Assembly: GCA_900315665.1 (NCBI GenBank)
Contig: OMZX01000031.1
Coordinates: 1 to 45,763, forward strand
Source of the DNA: an uncultured Eubacteriales bacterium
Lineage (GTDB): Bacteria; Bacillota; Clostridia; Lachnospirales; Lachnospiraceae
Direction of reading: 5' to 3'
Length of the DNA stretch: 45,763 nucleotides
Shown here in pieces: positions 1-45,763 of this stretch. Position 1 is the stretch's first letter. Every line of letters starts with the position of its first letter. The translations under genes and the position numbers were made by a program. The notes below the pieces were generated by a model. The model searched no databases. It worked only from the letters and a program-made list of their open reading frames with translations, and was not told the origin of the DNA.

Positions 1-454
1 CGAAGGCATCCGGATAATCGAGCTGATACTTCTTGAAATAGTGATCCTGGAAAAGAACGATGTCCGGGAGTGTGCTGTAATCGCCGGCGGAACCTGCCAG
101 AGTAATTGCGTTCTCAACATCAGAGGACTGGGACTGCTCGATGATGTTCAGCTTGAAATCTGGGTTTACGTTCTTCTTGTAGTCAGCCTCAGCTGCCTGA
201 AGTGCCGGGATGTTGAAGTTCTTATCCCAGGCATATACGGAAAGGGTGTTTGCATCCTCTGATGAGGTATCAACGGCTGCTGCAGTTGTCTCTGCTGCGG
301 CGGCTGTCGTATCTGCTGCGGCGGCAGTGGTAGCAGCGGCTGCACCGGCATCAGACTTAGCAGCTGTCGTCTCCGGATCCGGAGATGCTGAGCATGCTGC
401 GAGCGATACGATCATCGTACCAGCAAGAACACCTGATAAAATTCTCTTCTTCAT
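1..454 (-). CDS. Extracellular sugar-binding lipoprotein of an ABC transporter (5' part, runs off the window)
   Basis: Read leftward from the ATG at 452-454, which has a good GGAGGAAA site just upstream. The protein opens with a basic and hydrophobic signal peptide (MKKRILSGVLAGTM...) ending in a lipobox, LAAC, so it should be lipidated and held on the outer face of the membrane. A low-complexity linker rich in Ala, Thr, Asp and Glu follows (about residues 22-70). After it comes the start of a solute-binding fold with LSVYAWDKNF, as in family 1 extracellular binding proteins for sugars. Only about 151 residues are present, so the ligand cannot be named. The long upstream region with a LacI-type operator suggests sugar-responsive control. 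The assignment as a binding protein is firm; the substrate is unknown. Confidence 0.85.
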   Translation of the reverse strand, partial: MKKRILSGVLAGTMIVSLAACSASPDPETTAAKSDAGAAAATTAAAADTTAAAAETTAAAVDTSSEDANTLSVYAWDKNFNIPALQAAEADYKKNVNPDFKLNIIEQSQSSDVENAITLAGSAGDYSTLPDIVLFQDHYFKKYQLDYPDAF

Positions 455-563
455 AATAATGTTTCCTCCTGTGTTAAAACATATAAAGCAACGACGCCTT
501 ATGATTTGATTTACTTAAATCTTTTCATATTTCGCTGCATGTTTACTTCCTTTGACGGTTTAC

Positions 564-591
564 ATTGTAACAAACAGGTAAAATTGCACAA
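564..591 (-). promoter_or_regulatory. Candidate promoter of the binding-protein gene
   Basis: On the minus strand a TACAAT -10 box (564-569) lies 16 bases after TTGTGC (586-591). The -10 box is good; the -35 box matches the consensus only in its first three bases, so an activator may be needed. A leader of roughly 100 bases would follow before the start codon. Confidence 0.4.
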
Positions 592-646
592 CTCTATTTT
601 TGAACATAGTGTGTGCATTTTCGGCCGCTTTTCGGCATGTTTTACG

Positions 647-658
647 GAAAACGTTTTC
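647..658. promoter_or_regulatory. LacI/CcpA-type operator, perfect 12-bp palindrome
   Basis: GAAAACGTTTTC with central CG has the form bound by LacI-family regulators and is close to catabolite-responsive elements. It lies about 55 bp upstream of the candidate -35 box of the leftward binding-protein gene. Seen directly: the palindrome. Inferred: the binder. A local LacI repressor or CcpA are both possible. Confidence 0.5.
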
Positions 659-726
659 GAAAATCGGTGGAATTTGTGCAGTTTTGTGCAGTTTTTCGTT
701 ATTTATTTAACGATTCAGGGTTGATT

Positions 727-755
727 ATGCGCATTTTCAACTTTTACATGCGCAT
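727..755. repeat. Two copies of palindrome ATGCGCAT, 21 bp apart
   Basis: ATGCGCATTT occurs at 727-736 and again at 748-757. Each contains the 8-bp palindrome ATGCGCAT, and the 21-bp spacing places both on the same face of the helix. This is the layout expected of a cooperative dimer-pair operator. The regulator is unknown. Confidence 0.35.
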
Positions 756-826
756 TTATGACATTTTCGGCAAATTTTAAATTTTATCGGCAATCAAACC
801 GGTTTAGCGGTTCGTCATTTTGACCA

Positions 827-876
827 TATAAAAACCAGCATAGAACAAAGGTATCTTCTCCTCGCTCTATGCTGGT
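827..876 (-). terminator. Intrinsic terminator downstream of thiC
   Basis: The arms ACCAGCATAGA (834-844) and TCTATGCTGGT (866-876) pair perfectly over 11 bp. On the minus strand the stem is followed by TTTT and a T/A-rich stretch (827-833). It lies about 70 bases past the thiC stop codon. Confidence 0.75.
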
Positions 877-904
877 TTCCAAAAGAATTTATATGAATAT
901 GCGG

Positions 905-937
905 CATAGCAACCTCTGGCAAGAGGAAATTGCTATG
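905..937. other. Bulged hairpin right after the thiC stop codon
   Basis: CATAGCAA (905-912) pairs with TTGCTATG (930-937). A contiguous inner stem CCTCT (913-917) / AGAGG (922-926) closes a four-base loop, and a three-base bulge (927-929) lies on the right side. On the thiC transcript this is the first structure after the stop codon. No T-run follows, so it is more likely an RNA 3'-end stabiliser than a terminator. Confidence 0.45.
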
Positions 938-947
938 TCACTTTCAG

Positions 948-2261
948 TCAAAGTATGTCGATCATCTCCCCGGCGAGTGCCTTGTTGATGGAGCGGACAG
1001 CGCAGAATTTGCCGCACATCGAGCAGGTGTCGGAGTGGTCATCCTCCGGGGCACGGGAAGCACGGATTGCCTTCGCCGTCTCCGGATCGAGGCAGTAATT
1101 CCACTGCTCTTCCCAGTCAAGCTTTCTCCGGGCATCCGCCATATGATCATCCATATCGCGGGCACCCGGCAAACCCTTCGCGATATCGGCTGCATGTGCA
1201 GCGATCTTCGATGCAATGATGCCGGTCCGCACATCCTCAACATTCGGCAGCGCCAAATGCTCCGCTGGTGTCACATAGCAGAGGAAAGCCGCTCCATGCA
1301 TCGCAGCGATGGCGCCGCCGATGGCCGCCGTAATGTGATCGTAGCCTGGGGCGATATCGGTCACGAGCGGTCCCAATACATAGAACGGTGCCCCGTGACA
1401 GATGGTCTGCTCCACCTTCATATTCGCCGCGATCTGATCCATCGGCACATGTCCCGGTCCTTCGACCATGACCTGCACATCCTTCTTCCAGGCGCGCTCC
1501 GTGAGCTCCCCAAGCCGGATCAGCTCTCCGATCTGCGTTGCATCCGTCGCATCGGCAAGGCACCCCGGCCGGCAGGCATCACCAAGCGAGATCGTCACAT
1601 CATATTCCCGACAGATATCGAGAATCTCATCGAAGTATTCATAAAAAGGATTCTCCTGCCCGGTCATGGACATCCACGCGAAGATCAGTGATCCGCCACG
1701 GGATACGATATTCATCTTCCGCTTCCCGGAACGAATTTCTTCGATGGTCTTCCGGTTCAGGCCGCAATGCAGTGTAACAAAGTCAACGCCGTTCTCCGCA
1801 TGCAGCCGCACCACATCGATGAAATCCTTCGCCGTCAAGGTATTGAGGTCTCTCTGATAATGGATCACGGCATCATACACCGGTACGGTCCCGATCATCG
1901 CCGGGCACTCGTGCGTCAGCTTCGTTCGGAAGGGCTCCGTGTTTCCATGGCTTGAAAGATCCATAATCGCTTCCGCCCCGAGATTAACCGCGCTCATAAC
2001 CTTCTGCATCTCGACATCATAATCCTTACAGTCGCGGCTTACCCCGAGATTGACATTGATCTTTGTCTTCAGCATCGAGCCGACGCCATTCGTGTCAAGG
2101 CACTTGTGCAGCTTATTCGCTGGAATCACCGCTTTCCCTTCCGCGACCCATCCGCGGATCTCCTCTTCGGTCCGGTTTTCCTTCTTCGCGACCGCCTTCA
2201 TCTCCGGCGTGATGATCCCCATCCTTGCCGCCTCCATCTGTGTGTGATAACTTCTTTCCAT
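948..2261 (-). CDS. thiC: Phosphomethylpyrimidine synthase ThiC
   Basis: Radical-SAM enzyme that rearranges 5-aminoimidazole ribotide into hydroxymethylpyrimidine phosphate, the pyrimidine half of thiamin. The 437-residue protein has the ThiC hallmarks [26 protein letters not shown] and [10 protein letters not shown], and a C-terminal cysteine cluster TCSMCGKFC that binds the 4Fe-4S centre. The cluster here reads C-x2-C-x3-C, one residue shorter than the C-x2-C-x4-C of the E. coli enzyme. The ATG at 2259-2261 is chosen because GGAGAG lies just upstream; the frame stays open to 2372 but without family similarity. It is a single-gene unit: a TPP riboswitch and terminator precede it, and hairpins follow. 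No other thiamin gene is visible nearby. Confidence 0.96.
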
Positions 2262-2421
2262 AAAACGCCTTCTCTCCTTCCTTCGCCTAAGGTGGTGTTC
2301 CCGATAAGCGATAAAACCCCTGTTCCAATGCTCACACCAGCGGCTACAGTCTTTGACTTTTCCACCGCTCATTACAGCCTCCCGGCTTCACGATGAGGTA
2401 CCGCAGGAAGCATTGGCCTAC

Positions 2422-2456
2422 TTTACAAAAGAAAAAGGCAGGCCCGAAGGTCTGCC
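2422..2456 (-). terminator. Riboswitch-linked terminator in the thiC leader
   Basis: On the minus strand GGCAGACC-ttcg-GGCCTGCC (2437-2456) folds into a GC-rich stem and is followed by TTTTTCTTTT (2427-2436). It lies between the TPP aptamer and thiC, where an expression platform should be, so thiamin pyrophosphate binding would end transcription early. Confidence 0.8.
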
Positions 2457-2488
2457 TGAAATCAGCACGCAAAAAAACTTTGCAAAAG

Positions 2489-2575
2489 ACATCCCTCCGC
2501 CGGTATGATCCGGATCAGGTGATAAAGGTCGTGTCATAGACACCTCTCAGCCCGAAGGCTCCCTTTGTCATAAGC
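2489..2575 (-). promoter_or_regulatory. TPP riboswitch (THI element) controlling thiC
   Basis: Read on the minus strand, the segment has the conserved TPP aptamer parts in order: GGGAGCC, GGCTGAGA (the THI-box core, near 2545-2553), a variable P3 arm, then ACCTGATCCGGATCATACC (2503-2521) and GCGGAGGGA. It precedes thiC in the same orientation with a terminator between them. The family identification is strong; OFF-type control by premature termination is inferred from the layout. Confidence 0.93.
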
Positions 2576-2637
2576 TCGATATTTATTTGACATCGTGAGT
2601 ATAGCACAAAAATTTGATAATACTATAGATTTTTCAA

Positions 2638-2807
2638 ACTGTAACGCCATTTACTCTACTTATATAGATTTTGCCACTGTAAACTTGCGAATAGTAACTT
2701 AATACTATACAATAAAGTGTAAAGGATTGTGAAAGAATTGCGAAACTGTAAAGAATTGTAAAAAGATTTTGAAACTGTAAAGAATTATAAACTGCAAAAA
2801 ACTGTAA
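2638..2807 (+). repeat. Iterated ACTGTAA motifs upstream of the ATPase gene
   Basis: ACTGTAA occurs at 2638, 2676, 2745, 2774 and 2801, with a variant ACTGCAA at 2791. Two copies lie inside a 16-bp exact direct repeat (2742-2757 and 2771-2786). All are in the same orientation in very AT-rich DNA between the thiC riboswitch and the ATPase start. They resemble iterons or multiple operator half-sites. No gene or promoter is assigned with confidence in this stretch. Confidence 0.5.
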
Positions 2808-2834
2808 AAAATTATGAAAATTGAGGACAATATT

Positions 2835-3863
2835 ATGAAGAACCCTTTTTCATTGACATTTGGAAAAAGTCCGCAGAGCATGATTGACAGAAATCTGCAG
2901 AATAATGAGATTATAGAGGGTTTTCGGGATGATCCGCCCGGATTTCAGGTCTGTATGATTACGGGAGTCAGAGGAAGCGGAAAAACCGTGGCGCTCACGA
3001 CGATTGCGGATGAATTCCGAAGTGAAAAGAATTGGATTGTTGTTGACCTAAATCCCGAACGGGATATGCTGAGCGCTCTTGCTGCAGAGTTAAGTAATCA
3101 GTCTGATCTTTTTGAACTTTTTCGGGATGCTAAAATCAATCTTTCCGTTTTAGGATTCGGTCTCGAAATCGATGGTATTCCACCTATTACAGACATAACA
3201 GTTGCTCTTGAAAGAATGCTACAGAAGCTGACAGAAAATGGAAAGCATGTCCTGATCACGGTTGATGAGGCGGTATCAAATCAACATGTACGAGAATTTG
3301 TGAGTCAATTTCAGATCTATCTTCGGCGAAATTTTAGTTTATATCTACTCATGACCGGCCTCTTTGAAAATATATATGAACTGCAAAATGAAAAATCACT
3401 GACGTTTCTCTACCGCGCGCCAAAGATTCAATTAAGTCCTCTCAATATAGGCCTTATTGCAGAATCATATGGTAAAATATTCCATCTTTCAGGGTCAGAA
3501 AGCCTCGAAATGGCCAAGGTAACAAAAGGATATTCTTTTGCATATCAGGCACTCGGATATCTCTGTTTTAAAAGTGAAAAGAAGTGGGAGGAGATTCTTC
3601 CGCAGTTTGATGCAATTCTCGATGAATATGTGTATGAAAAGCTATGGAGCGAATTATCTTTTAAGGATAAAGAGATACTCTTAAAAATGGCAGAACATAA
3701 TGAGCGTAAGGTTGGAGAAATCCGTGAGAATCTTAGGCTTAGCTCCAATAATTTTACTGTGTACCGGAGCAGATTGATTCGAAAAGGCATATTGTATGCG
3801 CCCGAGCATGGATATCTTGATTTTTCACTCCCAAGATTCCGCGAATATATTTTGAGACAGTGA
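2835..3863 (+). CDS. AAA-type ATP-binding protein with C-terminal winged-helix-like region
   Basis: A P-loop ATPase of about 342 residues. The Walker A motif GVRGSGKT lies near residue 45-51 and Walker B is HVLITVDEA near residue 140. The C-terminal 80 residues (LSFKDKEILLKMAEHNERKVGEIRENLRLSSNNFTVYRSRLIRKGIL) look like a DNA-binding winged helix, so the order is ATPase then wHTH as in archaeal-type and ORC-like ATPases. The start at 2835 is preferred because GAGGA lies 8 bases upstream; the ATG at 2814 has no ribosome site. It stands alone between thiC and the phosphatase-Maf gene, with ACTGTAA repeats upstream that may be its own binding sites. A specific role cannot be named; defence, replication or regulation are all possible. 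Confidence 0.75.
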   Translation: MKNPFSLTFGKSPQSMIDRNLQNNEIIEGFRDDPPGFQVCMITGVRGSGKTVALTTIADEFRSEKNWIVVDLNPERDMLSALAAELSNQSDLFELFRDAKINLSVLGFGLEIDGIPPITDITVALERMLQKLTENGKHVLITVDEAVSNQHVREFVSQFQIYLRRNFSLYLLMTGLFENIYELQNEKSLTFLYRAPKIQLSPLNIGLIAESYGKIFHLSGSESLEMAKVTKGYSFAYQALGYLCFKSEKKWEEILPQFDAILDEYVYEKLWSELSFKDKEILLKMAEHNERKVGEIRENLRLSSNNFTVYRSRLIRKGILYAPEHGYLDFSLPRFREYILRQ

Positions 3864-3983
3864 AATTTACATGACGAAAGTTTTTAGCTCTACTTCTTGC
3901 GTTTATATGACAGAAAAATCGGTTTTAACGATACAGAAATTGTATTTTCGTCTAAATGTGCTTCGTTAAAAGGAGATTTTCAA

Positions 3984-5012
3984 TTGATCAGAATACTTTT
4001 TGTTTGTCATGGCAACATCTGTCGTTCGCCAATGGCTGAATATTATATGAAAGACCAGATTGAGAAGAAGGGGCTTTCACAGCACTTTTCCGTTGCGTCG
4101 GCAGCGGTTTCGACAGAAGAAATTTATCGCGGGATAGGGAATCCTGTTTATCCGCCTGCGAAGGCAAAGCTTTACGAGCATGGCATCGAATGCCGTGATA
4201 AAAGGGCCCGTCTCATGACTGCTTCAGACTACGAAGAATATGATCTTTTGATCGGGATGGACAACTCGAATCTGTCGCGGATGCGATCGATTGTCGGAAA
4301 TGATGAAAAACTACACCTCCTCCTTGATTTCACAGATCATCCACGGGATGTCGCAGATCCCTGGTACACAGATGATTTTGATGCGACATGGGATGATATC
4401 GAAGAGGGCTGTGATGCTCTTATAAAGCTTCTTTCCTTTGATCAGGCAAAGGAAAAGCTGGTGCTGGCGTCCGGCTCACCGCGCCGTCGCGAGCTTCTTT
4501 CGCAGATCGGCATCGACTATATTCTCGATCCATCGCATGATGAAGAGCATACGAAAGAGACAAAACCTGAACTTTATGTCGAAGATCTTTCCCGACAGAA
4601 GGCAGAAGCTGTGATGAAGCGTCACAAAGAAAACTGGATTCTCGGCGCGGACACGGTTGTTTCGCTAGGTGGAAGCATTCTCGGGAAACCGCGGGATGAA
4701 GCCGATGCCGCCCGGATGCTTCGGATGCTTTCCGGTCATACGCATCAGGTTTACACCGGTGTGACGCTCCTCCGAACCTTTGCGGGACAAGTAATCTATC
4801 AAAAGACCTTGTCTGTCTGCACAGATGTCACCTTCTATCCGCTGACCGATGAGGATATCAATGCTTACATCCGAACCGGTGAACCGATGGATAAGGCCGG
4901 TGCCTACGGGATTCAGGGGAAGGGTGCTGTTCTTGTCAGCGGCATCCGGGGCGACTATGATAATGTTGTCGGCCTGCCGGTTTCTATGGTACATCAGGTT
5001 TTATACTGCTGA
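3984..5012 (+). CDS. Fusion of low-molecular-weight protein-tyrosine phosphatase and Maf nucleotide pyrophosphatase
   Basis: One reading frame carries two complete enzymes. Residues 1 to about 155 are a low-molecular-weight tyrosine phosphatase: the P-loop FVCHGNICRSP near the start gives the C-x5-R catalytic site, and DPWYTDDF supplies the general acid. Residues from about 158 on are Maf, a house-cleaning nucleoside triphosphate pyrophosphatase: LVLASGSPRRRELLSQIG, ILGADTVVSLGG, GHTHQVYTGV and the C-terminal GAYGIQGKGA...NVVGLPV. The start is TTG at 3984, seven bases after AAAGGAGA; the upstream ATG at 3897 has no ribosome site and would add an unrelated 29 residues. All key residues of both domains are present. 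Both domains are expected to be cytosolic. No partner gene is evident. Confidence 0.88.
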   Translation: MIRILFVCHGNICRSPMAEYYMKDQIEKKGLSQHFSVASAAVSTEEIYRGIGNPVYPPAKAKLYEHGIECRDKRARLMTASDYEEYDLLIGMDNSNLSRMRSIVGNDEKLHLLLDFTDHPRDVADPWYTDDFDATWDDIEEGCDALIKLLSFDQAKEKLVLASGSPRRRELLSQIGIDYILDPSHDEEHTKETKPELYVEDLSRQKAEAVMKRHKENWILGADTVVSLGGSILGKPRDEADAARMLRMLSGHTHQVYTGVTLLRTFAGQVIYQKTLSVCTDVTFYPLTDEDINAYIRTGEPMDKAGAYGIQGKGAVLVSGIRGDYDNVVGLPVSMVHQVLYC

Positions 5013-5174
5013 CTGAATCAAAGAAAGCTTCTGTTTTCGGCTTTATCAATCCATACAAAAGAGCTTTTATGATCTGTTCTAAAAACAGCGATACATATCC
5101 GATTGAAAGGATTTGTTGATTTTTGCAAGCCAATCAAAGCAGCATAAGATTTAAATAATAAGAGGAAATCCTAT

Positions 5175-7616
5175 ATGGGAATTACGATCGATCAAAGTAA
5201 AAAACTTTTCACCATTCACACCGCACATTCCACCTATCAGATGGGTATCGGAACGTATGGTCATCTTCTCCACTACTATTACGGTCCACATGCGGAGGGC
5301 GATTTTTCTTTAATGCTTCGGTTCCGGGATCGCGGCTTTTCCGGAAATCCTTACGAGGCTGGAAATGATCGGACATATTCCTTGGACTCGCTGCCGCAGG
5401 AGTTTTCAACCTTCGGAAACGGTGATTTCAGGGCACCGGCCTGCCTTGTAAAGGATGCAAACGGCGTATATGGTGCGGATCTTCGATTTGTATCCGCTGA
5501 AGTGAAGCCGGGAAAATACTCTCTTCCGGGGCTTCCTGCCGCATTTGAAACAGAGCAACAGCCATACTTTGATAGAATCGGATTTTCTGCATATGCTAAT
5601 AAATCTACTGCTACAGGGGATTCAGCAGGAATGGCAGAAACCCTCGAGATCACGCTTTCTGATCCTGCCATCGGTCTCACCGTGAAGCTCCTCTATGGTG
5701 TTTTCCCTGAGATTGACATCATCACCCGAAGCGCGATTCTCACAAACACCGGGGCAGAGACTACCGAACCTGAAATCGTCAGAGCAAAAAACATCGAAGC
5801 AGAAATCGCCGAGGCCGACATCCTGGGGAAAGAAACCGCCAGAAACAAGACTCTTTATATCGATAAGGCGGATTCTGCCTCCCTTGATTTCCTGACCGGT
5901 GACTTCGATTTCGTACACTTCAGCGGCCGCTATGGCACAGAGCGTCTCTACCATCGCGAAGCCATCACGGAGGGCGTGAAATCGATCAGTTCGATCCGCG
6001 GTGAATCCAGTCATCAGCAGAGCCCAGCAGCCATTCTCTGTGCTAAAAATACGACGGAGGAGTCCGGTGCAGCCTATGGTATCGCACTGCTTTACAGCGG
6101 TAATTTCAAGCTATCCGTAGAGCTGGATCAGTTCGGAAGCACCCGTTTTTCTGCCGGTCTTAACGATGAGATGCTCTCCTATGATCTCACGCCGGGTGAA
6201 GAACTCACCCTTCCGGAAGCTGTCCTATCCTATGCTTCGGGCTTTGCCGCGCTTTCTCAGCATTATCATGATCTCGTAAATTTTCACATCGTGCACGGTG
6301 CGTGGACGCATGAAGATCGTCCGGTTCTTCTCAATTCCTGGGAGGGCTGCTACTTTGATTTCGACGGAGAAAAGGTCATACAATTAGCTGCAAATGCAAA
6401 GGATCTTGGCATTGACCTTCTCGTCATGGATGATGGATGGTTCGGAAAACGCGATGATGATACATCAGGTCTTGGTGACTGGGTGACAAACGAAAAGAAG
6501 CTCGGTATGCCACTGTCAGAGCTCGCAAAACGAATCCATGCTCTCCCGATGAAATTCGGCATCTGGATCGAGCCGGAAATGGTCAGCGAGGACAGCGATT
6601 TTTACCGGGCGCATCCGGACTATGCCTTCGTGATTCCGGGGAAGAAGCCGGTTCGCTCCCGCTATCAGCTGGTGCTCGACTTTTCTCGAAGGGAAGTCGT
6701 GGATGCGGTGCTGACTAAGATCGTCGAGACGCTCAAGCCGGCGAAGCCCGACTATATCAAAATGGATATGAACCGCTCGATTCACGAGGTGTATTCTCAG
6801 ATCGCAGGTTATCAGAACCGTGGGAAGCTTCTGCACCAGTATGTCCTCGGTGTGTACGACTTCATCACGCGGCTGAAGGAGGCATTCCCGGAGGTGCTCA
6901 TCGAGGGCTGCAGTGGCGGCGGCGGACGCTTCGACCTCGGGATGATGTACTACACGCCGCAGATCTGGCTAAGCGATAACACGGATGCAATCGAGCGGCT
7001 GTCGCTTCAGTATGGCGCAAGCTTCTTTGCGCCGGTTTCGACGATGGGCTCCCATGTCTCTGCGGTACCGAATCACCAGACCGGTCGGAGCACACCACTC
7101 GCGACACGCGCAATCGTCGCAATGGCCGGGAGCTTCGGCTATGAGCTGGATCCCGCGAAGCTTTCCGATGAAGAAAAGGATGCAATCCGGACACAGATCA
7201 AAATCTTCAAAAATTACCAGCTGCTGATCCAAGGCGGCCGTTACTATCGTCTGACCGGTCCATCCCTCGGCATCACACATACGGAGGGCTATTCCGCAAC
7301 AGGCTATACAGCACCGGAGGCGGCTATGGCGTGGGAAATTGTCTCGGCTGATGCAAAGAGAGCCCTTGTTTCTATTGTAACAAAGGATCAGCACTGTAAC
7401 CCGCCAGTTTGCTATATTAAACTAAAGGGACTTTTCATGAATCAAATGTACCGGATTTCTATCGTCCTGAAGAGCACTGATTTTCTGGATCGCCGCGAGG
7501 AGGAAGCATTGACAGCTCCGGCATATACTGGTGCCATACTCATGCAGGGCGGCATCGCGGTACCGTATTTCGCCGGGGAATACCAGAGCATTCTGCTCTC
7601 GGTGTACCAGGCTTGA
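5175..7616 (+). CDS. GH36 alpha-galactosidase
   Basis: Retaining enzyme that removes terminal alpha-galactose from raffinose-family sugars and galactans. It has no signal peptide, so it acts inside the cell. Family motifs run in order: NSWEGCYFDF (about 388), LLVMDDGWFGKRDDD (about 416), KFGIWIEPEMVS (about 460), DYIKMDMNRS with nucleophile D531, LIEGCSGGGGRFD (about 575) and IWLSDNTD with acid/base D601. The 70-residue spacing between the catalytic aspartates fits the family. At 813 residues it is longer than the usual roughly 730; a charged stretch at about residues 197-234, in the beta-sandwich domain, accounts for much of this. AGAGGAAA precedes the ATG. The AraC gene downstream is its likely regulator. 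Confidence 0.95.
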   Translation: MGITIDQSKKLFTIHTAHSTYQMGIGTYGHLLHYYYGPHAEGDFSLMLRFRDRGFSGNPYEAGNDRTYSLDSLPQEFSTFGNGDFRAPACLVKDANGVYGADLRFVSAEVKPGKYSLPGLPAAFETEQQPYFDRIGFSAYANKSTATGDSAGMAETLEITLSDPAIGLTVKLLYGVFPEIDIITRSAILTNTGAETTEPEIVRAKNIEAEIAEADILGKETARNKTLYIDKADSASLDFLTGDFDFVHFSGRYGTERLYHREAITEGVKSISSIRGESSHQQSPAAILCAKNTTEESGAAYGIALLYSGNFKLSVELDQFGSTRFSAGLNDEMLSYDLTPGEELTLPEAVLSYASGFAALSQHYHDLVNFHIVHGAWTHEDRPVLLNSWEGCYFDFDGEKVIQLAANAKDLGIDLLVMDDGWFGKRDDDTSGLGDWVTNEKKLGMPLSELAKRIHALPMKFGIWIEPEMVSEDSDFYRAHPDYAFVIPGKKPVRSRYQLVLDFSRREVVDAVLTKIVETLKPAKPDYIKMDMNRSIHEVYSQIAGYQNRGKLLHQYVLGVYDFITRLKEAFPEVLIEGCSGGGGRFDLGMMYYTPQIWLSDNTDAIERLSLQYGASFFAPVSTMGSHVSAVPNHQTGRSTPLATRAIVAMAGSFGYELDPAKLSDEEKDAIRTQIKIFKNYQLLIQGGRYYRLTGPSLGITHTEGYSATGYTAPEAAMAWEIVSADAKRALVSIVTKDQHCNPPVCYIKLKGLFMNQMYRISIVLKSTDFLDRREEEALTAPAYTGAILMQGGIAVPYFAGEYQSILLSVYQA

Positions 7617-7761
7617 TAATTTCCCCTGTTCTGTCAGAACGTATTACATCGTGCTGATTCAGAAGAGATTCTGTCACATGACGAGATTTTTCATGCTCCG
7701 TGGATAGAATTGTAGCAAGACAAGATATGACGATCTAATCGTTATTTTCAGGAGGTTGGAT

Positions 7762-8694
7762 ATGCCCAAGAGAAAACAGGAAATGCAATTCCGGTACTAT
7801 GAGATGCCGGAGGACAGCTTCGTGCTGTCGCTGACCGGTCAGTCCTGGGTCCGGAAATACGGCGATGGTATCGCCTCGCTTCATTTTCATAACTATCTGG
7901 AGATCGGAGTCTGCTATGAGGGAACCGGAGAGATGATCTACGACGAGCAGGTTTTTCAGTTCAAGCCCGGCTGCTACACGATCATCCCGCCGAACTATCC
8001 GCATACCACAAACTCGACGCCCGGGACCTATGGATTCTGGGAATATCTTTTCGTCGACTGCGAGGGCATCATGAACCGTATCTATCCGAAGAAAAAGGAA
8101 ACGATGAACCGAGCGCTTCAACTTCTCTACCAGAAGGCCTATTTCTTTCAGCCGGGTGAAATGCCTACACTTCGGGAAAACATCGATCATGTCTTCAAGG
8201 AGCAGAAGGAAAAGCGGGATTTCTACAAGCAGGAATCCGATGGCTATCTCGCACTGATCCTCATCGACGTCATCCGGATGGCCGCGGCAGAATTACATGA
8301 AGAAACGCCACAGGCACATGGCGATCTCGACCGCATACTGCCAGCACTAAATTATATTCATGAGCACTTCCGAGAGGAGGTCTATATCCAGAAGCTTGCG
8401 GAGGTCTGTGCCCTGTCCGAGACCCATTTCCGCCGGATTTTCACAGAGTCTATGCATCTCTCCCCGCTCGATTACCTGAACTCTGTCCGTATTCACAATG
8501 CCTGCATCGAGCTCCGTTCCTCGAAGAAAACGATCCGCAGTGTTGCCTTTGATAACGGCTTCACCTCCATCTCCACCTTCCAGCGGAACTTCCATAAGTT
8601 CGTCGGCATGTCCACAAACGAATGGCGCTTCGACCCGAAGAACTATGAATACAAACTGAATAATTTCAAGATTAACACCTATGAAGGATGGTGA
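7762..8694 (+). CDS. AraC-family transcriptional regulator
   Basis: About 310 residues. The N-terminal part (SLHFHNYLEIGVCYEGTGEM...FKPGCYTIIPPNYPHT) is a cupin-type sugar-sensing domain. The C-terminal 100 residues hold two helix-turn-helix motifs of the AraC type (KLAEVCALSETHFRRIFTES and SVAFDNGFTSISTFQRNFHKFVGMS). The ATG at 7762 is chosen because AGGAGG ends six bases before it; a TTG at 7756 abuts the ribosome site and is unlikely. Placed 145 bases after the GH36 gene on the same strand, it probably controls that gene in response to alpha-galactosides. Target and inducer are inferred from neighbourhood only. Confidence 0.9.
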   Translation: MPKRKQEMQFRYYEMPEDSFVLSLTGQSWVRKYGDGIASLHFHNYLEIGVCYEGTGEMIYDEQVFQFKPGCYTIIPPNYPHTTNSTPGTYGFWEYLFVDCEGIMNRIYPKKKETMNRALQLLYQKAYFFQPGEMPTLRENIDHVFKEQKEKRDFYKQESDGYLALILIDVIRMAAAELHEETPQAHGDLDRILPALNYIHEHFREEVYIQKLAEVCALSETHFRRIFTESMHLSPLDYLNSVRIHNACIELRSSKKTIRSVAFDNGFTSISTFQRNFHKFVGMSTNEWRFDPKNYEYKLNNFKINTYEGW

Positions 8695-8721
8695 AAAATT
8701 TTTCACTGAATTAATTTTCAG
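8691..8721. terminator. AT-rich palindromes between convergent genes
   Basis: A perfect 16-bp palindrome, GTGAAAAATTTTTCAC (8691-8706), overlaps the araC-type stop codon, and a weaker CTGAA...TTCAG pair follows. They lie between the convergent regulator and PAP2 genes and may serve as a weak two-way terminator. The stems have few GC pairs, so this is tentative. Confidence 0.35.
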
Positions 8722-8742
8722 TATTCTTATCTCTGTATTTGA

Positions 8743-9396
8743 TTAGAAATCTTTATGCCACAGATTCCATACAAAAAGCAATACAAGACTCATCCCCCAG
8801 CCACAAAGCACATCGATGATACTATGCTGCCGGATAAAAAGCGTCGAAAGACATATGAGAATCGATATGATCGTCACGATGTTTTTGCTGCGGATCCTGA
8901 TATAGGATGCACCACGAACCGTTACGTCGATGGCTACCGTGCTGGAAACGTGCATACTGGGGCAGACATTGCGCGGCGGATCGATCGCCCGCATCCAACC
9001 GATAAAAACAGAAAAAATATCGTGCCCTGTCAGCGGTTCCCGGAGATTAAGTCCGTTTGGTGCTACCGTGTAAACGAAAAGACAGACCGTATATCCCCCG
9101 AACAGAATGAAGCAGAGTTTCAGAAAGTCCTCCTTCGTCCCCTTGATTAAAAAATATAAGATCGCCCCCGGAAACAGCACCCACCAGATTGCATAGAAAA
9201 TAAAGAACCATGGAATCGTCGGAATCATCCGGTCGAGCGGTGTTTCGATGATCCGCACCGCCTCGTCCGGTACTGTGATATTTTCGAGTACCGCAAAATA
9301 GATCAGATACGCCGGGATATAGAGAAGCCACCAGGTATACTTGTTATCTCGTATAAATATGCATAAATCCTTGAAGCTATGAATGTCAGGTCTCAA
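8743..9396 (-). CDS. PAP2-family membrane phosphatase
   Basis: A 217-residue integral membrane protein with about five or six hydrophobic segments. The PAP2 signature is split across CPSMHVSST (about residue 145) and RQHSIIDVLCG (about residue 189), which supply the histidine-based phosphatase site; the first, Lys/Arg-containing motif is less clear. Such enzymes act on lipid phosphates such as phosphatidate or undecaprenyl pyrophosphate at the membrane surface. The start is a TTG (9394-9396) overlapping the TGA of the upstream LysR gene as TTGA, with GGAAGGAGA six bases upstream, so translation is probably coupled to the regulator gene. Confidence 0.82.
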   Translation of the reverse strand: MRPDIHSFKDLCIFIRDNKYTWWLLYIPAYLIYFAVLENITVPDEAVRIIETPLDRMIPTIPWFFIFYAIWWVLFPGAILYFLIKGTKEDFLKLCFILFGGYTVCLFVYTVAPNGLNLREPLTGHDIFSVFIGWMRAIDPPRNVCPSMHVSSTVAIDVTVRGASYIRIRSKNIVTIISILICLSTLFIRQHSIIDVLCGWGMSLVLLFVWNLWHKDF

Positions 9397-10280
9397 ACGA
9401 TTTCTCCTTCCTGATTTGTAAGTTTCTTCCGGATGAAATTGCGAAATCGTCCGGCGGCATAGGGCAATGTCTCCGCATCCCGATACGCAAGGGCAACCCG
9501 TCGATGGATCGGCGGCGTCAGCTCACGAACGACGACGCCCTGCCCGAAGCCTCGTAATACGTTGCGGAAAAGGATCGATACGCCAAGGTGACTGCGTACC
9601 ATCGAAAGCACAGAATAGTCATCATAAACCTTGTAGGTCACATTCAGCTCGACTCCCGCCTTTCGAAACGCCTCAAGCACGGTGCTGTAGCGTCCTTCAT
9701 CAAGAAGGATAAAGGGTTCTCCCGTCAGTGCGGAAAGTGAGACTGCACATTGTGATACAGCGAGTGGATGATCCTCCGGGAGTACGAGAAGCATCTCATC
9801 TTCATAGAGAAAATCCGTCATGAGATCGCCGGATACCGCCTCCGCGATGAATCCGAGATCAATGCTTCCTTCATGCAGCCACTCCTTTATGTTATCGTAT
9901 TCTCCCTGCAGCAGTGAAAATCTCACGCCGGGATAATTCTCACGAAAATCCCGGATAAGCGGCGGCAAGGTATCCCGGCTCACACTCGTGAAGGTCCCGA
10001 TCCGGATCGTCTGATTTTCAAGTCCGGTCATCTCTTTATGTTTCCGCTCGAGGTCGGTCTCGGCACTGGCGACCGCATGAAGATACGGCGCATACGCCTT
10101 CCCGTCCTCCGTCCACGTGATGGCCTGCCGCTTCCTGTCAATCAGCGTACACGAAAGCTCATCCTCCACCGCCTTTACCGCTTGGCTCACCGAGCTCTGC
10201 GCATACCCGAGCTCCTGCGCCGCCCGGCTGAAGCTGCCCTTCTCCACGACTGCGCAGATGATCGCATATTTTGATAGCAT
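9393..10280 (-). CDS. LysR-family transcriptional regulator
   Basis: A 295-residue LysR-type regulator. The N-terminal helix-turn-helix (FSRAAQELGYAQSSVSQAVKAVEDEL, residues about 17-42) is typical, followed by a periplasmic-binding-like effector domain (IRIGTFTSVSRDTLPPLIRDF...). The effector domain resembles that of regulators answering to small metabolites, but the ligand is unknown. It is co-transcribed with the PAP2 gene by a TTGA overlap, so it may control that gene; LysR regulators more often control a divergent neighbour, and here none is divergent. A 30-bp perfect palindrome lies 24 bases upstream of its ATG and probably ends the hicAB transcript. Confidence 0.92.
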   Translation of the reverse strand: MLSKYAIICAVVEKGSFSRAAQELGYAQSSVSQAVKAVEDELSCTLIDRKRQAITWTEDGKAYAPYLHAVASAETDLERKHKEMTGLENQTIRIGTFTSVSRDTLPPLIRDFRENYPGVRFSLLQGEYDNIKEWLHEGSIDLGFIAEAVSGDLMTDFLYEDEMLLVLPEDHPLAVSQCAVSLSALTGEPFILLDEGRYSTVLEAFRKAGVELNVTYKVYDDYSVLSMVRSHLGVSILFRNVLRGFGQGVVVRELTPPIHRRVALAYRDAETLPYAAGRFRNFIRKKLTNQEGEIV

Positions 10281-10303
10281 ATTTTCTCCGATCTATTCTC
10301 CAA

Positions 10304-10333
10304 AAAATACATCCTCGATCGAGGATGTATTTT
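10304..10333. terminator. 30-bp perfect palindrome, probable two-way terminator
   Basis: The 30 bases form an uninterrupted palindrome with half-site AAAATACATCCTCGA. On the minus strand the stem is followed by TTTTTT, so it should end the hicAB transcript, whose last stop codon is 13 bases upstream. Because it also sits 24 bases before lysR, it could double as an operator for the regulator. Confidence 0.65.
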
Positions 10334-10345
10334 AATCGATATTCT

Positions 10346-10693
10346 TTATACAAGAGCAGCTCTCTGACACTTGTCCTGTACCGCTTCTGCTACAAATTGA
10401 TTGAGACTTATCTTTTCCCTTGCGGCTTCCATCGCCGCTGCTTTATGCAGTGCCGGTGTAAGTCTTACATTAAAGCTTCCCTTAAACTCTTTATTCGGTT
10501 CTTTTCCAATTTCCTTACAGTGCTGAAGATAATTGTCTATGCTCTGGTGAAACATGGCCCCAGCTTCTTCAACAGACGAACCATGAAATCCAAGATAATC
10601 ACTGATTCCAAACACAGTACCAACCAAAATATTATCATCGGCATCATACGATATCACTGCATGATAGCCTTTATACTCCATCATTGAATTCAT
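10346..10693 (-). CDS. hicB: HicB-family antitoxin
   Basis: A 115-residue HicB protein. The N-terminal half (YKGYHAVISYDADDNILVGTVFGISDYLGFHGSSVEEAGAMFHQSIDNYL) is the degenerate RNase-H-like HicB fold, and the C-terminal part (FNVRLTPALHKAAAMEAAREKISLNQFVAEAVQ) is a ribbon-helix-helix DNA-binding domain. It should neutralise the neighbouring HicA toxin and repress the shared promoter. GAGGAGG lies six bases before the ATG at 10691-10693. The gene follows hicA by 12 bases in the same operon, and the palindrome at 10304-10333 ends the unit. Confidence 0.9.
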   Translation of the reverse strand: MNSMMEYKGYHAVISYDADDNILVGTVFGISDYLGFHGSSVEEAGAMFHQSIDNYLQHCKEIGKEPNKEFKGSFNVRLTPALHKAAAMEAAREKISLNQFVAEAVQDKCQRAALV

Positions 10694-10705
10694 AAATTGC
10701 CTCCT

Positions 10706-10963
10706 CTATATTTCTCCTATGTCTTTTAAGAAACTAATCACCATTTTGATCTGATATCGATAAAGTTCATTCCCTGGATGCGGTTCATCAAACTGAATGT
10801 CTCTTCCGCTCTCGATATGGTTATATCCTATTCCCGAACCTCTTCCACCCTGATATTTTTTACACCCACATTTACTCATCAACTGATCTAATTCTCTTAT
10901 GGTGAAATTAGTCGGTATCGGTTTATGGAGCAGTTTTGTGATCAAATCCTCTTTCTTTGGCAT
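10706..10963 (-). CDS. hicA: HicA-family mRNA interferase toxin
   Basis: An 85-residue protein of the double-stranded-RNA-binding-like HicA fold, which cleaves mRNA independently of translation. The segment IRELDQLMSKCGCKKYQGGRGSGIGYNH carries the glycine-rich turn and the conserved histidine used by the family, and LYRYQIKMVISFLKDIGEI is the typical C-terminal helix. Classical HicA proteins read GSH at the turn; here the histidine comes a few residues later, as in the subgroup with a GGxxGS turn. AAGGAGG precedes the ATG. It is the first gene of the operon and has a strong promoter just upstream. Confidence 0.87.
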   Translation of the reverse strand: MPKKEDLITKLLHKPIPTNFTIRELDQLMSKCGCKKYQGGRGSGIGYNHIESGRDIQFDEPHPGNELYRYQIKMVISFLKDIGEI

Positions 10964-10980
10964 AAGTCCTCCTTGCGACT

Positions 10981-11009
10981 AATATATAGTTGCTTATGCT
11001 TTTTGTCAA
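10981..11009 (-). promoter_or_regulatory. Strong housekeeping promoter of hicAB
   Basis: On the minus strand a perfect TTGACA (11004-11009) is separated by exactly 17 bases from TATATT (10981-10986). Transcription would start some 10 bases before the hicA ribosome site. HicB binding near these boxes would give the usual autoregulation. Confidence 0.75.
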
Positions 11010-11128
11010 TCCATTTTAAGTTCAATTATCACTTTTATCGATATTTATATCGCAAATATTCGTTTTTCAGATGTTCATTTATCATATACAATAAGAATAC
11101 AAATTATATTCATGAAAGAGGACATACG

Positions 11129-11962
11129 ATGCAGGCAGCATATGAAAACACAGGATGTAACGAACGCAATCTATATTCTTCAACGAATACAATTCCTGCT
11201 ATAAGCTCCTTAAAGTTTTGCACTAAATCTGAAACTAGCATGCTCTTCCTTCATGGTATCCGTGATGCGTTCCCGATCGGGCTCGGCTACTTCGCGGTTT
11301 CCTTTTCCCTTGGCATCGCCGCCTCGATGGCAGGTCTCAATTGGATCCAAGGCATGTTCCTGAGTCTTTTGAACAACGCCTCCGCCGGAGAGTATGCCGG
11401 CATCTCCGCGATCCGGGATGGCTCCTCCTATCTTGCGATTGCACTTCTCATCTTCACAGCAAATGCCCGCTATCTTCTTATGAGCTGTGCGCTCAGCCAA
11501 AAGTTGTCCCCATCTCTTCCGCTCCATCATCGCATGCTGATTGCGTTTGATATCACGGATGAACTCTTCGGACTCGCCATCGCACGACCGGGCTACGCGG
11601 AGCCCGCCTACATGTACGGCGCATATCTCATGGGCATGATCTCATGGGCAGGCGGCACTGTCGGCGGTGTGCTTGCCGGCAATGTCCTGCCGGCTATCGT
11701 CGTGACCGCACTCAGTGCCTCAATCTATGGGATGTTCCTTGCCATCATCATGCCGCCGGCAAAGAAAAACCGGACAGTGCTTTTCGTCGTACTGTCTGGC
11801 TTCCTGTTAAGCTCGATCTGCAGCGTCCTTCCGATCATCTCCGGCATTTCGGAAAGTGTACGCATTATTCTGTTGACACTTTTCATCGCCGGTACGGCCG
11901 CGATCCTTCATCCAGTTTCTGATGAAAAAAGCTCGCAGTCAACTGCCGAGAATGCTGCATAG
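11129..11962 (+). CDS. azlC: AzlC-family branched-chain amino acid exporter subunit
   Basis: A 277-residue membrane protein with about six or seven hydrophobic segments. The N-terminal core GIRDAFPIGLGYFAVSFSLGIAASMAGL...GMFLSLLNNASAGEYAGI is characteristic of AzlC, the large subunit of a two-part exporter for branched-chain amino acids and analogues. The ATG at 11129 has AGAGGA upstream. The frame is open for 68 codons further upstream, but that part has no ribosome site and no family similarity, and runs into the hicA promoter. The first 38 residues are polar and unusual for the family. azlD follows after 36 bases, as is usual. Confidence 0.88.
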   Translation: MQAAYENTGCNERNLYSSTNTIPAISSLKFCTKSETSMLFLHGIRDAFPIGLGYFAVSFSLGIAASMAGLNWIQGMFLSLLNNASAGEYAGISAIRDGSSYLAIALLIFTANARYLLMSCALSQKLSPSLPLHHRMLIAFDITDELFGLAIARPGYAEPAYMYGAYLMGMISWAGGTVGGVLAGNVLPAIVVTALSASIYGMFLAIIMPPAKKNRTVLFVVLSGFLLSSICSVLPIISGISESVRIILLTLFIAGTAAILHPVSDEKSSQSTAENAA

Positions 11963-11998
11963 ATGCGCATGTGACCTTGCTATCTGAAAGGAGATCAG

Positions 11999-12313
11999 AT
12001 GAACGTTCTAAATCCAACCATCAACGGCTCCATCCTCGTGATGGTGGCTGTTACCTATCTCATCCGTGCGCTGCCGCTGACACTCATCCAGAAACCGATC
12101 AAAAGCCGTTTCATCCGTTCGCTTCTTTACTACACACCTTATGCAACGCTTGCTGTCATGACCGTGCCGGCCATCTTCACAGTCGCATCAAATCCGCTTA
12201 TCGGTATCATCGCGCTTATCCTCGGCTCGATCGTCGCCTGGAAAACAGAAAGCCTCCCGATGACAGCCCTCACGACATCTAGCGCAGTACTGCTCATTTC
12301 CTTCTTCCTCTGA
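11999..12313 (+). CDS. azlD: AzlD-family small exporter subunit
   Basis: A 104-residue, very hydrophobic protein with about four membrane segments. VTYLIRALPLTLIQKPIKSRFIRSLLYYTPYATLAVMTVPAIF is the AzlD signature region. It partners AzlC in exporting branched-chain amino acids. AAAGGAGA precedes the ATG, and the short spacing after azlC implies one transcript. A strong palindrome at 12394-12435 lies beyond the stop codon. Confidence 0.9.
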   Translation: MNVLNPTINGSILVMVAVTYLIRALPLTLIQKPIKSRFIRSLLYYTPYATLAVMTVPAIFTVASNPLIGIIALILGSIVAWKTESLPMTALTTSSAVLLISFFL

Positions 12314-12393
12314 AGATACATCTGGCTTAGCCAGAAGATCCCTTATCGCGAAGCAGCTTCATACCGCTTACCAAAGCGTGATGCGAAACAGGC

Positions 12394-12435
12394 GTGGCGG
12401 GCAAGATACCATTTAAATGGCATCCTGCCCGCCAC
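12394..12435. repeat. Long GC-rich palindrome with CATTTAAATG core
   Basis: The arms GTGGCGGGCA and TGCCCGCCAC pair perfectly, inner GAT/ATC pairs follow with single-base mismatches, and the centre is CCATTTAAATGG. It lies between the convergent ends of azlD and the symporter fragment, where a two-way terminator is expected, but no T-run follows on either side. The hexamer CGGGCA / TGCCCG and the core CATTTAAATG recur in the palindrome at 45476-45539, so the two may be copies of one element. Confidence 0.7.
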
Positions 12436-12465
12436 ACCTGCTGTGTGACTCGTTTTTTAGATCGT

Positions 12466-13110
12466 TTATTTGTAGCGTTCCATCGCCTCTTCAAGCGACA
12501 TGCCCTGCTCGATGGCAGCCTTGCGTTCACCGTTGACCTTCTGGATTTCCTTCATCTTCTCGCCTGTCAGGATATAGCCCTTCATCGCTACAAGTGTCGC
12601 GCCCCACGCAAGCATCGGAAGAATGCAGAACAGAACGATCACGGCGACGTTCATGCCGGCTGAATATGGTGTATCACCGCCAGGAAGTGTCTTTAAGCCG
12701 ATTGCAGCAACGGCAAAGCCGACAACCGTCGAACTTAATGATGACACAAGCTTATCCACGAGGCTGAATAGTGTACCGATGATGCCCGGTACATATTTTC
12801 CGGAACGATAGGTTTCATAATCCGAACAATCTGCCACCATCGGGATCGGCATATCCGCTGTCGCATAGTAGGCACCGTAGCCAATGCCAAAGAACAGCAG
12901 GAAAAGAATCGTATAGAGATTTATGGTCAGATGGAAGCCACCCTCCATACTGTAAAGTGAAAGACGCGCTGCCTCATTATCCTGTCTCCAGAAAAGGAGC
13001 AATGCCAGGACACCGATATACATCAGGAGTGCTACACCGACATACCGCATGAGCGATGCCTTTTGTCCCTCCCTCTGTGAAGTTCTTACCGTGAGAATAA
13101 AGAACGGCAC
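12466..13110 (-). pseudogene. GPH-family sugar symporter, 3' fragment
   Basis: These 214 residues match only the C-terminal half of glycoside-pentoside-hexuronide:cation symporters, which usually have about 450-480 residues. The conserved loop MVADCSDYETYRSGKYVPGIIGTLFSLVDKL and the following hydrophobic segments are intact, as is the charged tail ending in SLEEAMERYK. The first six or so membrane segments are missing. The open frame begins with a GTG inside the 3' end of the neighbouring GH3 fragment and has no ribosome site. The natural reading is that a deletion joined this 3' half to the GH3 gene. It is unlikely to transport anything. Confidence 0.85.
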
Positions 13111-14390
13111 GCATAGGCACCAACCGGAGAGGTCGCATTGCCCTTACCATTTACCGCGTCATAATATCTTGTTTCATAATAGCGATAGCCGGTATAGAGG
13201 CCCTCGGCTTCGATGATGTAGGTACCAACCTTCGCGCCGAACTGACCGCCGCCTCGAGTGATCTGATCAGCATTGGTATACTGGAAATCACCCATATTCT
13301 GCATGGCCGGAGAAGACATATTATAGGTTGGGAAGATATCCGGCAGCGCACCGGACGGACTCACCTTACCGGAGATGATATCCGCGATACCAAGGAAGCC
13401 GTAGCAACCAGGATATCCGATCCAGAGGATACTATCGATTTCGGGATCGTTCTTAAGGTCTCCGATTTCGATTGCCTGCGCTGTGTTAATGAGGACGATG
13501 ACATTGTCCGAAGCTTCCTTCGCAAGTGCGATCTCATCCTTCTCATTTGTCGTAAGAGCAAGTGGTTCATCCGCACCTAAGTTCGGTGCAACGCTGCCCG
13601 GCAGATAATCGGTTGATTCTGCGCTCGGACGGCTGATCACGACGATCGCGGCGTCACTATACTTGGAGAAGCTGTCACGGAAGGAAGCATTGACAGACGC
13701 AAGTTCATCCATCGAAGGCTCACCCGGATCGTAATCATGGGTCGCTGCCTCGTTGTTCGCATGGCCATATTTTTCATTGAGCTTTGTGTAGATTTCCGGC
13801 ATAGTCGGATTAATGTTTAAGCCGGCACCTTCGAACTCAAACTCATCGCCGTTCCAGTCGCCGGTCGTCGGACCAAGTACGGCAGGATCTGTCGGTCTCG
13901 TACGATTGAGGCCGGTTGCGATGGTATGCGCAAAATCTGTCTTGTTCTCGGAAAGTGCCTGACGTAATGTGATCATACCACCGAAGGACTTCACGCCGAA
14001 GCTCGAACCGATGAGCGGAACCTCCGAACGGATGCCAAGGAGGGTTACATTGGAGCCGGATTTTAGTGGCAGTCCCTGGCCTTCCTCCTGATTATTCTTA
14101 AGAAGCACTGCTCCTTCTGCCGCCTGCTCCTCATTAAGATTGATTGCTTTCTGGATGAGGGCATGGCTGTTGCCAGTTCCATCAGCATTTAAAACTTCTT
14201 CTGACGGAACAAATTTATCATACAGCGGTTCATCCGCACTGCTCTCTGAAACGAAGCTTTCGCTATGCGTTCCGAGCTGCGTATCGATGGTTGACTTATA
14301 CCCCTCTGCGATGGACCCTGCCACGCATGAGAAGGAAAAAAGCATCGCCATCGAAGCGGCCAGGCCTCTGTACACATACTGCTTTTTCAT
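13086..14390 (-). pseudogene. GH3 beta-glucosidase-type protein, 5' fragment
   Basis: A 434-residue remnant. An N-terminal hydrophobic segment (GLAASMAMLFSFSCVAG) resembles the signal anchor of clostridial GH3 enzymes whose two domains occur in reversed order. Residues about 85-400 are the GH3 C-terminal alpha/beta domain: AAEGAVLLKNNQ, VTLLGIRSEVPLIGSSFG, SDAAIVVISRPSAEST, VIVLINTAQAIEIG and WIGYPGCYGFLGIADIISGKVSPSGALPDIFP. The protein breaks off after GNATSPVGAYA, before the usual PFGYGLSYT, and six novel residues lead to a stop. The catalytic TIM-barrel domain is absent. GGGAGGA lies seven bases before the ATG at 14388-14390. The break coincides with the start of the symporter fragment. 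Confidence 0.85.
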
Positions 14391-14655
14391 CACGTATTCC
14401 TCCCTGCAAATTTCTGTTTCATGACTATCGCCATTTTATGGGAAGAAAATTTTTCATTCAATAGCGTTGGTATAAGTGGGCCTTCTTCGTGAAAAAGTGG
14501 TCGGACGATACAGCAAAATTGAAATCCGGTAGTCTCCCTATAGATTATTTCTTCCGAAAATAATAAAAAATTTAACAGAATCTTCACACAAAAGAGAGCT
14601 ATCCTGCTGTATACTCTTTTTATCGTAGGAAGGAGGCTTTGATCTTCCTCGATAT

Positions 14656-14699
14656 GATCTTCCAGAGGTGAAGATCCGGCAGGATGACAGGATCATCCT
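14656..14699 (+). promoter_or_regulatory. Structured leader upstream of the BI-1 family gene
   Basis: The 378-base gap 14391-14768 has no gene. A TATACT -10-like box lies near 14610-14616. Two hairpins follow: GATCTTC (14656-14662) with GAAGATC (14670-14676), and AGGATGA (14681-14687) with TCATCCT (14693-14699). They would form in the 5' leader of the next gene. No known riboswitch class is recognised. Confidence 0.4.
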
Positions 14700-14768
14700 C
14701 TTATATGAAATTATATAAAGTCTTGCATGGATGAAAGCTCTGGCATGTCCGTGAAGAAAGGACCCGAT

Positions 14769-15578
14769 ATGATGTACGAGAACAATGACTACAACAACGA
14801 TTATAATGAATTTTCTTCGACCGGCACAGGTACGAGACAGCGCGTCCAGGAGGGTGAATTCAGAGAACTCAACGAAGGCGCCGCTGTCCGTCATCCGGAC
14901 AACGCTGTCACCGATTCACTAGCGACCTTTACCGGTAAGACATTTTTATGGATGTTTGCCGGTCTCATGACGACCTTTGGCATCGCGATCGCTTCTGCCT
15001 TCACCGGCATCGCCTATGCTGTCGCGACCGGTCCGATGATGCTGGTGATCACGATCGCCGAGCTTTTCGTCGTGATTTACCTCAGCTCTCACCTTGATCA
15101 GCTTTCCGTCGGCAGTGCGCGGGGACTTTTCTTCGGCTATGCCGCATTAACAGGCCTTGTGTTCTCCGTCTATACACTGTACTTCGGCGCACCGGCGATC
15201 ATCTTCGTATTTGGCCTGACTGCAATTTTCTTCGGCGTTATGGCAGCGGTCACGAAGCTTTTCCATCTTGATTTAAGCCGCATGGGAACCTTCATTTCCG
15301 CAGGACTTATGTTTATGATGGTTGTTCTTCTCATCAACCTTTTCGTACAGTCCTCGGGCTTCACGATGATGGTTTCTCTCATCGGCGTATTTCTTTTCCT
15401 TGCCTGCACGGCTTACGATACCTCGAAGCTTTCTGCTTTCTACAGCTATTTCCGGACAGACTCCGCTCAGCTCTCGAAGGCTTCGATCTACGCGGCACTG
15501 CAGCTCTACCTTGATTTTATCAACCTCTTCCTGTATCTGCTCCGTCTCTTCACCGGCAGCGCATCGAGAAGAAGCTGA
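14769..15578 (+). CDS. Bax-inhibitor-1 family membrane protein
   Basis: A 269-residue protein. An acidic, Asn/Asp/Tyr-rich cytosolic tail of about 65 residues (NNDYNNDYNEFSSTGTGTRQ) leads into seven hydrophobic segments. The core FLWMFAGLMTTFGIAIASAF, YAALTGLVFSVYTLYF and the C-terminal TAYDTSKLSAFY followed by YAALQLYLDFINLFLYLLRLF are characteristic of bacterial YbhL/YccA/YetJ-type proteins. YetJ of Bacillus is a pH-sensitive calcium leak channel; its paired aspartates correspond to the D in TAYDT and the D in YLDFINLF here. AAAGGA lies six bases before ATG 14769; the ATG at 14727 lacks a ribosome site. It is a single-gene unit with a terminator behind it. Confidence 0.9.
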   Translation: MMYENNDYNNDYNEFSSTGTGTRQRVQEGEFRELNEGAAVRHPDNAVTDSLATFTGKTFLWMFAGLMTTFGIAIASAFTGIAYAVATGPMMLVITIAELFVVIYLSSHLDQLSVGSARGLFFGYAALTGLVFSVYTLYFGAPAIIFVFGLTAIFFGVMAAVTKLFHLDLSRMGTFISAGLMFMMVVLLINLFVQSSGFTMMVSLIGVFLFLACTAYDTSKLSAFYSYFRTDSAQLSKASIYAALQLYLDFINLFLYLLRLFTGSASRRS

Positions 15579-15610
15579 TCATCTACAAAAACATTGAACA
15601 ACAGACTACT

Positions 15611-15657
15611 GGAAAATGGAGTGGGTCAGGATTAGTCCAGACTCCACTCCATTTTCC
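15611..15657. terminator. Intrinsic terminator between BI-1 gene and relE
   Basis: GGAAAATGGAGTGG (15611-15624) pairs perfectly with CCACTCCATTTTCC (15644-15657), and a T-rich stretch follows on the plus strand. It lies between convergent genes and may act in both directions. Confidence 0.75.
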
Positions 15658-15695
15658 CATTTCTATTATTTTCTTCGCTCTTCTATCCGTAGACT

Positions 15696-16010
15696 TTATC
15701 TCATCCTGTTTTCATAATCCTGTAATCCATGAAACATATCATCCACAATGGCTCTATTCTCATCAAGATGAAAAATCATAAAATAGTTATGATGCTTGAA
15801 ATTGATCCGCTTGAAGCCTTGTTTTTTGAGCTTTGATTCTTTTATGAATCCAAGACTACCTGCTGTAACCGCTAAAGCATCCTTTGTCTCTAAAAAATCA
15901 GTATAAACATTTCTAGCTGCCTGTTCACTTTTTTTAACGAATATAAGATACCAGAGAAAATCGTCCAGCTTTTTTTCTGCCACCGGTGTCATTTTAACTT
16001 CAAAAACCAT
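15696..16010 (-). CDS. RelE/ParE-family toxin
   Basis: A 104-residue protein of the RelE/ParE fold: MTPVAEKKLDDFLWYLIFVKKSEQAARNVYTDFLETKDALAVTAGSLGF followed by the C-terminal strands KRINFKHHNYFMIFHLDENRAIVDDMFHGLQDYENRMR. The tail VDDMFHGLQDYE is typical of clostridial RelE-like toxins, which act on ribosome-bound mRNA or on gyrase. Its start overlaps the antitoxin gene by 11 bases, so the two are translationally coupled. Which of the two targets it hits cannot be told from the sequence. Confidence 0.85.
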   Translation of the reverse strand: MVFEVKMTPVAEKKLDDFLWYLIFVKKSEQAARNVYTDFLETKDALAVTAGSLGFIKESKLKKQGFKRINFKHHNYFMIFHLDENRAIVDDMFHGLQDYENRMR

Positions 16011-16299
16011 ATTTGTTTTTTAAGTCCTCCGCAACAGCTTCCGCACTCCTGTACTTTCCATCATCCGCCATCTGTTTTGCTCGGTTAATTTCCTCGTACA
16101 TTTCTTCATAGGTCATAGGGCGAAATGGATCGCTATGAGACTGAAGCTTTTTTATCTCAAATGGAAATCCTCCGATACTTACCGCCTGCGTTAAAAACAT
16201 TCGAATGGCTGTTGTTGTATCTGTTCCAAGTTCCTTAAAAAGTTCATCGGATTTTTCTTTAAGCTCATCATCTACTCTAATCTGTATCGTACTTGACAT
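16000..16299 (-). CDS. RelB/DinJ-family antitoxin
   Basis: A 99-residue antitoxin. The N-terminal STIQIRVDDELKEKSDELFKELGTDTTTAIRMFLTQAVSIGGFPFEI is the ribbon-helix-helix DNA-binding domain of RelB/DinJ; the rest is the polar toxin-wrapping tail. The ATG at 16297-16299 is chosen because GGAGG lies eight bases upstream; the longer TTG start has none. It precedes the toxin with an 11-base overlap, and a good promoter sits just upstream, where the complex would bind to repress its own operon. Confidence 0.87.
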   Translation of the reverse strand: MSSTIQIRVDDELKEKSDELFKELGTDTTTAIRMFLTQAVSIGGFPFEIKKLQSHSDPFRPMTYEEMYEEINRAKQMADDGKYRSAEAVAEDLKNKYGF

Positions 16300-16334
16300 A
16301 ATCTTTGCCTCCAACCTCGTCTAATTTCAATGCT

Positions 16335-16400
16335 ATTGTATTACTCATTCATTTCTATTTCAATGCATTTTAAATCATTTTAACTCGAATGAAATTCGAG
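16335..16400 (-). promoter_or_regulatory. Promoter of the relBE-type operon and nearby palindrome
   Basis: On the minus strand TTGAAA (16358-16363) lies 17 bases before TACAAT (16335-16340). About 20 bases further upstream a palindrome CTCGAAT-gaa-ATTCGAG (16384-16400) sits between this promoter and the end of the DUF2264 gene. It could be an antitoxin operator or a weak terminator for the DUF2264 transcript. Confidence 0.6.
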
Positions 16401-16429
16401 ATGCCAGTTTGAAGTTATTGCAATTGCGC

Positions 16430-18751
16430 TTACATACAAAGATTATTTTCCATAATATCGAAGCATATATGTCTCTCTTTTCCATTTTTGAACTGAATCG
16501 ATATCTCGCCCGTAATGCCTGTCCCGTACGGGTCGCTATAATTTATGCTCTTCACCGGGAAAAGCTCATCCTCTGTAAAGGGTTCTGCTGATTCCTTCGT
16601 GATGACCTGCGAGATGTAGAGATGCTGTTCGCTCGCATCATAATGCTTACAGAATTGGCCTTCGGCGAGAATCAGCTTCGACCTTTCAGAATCCGGATTC
16701 GTCCCGATAGAATCGATAACCCGCAGTGTATCAAAGCCGCTGTAGATCGTCATCGCCATCTGTTTTTCATGACCCATGTGATCCCTTCCTGTCAGGATGA
16801 TGGCATGTGCCCTTCGGATTTTCTTCTGTATCGTTTCTTTATTGGCAAGGTTTATCACATACGCCTTTATGAGCTTCTTCTGATCTTGTTCATCATTTAC
16901 ACCGGCTGTTTGTCCATGATCCGGGAAGCCATAGGATCCGAGGCGAAGCACACAAGGTCGCCGTAGAATCCGCATCTGATCCACTCGGAAGATACCATAA
17001 TCCACCGGGAAATCCGCAAGGTTCACCGCATCGATCCAGTGCGTCTCCGCATCCAGTCGGTAGTTGAAGAAGCCGCGGCGATACAGCACCCCATCCTTAT
17101 GCCCGTGGAGGTAAATTGCGTTTGGATAGGAAATCATCCGGCCTTCCTTCGTCTCCTGGATCAGCACATATTGCTGTGCTTCGATATCTTCAGCCGGTGC
17201 TGCCTCCCACGGATATTTCGTGTTATAGCAGAGCTTCCCATAGTTCCACATGCCCTCACGATCGGTGTGTGCTTTCACAACCTTCGCCGTGCGAAGGATC
17301 GTCTCTCCATTACGCCCATGATTTGTAAAATCGAGCGCCGGACCTGACAGATAGGTTTCTTTTATAGTTTTCTTTTCTTCATGCACAGATTTTGATTTTT
17401 CTTCCGTTTCCTTGCATTCATCCTTCAGTGATTTTTTATTCTTTTCATCTGTGGCTGTTTTGTTCGAATTTACAAGCTGTTCGCCTTTGCTACAAGCTGA
17501 AAGCCTGTCCCAATCCCCATTATTCTCCTTCGCTGTCCAGAAGGGATGCTCCTTCGGAAGATGAAGACATAGAAATGCCTTCCCAAGCCAGAGCGGTGAC
17601 TCCGCACAGGAATAGCTCTGGACGAGCGGCATGAACTGCCGATAAAATCCGAGTGTCGGCGCACCTTCATACAGAAAATCATCTCTTGTCAAAAACTGGA
17701 GCAGAGACCCTGATGCAATTCGCCGTGCACGTCCCGGATCTGCCTCTGCATGCCGGAGGAAAAAGTTTCCATCGAAGGCGCTGGTGGAAGCATTGCGATA
17801 GATGCAGCTTCTGCCCCACATGTTCGTGAAGCCGTCGCGATCAAACATATCCGGGAAGGTCTTCATGAGCGCGTTTGAATTTTCTTCGAAACGTGCGGCA
17901 AGCGCCGGTGCATACTGATAACCGTACCACTGACACCAGAGCGGTCCGTAGAAATTAAAGGCCCAGACCGAGTAATAATCGAAGCTCTGTCCGTCCCGAT
18001 ACCAGCCATCACCAGCATAGTAATTAAGGATCGCGGCGGCATGCTCGAGCATGATCGTATCATCGACCTTGTAGCCGTGCATCTTTAGAAACGCCATATC
18101 GAGCATATTGAACAGCCGCCAGTTCTGCGGTACCGTGCTCTCTCTTGCCCATTCTGAGAGAAATGCCGCGATCTGATCCTGCTCCGCCTTTGAATACCGT
18201 TCCCAGATTTCCTTTTCCGAAGCATACAGTCCGATCACGAGCGCGCAGGTTTCGACCGTCTGCTGGAAGGTATGACACGGATCCCTGTAGCCCTCTTGCT
18301 TTTCCGCGATGTCAAGCATCTCCTGATAGGAACCGACATAAAGCGCATCCGTAGAATCTGTCACGCGAAGGATCTGCCGGCTGTAGTAGTCACGAAGCCC
18401 TTTCCCCTCGATTTCCACCGCCGGTTCATTTTCAATGAGCACACTCGCGATAAAAAAGGAGCGCGTCAACCCCTCGAAGATCTCCGCCTTCCGCTCCCTC
18501 TCCTGCTGATCCTCCGGGGCTAGAAGATGCGGATAGGTCACCGCCGTATCCTGCCGCGGCAGCACGACCGGATCATCTATGGATTCTATATTCTGAAAGA
18601 TACCCCTAAGCAGATATTTCGCCGCATCGATCCAGCTCTCGCGCGTGAGTCCGGTATAGGGACTTAGCGAAAAATCCAGGTATGTCGGTTTCCATCTCTT
18701 TCCTAAAAGCTTTTCCTTTTCTGACTTTACTTCATTCGTTTCCATATCCAT
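16430..18751 (-). CDS. DUF2264 domain protein, probable carbohydrate-active enzyme
   Basis: A 773-residue cytosolic protein with no signal peptide. The N-terminal half (SWIDAAKYLLRGIFQNI..., NWRLFNMLDMAFLKMHGY, GDGWYRDGQSFDYYSVWAFNFYGPLWCQWYG, FMPLVQSYSCAESPLWLGKAFLCL) is the DUF2264 domain, an alpha/alpha-barrel-like fold found in sugar-degradation loci. The C-terminal part is beta-rich. Residues about 416-467 are a Lys/Glu/Ser-rich low-complexity stretch (nucleotides about 17351-17506), AT-richer than its flanks, interrupting the two halves. GAAGGA precedes the ATG. It is the last gene of the leftward sugar operon. The activity of this family is not settled to my knowledge; a role in uronic-acid oligosaccharide breakdown is inferred from the GH88 and GUS neighbours. 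Confidence 0.8.
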   Translation of the reverse strand: MDMETNEVKSEKEKLLGKRWKPTYLDFSLSPYTGLTRESWIDAAKYLLRGIFQNIESIDDPVVLPRQDTAVTYPHLLAPEDQQERERKAEIFEGLTRSFFIASVLIENEPAVEIEGKGLRDYYSRQILRVTDSTDALYVGSYQEMLDIAEKQEGYRDPCHTFQQTVETCALVIGLYASEKEIWERYSKAEQDQIAAFLSEWARESTVPQNWRLFNMLDMAFLKMHGYKVDDTIMLEHAAAILNYYAGDGWYRDGQSFDYYSVWAFNFYGPLWCQWYGYQYAPALAARFEENSNALMKTFPDMFDRDGFTNMWGRSCIYRNASTSAFDGNFFLRHAEADPGRARRIASGSLLQFLTRDDFLYEGAPTLGFYRQFMPLVQSYSCAESPLWLGKAFLCLHLPKEHPFWTAKENNGDWDRLSACSKGEQLVNSNKTATDEKNKKSLKDECKETEEKSKSVHEEKKTIKETYLSGPALDFTNHGRNGETILRTAKVVKAHTDREGMWNYGKLCYNTKYPWEAAPAEDIEAQQYVLIQETKEGRMISYPNAIYLHGHKDGVLYRRGFFNYRLDAETHWIDAVNLADFPVDYGIFRVDQMRILRRPCVLRLGSYGFPDHGQTAGVNDEQDQKKLIKAYVINLANKETIQKKIRRAHAIILTGRDHMGHEKQMAMTIYSGFDTLRVIDSIGTNPDSERSKLILAEGQFCKHYDASEQHLYISQVITKESAEPFTEDELFPVKSINYSDPYGTGITGEISIQFKNGKERHICFDIMENNLCM

Positions 18752-18894
18752 AAATCCTTCACTGCACCAAGGCTTTATATTGCACCTTTTTTATCCTGAA
18801 AATTTTTTCATATCATAAATGAGTCCTAAAAACCGAAAATGTACTTTTTATTACACATTTCCAGCTTCAAGAACTCATTACCTACAGGATGACT

Positions 18895-20934
18895 TCAATG
18901 TTTTGTTTCTTCACCTGATTTATATCCAAAATTCGGGATCTTCTCCCAGCGCTCCCGGAGATAATGCGCCGCAAGCTTCGGCCGGCGTTCCCTCGTGAAG
19001 ATACCCTTCCGGTTTCCATCCGCCCGATACACACCCTGGAGCGTGCCGAAATCTGCAAAGCACCAGCATTGTTCTCCGATGAAGAAGGGCCGCTTGTCAA
19101 ACACCTCCTCATCGAGCCGCCGATAATATTCCCGCTGAAACTCCTCCGTCCACATCTCAGCGACGGTCCCGTGCAACCCCGGCAGTGTATCCGCACCATA
19201 CTCCGTCACCATGACCGGCTTATGCTGCTTTTCCCAGAAATCAAGTTCGAGATTCCATGCATACACCGCACTGTCCAAATCCCCGGACAGATTGTACCAG
19301 CCATAATACCGGTTGATGCACACCACATCCATCGTCCTCGTCACGAGATCCCGCTCGTAGTTGTTCTGATTGCACACAAACGTCACCGGCCGCTTCTCGG
19401 GATCCAGCCCCTTCACATGATCATAGAGCGCTCTCCAGTATCGGAATGCCTCCTCCGGGTGGCTCTCCGTATCGGGTTCGTTGCCGAGGGACCACATGAC
19501 AACCGAAGGATGATTCTTATCCCGCTCGACGAGATCCTGCAGGACATCCTTATGATACTGCATAAGCTCCTCTGTGTACGGATTCTGCCCGCCTGCACTG
19601 ATTCCGACCGCCGGTGCCTCATCGATGATGACGATACCCTCCGCATCACACAGCCGGTACATCTCCTCTGCATACGGATAATGACTCGTCCGGAAGCTGT
19701 TCGCATGAAGCCAGTGGAACAGACTCACGTCCTTGACATTGAGAAGCTGATCCGTCCCGCGGCCATGCAGATAAAAATCCTCATGCTTCGCCGCGCCCTT
19801 GAAGTAGAAGGGCTTTCCATTGATGAGAAACCGCGTGCCCTCTACTCTGACCTCACGGATCCCGAAGGGCTCCGAATATTCATCCTCACCATACAGAACG
19901 CTTAGTCGATAAAGATATGGCGTCCCCGGATACGGCCACCATAGCTTCGGGGTTTTCAGCACAATGCTTCCTTCCGCTTCCGTCCCCTCTCCGACGACAG
20001 TTCCCTCTGCGTCGAGAACCTGTACCCGCAATTTGATGAAAGGTTCCACCTTAGCCTGCTTCAGTTCTTCGTCACCAGCTTCTCTTCTTTTTTCTCCAAA
20101 AAAGATCGTATCAACATCACTTTTGCTATGAGCATCTTCCTGTCCTATCGAAGACACATTGTCAAAAGTATTTTCCCTGGCAATTCCTTTTTCTTCCGCG
20201 TCCTTCACTTTCGACATGTTCTGAGACAGTACAGTACAAGGAGAATAGGCAATTACCTGATCTCCATCTGTCTTCACCAAATAATGCACGATGGCCTCAT
20301 CGTCCTGAAGCTCTGGCACGATGGAAACATCTGAAATGTAGGCCTTCGGCGTCGTATAGAGACGCACATGACGATTGAGCCCCGCGTAATTAAAGAAATC
20401 AAAATTTGGCAGGTTTACTTTCCCGCGATGCACCTTCGCCGCCTGCACCGCCGGCACCTGCGCATTGTCCGAGCCGAAGAAGGGAGTACCGCCCTCATTG
20501 CCACGCGGCAGCGTCGTGTGATCGATCGTATTATCTGCGGAAACCACAATTCGAAACGTATCTCCGGGCTTCACATAGTCCGTGATCTCTACTTCAAACG
20601 GCAGAAAACCGCCCCGATGCCGGATGATTTCCTGTCCGTCCAGATATACCACAGCATCATGCGTCACCGCATCAAACCGAAGCCACAGCCTCTGCCCCTT
20701 GAAGCCGAGTGGAACCGTCACCTCCCGCTCATAGTAGGCCTTCCCGCAGTGCGTCCGGTATTCCGGATCCTCCCGCTGGTCATTGTAAGAGCCCGGCACA
20801 TAAAGCCTTTCGACATCGCCCGGAAGCCCCCTCTCCCAGTGCTCCGTCTCTGCCTCACCATGATCCAGCCGAAAATTCCACATCCCGTCAAGATCCATGA
20901 CCATTCTAGATTTATTTTGAATCGGATATAACAT
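18895..20934 (-). CDS. uidA: GH2 beta-glucuronidase
   Basis: Retaining enzyme that removes beta-linked glucuronate; no signal peptide, so cytosolic. In the 679-residue protein the acid/base is E486 in WSLGNEPD and the nucleophile is E578 in TEYGAD, 92 residues apart as in E. coli GUS (413/504). The N-R-K triplet at 641-643 (DGNRKGIF) matches the NxK motif that binds the substrate carboxylate and separates true glucuronidases from galactosidases. The protein is 76 residues longer than E. coli GUS; about 65 of these form a polar, charged insertion at residues 229-296 (nucleotides about 20047-20250) in the immunoglobulin-like domain. GAGG lies six bases before the ATG at 20932-20934. It follows GH88 across the inverted-repeat element. 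Confidence 0.94.
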   Translation of the reverse strand: MLYPIQNKSRMVMDLDGMWNFRLDHGEAETEHWERGLPGDVERLYVPGSYNDQREDPEYRTHCGKAYYEREVTVPLGFKGQRLWLRFDAVTHDAVVYLDGQEIIRHRGGFLPFEVEITDYVKPGDTFRIVVSADNTIDHTTLPRGNEGGTPFFGSDNAQVPAVQAAKVHRGKVNLPNFDFFNYAGLNRHVRLYTTPKAYISDVSIVPELQDDEAIVHYLVKTDGDQVIAYSPCTVLSQNMSKVKDAEEKGIARENTFDNVSSIGQEDAHSKSDVDTIFFGEKRREAGDEELKQAKVEPFIKLRVQVLDAEGTVVGEGTEAEGSIVLKTPKLWWPYPGTPYLYRLSVLYGEDEYSEPFGIREVRVEGTRFLINGKPFYFKGAAKHEDFYLHGRGTDQLLNVKDVSLFHWLHANSFRTSHYPYAEEMYRLCDAEGIVIIDEAPAVGISAGGQNPYTEELMQYHKDVLQDLVERDKNHPSVVMWSLGNEPDTESHPEEAFRYWRALYDHVKGLDPEKRPVTFVCNQNNYERDLVTRTMDVVCINRYYGWYNLSGDLDSAVYAWNLELDFWEKQHKPVMVTEYGADTLPGLHGTVAEMWTEEFQREYYRRLDEEVFDKRPFFIGEQCWCFADFGTLQGVYRADGNRKGIFTRERRPKLAAHYLRERWEKIPNFGYKSGEETKH

Positions 20935-20965
20935 GCTATACCTCATTTCAGTATTTCATAACCTA

Positions 20966-21247
20966 CCTGAACGGCAGCTTAAATCAGTGCTTCTCCGGGC
21001 TCGCAGGGGCACCCGTACGAACAATAAAGCCGAAAGTCCCAGCTAGCCAGACATCACGAACAGGGTAAAAATCGAGGGCTCACCCTAGCCCTCGATTTTT
21101 AGGCCTGCTGAAGGAGAATTCATCAAGAATTCTCCGGAATCAGGCCGACCCAGTTCGGGATGGCTGGATAGCGCTTGGACTTTCGAGCCGTGAGCTAGGG
21201 TGCCCCTGCGAGCCCGGAGAAGCACTGATTCAGGCTGCTGTTCAGGT
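20966..21247. repeat. Giant imperfect inverted repeat with nested hairpins
   Basis: Almost the whole gap between GH88 and GUS folds on itself. The outer 50 bp (20966-21014 with 21198-21247) pair nearly perfectly; the exceptions are two G-U-type pairs and one mismatch. After an asymmetric internal loop, CGAAAGTCC (21031-21039) pairs with GGACTTTCG (21177-21185), and a further helix of about 24 positions with four mismatches joins 21044-21066 to 21146-21170. The apex holds two perfect hairpins: a terminator-like stem (21067-21100), and GGCCTG (21102-21107) with CAGGCC (21140-21145) enclosing GGAGAATTC/GAATTCTCC. The GH88 stop and the GUS ribosome site lie just outside. It could be a structured RNA, an mRNA-processing element or a MITE-like insertion; no known class is recognised. 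Confidence 0.85.
21067..21100. terminator. Perfect terminator-like hairpin at the apex of the inverted repeat
   Basis: AAAAATCGAGGGCT (21067-21080) and AGCCCTCGATTTTT (21087-21100) form a 14-bp perfect stem with a six-base loop. It ends in a T-run on both strands, so it has the form of a two-way intrinsic terminator. On the sugar-operon transcript it lies between GH88 and GUS and could lower GUS expression. Confidence 0.6.
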
Positions 21248-21256
21248 GGACTGAGA

Positions 21257-22528
21257 TTACCAATAAATCTGCCATGAAGGATTATACAGCCGGTTCAGGG
21301 CCTCCATCCAGTAGTAGTCACCCCAGATGACGCATTCGTCGACGCCTTCAGGAGTGCAGGTGTTGTAAGGGCTCTTTTTGCTGTAGGTGCCATGCAGGAG
21401 GAGGCCGTTTGACTCCTCTGGATCTGTCACACGACAAGCATCGTAGATGGCTTTCAGAAGCTTCCTGGCGATGCTGGTATAGTAGGCAGCCTCTTCTTGA
21501 GAGAGGTATTTTGCCATTTCGAGCATACCGCAGGCGGCGATGACCGCAGAGCTGGAATCTCTGGGCTCATCATCGCCATCACCGAAGGTAAGATCCCAGT
21601 ACGGTACGAGGTCCTTTGGCAGGTGATGCAGGAAATAGCCGGTCACGCGCTTAAAATACGAGAAATATTCCGGACGCTTCGTGTACTTATAGGCAACAGC
21701 TGTGCCGTATACGCCCCACGCCTGTCCTCTGGCCCAGGCAGAGCCATCCTTATAGCCCTGACAGGTGGCGCCATGGTCAAATTTACCCGTTTTCGGATTC
21801 ATAAAAACGGTATGCCAGGTGGAATCATCCTCCCGGATCACGTTGGCCATAGCCGTATGAATATGCTTTTCCGCGATATCCCGATATTTCGGATCACCGG
21901 TTTCACCCGTTGCCCAGTAAAGAAGCGGCAGGTTCAGAAGACAGTCGATGATGAACCGATAGTTCTCCGGCGCGCCCATCCTACCCCAGGCCTGGATAAA
22001 TTCACCGACCGGTTGAAAGCGGGAAATCAGCTGATCCGCTGCAAGAAGCGCTGCCTTCCGGCCGTTTTCATCATCCCTGAGTTTCCATGCTGCCACACAT
22101 GACGGACTATAGAGAAAGCCCATATCATGATGATCCACATCCGCCTTTCGTTCAATCCGGCTAAGAAAAGACAGCACCTGTCGCTCTGCCGCATGCGAGA
22201 AGAAGTCCTTTACATCCTGAAGCGTTCTCTCCGACGCTCCCTCCGGATTCTCCCGAAGCTTCCCGTCAGCCCCGATCCTCTCTCCGGCCACAAAGGAGGC
22301 ATTCTCATACGAAAGCCATGTCTCCCCTGTGAAAAATCCCGTCGTCCAGCCCTTATTCACCCCCGGCTTATAAAACCCATCGAAGCTCGCCGCCCCCGGA
22401 AAATTCCCCTTGAAGCTATAAATATTCCGCACCATCTGCTCCACCGAGAACTTTAACGCAGTCTTGATTTCTATATCACTGATTTCCGGATAGCTTAAAA
22501 GATCTGTTTCATTAATCCACTTCTGCAT
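21257..22528 (-). CDS. GH88 unsaturated glucuronyl hydrolase
   Basis: Hydrolyses the 4,5-unsaturated uronic acid that polysaccharide lyases leave at the non-reducing end of oligosaccharides, by hydrating the double bond. The 423-residue protein has no signal peptide. The motif HHDMGF supplies catalytic D135 and FIIDCLLNLPLL supplies D195; the 60-residue spacing fits D88/D149 of the Bacillus enzyme. KDGSAWARGQAWGVYG and RDSSSAVIAACGMLEMAKYL are further family motifs and favour GH88 over the related GH105. A hydrophilic stretch near residues 82-105 may be an insertion. GGAG lies seven bases before the ATG at 22526-22528. Together with the lyase-type gene at 29.4-32.0 kb it points to glycosaminoglycan-like substrates. 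Confidence 0.9.
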   Translation of the reverse strand: MQKWINETDLLSYPEISDIEIKTALKFSVEQMVRNIYSFKGNFPGAASFDGFYKPGVNKGWTTGFFTGETWLSYENASFVAGERIGADGKLRENPEGASERTLQDVKDFFSHAAERQVLSFLSRIERKADVDHHDMGFLYSPSCVAAWKLRDDENGRKAALLAADQLISRFQPVGEFIQAWGRMGAPENYRFIIDCLLNLPLLYWATGETGDPKYRDIAEKHIHTAMANVIREDDSTWHTVFMNPKTGKFDHGATCQGYKDGSAWARGQAWGVYGTAVAYKYTKRPEYFSYFKRVTGYFLHHLPKDLVPYWDLTFGDGDDEPRDSSSAVIAACGMLEMAKYLSQEEAAYYTSIARKLLKAIYDACRVTDPEESNGLLLHGTYSKKSPYNTCTPEGVDECVIWGDYYWMEALNRLYNPSWQIYW

Positions 22529-22626
22529 TCGATTCACTCCGAATTTTTAAATTGATAACACCAATAATACTATTTTTGATGACCTACATATAGTCACAAA
22601 TATAGATTTTGATATGCTTTAACAGC

Positions 22627-22656
22627 GCGTGGTGCCCGGTGACGGGCCGCCCACGC
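22627..22656 (-). terminator. GC-rich hairpin between permease and GH88
   Basis: GCGTGG (22627-22632) pairs with CCACGC (22651-22656) and GCCCG with CGGGC inside, around a GTGA loop. It follows the permease stop codon by about ten bases on the minus strand. There is no good T-run, so it may be a 3'-end stabiliser or weak attenuator separating transporter from enzyme genes. Confidence 0.45.
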
Positions 22657-22664
22657 GTCAGTCA

Positions 22665-23504
22665 TCATCCCTTCACACCGGTCGAAGCGATGCCGGCCAC
22701 GAAATATTTCTGGAGTGACAGAAAGACAATCAGCACCGGAATAAGGCTCAGCACCGAAGCCGCCATAATGAGCCCGTACTCCGCAGAATACTGCGAGATG
22801 AACATCTTTAAGCCAATCTGCAGTGTCTTTTTCTTTTCAGACGTGAGATAGATGAGCGGTCCGAGGAAATCATTCCAGGTATTCACAAACGTGAAGATCG
22901 TCAGCGTCGACAGCGCAGGCTTGCTAAGTGGAAGCATAATCTTCGCATAAATCTGATACTCATTCATCCCATCGATTCGCGCCGCCTCGCAGAGCGAATC
23001 CGGGATGCCTTCATAGAACTGCCGCATCATGAACACGCCGAAGGCTGTGAAGGCCTGGAGGATGATGATCGCAAGATGCGTATCTGCCAGCCCGATCTTC
23101 CGCATGAAAAGGAACTGCGGTACCATGTAGGACTGCCACGGAATCGCGATCGTCGCAACATAGGCAAGGAAAAGCGCATCTCTTCCTTTGAAGTGAAGTT
23201 TGGCAAAAGCGTAGGCTGCAAAGCTCGAAGTGAGAAGCTCAAGGAAGGTCACAATCAGTGTCAGCTTCACGGTATTTTTCGTGAAAATAGCGAGCGGAAT
23301 CTTGATCCAGATGTCGACATAATTCTGCCAGCGCGGCGTGAAGCCAACCCACTGATACGGAATCACGAAGATATCCTTGTTCGGCTTGAGCGACGCGGTG
23401 ACCATCCAGATGAAGGGCACCAGCATGATTGCCGCCAGTATGATGAGGAGAAGATACAGGAAAAATCTCCCGATTTTCTGATTTCTGGAAATGCTGCTGT
23501 TCAT
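22665..23504 (-). CDS. Carbohydrate ABC transporter permease, MalG type
   Basis: A 279-residue inner-membrane protein with six hydrophobic segments, matching the MalG/UgpE-like half of a family-1 carbohydrate importer. The cytoplasmic EAA loop reads YEGIPDSLCEAARIDGMNEYQIYAKIMLPLSKPAL, which docks the ATPase; the segment FVNTWNDFLGPLIYL is typical. The ATG at 23502-23504 is chosen for its AAGGAGGAG site; the frame's longer start overlaps the upstream gene. It follows the other permease by 10 bases. No ATPase gene is present, so the system probably uses a shared MsmX-like ATPase encoded elsewhere. Confidence 0.94.
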   Translation of the reverse strand: MNSSISRNQKIGRFFLYLLLIILAAIMLVPFIWMVTASLKPNKDIFVIPYQWVGFTPRWQNYVDIWIKIPLAIFTKNTVKLTLIVTFLELLTSSFAAYAFAKLHFKGRDALFLAYVATIAIPWQSYMVPQFLFMRKIGLADTHLAIIILQAFTAFGVFMMRQFYEGIPDSLCEAARIDGMNEYQIYAKIMLPLSKPALSTLTIFTFVNTWNDFLGPLIYLTSEKKKTLQIGLKMFISQYSAEYGLIMAASVLSLIPVLIVFLSLQKYFVAGIASTGVKG

Positions 23505-23514
23505 GTTCTCCTCC

Positions 23515-24423
23515 TTAGTCATTCGCATAGTTCTTTTCACCACGGAACTGGATCAGCGTGATGACGAGAACGATGACAAACAGAACCATCGATGCTGCCG
23601 AAGCGGTACCGAGCTTCCAGTTACGGAAGGCTTCCTCGTAGATGTAGTACACAAGCACGATCGCGGACTTGTTGACGACACCATTTGATCCGCCGGCCAG
23701 CATATAGACGATATCGTACACCTTGAAGCAGTTGATGGTCAGCATGATGACGACGAAGAAGGTCGTCGGCTTCAGCTGTGGCCAGGTCACATACAGAAAC
23801 TTCTTCCAGCCATTCGCGCCATCAAGCGACGCCGCCTCATAGAGCTCCTGATTGATGCCCTGCAGACCTGCAAGATAAATGACCATGTAGTAGCCCATGT
23901 TCTTCCAGATGGAGAACATGATGATCGTCAGCATGACAGTCGCCGGCGCTGCCGCCCACTTCATTGCCTTCATATGGAAGACATTGATGAGAATCTGGTT
24001 GACAATGCCTCCCTTTGCCGGCGTAAACAGCATGTTCCAGACAGCCGCTACAGCGACGAGACTGGCTACATACGGGAAGAACGTAATCGTCCGGAAGAAG
24101 TTCCGCCCCTTGATCTTCTGGTTAAGAAGAATCGCCAGCGCGAGTGCCATGATGAGCGTCAGCGGTACTGTGAAAACCGCATATACGGCAGTATTTTTGA
24201 GCGCTGCAAGAAACCGGTCATCTGTGAAGATATTCTGAAAATTTCCGAAGCCGACAAACTTCCATGGATTATTACCATCCCACTCCATGAACGCCATGAT
24301 CATCGCGAGGATGATCGGGCCCAGCGTAAAGATGGCGAAGCCGATGAAGTTCGGGGCAATGAACGAATAGGCGACCAGTGCCTGCTGGCGTTTTCTCTTA
24401 GCTGCATTCATTTCTGCTGTCAT
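23515..24423 (-). CDS. Carbohydrate ABC transporter permease, MalF/UgpA type
   Basis: A 302-residue membrane protein with six hydrophobic segments. It has the compact UgpA-like form, lacking the long periplasmic loop of MalF. The EAA loop reads YLAGLQGINQELYEAASLDGANGWKKFLYVTWPQLKPTTFF. The ATG at 24421-24423 follows a GAAAGGAAA site; the six upstream codons of the open frame are unlikely to be used. It forms the transmembrane pore together with the next gene. A terminator-like hairpin separates it from the binding-protein gene, so it should be made at lower level than that protein. Confidence 0.94.
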   Translation of the reverse strand: MTAEMNAAKRKRQQALVAYSFIAPNFIGFAIFTLGPIILAMIMAFMEWDGNNPWKFVGFGNFQNIFTDDRFLAALKNTAVYAVFTVPLTLIMALALAILLNQKIKGRNFFRTITFFPYVASLVAVAAVWNMLFTPAKGGIVNQILINVFHMKAMKWAAAPATVMLTIIMFSIWKNMGYYMVIYLAGLQGINQELYEAASLDGANGWKKFLYVTWPQLKPTTFFVVIMLTINCFKVYDIVYMLAGGSNGVVNKSAIVLVYYIYEEAFRNWKLGTASAASMVLFVIVLVITLIQFRGEKNYAND

Positions 24424-24490
24424 GGTTCTGTTTCCTTTCAAACATACGAAGGTGATTTTTTTCGCATTTCGTGAGATTCTGCAAATATCT

Positions 24491-24533
24491 CTTTAAAAAA
24501 CAGGGCTTCCACAAGCCTTTTGTGAAAGCCCCG
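24491..24533 (-). terminator. Intra-operon terminator between binding protein and permeases
   Basis: On the minus strand GGGGCTTTCAC pairs with GTGGAAGCCC with one mismatch (24502-24533), and TTTTTT (24495-24500) follows directly. It sits between the binding-protein stop codon and the first permease. Partial read-through here would give the usual excess of binding protein over pore subunits. Confidence 0.75.
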
Positions 24534-24612
24534 CTATAAATCTGTTTTGATCGATCGAATCAAACTTACGAACAAAGGCTAAATGTCCTTCACATTTGAA
24601 GCGATCTGATTT

Positions 24613-25992
24613 TTACTTCTGAAGAATAGCCTGCACACCTTCATTCATGTTCTTGATACCCGTGTCCACATCCTCGGACTCTGTCATGATGAGGTCATGC
24701 TGCTCATTAAGAACTGTCTCGATCTCGGCAGACTTATCATTTGCCGGCATCTCGAGATAGGTATGTGTCGTAACGAGTGCATCCTTGGATGTCGTGTCAT
24801 CAGCCGGGAAGCCATCCATCGATGCGATGGAGGAAACGATCTTATCGTTTGACATCGCCGGAATATTTCCTGTACCGGCCATCACAGTAGCGCCCTCTTC
24901 ACCGGTCACAAACTTGATGAAATCCCAGGCTGCATCCTTATGCGGTGCGCTGGTCGGCAGTGCCAGACATGTGATCGTAGCGAGTGTAGAGCCCGGCTCT
25001 ACGCCCTCAGCGTGCGGATACTTGACGATGCCCCAGTTCGTGCAGTCTGTGTACTCACCGGACTTGATCTTCGCGATCAGTGTGGACAGGAACCAGGTAC
25101 CCATGTTCATCATACCGATGTTGCCCTGTGCAAACGCATCAGAATAGTGAAGTCCCTGTGTCTTCAGGGTTGCATAGTCCATGCAGACGCCGTCATCCTG
25201 CTGCTTGATGACCATATCGTAGTAAGGCTTCGCAAAATCATAATTGCCATCAACGGCAGTTGCCTTGCCATCGAGGATACCATCAAGCATAACCGTGGAT
25301 CTCCAGGTGTGATAATGTGCACCATAAACCTCGGATCCAGCTGTCGTATCGGTGATCTTTCTTGCGAGCTCATCATACTGCTCCCAGGTCATGTCATTGG
25401 TCGGATAATCAACGCCTGCCTTATCAAAGACATCCTTGTTATAGTAGAGAACCCAGAAATCCGAACGGAACGGAAGTTCATAGAGCTTATCCGAGATCTT
25501 AACCTGATCGGTAATCCCCTTGTACTGAGAAAGATCGATACCGTCAGCGGCGATCCTGTCATCCAGCGGTTCAAGCACGCCCTTGTTGACAAGCGTCATA
25601 TAACCCGGCACATCCTTGATCGTCACGACATCGAAGTCGGAGCCGGAGCCCGAAAGCTGTGTACCAAGCACGGTCGAATAGTCCGTAGATCCAAGATCTA
25701 CCATCTCAATGCTTACGTTCGGGTGCTCCTTCGTATAGGCATCGATGAGCGGCTGATAATAAACCGTCGCGTCCTTATCCCAGAGTGCCCACTTGAGCGT
25801 GACGGCTTCGTCACCACCTGCCGCTGCCTCTGTGGCCGCTGCCGTTGTCTCAGCTGCAGCGGCTGCTGTTGTCTCAGCCTTTGCTGCTTCTGTCGCTGCC
25901 GCTGTCGTGCTCTGTGAGCTGCTGCTACCGCAGGCTGCGAGGGATGCTACCATCGTCGCTGCCATGACGGAACTGATGATTCTCTTTTTCAT
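24613..25992 (-). CDS. Extracellular sugar-binding lipoprotein of the uronate-sugar importer
   Basis: A 459-residue family-1 solute-binding protein. The signal peptide MKKRIISSVMAATMVASLAAC ends in a lipobox with a lipidated cysteine at residue 21. A linker of repeated TTAAATEA-like units follows to about residue 60, then the binding fold (VTLKWALWDKDATVYYQPLIDAYTKEHPNVSIEMVDLGSTDY... and TWEQYDELARKITDTTAG). The ATG at 25990-25992 is preferred because GGGAGG lies five bases upstream; the open frame continues 48 codons further but without signal-peptide sense. It is the first gene of the leftward operon and divergent from the sensor kinase. The ligand is inferred to be an oligosaccharide containing uronic acid, from the enzymes that follow. 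Confidence 0.93.
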   Translation of the reverse strand: MKKRIISSVMAATMVASLAACGSSSSQSTTAAATEAAKAETTAAAAAETTAAATEAAAGGDEAVTLKWALWDKDATVYYQPLIDAYTKEHPNVSIEMVDLGSTDYSTVLGTQLSGSGSDFDVVTIKDVPGYMTLVNKGVLEPLDDRIAADGIDLSQYKGITDQVKISDKLYELPFRSDFWVLYYNKDVFDKAGVDYPTNDMTWEQYDELARKITDTTAGSEVYGAHYHTWRSTVMLDGILDGKATAVDGNYDFAKPYYDMVIKQQDDGVCMDYATLKTQGLHYSDAFAQGNIGMMNMGTWFLSTLIAKIKSGEYTDCTNWGIVKYPHAEGVEPGSTLATITCLALPTSAPHKDAAWDFIKFVTGEEGATVMAGTGNIPAMSNDKIVSSIASMDGFPADDTTSKDALVTTHTYLEMPANDKSAEIETVLNEQHDLIMTESEDVDTGIKNMNEGVQAILQK

Positions 25993-26199
25993 GTTAACCT
26001 CCCATATCGCGGAACCCGTTTTACCATTTGCTTTTCGCGGCATTCCGCATTTGCTATTTGATTGTCTATATTGTAAAATTTCTTTGCTTGTGAATAAATG
26101 CAGTTTTCGCGGTGGATTTTGAATTTTTTTATTCATTTTTTACAGAAAATGTGTATTTTTTAGAAATTTTTGCTTTATTTTTAGAATTTGGCGGTTGAT
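25993..26199. promoter_or_regulatory. Divergent control region between importer and sensor-kinase genes
   Basis: About 200 AT-rich bases lie between the two start codons. On the minus strand TTCACA, 18 bases, then TATAGA gives a plausible promoter for the binding-protein gene. GC-rich half-sites GCGGAA and TTCCGC (within 26004-26050) flank the proximal part and could be the response-regulator site. The boxes are imperfect and the assignment is tentative. Confidence 0.35.
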
Positions 26200-28041
26200 A
26201 TGATTCAATCTTATAAAAAACACCTCTCACTCCGGGTCCTCATCGCGGTATGGTCCCTCGGCTTTGCAGCTGTCCTCGCACTCATCGTCGTGATCGTCAG
26301 CTTCTTTTCCGTCCGCAGTGCGCTTACGAGGCTCCAGGCAGAGTCTGTGCGGAATAATCTGCAGCTTGTCGGTTCCGATCTCGATGCTTCTCTCTCGGAC
26401 ATTGAGTCCTTTGCCAACTGGTGTACGATCGATCCGAATATCGCGACCTACCTCACGACTCTAAAGAAGCAGACGGCAGAGGCAGCTTCCGACGATACGG
26501 ATCTCCGGAAGCAGATGCTTTCGACCTGGGAGCATTTTCGTAATGAATACAACGCCGTCGGTAAAACAGAATTTATCAATCGTGCGGTTATCTCTACACC
26601 GGATGGCGCACAGTACCTCCAGACCGTGCAGAATAACGCACTTGGCTTCCGGACTGACTTTACAAAGTCGATCATGCAGGCGTCCTTCTTTGATCCCTTG
26701 ATCGAAGCGCCATCCTATCTCTGGATCGGGCTCGTGGAAAATCCGGTCAGCACCCATACGACTGCCGAGATCCTGCCGGTCGTGCGCCCGATCTACAGCT
26801 CTTCCTCCTCGGAGGTGATCGGCTTCGTATATCTGGAGATCTCACCGGAGCTTTTCACAAGCTGCTTGTCCGGTCTTACCATCCCGGAGGATGCTGAAGT
26901 TTTCCTCTCGATCGGAGATGGGCATAGCTATGCTTATCAGAGCAATGCCTCTGCCGTCAGTCTGACAGAAGCCCCGCTGCCTGATGGCGTCATCGATGTT
27001 CCGCTGAAGATCGATGGCTTTCATCTCTACATGATTCCGTCGAAGGCAGAGATCCGGCAGAGACTTAACTTTTATTATCGGATCATCGCGCTGATCGCGT
27101 TCTTCATCCTCGTGGGCGGTGTGTTCATCATGCACTCGCTGCATGTAAGCATTACGACACCGCTCAATGGACTTTTAAGAAAGATCTCGCTCGTGTCACA
27201 GGGTGATTTCTCGCGGGATCCGTCGATCGAGTCGGATACGGAGTTTGGTTCGATCGGCAAGGGCATCAATATGCTGTCTGAAAATGTGGAGTCGCTCATG
27301 AACCGTCGTGTCGAGGACGAGCGGAAGAAGCAGGCGCTCGAATATGAGATCCTGCAGTCGCAGATCAATCCGCATTTTATCTATAACACGCTGAATACCA
27401 TCAAATGGATGGCGACGATTCAGGGCTCCGATGGCATCGCGGATATGTCGACGGCGCTTTCACGGCTTCTTCGAAACATTGCAAAGAACAAGCAGAATCT
27501 GATTCCGCTTCGGGATGAAAAGGCACTGGTCGATGACTATTTCACGATCATGAAATACCGCTACGGCGGGACGATCACGCTGCAGTATGTCATCGATGAT
27601 CCGGAGACGCTTTCGTGCTATGTGAACCGCTTTTCGATCCAGCCGATCCTTGAGAACGCCATCTTCCACGGGATCGAGCCGAAGGGCAGCGCAGGAAGCA
27701 TTGTCATCCGATTCTCCTTCGAAGACGTGGAGGGCTTTTCACCGGCTGCATGTCTCCTCATCCGTGTGCGGGACGACGGCGTCGGCATGGATCAGGCGAT
27801 GATTGATCGTGTCATGAAGGGTGGCGATGAGGATGCGCATGATTTCTTCCGCCATGTCGGTGTGTCCAATGTCAACCAGCGGATCAAATATACCTTCGGC
27901 ACGCAGTATGGCATCTCGATTCACTCGGAGATCGGGACCTTTACCGAGATGCAGTTTACACTCCCGGTGGTAAAATCACTGCCGGAGGGGACACCGGAAA
28001 CGCTCGGAAGTGTCATGGCGAATGTAGAACATGATGCATGA
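26200..28041 (+). CDS. Sensor histidine kinase, YesM type
   Basis: A 613-residue membrane-bound kinase, numbered from the ATG at 26200. It has an N-terminal membrane segment (about residues 13-37), a large extracellular sensing domain (about 38-285), a second membrane segment (about 287-310) and a HAMP linker (TTPLNGLLRKISLVSQGDFSRD). The phosphoacceptor region EYEILQSQINPHFIYNTLNTIKWMA carries the histidine in NPHFIYN of the His_kinase/YesM class, and the ATPase domain shows QPILENAIFHGI and RVRDDGVGMD. Such kinases sense sugars with or without a binding protein and control adjacent sugar operons. The ATG has only a weak GGCGG site; a TTG at 26188 is the alternative. The response-regulator gene follows by 113 bases. 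Confidence 0.92.
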   Translation: MIQSYKKHLSLRVLIAVWSLGFAAVLALIVVIVSFFSVRSALTRLQAESVRNNLQLVGSDLDASLSDIESFANWCTIDPNIATYLTTLKKQTAEAASDDTDLRKQMLSTWEHFRNEYNAVGKTEFINRAVISTPDGAQYLQTVQNNALGFRTDFTKSIMQASFFDPLIEAPSYLWIGLVENPVSTHTTAEILPVVRPIYSSSSSEVIGFVYLEISPELFTSCLSGLTIPEDAEVFLSIGDGHSYAYQSNASAVSLTEAPLPDGVIDVPLKIDGFHLYMIPSKAEIRQRLNFYYRIIALIAFFILVGGVFIMHSLHVSITTPLNGLLRKISLVSQGDFSRDPSIESDTEFGSIGKGINMLSENVESLMNRRVEDERKKQALEYEILQSQINPHFIYNTLNTIKWMATIQGSDGIADMSTALSRLLRNIAKNKQNLIPLRDEKALVDDYFTIMKYRYGGTITLQYVIDDPETLSCYVNRFSIQPILENAIFHGIEPKGSAGSIVIRFSFEDVEGFSPAACLLIRVRDDGVGMDQAMIDRVMKGGDEDAHDFFRHVGVSNVNQRIKYTFGTQYGISIHSEIGTFTEMQFTLPVVKSLPEGTPETLGSVMANVEHDA

Positions 28042-28154
28042 AAGCCTCTTGTTCATCTTACTTAAGAACGATCTGCTGTACAGATCAACGGAGCCTTAAA
28101 AGTCGTTCCATCCGAGTGCCTGGATGAAGCTTTACTATTAAAATGGAGATCTTG

Positions 28155-29423
28155 ATGAACTATACAATTTTGATTGTCGATGATGAACCACTGGTACAGG
28201 TCGGGCTTCGCTCGATGCTGTCGAAGGGGTTTGAAAATCTGGAGATTGTCGGGGCAGCAGGAAATGGCAGAGATGCGCTCTCCCTGATCGACGAGAAGCA
28301 TCCGGTTATCGTCATTGCCGATATCAAGATGCCGATCATGACGGGCCTTGAGCTCATCCGGGCTTCGAGAGAAAAATTCGGTGAGCTTCCGGTCTTTATC
28401 ATGCTGACAGCCTATGAGGAATTTGATATGGCAAGAGAAGCGCTCTCTTTACAGGCGGTCGATTATCTCGTGAAGATCGATCTGAATCAGGATGCGCTGC
28501 ATCAATCGATTGATAAGGCGATCCGTCGGGTCGATCAGCTAAAGCCGAATGAAGCACCATCCGCGCAGAAGTCGGCAAATCTCGAGCTGTTTCAACAGAA
28601 ATTTATGCTTCGTCTCCTGAATCACATGTTTAAGGATGAGGAGACGCCGCGGATGTTTCGATGCGCTTTACGGAAGACCGGTATCTCGTGGTGGTCGCAG
28701 ATATCGGAAGCTCTGTTCGCAGCGATGACACATCGCTCAGCCAGGAAAAAAGGCTGACGCTCTATAACTCTTGTCTTGACATGTCGAAGGAGATCCTTGC
28801 GAAGTATTTCCCGTTTTATATTGTGTCCAACGATCCGAGTCATTTTACGATCATCGCTGCTTTTTCAGAGGACACCCCGATTGCCGAAATCAGTGACCGG
28901 TCTGAACGCGCGTGATATGATCCTCAATTATTTTAATATTTCTGTCTACTTCGGCATCGGTACGGCGGTTTCTCATCCTATGGATATCGCAGCCTCCTTT
29001 GACGAAGCGAAGACAGCGATGGAGGCCGCGGATGATCATCAGCCGATCCGGCTTTTCAGCCACATTGTCGGGGCGAACCGTCGTTCCGGAAAGGACAAGC
29101 TAATCGCGTCGATCCAACAGTACATCGATGAGAATCTCGACGGGCATATGCAGCTGAATGAGATCGCGGAGAAATTCGGACTGTCGCCAGCGTATCTTAG
29201 TGTGCTGTTTAAGAAAAATATGGAGATCGGATTCTCGGAGTATGTTTATACAAAGAAGATTGAGAAAGCGAAGGAGATGCTGCTGTCGGATGACATGAAG
29301 ATCTATGAGGTGGCGGATGCACTGGGGTTTGAGTCGGCGTACTACTTCTCGAAGGTGTTTAAGCGGGTTACCGGAGAGTCACCGCGGGAGTTTATCCAGT
29401 CGAAAACTGGTGCACAGGGGTAA
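28155..29423 (+). pseudogene. Response regulator, YesN type, broken by two frameshifts
   Basis: The product should be a receiver plus AraC-type DNA-binding regulator paired with the upstream kinase. The receiver domain is intact (ILIVDDEPLVQVGLRSML, phosphoacceptor aspartate in VIVIADIKMPIMTG, MLTAYEEFDMA). The C-terminal double helix-turn-helix is intact too (LNEIAEKFGLSPAYLSVLFKK, YEVADALGFESAYYFSKVFKRVTGESP). Between about 28651 and 28910 the sense continues only in another frame (MRFTEDRYLVVVADIGSS ... FTIIAAFSED). One missing G at 28651-28652 and one missing CG in the CGCGCG at 28907-28912 would restore a single frame. As it stands, translation stops at 28757. Either the gene is dead or the sequence has two errors. 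The start at 28155 follows GGAG by six bases. Confidence 0.85.
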
Positions 29424-31971
29424 GTGGCTGTGTTGCTCCGAATATGGTTTCTAATTTGTTGCCTAATGGCAATAGAAGTAGTCTATAACAATCATGTTTC
29501 CAGGTTTCACCTAAACGTGCATCGGTGATGGGGATTGGTTCAATCATCGCTTTTTGTACGCCTTTTATTAAGATGTTCTGGTCCCCGACTGATATAGTGC
29601 ATATATTCCGGCATTCTTCTTCAACGATTTCTGGCTTATTGTAGGTCATTAATGTGAAGACGGGGCGTAGGTCTGCGTCCCAATGGTCTTCGATCGTGAT
29701 GCTTTGATTTTTCTGGAAAATACAGGTTCTTTGCATGCTGCGGATCTGCGGGGTTTCGTAGGCAGGCGCGATGTCCATAGTGAAGCAGAGTATTTCCGGA
29801 TCTTGCTTTGTGTCTAGCGAGACATCTATTGCTTTTGCGGTGTCGCCTGGTTTTTCCATGGTGATACCTGCTTTCTCTAGTGCCGCTACAGTTGTTTCTC
29901 GCTCTTGGAATAGACTTCTTGTCATAGCTTCAGCATCTATATCTTTTGCATCCATAGTCATGGTCGAAGTTCCACAAACGTTCCTGCACACTGTACGAGT
30001 GAACTTTTCTGCAGTACCCATCAGTTCTTCTTTGCGCGAAGCAAAGAGCTTTTGCAGGGCTTCGTCGGTAAGGAAGGTCGGAAGGTTATGGTATCGAGAC
30101 TGCATGGTCCAGATGTCGTAGCGGTCCTTCGAGAAGGTTTTTCTCGTGTAGGTGCCGACGCCGAGGTCGATGATGAGGGGCTTTCCGTCGCGGTACAGGG
30201 TGAAGGAGCCTACGTCGTTATGGTTGTGGCTGTCTGCATTATCGCCGGCTTTGATGGCGAGGGTGAAGTGGTTGTCGCGCGTGACGAGGAGGCCGGTGCT
30301 TTCGAAGTAGCTGTCCGCCGGCTGGATGGATTCTTCTGTCCGCTGCCATAACGTTTCTTCTTTTTGTCGATCTGGCATTCCATTTTTCAGTGACAAACTG
30401 GTCTCTGCCTTTTGCACAGATTTCTTCACTTGTGTGGATGCTGCCAGCATTTCTTTGTAGGCAAAGATCTGGAGGATATGGTACCAGAGGTTTTCTTCCA
30501 TCGGCAATAGGCGTTCTGTCATGCTTTCTTCTTCGAGATCCTTTGCCGCCAATGCCTCCATCGTACGGCTTCCGAGGCGTTTTCCAAACAAATATTCTCT
30601 GGCTGTTCGCCTACCGGCGCGTGGAGAGCAATCTGAAAAATTGATATAGTAATTGTCACCGGCTACCATTTTCACGATGTATTCACCGATGCTTCTGATT
30701 TTCGTGTTTTGGAACAGTTCTTCTATTTTACTTTCTTTTCCTACTTGAGCCTTGTAAACTCCAGCTTGAATCTTTATTTCGTTAAATGGCGCTTTGCCAC
30801 CGAAGATCTCATAGAAAAGTTCCAGACAACCGAGCATCGTGAGGCCGGCGTGGCTATAGTACTGTGCTCCTTCGTCACAGCAGCCATCAAGTGCATATTC
30901 GTTGAGAAAATAGTCGATGGATTTTGCCGCCTGTCGAAGGATCTGAAGTTTTTCTTCTTTTGACAAAATGGTATGCGTGGTCGGCCAGTCAGGCGGATCG
31001 ACATGTCCATCCGGCTGGAGAAATTTCTCTGCTATCACGGGTGATGCCTTCGCCGCGTTGCTCCATTTCATCTTTATTTCTTCAAGTTCCAAAGGTTCGC
31101 TCGCTTCAGTTGAGAACAATTTCTCCTTTTCGTTGCTTTCCTTCCAAACATCTGATGCTTTGTTCTGCTGTGTTATATCAGAAACAGCTTTCTGCAAAGT
31201 AGACGTCTGTACTTTTCTGCCTTTCCCGTCATCTCGTGTGAAAACAGAAAGTAGAATGTTCTGTGTGATCCAGGGAGTCCAGTTGCACATTGGCTCTAAG
31301 CCGTTTCCCATCCACCAAAAGTGAAAATGAAGATACGGGAAAAAGATCCTGTCATAGAGGGCATTATCCAGTGTGATCTCTATGAACGGGCTGATGGCTT
31401 TAAGCGGTTCTCTCAAAAGATATTCTGCGACGCCGAGAATGGCGGCTGTCTCGGCTGCGAACAGGTCGACGACCGGTCGTGTCGTGTCCGGCACAGAAAA
31501 CTGCTTTGTATCACGGATGTAGGCATTGTGCGCAGGAAGCTGCCACGCAGTCTCCCCTAAGATGAGGTAGATACCGTCGAGGATCTTCGGAAGAAATCTT
31601 CCTTTGTTTTCGACGCATTCTGCCAGCGTAAGTTTCGTAAGCATCCGACGGCGGGTGAAATACTTGTCTTCAAAGAGACTGCGATTACCATCCTTGGAAA
31701 ATCGGAGGTAATCGGACATTAGGATGACCGGCCACGGCTCCGCAAGTGCCTTCTCCCCATCCGCAATGATCGCTTCCCGAAGCTCTACGGGAAGCGCACC
31801 CCACTCGGCTCTTTCACAGATCGTCGGAACTGAAGCAAGATAATCTGACCATATATACATATTTTCTGATTTCTGAAAAGCAGATGCATTACTCTTTTCT
31901 GTTTCCTGCTGTACCATCCGCCTTGTTTTCAAAATCTGTTCGATGCAATCCTCTACCAACGTCTCATGCAT
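29392..31971 (-). CDS. Heparinase II/III-type polysaccharide lyase
   Basis: An 859-residue protein with no signal peptide. The N-terminal 500 residues are an alpha/alpha-barrel with DGCCDEGAQYYSHAGLTMLGCLELFYEIFGG (about 362-392), which carries the tyrosine region of the active site. From about 555 on comes the heparinase II/III beta-sandwich with GDNADSHNHNDVGSFTLYRDGKPLIIDLG, including H582 and H584. Such lyases cleave uronic-acid polysaccharides by beta-elimination, leaving the unsaturated ends that GH88 removes. Two hydrophilic, AT-richer stretches interrupt it (about 248-312 and 511-552). Without a secretion signal it probably acts on imported oligosaccharides. Its ATG overlaps the preceding gene by eight bases, and its 3' end overlaps the response-regulator gene antisense by 32 bases. 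The exact substrate cannot be read from sequence. Confidence 0.88.
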   Translation of the reverse strand: MHETLVEDCIEQILKTRRMVQQETEKSNASAFQKSENMYIWSDYLASVPTICERAEWGALPVELREAIIADGEKALAEPWPVILMSDYLRFSKDGNRSLFEDKYFTRRRMLTKLTLAECVENKGRFLPKILDGIYLILGETAWQLPAHNAYIRDTKQFSVPDTTRPVVDLFAAETAAILGVAEYLLREPLKAISPFIEITLDNALYDRIFFPYLHFHFWWMGNGLEPMCNWTPWITQNILLSVFTRDDGKGRKVQTSTLQKAVSDITQQNKASDVWKESNEKEKLFSTEASEPLELEEIKMKWSNAAKASPVIAEKFLQPDGHVDPPDWPTTHTILSKEEKLQILRQAAKSIDYFLNEYALDGCCDEGAQYYSHAGLTMLGCLELFYEIFGGKAPFNEIKIQAGVYKAQVGKESKIEELFQNTKIRSIGEYIVKMVAGDNYYINFSDCSPRAGRRTAREYLFGKRLGSRTMEALAAKDLEEESMTERLLPMEENLWYHILQIFAYKEMLAASTQVKKSVQKAETSLSLKNGMPDRQKEETLWQRTEESIQPADSYFESTGLLVTRDNHFTLAIKAGDNADSHNHNDVGSFTLYRDGKPLIIDLGVGTYTRKTFSKDRYDIWTMQSRYHNLPTFLTDEALQKLFASRKEELMGTAEKFTRTVCRNVCGTSTMTMDAKDIDAEAMTRSLFQERETTVAALEKAGITMEKPGDTAKAIDVSLDTKQDPEILCFTMDIAPAYETPQIRSMQRTCIFQKNQSITIEDHWDADLRPVFTLMTYNKPEIVEEECRNICTISVGDQNILIKGVQKAMIEPIPITDARLGETWKHDCYRLLLLPLGNKLETIFGATQPLTPVHQFSTG

Positions 31972-32770
31972 GATGCATCACGTTCCCTTCTGTCCCAAAT
32001 ACCTCAATTTCCGTAAGTGCTGGGAAGGGACTCGGATCGGATGACTTTTTCAGATCATGCAGGGTGAGCCAGGTGATGTTTTCCCTTTTTAGCGAAAAGC
32101 TGTGCGGTGTTCCAGCTCTCTTCTCCATCTGCACTGTTTCCTCTGTCCCGTCAGAAAAAGTGAAGGTTCCCGCTTTCCACCAGCTATCGTGTGGAAAATC
32201 AGCACGGGTATAAAGACGAATCTCATTAATGTTTACAGGTCGACCGAAATCGATACGGAATTCTGCATCCTCACGCCGATTGATGCCCCAGGATTCATAG
32301 GGCCATTCACCATGGCTACCCGTCGCGACACATCCGTCGATGGCATTTCTCGCAGCAAATACCGCTTCACCACGTGTCTCGATATTTGCACTGGCATGCG
32401 GATATACGCCGCTTACTTCATGCTGATCGAAAGGATTTAACGCGAGGTCACGTTCTCTGTAAATTTCTCGGTTCTCGGCTAAGCGAATCCGGATATAGTG
32501 TCTGTTTCCAAAAAAAGCGAGCGGATTGTAGCTCGTCTTCTTCTCATAGAACGGCACCTCATACAAGATAGAATCTGCGGTGACATATACCACTGCTTCC
32601 GGTACCGCGGCATCCAACGTCACGACATAAAACCGATTCTTCGTAAGTTCTGTGAATTCGATAAAATCATTCTTCCGATACTCCCCGTTCCAGGCAAGAA
32701 CAGCCTCTTCTTCCCCTTCTGCTTCTGCCTTCGGTACATGATCCCAGCTGTTATATACAGATATTTTCAT
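31964..32770 (-). CDS. Discoidin-type carbohydrate-binding protein
   Basis: A 268-residue protein with no signal peptide. The C-terminal half (about residues 118-262) resembles F5/8 type C (CBM32-like) domains: ASANIETRGEAVFAARNAIDGCVATGSHGEWPYESWGIN, then FRIDFGRPVNINEIRLYTRADFPHDSWWKAGTFTFSDG. The N-terminal half is a beta-rich domain without clear match. It directly precedes the lyase gene with an eight-base overlap and is translated together with it, so it may act as a sugar-binding partner subunit of the lyase. Domain assignment is good; the partnership is inferred. Confidence 0.7.
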   Translation of the reverse strand: MKISVYNSWDHVPKAEAEGEEEAVLAWNGEYRKNDFIEFTELTKNRFYVVTLDAAVPEAVVYVTADSILYEVPFYEKKTSYNPLAFFGNRHYIRIRLAENREIYRERDLALNPFDQHEVSGVYPHASANIETRGEAVFAARNAIDGCVATGSHGEWPYESWGINRREDAEFRIDFGRPVNINEIRLYTRADFPHDSWWKAGTFTFSDGTEETVQMEKRAGTPHSFSLKRENITWLTLHDLKKSSDPSPFPALTEIEVFGTEGNVMHHA

Positions 32771-32803
32771 TTTTACATTTACCCCATACGCAATAAATCG
32801 AGG

Positions 32804-33844
32804 TTAAACATGATACCGCGGACTGATCTCACTCCATATCGGTGCCATGATTTCTTCGATTTTATCAAGTTCCTCCTGCGTAAAGGAGGTATGCCCGACC
32901 ACACCGAGATTTTCGAGAATCTGCTCCGGCTTGGAGGCACCGATGAGAACCGATGTGACCGCATCGTCCTTAAGGCACCATGCAAGCGCCATCTGCGGCA
33001 GTGTCTGTCCACGATCCTTCGCAAGCTGATCAAGCGCCTGAATCGCCTGAAGCTTATTTGGAGTCAACGCATCCGCATGAAGGAATCTGCCATCTGTCTT
33101 CATCCGCGAATCCTCTGGGATGCCATGCAGATATTTCTCAGACAGCATGCCCTGCGCAAGCGGGCTAAAGCAAATGATGCCCATACCATTCTCAGCCGCG
33201 AAATCCTTAAGACCATTCTTCTCGATCGTCCGGTCAAAAATCGAATAGCGGTTCTGGTTAATAATCAGTGGAAGATGAATCTCCCGCGCCAGCTTCAGTG
33301 CCTCAGCGGCATGCGGACCATCGTAGTTCGAAATGCCGACATACAGTGCCTTACCGGAATGAACGATCTGATCCAGCGCCATGATTGTCTCTTCGATTGG
33401 CGTCTCCGGATCCATGCGATGATGATAGAAAATATCGACATAATCCAGCTTCATCCGACGGAGTGACTGATCCAGCGAAGAGATCAGATACTTACGAGAG
33501 CCCCAGTCTCCATAAGGCCCAGGCCACATCGTATAACCTGCCTTTGTGGTAATAATCATTTCATCACGATACGGCTTGAAATTGTCCGTAAAGATCCGTC
33601 CGAAATTCGCTTCTGCTGCGCCATCGACCGGTCCATAGTTGTTTGCAAGATCGAACTGCGTGATACCATGATCAAACGCAGTAAAAAGAAGCTGCTTCAT
33701 GTTGTCCATATTGCAGTTCGTGCCGAAGTTGTGCCAGAGTCCGAGTGAAACGGTCGGAAGCTTCAGGCCACTCTTTCCGCAGCGGTTATACTGCATCGTA
33801 TCATAGCGGCTTGCCGCTGCCTTATACTCATCTGTAACATACAT
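32804..33844 (-). CDS. Aldo/keto reductase, YghZ type
   Basis: A 346-residue NADPH-dependent reductase of the YghZ (glyceraldehyde 3-phosphate reductase) subgroup. The catalytic tetrad is visible: D65 and Y70 in FDLANNYGP, K101 in TTKAGY and H142 in FYHHRMDPETP. The subgroup motifs KLPTVSLGLWHNFG at the start and GMGIICFSPLAQGMLSEKYL later are present. GAAAGGAAA precedes the ATG at 33842-33844. It is followed 33 bases later by the sugar-binding and lyase genes, so it may reduce an aldehyde sugar produced in uronate breakdown, or detoxify reactive aldehydes. Confidence 0.92.
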   Translation of the reverse strand: MYVTDEYKAAASRYDTMQYNRCGKSGLKLPTVSLGLWHNFGTNCNMDNMKQLLFTAFDHGITQFDLANNYGPVDGAAEANFGRIFTDNFKPYRDEMIITTKAGYTMWPGPYGDWGSRKYLISSLDQSLRRMKLDYVDIFYHHRMDPETPIEETIMALDQIVHSGKALYVGISNYDGPHAAEALKLAREIHLPLIINQNRYSIFDRTIEKNGLKDFAAENGMGIICFSPLAQGMLSEKYLHGIPEDSRMKTDGRFLHADALTPNKLQAIQALDQLAKDRGQTLPQMALAWCLKDDAVTSVLIGASKPEQILENLGVVGHTSFTQEELDKIEEIMAPIWSEISPRYHV

Positions 33845-33883
33845 AGCTTTTATTTCCTTTCAAAATTTTTTAAATCTTATCTA

Positions 33884-35128
33884 TTATGGTATCCGCTTTG
33901 ATCTATGAAAGCAAGAAAAAATACGGGTGCCGATCGGACTGCAGAAAATGATACCGGCGGACATGGCTGATGCAAACATAAGCGTACTTAGTCCGTAGCC
34001 CTGAAAGCCGCCAATGCTTCCGTTCATGAGCGCGTTCATGGCCCGATAGAGTCCGGCTCCGGGAATAAGTGGCACTGTCGTAATGAGACTGAACACCGTC
34101 GCTGGTGTTCTGCATACTCTGGCCATCAGTTCCGCATAAAAGGCGAGAATTCCTGCAGACAAAAAGCCTGCAAGATTGCTGCTTTTTGTCCAATCAAAAA
34201 ATATCAGATACAGGATCCATGAAAGCACACCACCGAGAAACAGTAAGCCCCACTTCTCTTTACCAGCATGAAAGATCATCGAAAAGCTGAAGGTGCCAAA
34301 CCCTGCCGTGATGATCTGAAGTATCGCCGTCTGTGTACCGGAGGATATGACATCTCCGGTATGAAAAAAGAGTCCGGCCGCGGCGAAGCCGATTGCCATC
34401 ACAACGGCAAGTAGCACGGATTCCAGGAAGCGGATAAGTCCGGATATCGTATCGCCGAGGAAAAGATCCCGAAGTGAATTCGTGAAGGCAATCCCCGGGA
34501 TAAACAGCATGATATTACCGATAGAGATCAGATCCGGATGAAGCTGAAGTCCCGGCATAAGTCTCGCCGAAAGGCTCGCAAGGGAACCGCCGGCGACGGA
34601 CCAGATGAGCGCTGTCATCAGAGGATTTTCCGTAAAGTGCGCGAGAAATTCCTCGAAATAGCAGAGGAAAATGCCGATCAGGGCTGCGGCCAGACCATCC
34701 GGCAGATTCCCGCCGAAAAATATGGAGAAAGAAAAGGACGCTAGCGCATAGGCGAAAATTTTTATTGAAAATAGCGGTAAATTTCCATCGTGAATTTCAA
34801 CCAGTCTTTCCCGGATTCTTTCGGGTGCGGGAAGCCCGGTACAGATTTCACGAGACAACTCATTGTATTCGTCGAGTTTCAGCATGTCGTTCACGGAATG
34901 AGAAACTCGTCTCGTCTCTGTCACCGTCGTAAAATCGCTGACATATACGGTCACGACGATCGAGGATGTGATCGTAAACACATCTGTACGTTCCGCGCCA
35001 TAGGCCGTACAGATACGGCGGACGGTATCCTCCACTCTGTGCACCTCTGCGCCGGATTTCAGCATATGCTCTCCCACATCGGTAGCACAATATACGATTT
35101 TCTCCCACTCTTCACGTGACCTCGTCAT
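33884..35128 (-). CDS. ThrE-family threonine/serine exporter, both domains in one protein
   Basis: A 414-residue membrane protein. The N-terminal cytosolic part (CATDVGEHMLKSGAEVHRVEDTVRRICTAYGA...VFTITSSIVVTVY) and the first five membrane segments form the DUF1212/YjjP-type domain. The last four or five segments (FGTFSFSMIFHAGKEKWGLLFLGGVLSWILYL...LITTVPLIPGAGLYRAM) form the DUF3815/YjjB-type domain. The two are separate genes in many Firmicutes and E. coli but fused in Corynebacterium ThrE. The protein should export threonine, serine or small acids. The gene is divergent from the polymerase gene. Confidence 0.88.
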   Translation of the reverse strand: MTRSREEWEKIVYCATDVGEHMLKSGAEVHRVEDTVRRICTAYGAERTDVFTITSSIVVTVYVSDFTTVTETRRVSHSVNDMLKLDEYNELSREICTGLPAPERIRERLVEIHDGNLPLFSIKIFAYALASFSFSIFFGGNLPDGLAAALIGIFLCYFEEFLAHFTENPLMTALIWSVAGGSLASLSARLMPGLQLHPDLISIGNIMLFIPGIAFTNSLRDLFLGDTISGLIRFLESVLLAVVMAIGFAAAGLFFHTGDVISSGTQTAILQIITAGFGTFSFSMIFHAGKEKWGLLFLGGVLSWILYLIFFDWTKSSNLAGFLSAGILAFYAELMARVCRTPATVFSLITTVPLIPGAGLYRAMNALMNGSIGGFQGYGLSTLMFASAMSAGIIFCSPIGTRIFSCFHRSKRIP

Positions 35129-35257
35129 CCCATCCCTCTTTGTCCGACAGAATAATGCTTACATTACCGCTATCTTAACAAAGAACCACAAAATATTACA
35201 GTAGAAATCATAGCATCGCTTGTAATGTACATTTTTTTGTTTTTCCGATGTTTTATA

Positions 35258-35296
35258 TTGACATCATCAAGACAATTAATTACATTAAATATTGTC
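35258..35296 (+). promoter_or_regulatory. Promoter and operator of the Y-family polymerase gene
   Basis: TTGACA (35258-35263) lies exactly 17 bases before TACATT (35281-35286). Inverted half-sites GACAAT (35271-35276) and ATTGTC (35291-35296) straddle the -10 box, a position where a bound repressor would block polymerase. The half-sites do not match the Bacillus LexA box (GAAC-N4-GTTC), so another regulator is implied. Confidence 0.6.
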
Positions 35297-35333
35297 ATTT
35301 AACTACATTTTTGTTTCGCTTAAGGGAGTCGAT

Positions 35334-36701
35334 ATGCAGGATAAAATCTATTTTTGTATCGATCTTAAGTCCTTCTATGCCTCCGTCGAGTGCGTCGAGA
35401 GAGGCCTAGAGCCGCTGGAAGCAAGACTTCTCGTGGCGGATCCGACAAGGACAGATAAGACGATCTGCCTTGCTGTGTCACCGGCACTGAAGGCACTCGG
35501 TGTACCGGGGCGGCCGCGGCTTTTTGAAGCAAAGGAAGCAATCCGGTCTGCAGAGGCGTCACTTCACCGGAAGATCGATTACATCATCGCACCGCCCAGG
35601 ATGGCGCTTTATATCAAGTATTCTGCGAAGGTCTATTCCATTTATCTCAAGTATTTTTCTGCGGCGGATATTCATGTCTATTCTGTGGATGAGGTATTTA
35701 TCGATGCAACACCATACCGAAAGCTCTATCCCGAGAAGCCGCATGATCTCGTACGTCGCGTGATCCAGGATATCTACCGGGAAACCGGTATCACGGCGAC
35801 CGGAGGCATTGGCACCAATATGTACCTTGCGAAGGTTGCGATGGATATCGTCGCGAAGCATAAGCAGGCAGACCGGGATGGTGTCCGGATCGCTGCGCTC
35901 GACGAAGACGAATATTGCCGTGTGCTCTGGTCACATCGGCCAATCACGGATTTCTGGCAGGTAGCCGGCGGCATCTCCGCGAGACTTTCGAAGTACGGTA
36001 TGTATACGATGGGTGATGTGGCCGAAATGTCACTCCGGGATGAAGAGCTTCTCTATCAGATATTTGGTATTGATGCTGAGCTTCTCATCGACCACGCATG
36101 GGGCATCGAGCCCTGTACCATGCAGGACATCAAGAACTATCATACCGGAAACCGGTCGCTCTCGAATGGACAGGTACTCCCGCGGGCCTACAGCTATGAG
36201 GAGGCAGAACTCGCTGTGAAGGAGCAGGCGGAGCTTCTGTCGCTTTCGCTCCTTCGTGAGGGGCTGGCCGCTGACTCGATGACGATCTACATCGGCTATG
36301 AAGTTGTTTCCGATGATTATGCGGGAACGGTGCATCTTGACTGGTACGGTCGCCGCATCCCGCCGCATGGCAAGGGCACGATCCGCTTCGGCACCTACAC
36401 AGATTTTCCCGGGCAGATCATTCCGGCCGCTGTGCGTCTGTTCCGGCAGGCGGCAAGCCCGTCACTCCCGATCCGACGGATCTTTTTGACTTTAAATAAC
36501 ATACGTTCGAAGGATACAACCTGCTATCAGCTCGACCTCTTTCACGATAGCTGTGTGATGGAAAAGGAGCGTAATCTCTCGAAGGCGATTCTTCATATCA
36601 AAGACACTTACGGGCCCAATGCTGTCCTACGCGGCATGAGCCTCACGGACTGTGCCCGCACCAGAGAACGGAACACACAGATCGGAGGCCACCGGGCATA
36701 G
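35334..36701 (+). CDS. Y-family (UmuC/DinB-like) translesion DNA polymerase
   Basis: A 455-residue error-prone polymerase. The metal-binding aspartate is D10 in FCIDLKSFYASVE, and D119-E120 in YSVDEVFID completes the site. TATGGIGTNMYLAKVAMDI and the little-finger region (QVLPRAYSYEEAELAVKEQAELLSLSLLREGL) follow. The C-terminal tail LNNIRSKDTTCYQLDLF has a QLDLF clamp-binding motif like that of UvrX/YqjW-type polymerases. AAGGGAG precedes the ATG at 35334; the upstream ATG at 35292 has none. A YolD-like gene follows after 30 bases, the usual partner of this subfamily. The promoter is overlapped by an inverted repeat that may be a damage-response operator. Confidence 0.93.
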   Translation: MQDKIYFCIDLKSFYASVECVERGLEPLEARLLVADPTRTDKTICLAVSPALKALGVPGRPRLFEAKEAIRSAEASLHRKIDYIIAPPRMALYIKYSAKVYSIYLKYFSAADIHVYSVDEVFIDATPYRKLYPEKPHDLVRRVIQDIYRETGITATGGIGTNMYLAKVAMDIVAKHKQADRDGVRIAALDEDEYCRVLWSHRPITDFWQVAGGISARLSKYGMYTMGDVAEMSLRDEELLYQIFGIDAELLIDHAWGIEPCTMQDIKNYHTGNRSLSNGQVLPRAYSYEEAELAVKEQAELLSLSLLREGLAADSMTIYIGYEVVSDDYAGTVHLDWYGRRIPPHGKGTIRFGTYTDFPGQIIPAAVRLFRQAASPSLPIRRIFLTLNNIRSKDTTCYQLDLFHDSCVMEKERNLSKAILHIKDTYGPNAVLRGMSLTDCARTRERNTQIGGHRA

Positions 36702-36731
36702 GACAGGCTTGGCCCTCGAGAGGAGATGAAC

Positions 36732-37193
36732 ATGGAGTCCTTGAACAGCATCACAAAAAAGAGGCCATCGCATGATGGTGACGCCTTTTCGAGACGACAT
36801 CCGAAGATGCCGCGCAGCAACCGTGCGAAGCTCTTCATGCCCTTCGACGCCCTCGACGGCTTCGACGAAACCATGGAGGCCGAGACTGTCGAAACCATTC
36901 ACCCCGTTCCTCTGACAGAAGAGATGAAAACCGAACTGGGCGAGAAGCTCCAGACGCTGGAAGCCCGCCTCTCGACGCTCCCGCCAAAACGCTACGACCG
37001 AAAAGGCCTCCTCCCCATCGCTGTCCTCTACTTCGAAGAAGACCAGTCCCAGACCGCCCTCCATAAAGACGGCCCCCGCGGCCACTACCACTGGCTCACC
37101 GGCGACCTCCTCGACATTGATATTCTTTCTCATTCCATTAACCTAAGCGGCAGACCCCTCCGCTTCGACAGGCTCTACGCGATTGAGTTCTGA
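36732..37193 (+). CDS. YolD-like protein
   Basis: A 153-residue protein. The segment RAKLFMPFDALDGFDE matches the MPF-AL-GF motif of YolD-like proteins, and the C-terminal part (GHYHWLTGDLLDIDILSHSINLSGRPLRFDRLYAIEF) is the short beta-barrel-like domain that ends these proteins. It follows the polymerase gene closely, as YolD-like genes often do, and is thought to modulate the polymerase. AGGAG lies six bases before the ATG at 36732; the ATG at 36726 touches the ribosome site and is less likely. An Arg/Lys-rich N-terminal stretch may bind DNA. Confidence 0.75.
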   Translation: MESLNSITKKRPSHDGDAFSRRHPKMPRSNRAKLFMPFDALDGFDETMEAETVETIHPVPLTEEMKTELGEKLQTLEARLSTLPPKRYDRKGLLPIAVLYFEEDQSQTALHKDGPRGHYHWLTGDLLDIDILSHSINLSGRPLRFDRLYAIEF

Positions 37194-37231
37194 AACAGAT
37201 GGTGCCGAAGGTGGGCGATGCAGAGCGGGCC

Positions 37232-37708
37232 TCAAAAGTGAAAGTCGCCGCTCTTCCCGCCATCCTTCTCCACGAGATGAATGTTCTCGATGACCATCCG
37301 CTTGTCTATGGCCTTGCACATGTCATAGATCGTGAGGCATGCGATCGAGGCGCCGGTCAGCGCTTCCATCTCAGCCCCGGTCTTCCCCTCAGTCTTCACC
37401 GTGCAGAACGCTGTGATCGTACCCTCCTCCTGGTCGATCGTGAAGGTAACCTTTGCGTTTGTGAGATTTAAAATATGACACATCGGGATGAGCTCCGAAG
37501 TCCGCTTCGTCCCCATGATGCCGGCAACCTGCGCAACCGTCAGCACGTCGCCCTTCTTCACTTTTTTCCCGAGGATCGCATCCATGACCTCGCGGGAAAC
37601 CCGGATCGTCCCTTCCGCGATCGCCATCCGTTTCGTGACATCCTTACCGGATACATCTACCATAAAAGCATTGCCATCCGAATCAAAATGTGTGAATTCT
37701 TCGCTCAT
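37232..37708 (-). CDS. moaC: Cyclic pyranopterin monophosphate synthase MoaC
   Basis: Second enzyme of molybdenum cofactor synthesis; it converts the MoaA product to cyclic pyranopterin monophosphate. The 158-residue protein has all family motifs: FMVDVSGKDVTKRMAIAEG at the start, AGIMGTKRTSELIPMCHIL, VKTEGKTGAEMEALTGASIACLTIYDMCKAIDK with the catalytic lysine. The ATG at 37706-37708 follows AAGGAG; the longer open frame overlaps the promoter. It is convergent with the YolD gene and lies 66 bases after the cysteine desulfurase gene. moaA and the other cofactor genes are not in this window. Confidence 0.96.
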   Translation of the reverse strand: MSEEFTHFDSDGNAFMVDVSGKDVTKRMAIAEGTIRVSREVMDAILGKKVKKGDVLTVAQVAGIMGTKRTSELIPMCHILNLTNAKVTFTIDQEEGTITAFCTVKTEGKTGAEMEALTGASIACLTIYDMCKAIDKRMVIENIHLVEKDGGKSGDFHF

Positions 37709-37742
37709 GTTCTGCTCCTTATGCATTTCTAATCTGTTAAGG

Positions 37743-37771
37743 ATTATACTCCGGGTTCCCATTTATAAAAA
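37743..37771 (-). promoter_or_regulatory. Promoter of moaC
   Basis: On the minus strand a perfect TATAAT (37743-37748) is preceded, 17 bases upstream, by TTTTTA (37766-37771). The start of transcription would lie about 30 bases before the moaC ATG. This suggests that moaC has its own promoter in addition to any read-through from the desulfurase gene. Confidence 0.6.
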
Positions 37772-37774
37772 GTG

Positions 37775-38959
37775 TTATGAGGTTCTCTCTTTGTAGAGTA
37801 CTGACTGTGCACGAAGTGTTCCGACGATATCCTTCAGTGCATCGACAACATAATCTACGTCTTCTTGCGTGTTTTCGTGACCGATGGTAAAACGGATGCT
37901 TGAAAATGCATCTTCATGGGAGCGGCCGATCGCGGTGAGAACGTGGCTTGGGTCAATGGAGCCACTCGCACAGGCAGACCCGGCACTGGCACAGATACCC
38001 CGTCCATTTAGTAGATAGAGGAGCTGTTCGCTGTCTGTGTATGGGATGGTGACATTAATGTTGTTCGGGAGACGGGTTATAGGATCTCCGTTCAGGATGG
38101 TCAGAGGGATTTCCCGGAGGATCCGACCGATCATGTAGTCGCGGAGGGCGGTCTCTTCTATGATGCGATCCTGTAACATAGCGGCAGCGATTTCTGCCGC
38201 TTTGCCGAAGCCGACGATGGCGGCAGCATTTTCTGTACCGGCGCGGTGACCGTTTTCCTGTTCTCCGCCGAAGATCATCGCCGGGAAATGAATGCCACGG
38301 CGTATATAAAGGAGACCTATGCCCTTTGGGCCATTCAGCTTATGGGCAGAGGCAGACAGAAAATCAATATGCATTTTTTCTACATCAATCGAGATGTGCC
38401 CATAGGCCTGCACAGCATCGGTATGAAAAGGAATGCCATGTACCTTTGCAATGGCGCCGATTTCTTCGATCGGTTCAATCGTGCCGATTTCATTATTTGC
38501 CGTCATCACACTGATGAGAGCCGTATTTTCCTGGATTGCTTGCTGAACATCCGAAGGATCAATCCGGCCATACGGATCGACCTTGAGGCATGAAATCTCA
38601 ACGCCATGCTTCATCAAATATTTACATGTATTAAGGACAGCATGATGCTCGATATTCGTTGTGATGATATGCGCATGCTTTCCCGGATGCGCCGCCTCAT
38701 ACATTTCGACTGCACCGCGAAGAACCCAGTTGTCCGATTCCGATCCACCGCTTGTGAAGATGATTTCTGCCGATCCCGCTCCGATCAGTGAAGCACAGCT
38801 CTTTCGTGCCGCTTCGATGCCACGACGTGCCCGCAAACCGAGATCGTACAGGGCCGAGGCATTGCCATAATCCTCCTGAAGATACGGTTCCATCGCCTCC
38901 AGCGCTTCCGGCGCAAGTGACGTCGTCGCAGCATGATCGAAATAATATATTTTTTTCAC
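37775..38959 (-). CDS. Cysteine desulfurase, NifS/IscS family
   Basis: A 394-residue PLP enzyme that takes sulfur from cysteine (or selenium from selenocysteine). The PLP lysine is K207 in SASAHKLNGPKG, H105 in NIEHHAVL stacks on the cofactor, and C330 in ASAGSACASGS carries the persulfide. The N-terminus YYFDHAATTSLAPE is typical. It lies between moaC and the XdhC gene on the same strand, so it may sulfurate molybdenum cofactor or supply selenium to a molybdenum hydroxylase, rather than serve general Fe-S assembly; that role is inferred from position. Confidence 0.93.
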   Translation of the reverse strand: MKKIYYFDHAATTSLAPEALEAMEPYLQEDYGNASALYDLGLRARRGIEAARKSCASLIGAGSAEIIFTSGGSESDNWVLRGAVEMYEAAHPGKHAHIITTNIEHHAVLNTCKYLMKHGVEISCLKVDPYGRIDPSDVQQAIQENTALISVMTANNEIGTIEPIEEIGAIAKVHGIPFHTDAVQAYGHISIDVEKMHIDFLSASAHKLNGPKGIGLLYIRRGIHFPAMIFGGEQENGHRAGTENAAAIVGFGKAAEIAAAMLQDRIIEETALRDYMIGRILREIPLTILNGDPITRLPNNINVTIPYTDSEQLLYLLNGRGICASAGSACASGSIDPSHVLTAIGRSHEDAFSSIRFTIGHENTQEDVDYVVDALKDIVGTLRAQSVLYKERTS

Positions 38960-39005
38960 TATGATGCCTCCTGTTTTATGGAACCATCAAAACCATAATC
39001 GCAGG

Positions 39006-40055
39006 TTAGATGACCTCCATCAGAACATCCAGAACGCCACCACAGACCATACGTTCCTCTACAGCCGCATCCTCTGTGAGATCCACATGATAAAGACACG
39101 GCTTCGGATCCTCATCGAGAAGCATGTCCCGGCCTTTTCTCATGACTTCTGCTTCCACACAGCCTCCGCCGATCGTACCGACGCAGGAACCATCCGGCAT
39201 GATCAGCATCTTGGTGCCGACCTCTCGCGGTGCAGAGCCTTTACGCATCACGATCGTCGTCAGTATTTTTCTGCCCTCCATCGGCATGTCATGCGGATTA
39301 GCGCCGACAACAGCGTTTAGTATTTCCTCCGGATAACCAAAATCCCGTTTCGTATCATTTTTCACCTTGATGATCTCTGCAAGAACAGAAACGGCGATTT
39401 CCTCCGGCGTCTCTGCCTTAATGTCAAGGCCGATCGGTGTATGAATTGCATCGAGCACGTCCTTTGACGCGCCCTCGCGGAAAAGCTCCTCCTTAACGAT
39501 TGCGACACGACGTCGTGAACCCATGAGTCCGATATAGGCATGCGGTTTTTTCACGATCTCCCGAAGGCAGTCCTGGTCATAACGGTGCCCTCTCGTCACG
39601 ATGACAAAGTACGTATCCGGATCCCCCGGAATCTTCTTCAGGGCTTCTGTAAACGCATCACAGATCACTTCATCCGCCCCGACTGCACGCGCGTTATTCG
39701 CAAACTGCGGACGATCATCGATACAGATCACATGACAACCGATCAGCTTCCCGATCTTAATGATCGGCATCGAAACATGGCCTGCCCCGAGCACGACGAT
39801 CTTCTTTTCCTTTCCGAGAAGCTCGGAATAAATCCGTTCACCGCCAAGCTCCAGGATGCCGCTTTCCTTCACCGCGTCAGCTTCCGCTTCATGCGCCTTA
39901 AAAAATCCATTTTCCTTTGTGGTAAAAGCTATCTTGCCATCAGAAACCAGTGCCTTCTCGCCGAAGCTTTCCTCTGCGAGACTCGTCAGCACGTAGCTCT
40001 CTACATTCGGATTCAGTTCATCGATCTCTTCCATCAAGTCATACAGCCTGCTCAT
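39006..40055 (-). CDS. XdhC/CoxI-family molybdenum-enzyme maturation protein with reversed domain order
   Basis: A 349-residue protein. Residues about 84-225 form the Rossmann-like XdhC C-terminal domain (KIVVLGAGHVSMPIIKIGKLIGCHVICIDDRPQFANNARAVGADEV; GHRYDQDCL; HAYIGLMGSRRR). Residues about 262-345 are the CoxI domain (ILTTIVMRKGSAPREVG, CVGTIGGGCVEAEV, ERMVCGGVLDVLMEVI). In classical XdhC the CoxI domain comes first, so the order is reversed here. The family carries and inserts sulfurated molybdenum cofactor into xanthine-dehydrogenase-type enzymes. It lies between the desulfurase and phosphatase-HD genes, though no hydroxylase is in the window. Confidence 0.88.
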   Translation of the reverse strand: MSRLYDLMEEIDELNPNVESYVLTSLAEESFGEKALVSDGKIAFTTKENGFFKAHEAEADAVKESGILELGGERIYSELLGKEKKIVVLGAGHVSMPIIKIGKLIGCHVICIDDRPQFANNARAVGADEVICDAFTEALKKIPGDPDTYFVIVTRGHRYDQDCLREIVKKPHAYIGLMGSRRRVAIVKEELFREGASKDVLDAIHTPIGLDIKAETPEEIAVSVLAEIIKVKNDTKRDFGYPEEILNAVVGANPHDMPMEGRKILTTIVMRKGSAPREVGTKMLIMPDGSCVGTIGGGCVEAEVMRKGRDMLLDEDPKPCLYHVDLTEDAAVEERMVCGGVLDVLMEVI

Positions 40056-40167
40056 GATACAACCTCCATTCTATATTTTATGCATACGCAAACCATTTAA
40101 ATATGCTTTTACTATTAACCATATCTACCAATATACGACAAGTCCAGTAGCCAGGACTTCATATAAA

Positions 40168-41250
40168 TCAGCATTCACACATTGCATCAATCTTCCTCGC
40201 GATGCATTTTGTCTTATGAAAGAGCGCATCATGATGCCGTAGTGCCTCCTCCGTCTTACACTTCTTAAGGCTCGCCTGAAACCGTTCATCGACAAAAACG
40301 ACCTTGTCCTCCTGTACACATTTGTCTGCATAAAAAAGAATTTCCGCTTCAGTCAGTGGGCCGACTTCATCAATGTCACTGCTATGATGCATCCGCACCA
40401 TCCCGGCGATATCTGCCATGCCCTCATGTTCCAGCGCATCCGCCGACGCCTCCCAATGATGCCTCTCAGCTCTTAAAAGATCATGTAGAAGGCATGCTCT
40501 CCCGATTCGCTCCCGATCATAATGCCTACACTCGGGATCCACTCGGCTGCATATTTCTTCTGCTACATCCCGCACCTTCCGCATATGCCGGACCACATTC
40601 TCGGGGACCTGATACTTATCATACAAAATCCCGGATTCTACTTCATAAAAAGGCACTTCCTCAACATGAAGATACGGAAAAGAAATCGTAAACATCGCAT
40701 CCATCGGCATACCTCGAAGACGGCAAAGAAAGCTCCGCATCACGCCGGAATGGCTCACAATAACAACATCATCTGATTGCATTTTATTCTTAAGACTCTG
40801 TACGATTTCATCCAAACCAGCGGAAAACCGCCTCTCCGCTTCAAGAAAGTTCTCACCACCCTCCGGTTTATAATGTTCAATATCTTGCCCGCGTTTTTCA
40901 TATTCCTCCGGAAAATCCCTTTGAAACTCTTCCATCCGAACATTTTCCATGACACCCATATTGATTTCAGAAAGAGCAGGAATGATTTGCACCATTTCAT
41001 TGCCGTCTACATCTGAAGACCCATCCAAGGAAAAGGGCTTCAAAAGAAACTTTGCTGTTTCCTTCGCCCGTATAAGCGGACTTGAAAAAATAGATAAAAA
41101 ACCGTCACATGATCTCTGCTTCGCGAAAGCTTCTGCAAAGCTCCTACACGCTTCCCTTCCTTCTATGCTAAGCGGAAGATCCGTCATACCGATATATCTC
41201 TTATCTTTGAGCCCGATATCCCCATGTCGGATAAAATAAACATTCCTCAT
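40168..41250 (-). CDS. Fusion of histidine phosphatase and HD-domain hydrolase
   Basis: A 360-residue protein. The N-terminal 205 residues are a histidine-phosphatase (phosphoglycerate-mutase-like) domain, with the phosphoacceptor in YFIRHGDIG, and SSPLIRAKETA and VVIVSHSGVMRSFL as further motifs. Residues about 215-355 form an HD domain (NVVRHMRKVRDVAEEICSRV, ACLLHDLLRAERHHWEAS, GMVRMHHSSDID) with the metal-binding H...HD pattern. The same pair of domains occurs in clostridial clusters for selenium-dependent molybdenum hydroxylases, sometimes with a MobA-like domain in front, which is lacking here. The substrate is unknown. It has only a weak AGGG ribosome site and is preceded by a short frame. 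Confidence 0.85.
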   Translation of the reverse strand: MRNVYFIRHGDIGLKDKRYIGMTDLPLSIEGREACRSFAEAFAKQRSCDGFLSIFSSPLIRAKETAKFLLKPFSLDGSSDVDGNEMVQIIPALSEINMGVMENVRMEEFQRDFPEEYEKRGQDIEHYKPEGGENFLEAERRFSAGLDEIVQSLKNKMQSDDVVIVSHSGVMRSFLCRLRGMPMDAMFTISFPYLHVEEVPFYEVESGILYDKYQVPENVVRHMRKVRDVAEEICSRVDPECRHYDRERIGRACLLHDLLRAERHHWEASADALEHEGMADIAGMVRMHHSSDIDEVGPLTEAEILFYADKCVQEDKVVFVDERFQASLKKCKTEEALRHHDALFHKTKCIARKIDAMCEC

Positions 41251-41265
41251 ATCACGAACCCTGTT

Positions 41266-41445
41266 TCAACAACACACAGCAAATCGAATATTCTGTATCC
41301 TTCGGAATTCGGTGACAGAATAGACCTCTCCATGGAAGCCTTTAGCTACAATCTGCTTTCGTATATCACTCTCGGCTTCTCGATTTAAGATTGCAAGAAG
41401 GAGCATCTCCCCGGCTTGTCCGGCACCAAATATCGCTGCATTCAT
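41266..41445 (-). CDS. Short open frame, possible remnant of a Rossmann-fold protein
   Basis: A 59-residue frame with a proper start: GAGG lies six bases before the ATG. The first 20 residues (MNAAIFGAGQAGEMLLLAIL) look like a GxGxxG nucleotide-binding strand and helix. The rest (DIRKQIVAKGFHGEVYSVTEF) reads like the last part of a longer Rossmann protein, so an internal deletion is possible. It lies 15 bases upstream of the phosphatase-HD gene on the same strand. I do not recognise a complete family; it may be a decayed gene that now serves as a leader. Confidence 0.4.
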   Translation of the reverse strand: MNAAIFGAGQAGEMLLLAILNREAESDIRKQIVAKGFHGEVYSVTEFRRIQNIRFAVCC

Positions 41446-41536
41446 ATTAAACCTCAAAAACGATATCCAGAATCGCGTTCTATTTTACCATCTCAAAAAC
41501 TGGTTTTCAAAATGAACAGGCTTCTCTCCAAAAAAG

Positions 41537-41764
41537 TTGTGTATGCATTTAAGATATCGCCATGTTAAAATATTGTCTATCTATGAAACAGATCAACTCC
41601 CTTCCCATGCATATATCATCCTGAAGGGCAAGGTATACGGTTTTGAATATTCAAAAATCGGAGAAGAACGTATCTATTCCCTGAATGGGCCGGAAAGCAT
41701 CATTCTTGAGGATACCTGTATGTTTCGGAAGGCATCTCCAGTCGGATTTCGGAAAAGTCCCTGA
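41537..41764 (+). pseudogene. Crp/Fnr-type regulator, fragment of the cyclic-nucleotide-binding domain
   Basis: About 60 residues (ILSIYETDQLPSHAYIILKGKVYGFEYSKIGEERIYSLNGPESIILEDTCMF) match the middle of a cNMP-binding-like domain. The usual N-terminal helices, the dimer helix and the DNA-binding domain are missing, and no ribosome site is seen. The following 200 bases (41765-41982) hold no recognisable remainder. It looks like a decayed regulator next to the molybdenum-enzyme genes. Confidence 0.6.
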
Positions 41765-41982
41765 TAAGCGGTACCGCGTAGCGGCCAAAAGCCTCTTTTT
41801 GATAGTAGTTTGCGCTACACTCGTTTTCTTAAATCGTGCCGTTTGTACGTAATCAAGCGCTTGTTGGTTCCAGCGTTTCTTAAAAATTCCCCTTCAACCT
41901 CTGAAATCTCGCCGAAGCAGTAGAATTACAGGTCTTTTTATGGTAAAACATGGTTTAATTGCGTTATGTGGGAGGATATGTC

Positions 41983-43146
41983 ATGCAGTTCAGTAAAACC
42001 TTAAACCGTTTTGAGCCGGAGATTTTTGCAGCACTCAATGATAAAAAGATCGCACTCGAAAAAGAAGGGCGGACGATCTATAACCTGAGTGTCGGTACAC
42101 CGGATTTTGAAACGCCGGCACATATCAAGCAGGCGCTGATCGACGCCGCAAAAGATCAGAATAACTGGAAATATTCCCTTCGCGATTCCGAACGGCTCGT
42201 TTCTGCTGTACAGAGCTATTATAAGAAGCGTTTCGATGTCGCACTGCAGCCGGATGAGATCCAGAGCTGTAACGGCTCCCAGGATGGCCTCGGACACATC
42301 GGTATGGTGCTTTGCGATGAAGGCGATACGGTTCTGCTTCCATCTCCCTGCTATCCTGCTTTCATCACGACAGTCAAGATGTGCGGCGCAGAGCCCTATT
42401 TCTATCCGATGACGAAGGAGACCGGTTTCCTTCCGAAGGTCTGGGAAATTCCGGAGGATGTTGCGAAGAAGGCAAAATTTATGATCGTGTCTCTCCCGTC
42501 AAACCCGATGGGCTCGATCGGTACCCCAGAGCTCTACGAAGAGATCATTGCCTTTGCAAAAAAATATGATATTCTGATCGTCCATGACAATGCCTACAGC
42601 GATATCATCTTTGATGGTAAAGTCGGACAGAGCTTTTTGAGCTACCCCGGTGCCCGCGAGGTCGGCGTCGAGTTCTTCTCGCTATCCAAGAGCTTCAATC
42701 TGACCGGTGCTCGTATCAGCTTCCTTGTCGGCCGCTCGGATGTCGTGCAGGCCTTCCGTAAACTGCATTCGCAGGTCGATTTCGGTATGTTCTACCCGGT
42801 GCAGGAGGCAGCGATCGCAGCACTTACCGGCCCGCTCGATTCCGTAAAGGAGCAGTGCCGGAAATACCAGGAGCGCCGGGATGCCCTCTGCGGCGGTCTC
42901 CGCTCCATCGGCTGGGATGCAGTGAACAGTCACGGCAGCATGTTCGTCTGGGTCCCGATCCCGGAGAAATTCAAATCCTCGATGGATTTTTGCCTCGAGC
43001 TCATCGAAAAGGCCGGCGTCATCTGTACGCCCGGCATCAGCTTCGGCCCACTTGGCGAAGGCTATGTGCGTTTTGCACTGGTATTGCCTCCGAAAAAAAT
43101 CCGCGAAGCCATCGACGCGATTGACGAAAGTGGTATTCTGAAATGA
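41983..43146 (+). CDS. Class I/II PLP aminotransferase
   Basis: A 387-residue fold-type I aminotransferase. The PLP lysine is K236 in FFSLSKSFNLTGARIS; N174 in LPSNPMGS and D202 in IVHDNAYSDI bind the cofactor; YNLSVGTPDFETP is the substrate-loop start. The closest groups are LL-diaminopimelate or aspartate/alanine-type aminotransferases, but the sequence does not settle the substrate. GGAGGA lies six bases before the ATG at 41983. Its stop overlaps the start of the TauE/SafE permease gene by four bases (ATGA), so the two are one operon. Confidence 0.9.
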   Translation: MQFSKTLNRFEPEIFAALNDKKIALEKEGRTIYNLSVGTPDFETPAHIKQALIDAAKDQNNWKYSLRDSERLVSAVQSYYKKRFDVALQPDEIQSCNGSQDGLGHIGMVLCDEGDTVLLPSPCYPAFITTVKMCGAEPYFYPMTKETGFLPKVWEIPEDVAKKAKFMIVSLPSNPMGSIGTPELYEEIIAFAKKYDILIVHDNAYSDIIFDGKVGQSFLSYPGAREVGVEFFSLSKSFNLTGARISFLVGRSDVVQAFRKLHSQVDFGMFYPVQEAAIAALTGPLDSVKEQCRKYQERRDALCGGLRSIGWDAVNSHGSMFVWVPIPEKFKSSMDFCLELIEKAGVICTPGISFGPLGEGYVRFALVLPPKKIREAIDAIDESGILK

Positions 43147-43925
43147 TGAATATTACCCCTATGACATATCCAATCGTCTGTCCGCTTGTTTTCCTGGCGG
43201 GACTCGTGGATGCCATCGGCGGCGGTGGCGGGCTGATTTCTCTTCCTGCCTATCTTCTGACTGGTCTTGATCCGCATGTTGCGATCGCGACCAATAAGCT
43301 CTCGAGCTGTCTCGGGACGGCTGTCGCTACCGGAAGATTTGTAAAGCAGCGTCTCATCAATTGGCGGATGGCCGTTCCCGGTGTGGTCTGTGCCTTTATC
43401 GGTTCTTCGATCGGTGCACGGGTTTCACTGGTTACGCCGGAAACTGTACTGCTTGGCATCCTCATCGTCCTACTGCCTGTGACAGCCTTTATTGTTTTAA
43501 ATAAGAATCTTTTTCAGGATCATCGGGAAGAAGATGAAGTGATCACGCAGAAGACCTATGTGATTGCTGCGCTGGCGGCGCTCATCGTCGGGTTTTATGA
43601 TGGCTTTTACGGTCCCGGAACCGGAACCTTCCTGATTATAGCTTTTACTGCCTTCGCGGGACTGGGCCTCAAATCCGCAAACGGCGAAACGAAAGTCATT
43701 AATCTGACGACCAATCTTGTCGCACTCTGTGTTTTTCTTCTGCATGGCAAGGTGCTTATCATGCTTGGTCTACCGGCTGCACTCTGCAACATGCTTGGAA
43801 ACTACATCGGGGCAGGACTGATGATGAAAAACGGGATGAAGATCGTTCGACCTTCTATCCTGATCGTGTTGCTTCTTCTTGCGATCAAGATTCTGAGTCA
43901 GTTCTTTTCATCATCAATCATTTAG
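43143..43925 (+). CDS. TauE/SafE-family (TSUP) permease
   Basis: A 260-residue membrane protein with about seven or eight hydrophobic segments. The two repeats of the family are visible: FLAGLVDAIGGGGGLISLPAYLLTGLDPHVAIATNKLSS near the start and ALIVGFYDGFYGPGTGTFLIIAFTAFAGLGLKSANGETKVINLTTN in the second half. The family exports or takes up sulfite, sulfoacetate and other small anions. Coupled translation with the aminotransferase suggests that it moves a product or substrate of that enzyme. The frame starts at 43143 inside the upstream stop codon, and the next ATG (43146) is an alternative. Confidence 0.9.
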   Translation: MMNITPMTYPIVCPLVFLAGLVDAIGGGGGLISLPAYLLTGLDPHVAIATNKLSSCLGTAVATGRFVKQRLINWRMAVPGVVCAFIGSSIGARVSLVTPETVLLGILIVLLPVTAFIVLNKNLFQDHREEDEVITQKTYVIAALAALIVGFYDGFYGPGTGTFLIIAFTAFAGLGLKSANGETKVINLTTNLVALCVFLLHGKVLIMLGLPAALCNMLGNYIGAGLMMKNGMKIVRPSILIVLLLLAIKILSQFFSSSII

Positions 43926-44055
43926 CCACTTCATTGGTAAATTTTCAAATCACCACTTGTCATCCGGCCTTTTGCATGCTATCACAGTCACCGGTGTTAT
44001 TCATGTGAAAAAGGACAGGCAAAGATGTCTGGTTTGATCAAATCAGGAGGTCTTC

Positions 44056-45429
44056 ATGACGAAGAATGGAAAGACGCACCAGGTAGACATGCTTCACGGG
44101 CCACTTCTTCAGAAGCTCGTCATGTTTGCTCTTCCGCTCACACTGACCAGTATCCTGCAGCAGCTTTTTAACTCTGCCGATACCGCGGTCGTCGGGCATT
44201 TCGTTTCCAGTGCCGCACAGGCCGCGGTCGGTGCAAACAGCTCCGTCATTAATCTCCTCGTCAACACCTTCGTCGGCATGTCGGTCGGTGCCAATGTTGT
44301 CGTCGCCGCACTCATCGCCCGTGACCAGAAAAAGGCCATCTCCGATGCGGTGCATACGATCATCGCCTTTTCACTCGCGGTCAGCTTCCTGATCATTGTA
44401 ATCGGCGAGCTCTTTGCGGCACCGATTCTTCGTCTCATGGCGACACCAGAGGATGTAATCGGGCTTGCAACCCTTTACCTCCGCATCTATTTCGTTGGTG
44501 TCCCCTTCGAGATGGTTTATAATTTCGCCTCAGCGATCCTTCGTGCCCGCGGAGACAGTCAGCGGCCGCTCTATAGTCTCATGTTATCCGGCGTGATCAA
44601 TGTCATCTTAAATCTATTTTTCGTCATCGTGCTCGGTATGAGCGTCGATGGCGTCGCTTATGCTACGGTCATTTCGAACGCGATTGCCGCCGGCATGGTG
44701 CTCTATTTCCTGATGACGGAGGAAGCGCCTTTTACATTTTCCTTTCAGAAGCTTCACATTGATAGAGCCTATCTTCATCGTGTCATCGTGATCGGTGCCC
44801 CGGCAGGCTTCCAGGGCGCCCTGTTTTCAATCTCCAATGTTGTCGTCCAGAGCGCCATCAACACCTTCGGATCGGCTGCTGTCGCCGGCGGTTCGATCGC
44901 ACTCTACTTTGATCTTTTCGCTTACTTCTTCTGTAACGGCTTCAGCCAGGCCTGCGTCACATTCGTAAGCCAGAACGCCGCTGCCGGAAAGGAAGACCGG
45001 TGCCGTAAGGTATTTTCACTGTGCCTCAGCTGTGCTCTTCTTTTCACCTTCATCGTCGGTGCTATCTTCGTCTTCTTCCAGGACTTTTTCCTCGGCCTTT
45101 ACACTGCCGACGCGGCTGTCCTCTCCTTCGCTTCGATCAAGATGCTTCACTCCTGCTTCTTTGAATTCCTCGAAGCACCCTTCGACGTCACCGGCTCTGC
45201 TATCCGCGGCCACGGAAACTCTATGCTGCCGACCATTATCACGATCATCGGTACCTGTCTCTCCCGTCTCGGCTACGTCTTCTTCCTTTTCCCCTACCAG
45301 CACGACTTCGCAGCACTCATGAACGTCTACCCCATCTCCTGGATCCTGACGTCTATAATAATGTTGTTTGCATATTACCGGATGGAGAAGAAGTTAGCGG
45401 CTTCCCTCCCAGGCACACTCAAGCCGTAG
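44056..45429 (+). CDS. MATE-family efflux transporter
   Basis: A 457-residue protein with about twelve hydrophobic segments, of the NorM/DinF superfamily. The N-terminal HGPLLQKLVMFALPLTLTSILQQLFNSADTAVVGHFVSSAAQAAVGANSSV is diagnostic, and the half-repeat recurs at about residue 235 (VIVIGAPAGFQGALFSISNVVVQSAINTFGSAAVAG). It exports drugs or metabolites using a sodium or proton gradient. AGGAGG precedes the ATG. It stands 130 bases after the TauE/SafE gene and may have its own promoter. A long palindrome and the rRNA terminator follow. Confidence 0.94.
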   Translation: MTKNGKTHQVDMLHGPLLQKLVMFALPLTLTSILQQLFNSADTAVVGHFVSSAAQAAVGANSSVINLLVNTFVGMSVGANVVVAALIARDQKKAISDAVHTIIAFSLAVSFLIIVIGELFAAPILRLMATPEDVIGLATLYLRIYFVGVPFEMVYNFASAILRARGDSQRPLYSLMLSGVINVILNLFFVIVLGMSVDGVAYATVISNAIAAGMVLYFLMTEEAPFTFSFQKLHIDRAYLHRVIVIGAPAGFQGALFSISNVVVQSAINTFGSAAVAGGSIALYFDLFAYFFCNGFSQACVTFVSQNAAAGKEDRCRKVFSLCLSCALLFTFIVGAIFVFFQDFFLGLYTADAAVLSFASIKMLHSCFFEFLEAPFDVTGSAIRGHGNSMLPTIITIIGTCLSRLGYVFFLFPYQHDFAALMNVYPISWILTSIIMLFAYYRMEKKLAASLPGTLKP

Positions 45430-45475
45430 TGTTCCGCTAAGCCATCATTTCTTTCGGACAGCAGTATCATAGAAC

Positions 45476-45539
45476 GCGAAGCAGGAGTGCCCCGGGCAGT
45501 GACATTTAAATGTCGCTGCCCGGGGCACTCCTGCTTCGC
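45476..45539. repeat. 64-bp palindrome with CATTTAAATG core
   Basis: A 24-bp left arm (45476-45499, beginning GCGAAGCAGG and ending CCGGGCAG) pairs perfectly with 45516-45539. One mismatched pair lies inside, and the centre GACATTTAAATGTC is itself palindromic. It lies between the MATE gene and the convergent rRNA terminator. TCTTTTA follows on the plus strand, so it may end the MATE transcript. Core and flanking CGGGCA/TGCCCG are shared with the palindrome at 12394-12435. Confidence 0.8.
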
Positions 45540-45553
45540 TCTTTTATCAGTAT

Positions 45554-45580
45554 AAAAAAGCAGACCCTCTCGGGTCTGCT
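45554..45580 (-). terminator. Terminator of the rRNA operon
   Basis: AGCAGACCC (45559-45567) and GGGTCTGCT (45572-45580) form a 9-bp perfect stem with a four-base loop. On the minus strand it is followed by TTTTTT (45554-45559 region). It lies about 58 bases past the 3' end of the 23S gene. Confidence 0.85.
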
Positions 45581-45637
45581 CTTTCTATGTACATTTTATA
45601 AAAATCACAACTACGATTAAATAAACCTAACCAGCCA

Positions 45638-45763
45638 ATTGGATAAGCCCTCGACCTATTAGTAACCATCACCTGAGTGCCTCACGGCACTTACAGCCTG
45701 GCCCTATCAACCTTGTACTCTTCAAGGGGTCTTACTCTTGCGATGGGATATCTCATCTTGAGG
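45638..45763 (-). rRNA. 23S ribosomal RNA, 3' end
   Basis: Read on the minus strand, the segment has the conserved 23S 3'-terminal sequence: GATGAGATATCCC near the window edge, AAGTAAGACCCC-like AGAGTAAGACCCC, GTTGATAGGCC-like GTTGATAGGGCCAGG, and ends with GGTCGAGGGCTTATCC, the counterpart of the GGTCGAGGACTTAACC end in Bacillus. Only the last 126 or so bases are in the window. No 5S gene follows before the terminator. Confidence 0.93.

Follow-up and report, generated by a model that had tools for sequence, protein, structure and literature searches.

Our favoured reading, held with moderate confidence, is that the 283-base palindrome at 20965–21247 of the window (the whole stretch of 45,763 nucleotides analysed here) belongs to a family of non-coding DNA palindromes of REP/MITE-like type that is scattered through the genome and probably mobile. 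In this reading, DNA copying templated by the hairpin makes the two arms of a copy identical or keeps them so. The shared core and ends, together with the copy number, suggest a mobile palindrome that is non-autonomous. The outer stems differ in sequence from copy to copy and yet are nearly perfectly self-paired within each copy.

Structure of the element in the window

The element (core-A family, copy on contig C17, core in + orientation) is delimited by its arms, its fold, and its copies elsewhere in the genome. It lies in the intergenic gap 20947–21256, between a glycoside hydrolase family 2 gene (18895–20946, − strand; Pfam PF02836/PF02837), called beta-glucuronidase in the preliminary description, and a glycoside hydrolase family 88 gene (21257–22537, − strand; Pfam PF07470), the end of which is 9 bases from the element. 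Both genes are in a cluster at 16430–31971 that also encodes a DUF2264 protein, an ABC transporter with solute-binding protein, a histidine kinase, and a heparinase II/III-like protein; the cluster looks like a glycosaminoglycan utilisation locus.

The left (5') arm of the outer stem occupies 20965–21014 (+ strand); its inner 10–13 bases or so form the conserved edge of the core, and the remainder is copy-specific. The right (3') arm occupies 21198–21247 (+ strand) and is complementary to the left arm at 47 of 50 positions (94%), with 183 nt between the arms. The conserved core A (21015–21197, + strand), defined by the alignment of 33 copies and by the fold, comprises an internal loop, an inner stem with spaced mismatches, and two apical hairpins. 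In the sequence, hairpin 1 (21066–21101, no strand assigned) has 15 perfect pairs with an A-run and a T-run within the stem. It is terminator-like on both strands and could mediate bidirectional termination. In the fold, hairpin 2 and its basal stem (21102–21146, no strand assigned) leave some bases unpaired.

The + strand folds at −208.7 kcal/mol, compared with −105.05 ± 5.59 kcal/mol for 100 dinucleotide shuffles (z −18.5). The − strand, which is the strand of the operon mRNA, folds as well (−212.1 kcal/mol, z −20.1), and either strand is about 100 kcal/mol below its shuffles. The inverted-repeat structure noticed in the preliminary description is therefore real and much as described, with a few details to adjust. 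Nearly all of 320 intergenic bases had been said to fold; the single structure stands, but the gap is 310 bases long and the element takes up 283 of them. The internal loop, the interrupted stem, and a perfect hairpin 1 are as described, but hairpin 2, also called perfect, has some unpaired bases. The exceptions in the outer stem, described as G-U-type, are two G·T and one A·C on the + strand, so that a single wobble is left in the operon mRNA. The statement that the element belongs to no known RNA class agrees with Rfam 15, which yields just two chance-level matches.

Copies in the genome and their outer stems

A search for copies in the element's own genome (2,452,783 bases, 121 contigs), suggested in the preliminary description, was run and finds many: core A or part of it is present at at least 52 places. 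The element query gives 50 matching pieces and a second core query 61 (best 40 candidates scored in each case); matching pieces are not copies, and the pieces of both queries merge to 46 places in the fetched DNA, some of them partial. A palindrome scan of 543 kb adds 5 places absent from the similarity searches, probably explained by the limited number of candidates scored in those searches, and a search for the tail pattern described below adds one truncated copy (C35). The 543-kb sample is about 22% of the genome and was partly picked for containing copies. Arms were analysed in 48 copies: no arms could be extracted at 3 of the first 51 core-A places, and the count excludes the truncated C35 copy.

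In a longest-ORF reading of the surroundings, 31 of the 48 copies are between co-directional genes, 9 between convergent and 2 between divergent genes, with 6 unassigned. A gene end is within 35 bp in 30 of the 48 copies. None is inside an ORF longer than 135 aa; ORFs of 71–135 aa overlap 12 copies, and we take these ORFs as spurious. A role specific to the beta-glucuronidase gene, as first proposed, is unlikely, because the same element is found at some fifty other places.

At E ≤ 0.001, the core is absent from all 16 other genomes of the genus (best candidates scored). In the six congeners in which both flanks of the junction between the family 88 and family 2 genes are matched, the intergenic sequence is, by eye, short or unrelated and lacks the element. 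Thus the element arrived in this lineage or was lost outside it. Among 391 other genomes of the order (at most the best two candidates per genome), we obtained one 38-base match, which we take as chance. A core pattern search returned two loci in genome contigs and one in viral contigs; we took the viral match, the sequence of which was inspected, and the two genomic ones, judged from their hosts alone, for chance as well. An origin of the arms as spacer-like pieces of phage was considered and rejected: the whole window element has no match in the phage and plasmid collections, and two other arms are unmatched in phages.

The ungapped outer stems of the 48 copies are 25–71 bp long (at least 25 bp was required), and with gaps some reach 112 bp. 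Within copies, 2379 of 2489 arm positions are paired (95.6%). Nine stems, 25–59 bp long, are free of mismatches, compared with 5.6 expected at a uniform rate, and the mismatch rate is minimal (0.02) at 10–30 bp from the inner end of the stem. When 44 arms are searched against the 543-kb sample at E ≤ 0.01, all match themselves and their partners, and 41 match nothing else.

The copy-specific character of the arms holds even for closely related cores. The comparison by core identity covers 37 copies, no two of which have the same arms. Mean arm identity is 0.56 for 26 pairs with a core identity of about 0.95 (0.47 after shuffling) and 0.51 for 167 pairs with a core identity of about 0.80 (0.44 after shuffling). 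By position, in the 23 copies with a comparable core edge (253 pairs), identity is 0.75–1.00 at positions 1–10 from the core edge, falls to 0.58, 0.56, and 0.45 at positions 11–13, and is 0.27 at position 14, where chance gives 0.29. Among pairs whose cores are at least 94% identical (18 pairs), the values are 0.78–1.00 over the first 9 positions and 0.22 at position 14. Residual identity above chance is seen at positions 17–19 (0.40–0.41) and 41–45 (0.29–0.47), so the arms show a slight resemblance. Outside the innermost 11 bases, their G+C content is 67%, compared with 49% in the genome sample, and the 5' arm is purine-rich.

An artefact of the library or the assembly (fold-back chimeras) was considered, since the assembly is fragmented into 121 contigs, with some copies at or near contig ends (e.g. 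C40:1 and C89:121). However, many copies are well inside contigs, the core is conserved, the arms have decayed (4.4% mismatched), and related elements exist in another genome (core B, below). We therefore regard such an artefact as hardly credible.

DNA-level and RNA-level readings of the stems

A stem that stays perfectly paired while its sequence changes is usually read as a strong sign of a functional RNA. Under selection for an RNA from one strand, G·U pairs on that strand should far outnumber A·C mismatches. The arm mismatches of the 48 copies are 48 G·T, 45 A·C, and 17 others (binomial p 0.84). When they are oriented by the flanking co-directional genes, 39 are wobbles on the transcript, 26 are the opposite type, and 13 are others, a non-significant lean (p 0.14). 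These strand-neutral mismatches suggest that the stems are not kept up by RNA selection on one strand and speak for DNA copying from arm to arm. The preliminary description had taken the mostly single mismatches as the mark of a maintained RNA fold, an argument that the counts do not bear out. The perfect stems fit copying to perfection followed by decay through ordinary mutation. A unique, riboswitch-like RNA is ruled out by the copy number together with the strand-neutral mismatches.

The core helices lean somewhat to G·T. In the alignment of 33 copies, the inner core helices covary, with 23 of 50 predicted pairs showing at least two Watson–Crick types; the consensus from these copies contains doubtful pairs and copies with a nested insert. 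For the core helices judged reliable, the ratio of G·T to A·C is 13:5 (p 0.10) or 15:5 (p 0.04). For all predicted core pairs it is 48:5, a count that includes doubtful pairs and derives from a prediction that allowed G·U on that strand. The core may thus be under some weaker constraint at the RNA level. All four combinations occur for several pairs of core modules, which indicates that cores recombine between copies; the module classes were set by simple patterns, and several copies are unclassified. Another repeat (..GCGCTTGCGCGGGGAGGCTTCGGGATGCCTTAGCGGCGAGCGCG..) is located within the apical part of some core-A copies (C52:155814, C76:66561, C62:50670, and C84:8416) and is also found beside C62:11170.

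A structured RNA acting as an mRNA 3'-end stabiliser, a terminator, or an RNase III site, selected on the transcript and maintained by compensatory changes, would account for the placement just behind gene ends, the rarity in divergent gaps, the strong folds, the covarying inner helices, and the slight wobble excess both by transcript and in the core helices. We nevertheless consider it improbable for the element as a whole, because the arms have no G·U preference for the strand of the core (48:45, and 3:4 in core B), because the core has the same orientation as the genes at 17 of the 31 co-directional sites and the opposite orientation at 14, and because 9 of 48 stems are perfect over 25–59 bp.

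In the reading we favour, copies would multiply non-autonomously by way of a single strand folded into a hairpin, and the arms would be matched at the DNA level by a polymerase template switch within the hairpin (quasipalindrome correction), with one arm rewritten from the other. Alternatively, repair acting on an extruded cruciform might match them. Template switching within hairpins has been proposed to make and maintain perfect stems (PMC8794818), and perfect palindromes with arms evolving in concert are reported from nematomorph mitochondria, with arm-to-arm copying proposed (PMC6649704). Ordinary gene conversion among copies would keep the cores alike; it must end where homology ends, which would account for the boundary at the core edge. 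Most of the tolerated copies would be those placed immediately after a stop codon, a position in which the hairpin may act at most as a bidirectional terminator or an mRNA 3'-end block.

The unlike arms of copies with 94–97% identical cores are explained by slow concerted drift only if the cores are strongly converted, and arms made new at each insertion explain them equally well. In that alternative, each multiplication gives a new stem, fold-back synthesis copies it into the other arm, and later mutation only decays the pairing. It accounts for arm identity close to chance, starting some 13 bases out from the edge of cores that are at least 94% identical, for a self-divergence of the arms (4.4% mismatch) close to the divergence between the closest cores (3–5%), for 41 of 44 arms unmatched elsewhere in 22% of the genome, and for an arm composition different from that of the genome; the boundary at the core edge is explained equally well. 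On the other hand, no enzyme that would do so was identified, reverse transcriptase domains are lacking, gene conversion may inflate the similarity of the cores and thereby remove the clock argument, and the weak residual identity between arms does not fit. We hold this alternative to be a real but clearly minority prospect. Retro-copying of the group II or retron type was rejected, as no reverse transcriptase domain (RVT_1) is found in the genome. The more specific proposal of a mobile hairpin class that makes a fresh long self-complementary stem for each copy, untemplated or from a template that is not kept, and copies it into the opposite arm, with every insertion thereby barcoded individually while constant ends and core are propagated, is more speculative again. 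If the arms are indeed new in each copy, the element would represent a novel mode of multiplication for mobile DNA.

Some fifty paralogues with covarying outer stems that lack a G·U signature make a natural test of DNA-level arm copying against RNA selection, and covariation searches in such genomes can mistake mobile palindromes for RNAs.

Ends, second core, and relation to known elements

A tail of the form GT[C/A]CG (GTCCGCATAGCCA-like) is directly behind the 3' arm in 21 of the 48 copies, and one copy has the tail on the other side alone; the left flank ends in CA in 24 of the 48. No constant tail is recognisable at the window copy. Allowing one mismatch at most, the genome contains 22 instances of the fuller tail GTCCGCATAGCCA and 6 of a reversed control. 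With one more base the counts are 20 and 2 (control) here, and 0–2 in each of the 16 congeners (controls 0–6). In the one copy with the tail on the left alone (C65:2759–3069), the core and arms look inverted with respect to the ends, an arrangement that template switching would produce, as would recombination between the arms.

An inverted duplication of host flank at insertion is disfavoured by the constant tail outside the arms and by the six congener sites without the element (by eye). Several sites of the fuller tail are core-less hairpins with loops (also C76:18473 and C62:45051), a few of them near REP size, and a few are in other sequence. Such hairpins, together with arms that are independent of core identity, would be expected if the core were a separate element that had landed in the middle of pre-existing palindromes of diverse sequence. 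However, the core-less tailed hairpins have loops and no loop remnant separates arm from core, mismatches are rarest on the junction side (10–30 bp from the inner end), and insertion leaves unexplained why the stems are unique and perfect. We judge core insertion unlikely, marginally more so than selection of the whole element as a structured RNA.

A second core family, B, is found at 10 places. At 8 of the 10 the scan gives an ungapped stem of 23–45 bp, by eye each of its own sequence; at the other 2 it gives none. In these stems 238 of 246 positions are paired, and the exceptions are 4 A·C, 3 G·T, and 1 other. At least three core-B places carry a tail of the core-A kind. If each copy does receive a fresh stem, a single such system would carry both cores as cargo, these being unrelated but sharing the tail. 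The core-B loci (L185–L195: C52:145009, C21:14542, C108:2163, C76:51823, and others) have motifs such as GCTTAGCGA and GAGCTTAGC. A sequence pattern for core B recovered just 4 copies and missed those of G046. That genome, from a different genus in the family, has core-B relatives at 5 places in 236 kb (contig C1; L197, L199, and L204–L211). The outer stems of these relatives vary too, but are imperfect (by eye). One core-B element (C12:3420–3500) is near an RNase P RNA gene (RF00010, 302.5 bits; L193 1644–1986, − strand). In a palindrome scan of 400 kb from four congeners, 12 places were found, none of which has the core-A tail adjoining (by eye).

The search for a mobilising transposase covered Y1 transposases and gave two candidates. 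No target-site duplication is seen by eye in the flanks, and at the window site the congeners are too diverged to resolve one. No autonomous partner with the same ends is present in the 543 kb for loops up to 5 kb; the 4 long-loop arm pairs found there join separate repeats. Y1 transposases are present; the candidates are a RAYT-like gene (C11) and an IS200-like gene (C26). The RAYT-like gene scores 75.2 bits against a cutoff of 80, and its 3-kb locus contains just one palindrome, with 8-bp arms. RAYT relatives (33–45% identity) occur in 5 of the 16 congeners, which lack the core, and thus the presence of a RAYT alone does not explain the element. The IS200-like gene adjoins one copy, but its ends are unlike those of the element (by eye). 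Both genes are candidates, and neither is tied to the core-A family.

Correia/NEMIS and RUP are examples of MITEs, in which the terminal repeats are the conserved part. The elements described here resemble MITEs in being small, non-coding, intergenic, and bounded by inverted repeats with strong hairpins. Unlike in MITEs, the terminal repeats are the variable part. No target duplication or parent IS was found in the flanks and the 543 kb examined. Of the three proposals in the preliminary description, a MITE-type mobile element comes nearest, although neither near-identity of the copies nor a target-site duplication is seen. ERIC, bcr1, and Nezha are named as MITEs in PMC3733652.

According to the same paper (PMC3733652), REP/REPIN elements have stems of 8–9 bp (CGTC type) or 5–13 bp (GTAG type), with alternative complementary stem residues in both; CGTC-type REPs are reported without a dedicated transposase, and some REP families are species-specific. 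The present elements share with REP/REPIN elements their palindromic form, the many copies scattered outside genes, a constant unpaired tag next to the stem, and a usual place behind coding sequences (PMC3733652). The GTCCGCATAGCCA tail reads CGTC on leaving the stem and ends in CCA, both on the same side of the stem. A REP palindrome is 20–40 bp long, whereas the present element has 283 bp, ungapped stems of 25–71 bp unrelated between copies, and a core of about 200 nt. In addition, the RAYT-like gene is not flanked by core-A repeats, unlike in REP/REPIN systems.

The likeness to Rfam RNA families, namely a large folded element with covariation, ends at the score: no family reaches its gathering score on a core-A copy or on the core-B elements searched. 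The coding palindromes of Nematomorpha mitochondria (PMC6649704) and template-switch hairpins (PMC8794818) share with the present elements identical arms whose sequence differs between homologous positions. In the accessible portions of these two papers they are not described as a dispersed, core-sharing repeat family, whereas here about 50 paralogues are in one bacterium. In the literature covered, which lies mostly outside the subscription journals, we came across no repeat family described as combining a constant core and constant ends with perfect stems specific to each copy.

Other palindromes are present in the same genome. Two loop-free, near-perfect palindromes in the window (45476–45539 and 12389–12440) are both centred on CATTTAAATG and have different arms. 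Short-loop palindromes with GCATT/AATG-like centres are found at C52:49866, C52:52180, C52:149959, C76:910, and C51:22092. A further repeat family consists of hairpins of one common sequence (TGACACCGGGGACG.TTCTC..) at C100:245, C22:10222, C62:4253, and C76:61528. Finally, positions 45650–45763 of the window (− strand) resemble, by eye, the 3' end of a 23S rRNA gene, which is the likely reason that the contig ends at 45763.
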